The notes beneath the pieces are model-generated. The model had not been told where the DNA came from. It saw nothing but the letters and a program-made list of their open reading frames with translations, and ran no database searches. Positions 1-7,695 of a stretch of DNA of 7,695 nt are shown one piece after another. This DNA is from Thermoplasmata archaeon (GTDB lineage: Archaea > Thermoplasmatota > Thermoplasmata > Thermoplasmatales > Thermoplasmataceae). Position 1 is the stretch's first letter, and the number at the start of each line of letters is the position of its first letter. Location: the NCBI GenBank assembly GCA_021827885.1, contig JAKAUD010000031.1, positions 4,300 through 11,994 on the forward strand, written 5' to 3'. The translations under genes and the position numbers were made by a program.

Positions 1-2
1 GA

Positions 3-317
3 AGAACTCAATTTAGGGCAAGAAGAATAACAGAAAGGACAGAGGGCCTGAAACAGAAGATTTTGGATGAATATAATGTTGAAGATTTAAAAGTTAAAAG
101 AGCGCACTCGCTTGCCGAAGTCGGCTTATTTCATGAACAGGATATTTTGGTAGCCAGAATTCCAGTATTTACAAAAAGGAAGGAGTTGTGGGAACTTCTA
201 TGTATTGGCCTTTTGCACAATTTAGGGGACGATAAGGAAGAGAAAGATAGAATTATGTCATTCATAATTGACCTTTACAAAGAAGTAGAAGAAGGAAAAC
301 TTGAAGAGACTCAATAA
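3..317 (+). CDS. Unrecognised protein, C-terminal part, 5' end probably outside window
   Basis: The frame is open from the first complete codon at position 3 to a TAA at 315-317. I recognise no family. The visible part is charged and mostly helical, with a Trp/Leu-rich stretch near the middle (ELWELLCIGLLHNL) and a Lys/Glu-rich tail. There is no in-frame ATG. A TTG at 63 could be a start, giving 84 residues, but the codons before it read as a plausible helix (ITERTEGLKQKIL), so I favour a gene that begins upstream of the window. Against this, another frame ends at a TAA at 28-30 and could be the tail of a different upstream gene. In that case TTG 63 would be the real start. The stop codon overlaps, tail to tail, the end of the dndC-like remnant on the other strand. 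Confidence 0.5.
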   Translation, partial: RTQFRARRITERTEGLKQKILDEYNVEDLKVKRAHSLAEVGLFHEQDILVARIPVFTKRKELWELLCIGLLHNLGDDKEEKDRIMSFIIDLYKEVEEGKLEETQ

Positions 318-640
318 TCTCTGTATGCCCCATTGGCAAATAGTCTTTCGATTGATTTCAATTCTTGCCTCGCGATCAACACTAAATTCAATTCGTCTTG
401 AAGAGCTAACAATTTACGTAAGATGGAGTGCCGGAATTCAATATTCAACCATCATTTTCTCCCATCTTTTCTGAAATATCTTTTTTCAGATTCTTGCTTT
501 CTTCGACAATCAATTTCCTAAATTCAATACTGCCCTTTCTACCGTCAAAATACCAATATTATCAGGTTTCAGCTCTCACCAGGATCAGTTTTATGATCAC
601 TGGGAGAGATATTACTTTCTAACCTCAGAGTACAACAAGA
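311..640 (-). pseudogene. Decayed C-terminal remnant of a second DndC-like protein
   Basis: This is the only content of the stretch between the left-edge gene and nurA. Read on the minus strand, positions 448 to 311 encode about 45 residues ending in TGA. They align without a gap to residues 293-337 of the intact DndC at 4267-5307, with 16 of 45 identical by eye, including LxIxFR, IL, LQ, N, E, I, L, GxY and the final Y. Upstream, positions 541-493 encode EFRKLIVEESK, matching AFREWIVEESK of DndC. The spacer between these two blocks is 44 bases where DndC has 45, so one base is lost and the frame breaks. Two tandem stops (TGA TAA) lie just upstream at about 560. Faint similarity to the FGCWMC region may extend to about 630, with both cysteines lost. 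The 5' limit is approximate. The divergence shows this is an old, different dndC-type gene, not a recent copy. Confidence 0.8.
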
Positions 641-717
641 GCTAAAAGAGAAAGGTTCCCTATTTAAAACTGCACACTCCTAAGGTATGAAAATAAATTG
701 ATTGTTAAAAGATAGGA

Positions 718-2070
718 CTAAGCTCTAATCATCGAATAAATGTAATTCATTTCTAATGTTGAGTATAACCTCGCCCGGAGCATTCTCTCAGTTTCGCTTA
801 TAGGAAACGCCTCATTGAATGTTCTCCCCTTTTGCGATATACCTGGCCATCGTTCCCGCAACACGCCTGACATTACTCTCTGTACTGCGTTTTTTGTTGC
901 ATCCATATCGCTAGTTGCCTCATCTAGCGTATTTGCCCCTATTGTTGTTAAGTGCAAATCAATTCTCGTGAGTCCAAGTATATTTGGCAATTTGATATCC
1001 GGAGGATATCTGAATCGAAGAAAAGACGTAACATGCGGTTTCTCGAGGCTGTTAGGGCTTTCGTGTTCTGTCTGAATATCTACTGCATCGTGTATGCTCA
1101 TAGTTCTAGAATAGGTGCCTTCTTTAAGATATAGTATGTCTCTGAGGTCCTCGATTCTTTTCGGACGCCCTTTAAGTGTCTTCACCATGCCGACTGCGTT
1201 TTTGAGAACAAATTCTTCTCTCTCAAAATTGGTTTTGTTCTTGAGTATTTCATATTTTCTTAACCACTTTCCCAAGAAAAATAATGGTCCATCAACAAGA
1301 ACATAATTCTGATTTCCATAAGCTTCTCTGAATTTCGATAGTACAATCATCTCAAGAATCTGTCTTATTGTGTTCACTCTGCCTTGTGCTCGTCCACGCA
1401 CTTTACTTATATTAAACAGATTTTTATCCATGAGTAATCTGTTTATTAATTCCGGGTGAGAATCCTCTTTGTCATAGGCTTCTCGAATTAAGTCATTTTC
1501 AGCCTCACTATTCCTTTCTATATTGTTAAACGTAGTGTCACATAGGATTAACGGTTTTATTTGCCCATTAAAACCAAGACCTACGATAGGGTCTTCTGAG
1601 ATCTTTGTCTCAGGTATTACCATTCCCTTGTCAACCCATCCTTGAATAATGTTCCCGTCCTGGAATCCAGCCTCAATCATTCCTCTAAGCGGAAGCAGAA
1701 GAAGCAGATTATCGTGCACGTGCCTGTGGTCTGTCTTAAGTTTTTTGTCTTCGTTTCTTATTGTAACACCGGATGCAATATGGCTAAGTATAACAGGGAC
1801 TAATGCACCCAACTTATCCAGCGTTACCCAGTAAATGACACTTGATCTTTGCACGCCATCTATAAAAGCTCGGAAGTTAATCTTGTCTTGCCCAAACGTG
1901 GTATTTTCGGATGCTTCTTCTGGCCAGAGTGGTTCAGCAGTTCCACTAAGGTCAAACGTTGTCGGGACTAATTGTAACTCCTCCGAATGTTGTGGATCAA
2001 CTGCTCTGCCGAATCTGCTCAACGAGGCTAATATGTCTCCGATCTGCTTTAATTGCGATGTGACGGGCAC
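718..2070 (-). CDS. nurA: NurA-like 5'-3' nuclease (450 aa), partner of the upstream HerA-like ATPase
   Basis: NurA proteins are RNase H-fold, Mn-dependent DNA nucleases that dock on the HerA hexamer and degrade DNA fed to them. Visible NurA hallmarks are the first acidic motif FIDGVQRSS (residues 69-77, Asp71), an Arg/Glu helix RVNTIRQILEM (231-241), the second acidic motif YVLVDGPLFFLG (256-267, Asp260), and the VxMVKTLKG segment (293-301, Lys297). A C-terminal RFRYPPD...LGLTRIDLHL region (352-374) follows, where family members complete the active site. At 450 residues it is longer than housekeeping NurA (about 340), with extra N-terminal sequence and a long insertion between the two Asp motifs. 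I chose the GTG at 2070, three bases after the herA stop, because a good Shine-Dalgarno lies inside the herA 3' end. Family assignment is firm; a defence role is inferred from context. Confidence 0.86.
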   Translation of the reverse strand: MPVTSQLKQIGDILASLSRFGRAVDPQHSEELQLVPTTFDLSGTAEPLWPEEASENTTFGQDKINFRAFIDGVQRSSVIYWVTLDKLGALVPVILSHIASGVTIRNEDKKLKTDHRHVHDNLLLLLPLRGMIEAGFQDGNIIQGWVDKGMVIPETKISEDPIVGLGFNGQIKPLILCDTTFNNIERNSEAENDLIREAYDKEDSHPELINRLLMDKNLFNISKVRGRAQGRVNTIRQILEMIVLSKFREAYGNQNYVLVDGPLFFLGKWLRKYEILKNKTNFEREEFVLKNAVGMVKTLKGRPKRIEDLRDILYLKEGTYSRTMSIHDAVDIQTEHESPNSLEKPHVTSFLRFRYPPDIKLPNILGLTRIDLHLTTIGANTLDEATSDMDATKNAVQRVMSGVLRERWPGISQKGRTFNEAFPISETERMLRARLYSTLEMNYIYSMIRA

Positions 2071-2073
2071 CTT

Positions 2074-4212
2074 TTATTTCACCTGCTCAAGTGTGTGTAT
2101 GGGCTTTGGAAATGAAATAATGATCGGACGAGAATGAACGGCATGCCAGAGAATCATATCACCCTTGCGAAGAACCATTGCCTTTTCCTTAAGACCTCCT
2201 TGTAACCATTGAAAAGCATCTCCTTTCAAGCTTATTGAGTGGGTCCTGCCAATTGCAAAGGTCGAAGTGTTTGATATCAATTCCTCATCCACTTGGTTTG
2301 CAACTTGTTCTGCCCCTATTAGGCTGAGCCCGATACTTCTTCCTCTTGCTGTAATATCCACAATGTGTGTTTTGAGTTCCACACCGAATCTTCCAGCTGG
2401 AGCAAATTTATTAAGTTCATCAACAAATACGATGACTCTGTCTGGAAAGTCTTTTAGATTTACTTCCCTATCTCTGATTTTGAAGGTTTCCTCCTTATTT
2501 CTTTTAGCCTCAAGTAACCGATTAATCATATCATAAATTTGAGTGAACACAAGTCTTTGCCCTTTTGAGTGCAGTTTACTAATATCAATCGACCACACAT
2601 CTCCGGCTTTGAGTTTTTCTATGGGTACCGGTTTTCCCGTGCCGTCTTTCTGAAGTAAAAGGCCTCTCAGTTGGTGATCAACAGCTTGTGAGAGCCTATT
2701 AATTATTTTACTCAAGGTAGCTGTGTGATGCGTGCTGAAGCCAATAGATACCCACTCTCCTGACTTTTTGCTCTGCAATTGAGAAAGGACTGTTGACAGG
2801 TCCTTAAAGTTGGTCGGCTTAGGAAGCAACTTGAAATCGCTATGGGAATTAATGTCATCGACGATGGAAGAAATCAGAGAGACTGCCTTTTCATCAAGGT
2901 CTTGTGGATCAAATAACGATGATAGAGCGACCCCACCATGTTGTGTCAAGTCTGATAGCCCGTAATGGAAAAGCTCTGTCTGTTTTTCATGCGACCTGAA
3001 AGTTAAAGGGTATTTGGAATTGTCAGGAGTCGGAGGGGCAAAGAATTTAACCCTGGATTTTATCTCAAAGGGATTAAGGCCCTCTTCTATACAGCTATTC
3101 CAAAGTTCTAAGTTTCTTGAGTCACCTTCTTCTAACGAAGTTTTGAGCTGTTCAAGGTTATCGGGGCCATCGTCGATCCTCATTAAGTCGGCTTCTTTGA
3201 CATTAAAAAGCACTGCAGCTACATTATCGCTACGGCTTTCGGAGGTTTGGGTTTGGATGGTTTTGCTTATTGCGGAAAATATTATGAAAAGAGCATAACT
3301 CGTTTTTGTAGCCAATCCAGAGGCCCCGGATATATTCAAGTGAGCACCTTCGTAGCCAAGTAAAAATCTAGAATCTACAAAAATTGGAACCGGTGTCTTG
3401 GTGTCATCCCATGTAAAACCGGCCAATATTGCAAATTCATCTGGTATGTCAGCGCCGTAAGCTTCTGTGATCTCATTGGCTGTAGCAAAAAAAACAGGCC
3501 AGTTCCCCATAGGTGGTTCAAACCTGCCATCATTACGAAAAACAACGGACACTTTCGTAACTTTGATTACAGGACGTGATGTCGCTAACTCAACGGTAGG
3601 ATCACCATACCCAGTAGAATAAAAATCATCTATAGGGCTTAGTATTGCACTTGTTGTATACATATCGATGGCCATGCCTATTATCTTTACTTCTCCCTCT
3701 TCACTTTCCCCTCTGACACTAACTATGCTACCAATTTCTATGTGGAGATCTTTTCTGTCTTCAGACCAAAATTCGAATTCTGTGGCCTTTGCCAGACTTT
3801 TGGTAGTTATCGCAACTCTTCCGATTATTCTAGAATTTCCGTCTGTATCACTTTTATTCTCACCAGCTTCATGAGCAGGGTTTGGCCGGTCCTCCTCTTC
3901 TTCTGCTGTGCTTTGGGGCCTTCCCACCTCTGAGAGGTACTCCATGAGAAGGTTAATTTTTCTCCTGTCGTCGGTTTTGAGTCCAGCAAGTTCAGCTTTG
4001 CAGGAATTTATGAGCGAATTAGTATCTTTTATAGCATTTCTGTCTTTCTTCAAGATATCTGAGAGTACCTCGCTTGCTTTAGCTACAATCTTTTGTCGTT
4101 CCTTAGATATACCTTGCTTACTGTGCATATCTCTACTAGATTTCAACCATTTTTCGAAGTCTACAAGCAAATCAGCCAGATAACTCAATAACAGACCACC
4201 CCGCTTATTCAT
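2074..4212 (-). CDS. herA: HerA-like (DUF87-type) hexameric DNA-translocating ATPase (712 aa)
   Basis: HerA/FtsK-superfamily ATPases form hexamers that pump DNA and drive a bound nuclease, here presumably the NurA encoded next. Order of parts: an N-terminal helical extension (residues 1-100, Lys/Glu-rich) and acidic linker (EEEE at 104-107) not found in minimal HerA; a HAS-barrel-like beta domain (about 128-220, starting RIIGRVAI); the Walker A loop GASGLATKTS (296-305, Lys303); Walker B VIVFVDELNKF (593-603, Asp598/Glu599); then TARGRSIGLSLIGAEQ (621-636) and a conserved NTSTFAIGRT (648-657) with a likely arginine finger. Walker A has ATKT instead of the usual GKT/GKS, a variant I associate with a subset of accessory HerA-like ATPases. 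Length exceeds housekeeping HerA (about 500). The ATG lies 24 bases from a TATA-like box, so the message is probably leaderless. It follows dndC by 54 bases with its own promoter, and leads into nurA. Confidence 0.9.
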   Translation of the reverse strand: MNKRGGLLLSYLADLLVDFEKWLKSSRDMHSKQGISKERQKIVAKASEVLSDILKKDRNAIKDTNSLINSCKAELAGLKTDDRRKINLLMEYLSEVGRPQSTAEEEEDRPNPAHEAGENKSDTDGNSRIIGRVAITTKSLAKATEFEFWSEDRKDLHIEIGSIVSVRGESEEGEVKIIGMAIDMYTTSAILSPIDDFYSTGYGDPTVELATSRPVIKVTKVSVVFRNDGRFEPPMGNWPVFFATANEITEAYGADIPDEFAILAGFTWDDTKTPVPIFVDSRFLLGYEGAHLNISGASGLATKTSYALFIIFSAISKTIQTQTSESRSDNVAAVLFNVKEADLMRIDDGPDNLEQLKTSLEEGDSRNLELWNSCIEEGLNPFEIKSRVKFFAPPTPDNSKYPLTFRSHEKQTELFHYGLSDLTQHGGVALSSLFDPQDLDEKAVSLISSIVDDINSHSDFKLLPKPTNFKDLSTVLSQLQSKKSGEWVSIGFSTHHTATLSKIINRLSQAVDHQLRGLLLQKDGTGKPVPIEKLKAGDVWSIDISKLHSKGQRLVFTQIYDMINRLLEAKRNKEETFKIRDREVNLKDFPDRVIVFVDELNKFAPAGRFGVELKTHIVDITARGRSIGLSLIGAEQVANQVDEELISNTSTFAIGRTHSISLKGDAFQWLQGGLKEKAMVLRKGDMILWHAVHSRPIIISFPKPIHTLEQVK
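2079..2084 (-). promoter_or_regulatory. Shine-Dalgarno for nurA inside the end of herA
   Basis: On the minus strand AGGTGA lies within the last codons of herA, 8 bases before the GTG of nurA. The herA stop and the nurA start are separated by only three bases. This supports the GTG start and indicates that the two proteins are made together by translational coupling. Confidence 0.7.
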
Positions 4213-4231
4213 TAATCTATCTGCAAATACG

Positions 4232-4239
4232 TTTTAAAT
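4232..4239 (-). promoter_or_regulatory. TATA-like box of the herA-nurA operon
   Basis: On the minus strand the sequence reads GATTTAAAACG, centred about 24 bases before the herA ATG, with an A-rich stretch (CCAAAAG) upstream that could be a BRE. The message would be leaderless or nearly so. It implies that herA-nurA can be transcribed separately from dndC. Confidence 0.5.
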
Positions 4240-4256
4240 CTTTTGGCTTTTAACAT

Positions 4257-4270
4257 CTAAAACGTTTTAG
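4257..4270. repeat. Perfect 14-base palindrome between dndC and herA
   Basis: CTAAAACGTTTTAG is its own reverse complement and covers the dndC stop codon. It lies 21-45 bases upstream of the herA TATA box and start region; its half-site ACGTTTTA recurs 33 bases away, over the herA TATA box (4229-4236). It could be an operator or simply AT-rich chance sequence; without a loop it would be a poor terminator hairpin. Confidence 0.45.
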
Positions 4271-5307
4271 TTAGTCTTTTTTTCCACTTTTGCCATATAA
4301 TTTAAATAACGGCCACTGGTCATAAGAGCACGAATCTCATCAATTTCTTTTTGCGTTATTATGGGAATATTAACATCCTGTTGGAGTCTAATAACCTCGT
4401 TCAATATACGTTCGCGAAACTGTATCTGGAGTCTCCCTTTCTTGCCGTCGTTTCTGAGGTATCTGTTTTCTGTTTTCTTGCTTTCTTCCACGATCCACTC
4501 CCTAAATGCAAGAAGTTTTTTCACCCTTTCATCGCCGGACTTCGCGAGTGCTATCATGGTCCTGTCTTTCATCACCACAGTACACATCCAGCATCCGAAC
4601 CTCATAGCTGTATTTCCGTAAAGGTCCACAACATATTGAACCTCAGGAACAACAGTTGCAGCTGGCTTCATGAGAAAGTACCATACGTCCTGTGCGGTCC
4701 AATTGATCAAAGGAGCAGCCACATCGATGCCGTTTTGCTGTGCCCAGGCATCGCTTCCGCACTCACTGGAGTCTCCAGCTAAGCAGGAGTTTTTGAGCCT
4801 GATATCTCTCTGCTGGCTCTCGCCGATCCTCATACCAGTAATGAATAGACCTTTATCGTCGTGAAATTTTCTGGACGGCTTTATTTTTATTTTCGGTGTA
4901 CACCACCTGAATCTTGGCCCTGGAGGAGGATAGCCTCTCCCTATCATTCGTACCCAGTAAGTGTCCTCTATGTCTGGATAAACGATTTTAACCTTCGCCG
5001 GGTACTTTTTCTCCAAAGCTTCAAGGAATCTCCGGGCAACATTGACCATTTGCGGAATCTCCATCATAGTATCCGCATAGGTGACATTAATATCTAAGTC
5101 TGGATGAAGTGCTTTCACGTAAAGCGCAAGGACAACTAGTGCAGTACTGTCTTTCCCACCACTGTAGGTTACGATCCATCTCTTGTTCCTCTCGTACAGT
5201 TTTTCACATATTTGCACGCTTTCATTGAACCTACCAATGTAATAGCTTGTAATTCTTGACGGCAGTGAAAGGATCTCGTCATTGTACTCCGGTTGCAAAA
5301 GCTCCAT
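4267..5307 (-). CDS. dndC: DndC-family ATP-pyrophosphatase / PAPS-reductase-like Fe-S protein (346 aa)
   Basis: DndC-type proteins use a PP-loop to adenylate their target and carry a 4Fe-4S cluster; in Dnd systems they act in replacing a backbone oxygen of DNA with sulfur. Visible parts, numbered from the chosen start: PP-loop SGGKDS (49-54), YADTMMEIP (77-85), RWCTPKIKIKP (134-144), GMRIGESQQR (158-167), cysteines C175 and C183, INWTAQDVW (201-209), and FGCWMCTVV (237-245) with C239 and C242. C136, C175, C183, C239 and C242 supply enough ligands for a cluster. At 346 residues it is shorter than classical bacterial DndC (about 500), missing C-terminal sequence. I place the start at ATG 5307. 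A GTG at 5316 would add three residues but leaves only 8-16 bases to the TATATATAA box. A sulfate-assimilation PAPS reductase (CysH) is the main alternative, but the extra cysteines and the HerA/NurA neighbours argue against it. Confidence 0.88.
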   Translation of the reverse strand: MELLQPEYNDEILSLPSRITSYYIGRFNESVQICEKLYERNKRWIVTYSGGKDSTALVVLALYVKALHPDLDINVTYADTMMEIPQMVNVARRFLEALEKKYPAKVKIVYPDIEDTYWVRMIGRGYPPPGPRFRWCTPKIKIKPSRKFHDDKGLFITGMRIGESQQRDIRLKNSCLAGDSSECGSDAWAQQNGIDVAAPLINWTAQDVWYFLMKPAATVVPEVQYVVDLYGNTAMRFGCWMCTVVMKDRTMIALAKSGDERVKKLLAFREWIVEESKKTENRYLRNDGKKGRLQIQFRERILNEVIRLQQDVNIPIITQKEIDEIRALMTSGRYLNYMAKVEKKTN

Positions 5308-5323
5308 AATAAACACTAACTGG

Positions 5324-5334
5324 TATATATAAGA
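5324..5334 (-). promoter_or_regulatory. TATA box of dndC
   Basis: Minus-strand CTTATATATA lies 17-27 bases upstream of ATG 5307. This is right for a leaderless archaeal transcript starting at that ATG and too close for the GTG at 5316, so it decides the start. Confidence 0.55.
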
Positions 5335-5392
5335 TCTTGTTGTTGCAAAACGACAATCCTAAATGTTCTGAACCCTGTTTCCTCTGAATGAA

Positions 5393-5401
5393 ACGTTTAA
5401 G
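5393..5401 (+). promoter_or_regulatory. TATA-like box of the 95-residue gene
   Basis: TTTAAG at 5396-5401 is centred about 25 bases before ATG 5424. It is fused to ACGT, giving ACGTTTAAG, close to the ACGTTTTAAA at the herA promoter. The two promoters between dndC and this gene are divergent within 116 bases. Confidence 0.4.
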
Positions 5402-5423
5402 AGTTAGAGTGACATGAATAAAG

Positions 5424-5711
5424 ATGCCAGAAGAATCAGGAAAACCAGATAACGCAAGAAGCTCGGCGATATATCTGGTAAGCGAGAAAAAAGGGAAAAA
5501 AGCCCTTTTGATATTCGACAGCGGAGACGAATTAGGAAACGTCCATATCTACGAACTCAAGGAGTCTATACCATTTCAAGAGGTAAGAAAGGAGTTGAAG
5601 AGTCTCTTGGGTCTGTCAGATAGCGTTAATCCAGGTCAAACCATGATTATTCCATCTTGGGTTGAGCACAAGTATGGTTATCCGTCCATGACTTATGAAA
5701 TAAAACACTAG
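5424..5711 (+). CDS. Unrecognised 95-residue protein, divergent from dndC
   Basis: I do not recognise this family. The protein is soluble and charged, with no signal peptide, membrane segment or cysteines. The pattern suggests a small alpha/beta or mostly beta fold: strands AIYLVSEKKG (residues 16-25), KALLIFDSG (26-34) and VHIYELKE (40-47), a helix FQEVRKELKSLLGLSD (51-66), then a Pro/Trp segment MIIPSWVEHKYGYPS (74-88). The ATG at 5424 sits about 25 bases after a TTTAAG box (5396-5401), consistent with a leaderless transcript; an ATG at 5414 is in another frame and soon closes. It shares a 116-base divergent promoter region with dndC, so it may be co-regulated with that module (inference). 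It does not resemble DndE, DndB or a standard DNA-binding motif. Confidence 0.65.
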   Translation: MPEESGKPDNARSSAIYLVSEKKGKKALLIFDSGDELGNVHIYELKESIPFQEVRKELKSLLGLSDSVNPGQTMIIPSWVEHKYGYPSMTYEIKH

Positions 5712-5748
5712 TGATGGTATTCGGTTGTGTTTCTTTTAAACGCACTCA

Positions 5749-5756
5749 TTAAATAT
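5749..5756 (+). promoter_or_regulatory. TATA-like box of the HEPN-domain gene
   Basis: TTAAATAT is centred about 26 bases before ATG 5779. The 67-base gap after the preceding gene thus contains its own promoter, so the HEPN gene need not depend on readthrough. Confidence 0.45.
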
Positions 5757-5778
5757 TTTTAATGGCTAATCCACTCTG

Positions 5779-6318
5779 ATGAGTGCTAGTATCAAGGTAG
5801 TCGTAACACATCCAGATGGGAATCCTGCCGCCGGTGCTAAAGTTTCTCTTTACAACGAGAGTGCAGTTTTCAATTCAGTGAAAGACTGGCACGGAATAAC
5901 TGACAAAAACGGGACATGTGACTGGGAATCTATGAACACTGGTGCTTTTGGAGACATTTACCTTTTCAAGGCAAATTGGGTAGATCAGAAAGAGGACTTG
6001 ATTTTCTCGGGTGAAAAGAGGGAAAGGGTAAAGAGAGACATAACTGTGAAGATTAACTTGAAAGTTGCCGGCCTGGAGGAAATATTCCAACTCAATATAA
6101 GTAAACAAGATCTTGACAACATATCGACAATTGACGATGGTCCAGAGGTTGTCAAAGTTATAAGGGAACTCTCGGTAACAACCAAGAGCAAGCTAGCCCA
6201 TGCTTCAGTAATGCTGGAATCTTATGCGATTGAGTCCTTTATAAGAACACTGGTGAAGAGAAATAACAAATGGAGCGATGGCAAGCATGGAGACTCTGAC
6301 GCTTGGACAGATACTTGA
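5779..6318 (+). CDS. Transthyretin/carboxypeptidase-regulatory-like domain plus first half of a HEPN domain (frameshifted)
   Basis: Residues 4-95 look like a beta-sandwich of the carboxypeptidase-regulatory/Cna-B class: IKVVVTHPDGNPAAGAKVSLYNES, a short loop, GITDKNGTCDWESMNTG and GDIYLFKANW follow the usual pattern of a strand, G-x-P-x-x-G-A, a strand, and T-D-x-x-G. There is no signal peptide, so the domain is probably intracellular. After a linker, residues 122-160 form long helices (KSKLAHASVMLESYAIESFIRTL) resembling the first helices of HEPN domains. The last 15 or so residues (WSDGKHGDSDAWTDT) do not fit the domain and look like out-of-frame sequence. The natural continuation is the overlapping frame at 6278-6499, which holds the catalytic HEPN motif. 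A TTAAATAT box at 5749-5756 lies about 26 bases upstream of the ATG. Either the gene is broken or one base is a sequencing error. Confidence 0.65.
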   Translation: MSASIKVVVTHPDGNPAAGAKVSLYNESAVFNSVKDWHGITDKNGTCDWESMNTGAFGDIYLFKANWVDQKEDLIFSGEKRERVKRDITVKINLKVAGLEEIFQLNISKQDLDNISTIDDGPEVVKVIRELSVTTKSKLAHASVMLESYAIESFIRTLVKRNNKWSDGKHGDSDAWTDT

Positions 6319-6499
6319 CAATGACGTAGTAAAGAACCTAATCAATACAGACCTTTATCGCCGCATTAAGTTATTCAAAGAATTTAGAAATCCTGCAACC
6401 CATCCCAAGCAGATAGGCTCTTACTTTGACGAGGCCATAATTGGACTTGAACTGATAAGGGAATTTATAAAAACTCTCTTCAACAAGCCTGCTGCTTAA
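6278..6499 (+). CDS. Second half of the HEPN domain (Rx4H motif), split from the preceding frame
   Basis: HEPN domains are small helical bundles, often ribonucleases in toxin-antitoxin and phage-defence systems, with an R-x4-6-H active site. The motif is seen here as RNPATH (residues 37-42 from the ATG at 6278), preceded by a helix DLYRRIKLFKEF and followed by SYFDEAIIGLELIREFIKTLF, a typical final helix. On its own the 73 residues are too short for the four-helix fold; the missing helices are in the frame that ends at 6318. Both parts together span 721 bases, one more than a multiple of three, so one extra base somewhere in 6257-6318 would explain the break. The ATG at 6278 is therefore probably internal. 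A separate overlapping gene is possible but less likely. Confidence 0.6.
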   Translation: MASMETLTLGQILDNDVVKNLINTDLYRRIKLFKEFRNPATHPKQIGSYFDEAIIGLELIREFIKTLFNKPAA

Positions 6500-6556
6500 A
6501 ATTTAGTGAAACATTAGCACTTGTGCGTCCTACTAATTCATCAGTAATTATAGCTA

Positions 6557-6763
6557 TCACGTAGTACCCCTCTCCAGTTCAGCGATCTTCTCCCTGAGTA
6601 TCCCAGAGAACTCCGCGAAGTTGCTGCTCTGCCTGAGCGCATCCTCTATTATGTTCAGGTCCTGAAACTTCCTGTCGTTCCAGCCCTTGTTATATCCAAG
6701 TTTCCTTGCCCTCTGCACCGCAAGGTCATCGGGTAAGTAAAGAGATTCGCCCCGGTTGTTCAT
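6557..6763 (-). CDS. Small unrecognised charged protein (68 aa)
   Basis: The reading frame from ATG 6763 to TGA 6557 looks truly coding: third positions are rich in G and C (AAG, AGG, GAG, CTC, AAC), unlike the AT-richer genes of the dndC module. The protein is hydrophilic, begins MNNRGESLYLPDDLAVQRARKL, and then seems helical with a Gly/Trp break (GYNKGWNDRKF) and a closing helix FSGILREKIAELERG. I recognise no family. It has no membrane segment and no cysteines. A weak AT-rich box (ATACGTAT, 6785-6792) lies about 25 bases upstream of the start, where a leaderless promoter would sit. Its composition suggests native chromosomal sequence bordering the accessory region. Confidence 0.6.
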   Translation of the reverse strand: MNNRGESLYLPDDLAVQRARKLGYNKGWNDRKFQDLNIIEDALRQSSNFAEFSGILREKIAELERGTT

Positions 6764-6862
6764 CGAACTACCAAGGTTCCGGGAATACGTATGCCTTTCG
6801 GGAAAGAATAAAAATGAGAAAGTGAGCTATTTTATGAAAACCACTTATCTCAGGTACACGGG

Positions 6863-6870
6863 TTATACAT
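6863..6870 (+). promoter_or_regulatory. TATA box of the AbrB-type gene
   Basis: TTATACAT is centred about 26 bases before ATG 6893, again matching a leaderless layout. Confidence 0.45.
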
Positions 6871-6892
6871 AGGTCGGTTGCCATAATCATCT

Positions 6893-7053
6893 ATGAAGAA
6901 AGAGAGAACAATTGACGTAACTCACGTATCTGCAAAAGGAACTTCATACAGGATAACAATACCCGTAAAGATCGCAAAGATTCTTGGGCTTAATGACAGA
7001 GACATACTGAAATTATTGACGACAACGGCGTGAAGATATCGAAACTGGGATAA
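6893..7053 (+). pseudogene. SpoVT/AbrB-type DNA-binding protein, frameshifted near its C-terminus
   Basis: The first 40 residues or so form a swapped-hairpin AbrB domain: ERTIDVTHVSAKGTSYRITI followed by PVKIAKILGLNDRDIL. Such short proteins are common archaeal transcription regulators or antitoxin-type proteins. As read, translation stops at TGA 7031-7033 after 46 residues, ending in a low-complexity KLLTTTA. Moving the frame at about 7011 gives IDDNGVKISKLG and a stop at 7051-7053, which is the expected last beta strand of the domain. The whole span is 161 bases, one short of a multiple of three, so a single T lost from an AAATTTATT-like run would explain it. A TTATACAT box (6863-6870) lies about 26 bases before the ATG. 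The 46-residue product might still fold poorly or not at all; sequencing error is equally possible. Confidence 0.75.
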
Positions 7054-7191
7054 GGCATTTTCATCTTCCTTGGGATTTTAATTCCCTTTTCTCAGAGATC
7101 CAATTGTTTAGCTTGCAATTCGAATCGGATCTTTCAACTTTGCTGGCCAGCGTGTTCCTCAAGTAAATCACTCACGTCGAAATGAAACACA

Positions 7192-7695
7192 CTAGCTAGG
7201 CTTTCTTTTCTGGGAAACGATTGACACCCACAGCATTTGATCTCTGCATTTGTAAAGGAAAAAAATGGTAATTATAAGCCCCGCAAGGAATGAAATTAAG
7301 TGGACCAGTGAGTCCACGCCGGGAGCAACCGAAAAGAAAGCGGGAAAGTCAACAATAGGGTAAACAAAAGTGAAGAGGAAAAGGAAAACGGTGAAAACGT
7401 ATGTAGTGTACTTGCGCCACTTCCCTCCGCTCCTGTTTCTAGTTTCGTTCCCGATGTCCCTTTTCCTTACCTTCCTGAAGAAAAATGTGACGTACAGGTA
7501 TAGGTCTATATACGCAACTGCTCCTATCGATCCCCAGAACCCGTATACAATTCCAGATTGTCCGAACGAATAGCCGCTTGGTTCCTTAGCAACATACAAT
7601 GCCAGATCGACAATGTTGGCAATCAGAGGTGCCCCCAGAGATGCCAAAACCGATACAATGTATCTCCAGACCCTTAAGTACCGGCTGTATGCGGC
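7192..7695 (-). CDS. Rhomboid-like intramembrane serine protease, N-terminus outside window
   Basis: The frame is open from the right edge to TAG at 7192-7194, so the start lies beyond 7695; a TTG at 7647 is most likely internal. Rhomboids cut membrane proteins inside the bilayer with a Ser/His pair on two transmembrane helices. Visible here are the GxSG motif as GQSG in YSFGQSGIVYGFWGS, with the catalytic Ser codon at 7555-7557, and a later helix SLVHLISFLAGLII whose His codon (7300-7302) is the likely partner. There are about five hydrophobic segments in the visible part. Between them a basic cytosolic-type loop (RKVRKRDIGNETRNRSGGKWRKY) is longer than in minimal rhomboids. It ends in a short basic tail. 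It seems unrelated in function to the dndC module. Confidence 0.7.
   Translation of the reverse strand, partial: AAYSRYLRVWRYIVSVLASLGAPLIANIVDLALYVAKEPSGYSFGQSGIVYGFWGSIGAVAYIDLYLYVTFFFRKVRKRDIGNETRNRSGGKWRKYTTYVFTVFLFLFTFVYPIVDFPAFFSVAPGVDSLVHLISFLAGLIITIFFLYKCRDQMLWVSIVSQKRKPS

Follow-up and report, generated by a model that had tools for sequence, protein, structure and literature searches.

What does a DndC-type sulfur enzyme do beside a DNA pump and a nuclease, when the other Dnd proteins are missing? This question is raised by three genes in a 7,695-nucleotide stretch of Thermoplasmata archaeon DNA (contig JAKAUD010000031.1), here called the window. The original prediction described DndC-like, HerA-like and NurA-like genes on one strand, a cassette lacking the other Dnd proteins and lying apart from mre11/rad50. 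Profile and fold matches agree with this for three minus-strand ORFs (Table 1), separated by gaps of 54 nt and 3 nt. Besides dndC, no further dnd genes were recognised in the window by profile searches with Pfam, PADLOC and NCBIfam, and no Mre11 or Rad50 was recognised beside its HerA-NurA by the Pfam search. The trio resembles a so far undescribed antiviral system, from which a chemical mark may protect the host's DNA.

Table 1. Features of the window (positions counted from its first nucleotide).
Feature	Position	Strand	Remarks
Decayed 3' end of a second dndC, behind nurA	314..528	minus	in-frame stop and frame change
NurA nuclease gene	718..2070	minus	ORF, 450 aa; fold match to DrNurA and TmNurA
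HerA ATPase gene, D. radiodurans type	2074..4212	minus	ORF, 712 aa
DndC-like PP-loop/PAPS-reductase-family gene	4267..5316	minus	ORF of 349 aa from GTG; likely start ATG at 5307, 346 aa
Switch interval of the dndC mosaic	4555..4632	minus	codons 226-251 from ATG; P0115-like before, P0116-like after
TTATATATA, archaeal TATA-box-like 9-mer	5324..5332	minus	17-25 nt upstream of the dndC ATG; putative role

The three proteins and their locus

The DndC-like protein matched the DndC model of PADLOC (E 9.7e-50) and PAPS_reduct of Pfam (1.1e-15), and reached 156.5 bits (E 9.8e-46) with the DndC equivalog TIGR03183, below its 290.4-bit cut-off. Grouping with CysH sulfate-assimilation enzymes, named beforehand as a finding that would refute the prediction, was rejected on the comparison of 1e-45 for TIGR03183 with 0.0038 for cysH and 9e-6 for PRK02090. 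We know of no case in which DndC modifies DNA on its own. The SGGKDS PP-loop (encoded at 5146-5163), RWC and CWxC motifs are all present, and the PP-loop and Cys 139, 178, 186, 242 and 245 are conserved across the close clade; the sequence had no match in the PDB. An extra cysteine pair before RFGCW, found in two bona fide DndCs from dndCDE operons (L215, L216) as well as in the HerA-linked locus L183, is absent from the window protein, which has an SC..ECG pair at a different place. We infer that the pre-RFGCW pair is the "dyad" mentioned in the available part of PMC12839542.

The family profile of the window HerA matched D. radiodurans HerA (7f6d_B) over 576 positions, nearly full length, with an E of 9.1e-71, and its matches to family libraries were weak (PADLOC mad8 2.6e-8, PADLOC HerA 7e-4, NCBIfam HerA 0.017). 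The DrHerA match, Walker A and B, RGR and Q636 mark it as a bacterial-type HerA. Its Walker A is a variant, GASGLATKTS (3298-3327), which D. radiodurans HerA also has; Walker B is DELNK (2407-2421), and the N-terminus is extended by about 125 aa.

No Pfam profile (PF09376 included), PADLOC profile or NCBIfam profile matched the window NurA, and its own profile found no PDB sequence; one relative among the listed matches, P0027, does carry PF09376. The AF2 model (pLDDT 85.5) matched just three PDB chains at E <=0.001: D. radiodurans NurA and two chains of Thermotoga NurA. Asp71 (codon 1858-1860) does not vary in either of two overlapping sets of aligned relatives (25 and 24 sequences), and D178 is also invariant among aligned relatives. 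The protein is thus a predicted NurA, with a modelled RNase H-like fold and a conserved Asp. The DrHerA profile match, the NurA fold match and the intact catalytic motifs uphold the expectation of a complete pump/nuclease pair. The further statement that both proteins are longer than their housekeeping counterparts holds for the window and fails for some cassettes (the HerAs of L004 and L005 have 556 and 573 aa).

The TATA-box-like 9-mer occurs once in the window, both strands counted; promoter and terminator patterns were uninformative (15 vs 9.9 +/- 2.8; 2 vs 3.2 +/- 1.6). The window dndC is a perfect mosaic of two relatives: of the gap-free informative sites, to which the count was restricted, 66/66 before the switch and 36/36 after it fit this pattern (0/10000 shuffles). 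The decayed dndC tail behind nurA shares 77-78% identity with the corresponding ends of the nearest DndCs and 38% with that of the window's own (0/20 shuffles of the first 800 nt reached E 1e-5). Mosaic and tail together indicate either recombination or an assembly chimera.

Linkage in other genomes

Besides the window, a DndC-family gene adjoins HerA in 7 of 90 loci, whose 80 genome loci are the best 80 of at least 558 relatives and not a random sample. The seven belong to Aquificota, WOR-3, Thermomicrobiota, Bacillota and Baldrarchaeota, and four keep the order DndC-HerA-NurA of the window. Archaea and several bacterial phyla therefore couple a DndC-family enzyme to D. radiodurans-type HerA-NurA, and because the arrangement recurs in other genomes it goes beyond chance. 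The anticipated conserved neighbourhood is found in close relatives, since all seven loci fall in the window's part of the HerA tree. The DndCs of L001-L005 went into profile A4 and the NurAs of L002-L005 into profile A3, so that their profile scores follow by construction; the independent scores are the single-sequence values with the window DndC for these five (8.6e-39, 2.7e-6, 1e-65, 2.5e-65 and 3.3e-61 in order), plus L181 and L183. The second of these values belongs to a different PAPS reductase with ferredoxin domains, in another gene order, and in L001 and L183 DndC lies on the opposite strand. Searched to a distance of 4.5 kb, the seven loci showed no Mre11, Rad50, IIG methylase or DruA, and inspection of the longer ones by eye revealed no separate restriction gene; the flanks of L001 (3.6 kb), L005 (5.1 kb) and L002 (5.5 kb) are short, and missing genes there mean little.

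A scan with the NurA profile gave rare and scattered matches, nine in 1126 genomes, a figure that is no prevalence, since the phyla were selected for a known relative, one of them entered as a subsample of 400 from a larger group, and four of the nine are the genomes of L002-L005. DndC adjoins six of the nine, four of which were already known loci. Most window-like DndCs were single proteins without visible neighbours. Two of the 22 listed DndC clusters (of 120; longest contig >=9 kb) equal a HerA match in contig size, and the equal sizes (5825 and 5455 for DndC, HerA and NurA clusters; 9388 and 9167 for DndC and HerA) may reflect shared contigs. A plasmid- or phage-borne cassette is disfavoured: NurA had no plasmid match and no relative in viral contigs, and HerA matches were 21-26% identical on plasmids and 28% on phages.

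In the HerA tree, which took in 29 of the 82 unlinked HerA loci, the eight linked HerAs (window included) need one change against the 29 unlinked; support was 47 for the branch of all eight and 100 for that of seven. On the DndC tree, which sampled 20 of the 80 viral DndC loci, included just two DndCs from dnd operons and omitted the L002 PAPS reductase, the HerA-linked DndCs need three changes, two of them forced by well supported branches; separate DndC lineages have thus acquired or kept the pairing. The DndCs of L001 and L183 group with the two dnd-operon DndCs (support 99).

HerAs of this family also adjoin other genes: across the 90 loci, with genome loci as the best 80 of at least 558, these are Mre11 with or without Rad50 in 35, a Type IIG methylase in 15, GHKL/radical-SAM genes in 10 and a DruA-like gene in 4. 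The DruA-like genes of L006 and L184 matched no PADLOC family, and their Mom matches were under the Pfam cut-off. HerA-NurA hence behaves as a module, to which other loci join other genes, Type IIG methylases among them; one genome (G003) carries both a DndC and a IIG cassette. In nine relatives' genomes no DndD exceeded the TIGR03185 cut-off, six giving weak matches, as did 9 of 14 controls; the DndE profile matched none of seven, nor the control. As to whether such a pair is the sole housekeeping copy, the remaining refuting outcome named by the original prediction, a second HerA of the same family is present in 3 of 7 cassette-bearing relatives' genomes (G003, G005, G606), and PF09376 NurAs occur elsewhere in G002, G004 and G005. 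No second HerA or NurA copy was found in G001 and G459, where the PF09376 search covered G001.

Proposed function and alternatives

Our leading reading, to which we give a probability of roughly 0.45, is that the trio is a compact three-gene anti-invader system, a modification-gated DNA degrader; we infer both its sulfur step and its discrimination of self from non-self. The DndC-like enzyme would label host DNA with sulfur, most likely as a phosphorothioate in the backbone, and, DndD being missing, HerA as ATPase and NurA as nicking nuclease may substitute during marking. The HerA ring would thread duplex DNA from its ends into NurA for degradation; marked self DNA would survive, and unmarked viral or plasmid DNA would be destroyed. 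In favour of this reading are the recurring linkage, the positions of the linked HerAs and DndCs on their trees, the lack of Mre11, Rad50, IIG methylase and DruA hits near the linked HerAs, and the intact catalytic motifs; weighing against it are the sub-threshold score of the DndC, its missing cysteine pair and the deviating loci L001, L002 and L183. Among the open PMC papers searched, none names both NurA and DndC. According to the parts available of two HerA-NurA studies, phosphorothioate-linked stretches were protected from drNurA (PMC9960219), and T. kodakarensis HerA-NurA spared exactly the four phosphorothioate-linked nucleotides at each end (PMC12977600, whose authors suggest an antiviral use of HerA-NurA). 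The same parts report that DNA inside terminal phosphorothioates was still degraded (PMC12977600) and that a phosphorothioate 3' strand was no barrier to cutting of the 5' strand (PMC9960219). Since HerA-NurA works past terminal phosphorothioates, sparse marks would not protect a chromosome by chemistry alone, and sparing probably needs recognition or many marks. Recognition could occur via DndC, or through control of HerA-NurA loading.

A more ambitious version is unlikely in our estimate: a single HerA-NurA machine would both help DndC to place phosphorothioates and destroy DNA without them, reading the mark while pumping, and evolution would have combined HerA-NurA, as a portable effector, with methylases, DruA/Mom-like enzymes and DndC. 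In its boldest form the mark would halt HerA-NurA like a Chi site; the terminal-phosphorothioate assays speak against chemistry alone as the brake, and a subunit that reads the mark, for instance DndC, would be required.

Somewhat less probable still, and equal to each other, are two other readings. The trio could be devoted to modification, with HerA (ATPase) and NurA (nickase) replacing DndD/DndE or SspC/SspB and restriction, if any, residing elsewhere. Its parts, a sulfurtransferase, an ATPase and a nicking subunit, would suit this, as would the lack of a visible restriction gene in the longer loci and the nicking by drNurA that, in the portion available, needs neither ATP nor HerA (PMC9960219). 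Characterised HerA-NurA pairs nevertheless degrade DNA (PMC12977600, PMC9960219, both in part), and HerA stands without a nearby DndC in 82 of the 90 loci (genome loci again the best 80 of at least 558), in 75 of them with NurA. Or else DndC could leave no DNA mark and act as a sensor or activator, binding or making a nucleotide, or sensing redox or sulfur state, and so license HerA-NurA. The absence of DndD over the cut-off favours this, as does CasCysH of CRISPR type IV-B, read in the available part of PMC8175902 as a nucleotide-binding relative without sulfur transfer; CasCysH is reported there, however, to have no catalytic cysteine, whereas in the close DndC clade the PP-loop is retained, as are five cysteines, among them those of RWC and CWxC.

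We consider it rather improbable that the cassette serves DNA repair, HerA-NurA resecting ends and DndC being a bystander or a tRNA or metabolite thiolase. The family's frequent Mre11 neighbours, the finding of no second HerA in G001 and G459, and the study of D. radiodurans nurA-herA as a resection pair (PMC9960219, in part) point that way. An ordinary repair locus is disfavoured by the absence of Mre11 and Rad50 near the DndC loci, three of which lie on short contigs, by the second HerA copies in three of seven genomes and by the rarity and scatter of the NurA-profile matches in the scanned phyla. Very unlikely is a Type IV-like attack on phage DNA carrying sulfur or other modifications, with DndC in a decoy or counter-role. 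Phages do carry DndC-like PAPS reductase genes (38% identity in Thermus phage Tsatsa), and HerA and NurA were absent from all 80 viral DndC loci fetched, yet phosphorothioate bonds withstand NurA and do not attract it (parts of PMC9960219 and PMC12977600).

Relation to known systems

The window shares with DndABCDE/DndFGH a DndC-family enzyme with PP-loop and CWxC region, and HerA has a counterpart in the HerA/FtsK ATPase of DndH (PMC10853773, in part). In the window, by contrast, HerA is a separate protein with a NurA partner, a word absent from the main text of PMC10853773, and the nine relatives' genomes lack DndD over the cut-off. D. radiodurans NurA-HerA (7F6D, 7WRW, 7WRX) resembles the trio in HerA profile, P-loop variant and NurA fold, and differs in its end-resection repair context, with no DndC partner mentioned in the part of PMC9960219 available. 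Type 4 BREX/Ssp likewise combines a PAPS reductase and an ATPase in DNA-sulfur defence (PMC12839542, in part), whereas no DUF4007, PglZ, BrxL or SspB was recognised in the window by Pfam, PADLOC or NCBIfam searches. In the SIR2-HerA and HerA-DUF4297 antiphage complexes HerA and an effector form a defence machine (PMC12977600, in part); here the nuclease is NurA, and a DndC-family enzyme is added.

If the leading reading is correct, Dnd and Ssp/BREX type 4 would be joined by a further architecture of DNA-sulfur defence, one in which the marked bond itself withstands the nuclease. HerA-NurA, whose part in end resection was questioned in 2026 (PMC12977600), would gain a defence role that is testable with three genes. 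More broadly, the findings suggest that HerA-NurA modules coupled to DNA-modifying enzymes form a larger class.

Layout of the trio and a possible recombination footprint

As originally predicted, the DndC-like, HerA-like and NurA-like genes all lie on one strand, as three minus-strand ORFs separated by 54 nt (dndC/herA) and 3 nt (herA/nurA). The TATA-box-like 9-mer TTATATATA is located 17-25 nt upstream of the dndC ATG (5307), with no other copy on either strand of the window, and Thermoplasmatales names occur among the relatives of this DndC. Together, these suggest that the host is an archaeon and that the operon is nearly leaderless. Elsewhere in the window, two ORFs overlap in different frames and may represent a single gene whose frame changes.

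The DndC of the window is a mosaic of two related DndC proteins, P0115 and P0116. At gap-free sites where these two differ (omitting 9 gap sites and 4 sites that agree with neither protein), it is P0115-like at 66/66 up to codon 225 and P0116-like at 36/36 from codon 252, a pattern reached by 0/10000 shuffles. The decayed tail of a second dndC shows 77-78% identity to the corresponding tails in the nearest DndCs and 38% to the window's own tail, and a 37-nt direct repeat represents the same homology. The simplest account would be that a segment comprising a dndC tail, herA and nurA recombined into a resident dndC, with the frame kept open and the old tail displaced behind nurA. In that case the three elements, tail, herA and nurA, would move as a unit. 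A chimera of the metagenome assembly at the switch stretch could mimic the mosaic, yet even this would leave the linkage of tail, herA and nurA unbroken, because it lies downstream of the switch. The remnant differs from the P0115 tail itself (77%).

Features of the window
Feature	Coordinates	Strand	Basis or remark
DndC-like gene	4267-5316	minus	ORF call
HerA gene	2074-4212	minus	ORF call
HerA N-terminal extension	3838-4212		about 125 aa
NurA gene	718-2070	minus	ORF call
Mosaic switch stretch in dndC	4555-4632	minus	window DndC, P0115 and P0116 identical
Decayed 3' end of second dndC	314-528	minus	behind nurA; sequence comparison
37-nt direct repeat	491-527, 4475-4511
Overlapping ORF	5779-6318	plus	weak Ig-like start (Big_1 7.6e-4, below cut-off)
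Overlapping ORF	6278-6499	plus

Conservation of the linkage

A HerA-profile scan of GTDB species genomes gave at least 558 relatives. The loci used here are the 80 best of these plus 5 viral contigs; they are best matches, not a random sample. A DndC-family gene adjoins HerA in all of the first five loci. The order is DndC-HerA-NurA in L003 (WOR-3), L004 (Thermalbibacter) and L005 (Desulfovirgula), and PAPS-reductase-NurA-HerA in L002 (Baldrarchaeota); in L001 (Aquificota) DndC is divergent and the contig stops inside HerA. By longest-ORF gene calls, genes judged by eye as housekeeping-looking flank the trio in L003 and L004. DndC was found within 4.5 kb in 0/80 of the loci L006-L085 from the same best matches and viral contigs; viral contig L083 has a DndC-profile match (1.4e-10) about 6.4 kb from HerA. 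A NurA-profile scan gave nine matches at E 1e-15 among 1126 genomes (six groups), and DndC is adjacent in six: the already known L002-L005, L181 (WOR-3 group) and L183 (Aquificota group). Of the other three, L184 has a DruA-like gene in place of DndC, L182 has a fragment of NurA and no HerA, and in L214 NurA lies at the end of its contig. The search for conserved neighbourhoods proposed with the original prediction found DndC adjoining HerA in L001-L005, L181 and L183. Many of the Thermoplasmatales DndCs close to the window's may stand without this HerA.

In a quick IQ-TREE tree of HerA (57 rows; 8 DndC-linked and 29 unlinked rows scored), one change suffices for linkage, and 0/500 shuffles were as low. 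Support is 47 for the dividing branch and 100 for the branch enclosing 23 rows, including 7/8 DndC-linked; a long branch carries L004 and L005. In the DndC tree (54 rows), HerA-linked DndCs require three changes, and well supported branches force two of these. The linked DndCs form three groups: the clade of the window, the clade of L003, L004, L005 and L181, and the pair from Aquificota, which joins dnd-operon DndCs (support 99), yet outside the dnd-operon branch itself. HerA-NurA and DndC-family enzymes thus stayed or came together across distinct DndC lineages.

The proteins and the phosphorothioate bond

The idea of a Dnd-type rather than a CysH enzyme is borne out by matches to PADLOC DndC (9.7e-50) and to the equivalog model TIGR03183 (156.5 bits, below its cut-off of 290.4), against only 0.0038 for the cysH model. 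The motifs SGGKDS, RWC and CWxC are all kept, and the AF2 model matches PP-loop enzymes of several families, including PAPS/APS reductases and tRNA thiolases. Two extra cysteines lie within an SC..ECG stretch that recurs in L003, L004, L181, a Deinococcus plasmid protein and Thermus phage Tsatsa. By contrast, two DndCs of dndCDE operons and L183 carry a cysteine pair in an insert ahead of RFGCW. A DndC-like PAPS reductase (36-38% to that of the window) is encoded by phage Tsatsa and two viral contigs (L094, L096, L097), which lack HerA and NurA; it is a candidate for phage-side sulfur modification.

A HerA profile of 24 relatives matches D. radiodurans HerA (E 9.1e-71), and an unusual Walker A, G.(S/T)G.(A/S).K(T/S)S, is common to eight cassette HerAs and the compared Thermus and Rubrobacter HerAs. 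The N-terminal extension, which perhaps serves docking, occurs in many relatives and, judged by length, in the WOR-3 and Aquificota cassettes; it is missing from L004 and L005. NurA had no match in the family libraries searched; its predicted model matches DrNurA (8.1e-10) and TmNurA (3.4e-9, 1.2e-8), and nothing beyond these at E 0.001 or better.

Among characterised pairs, NurA-HerA of D. radiodurans is the closest relative. In work on it, phosphorothioate-linked stretches are used as DNA protection, loop-nicking products are missing where these bonds are present, and a plain 5' strand is still cut opposite a phosphorothioate 3' strand (PMC9960219). With T. kodakarensis HerA-NurA and substrates bearing four terminal phosphorothioates, both strands were degraded with four nucleotides left at each end; degradation requires NurA Asp49, and the authors favour antiviral defence over resection (PMC12977600). 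The bond thus resists NurA, yet the HerA-NurA machine can pass it. In the reading that DndC sulfur-marks self DNA and HerA-NurA degrades unmarked DNA (probability about 0.45), the putative step is DNA modification by DndC without DndD. If DndC does install phosphorothioates, sparing self DNA would need dense marks, a reader of the mark (DndC or another component), or regulated loading.

HerA-NurA beside other partners

Single-seed searches over 90 loci (L001-L085, L095, L181-L184) tallied the genes recognised no more than 4.5 kb from HerA. Their labels come from Pfam and PADLOC matches of 1-3 members per class; Mre11 and Rad50 are our reading of Metallophos and SbcC-like matches. Mre11 stands beside HerA in 35 loci (Rad50 too in 32), a Type IIG methylase in 15, GHKL ATPase with radical SAM in 10, DndC in 7 and a DruA-like gene in 4. 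Ten loci have NurA-HerA without any of these partners, seven HerA with no recognised neighbour, one (a Marinitoga virus) a reverse-strand rSAM-like match, and one no HerA. Within 4.5 kb, none of the Mre11, IIG, GHKL/radical SAM or DruA-like partners was found in the seven DndC loci, three of them on contigs below 5.6 kb.

The IIG-like restriction-methylase (about 1100 aa) lies upstream of NurA-HerA in 14 of its 15 loci, which include L009, L011, L012, L013, L015, L016, L018, L019, L028, L031, L038, L044 and L083; L231 has it too, and the arrangement spans several phyla and one viral contig. Genome G003, which has a DndC trio, carries a second NurA-HerA pair, which three ORFs separate from a IIG methylase upstream of it. 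Downstream of NurA-HerA, L033, L048, L053, L055, L067, L078, L081, L082, L084 and L085 encode a GHKL/HSP90-like ATPase together with a radical-SAM-like protein, a four-gene unit of bacteria, one archaeon and viral contigs, and Marinitoga camini virus 1 (L095) encodes a NurA-HerA pair. A DruA-like gene lies directly upstream of NurA-HerA in L006, L008, L027 and L184, possibly a second cassette of modification enzyme and NurA-HerA. PF14236 matches 3/3 tested (about 3e-27), PADLOC has no family for two, and a DNA-modifying role would rest on a weak Mom match (PF25680, about 1e-4, below cut-off) in two of the three.

DNA-modification-linked defence is a known kind of system; for the DndC-HerA-NurA composition we found no description in the open PMC literature searched. 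No full text there had both NurA and DndC, or combined NurA, PAPS reductase and defense, and titles and abstract starts on NurA, HerA, DndC, DruA and defence gave no account of the trio (subscription papers and supplements lay outside this scope). The word NurA is absent from the main texts of a phosphorothioation survey (PMC10853773), a BREX survey (PMC12839542) and a 2026 archaeal immunity survey (PMC12988326). The spread of partner classes over the 90 loci indicates that the HerA-NurA pair is a module, judged from gene neighbourhoods, that stands next to repair genes or to enzymes with an established (IIG) or possible (DndC, DruA) DNA-modifying role.
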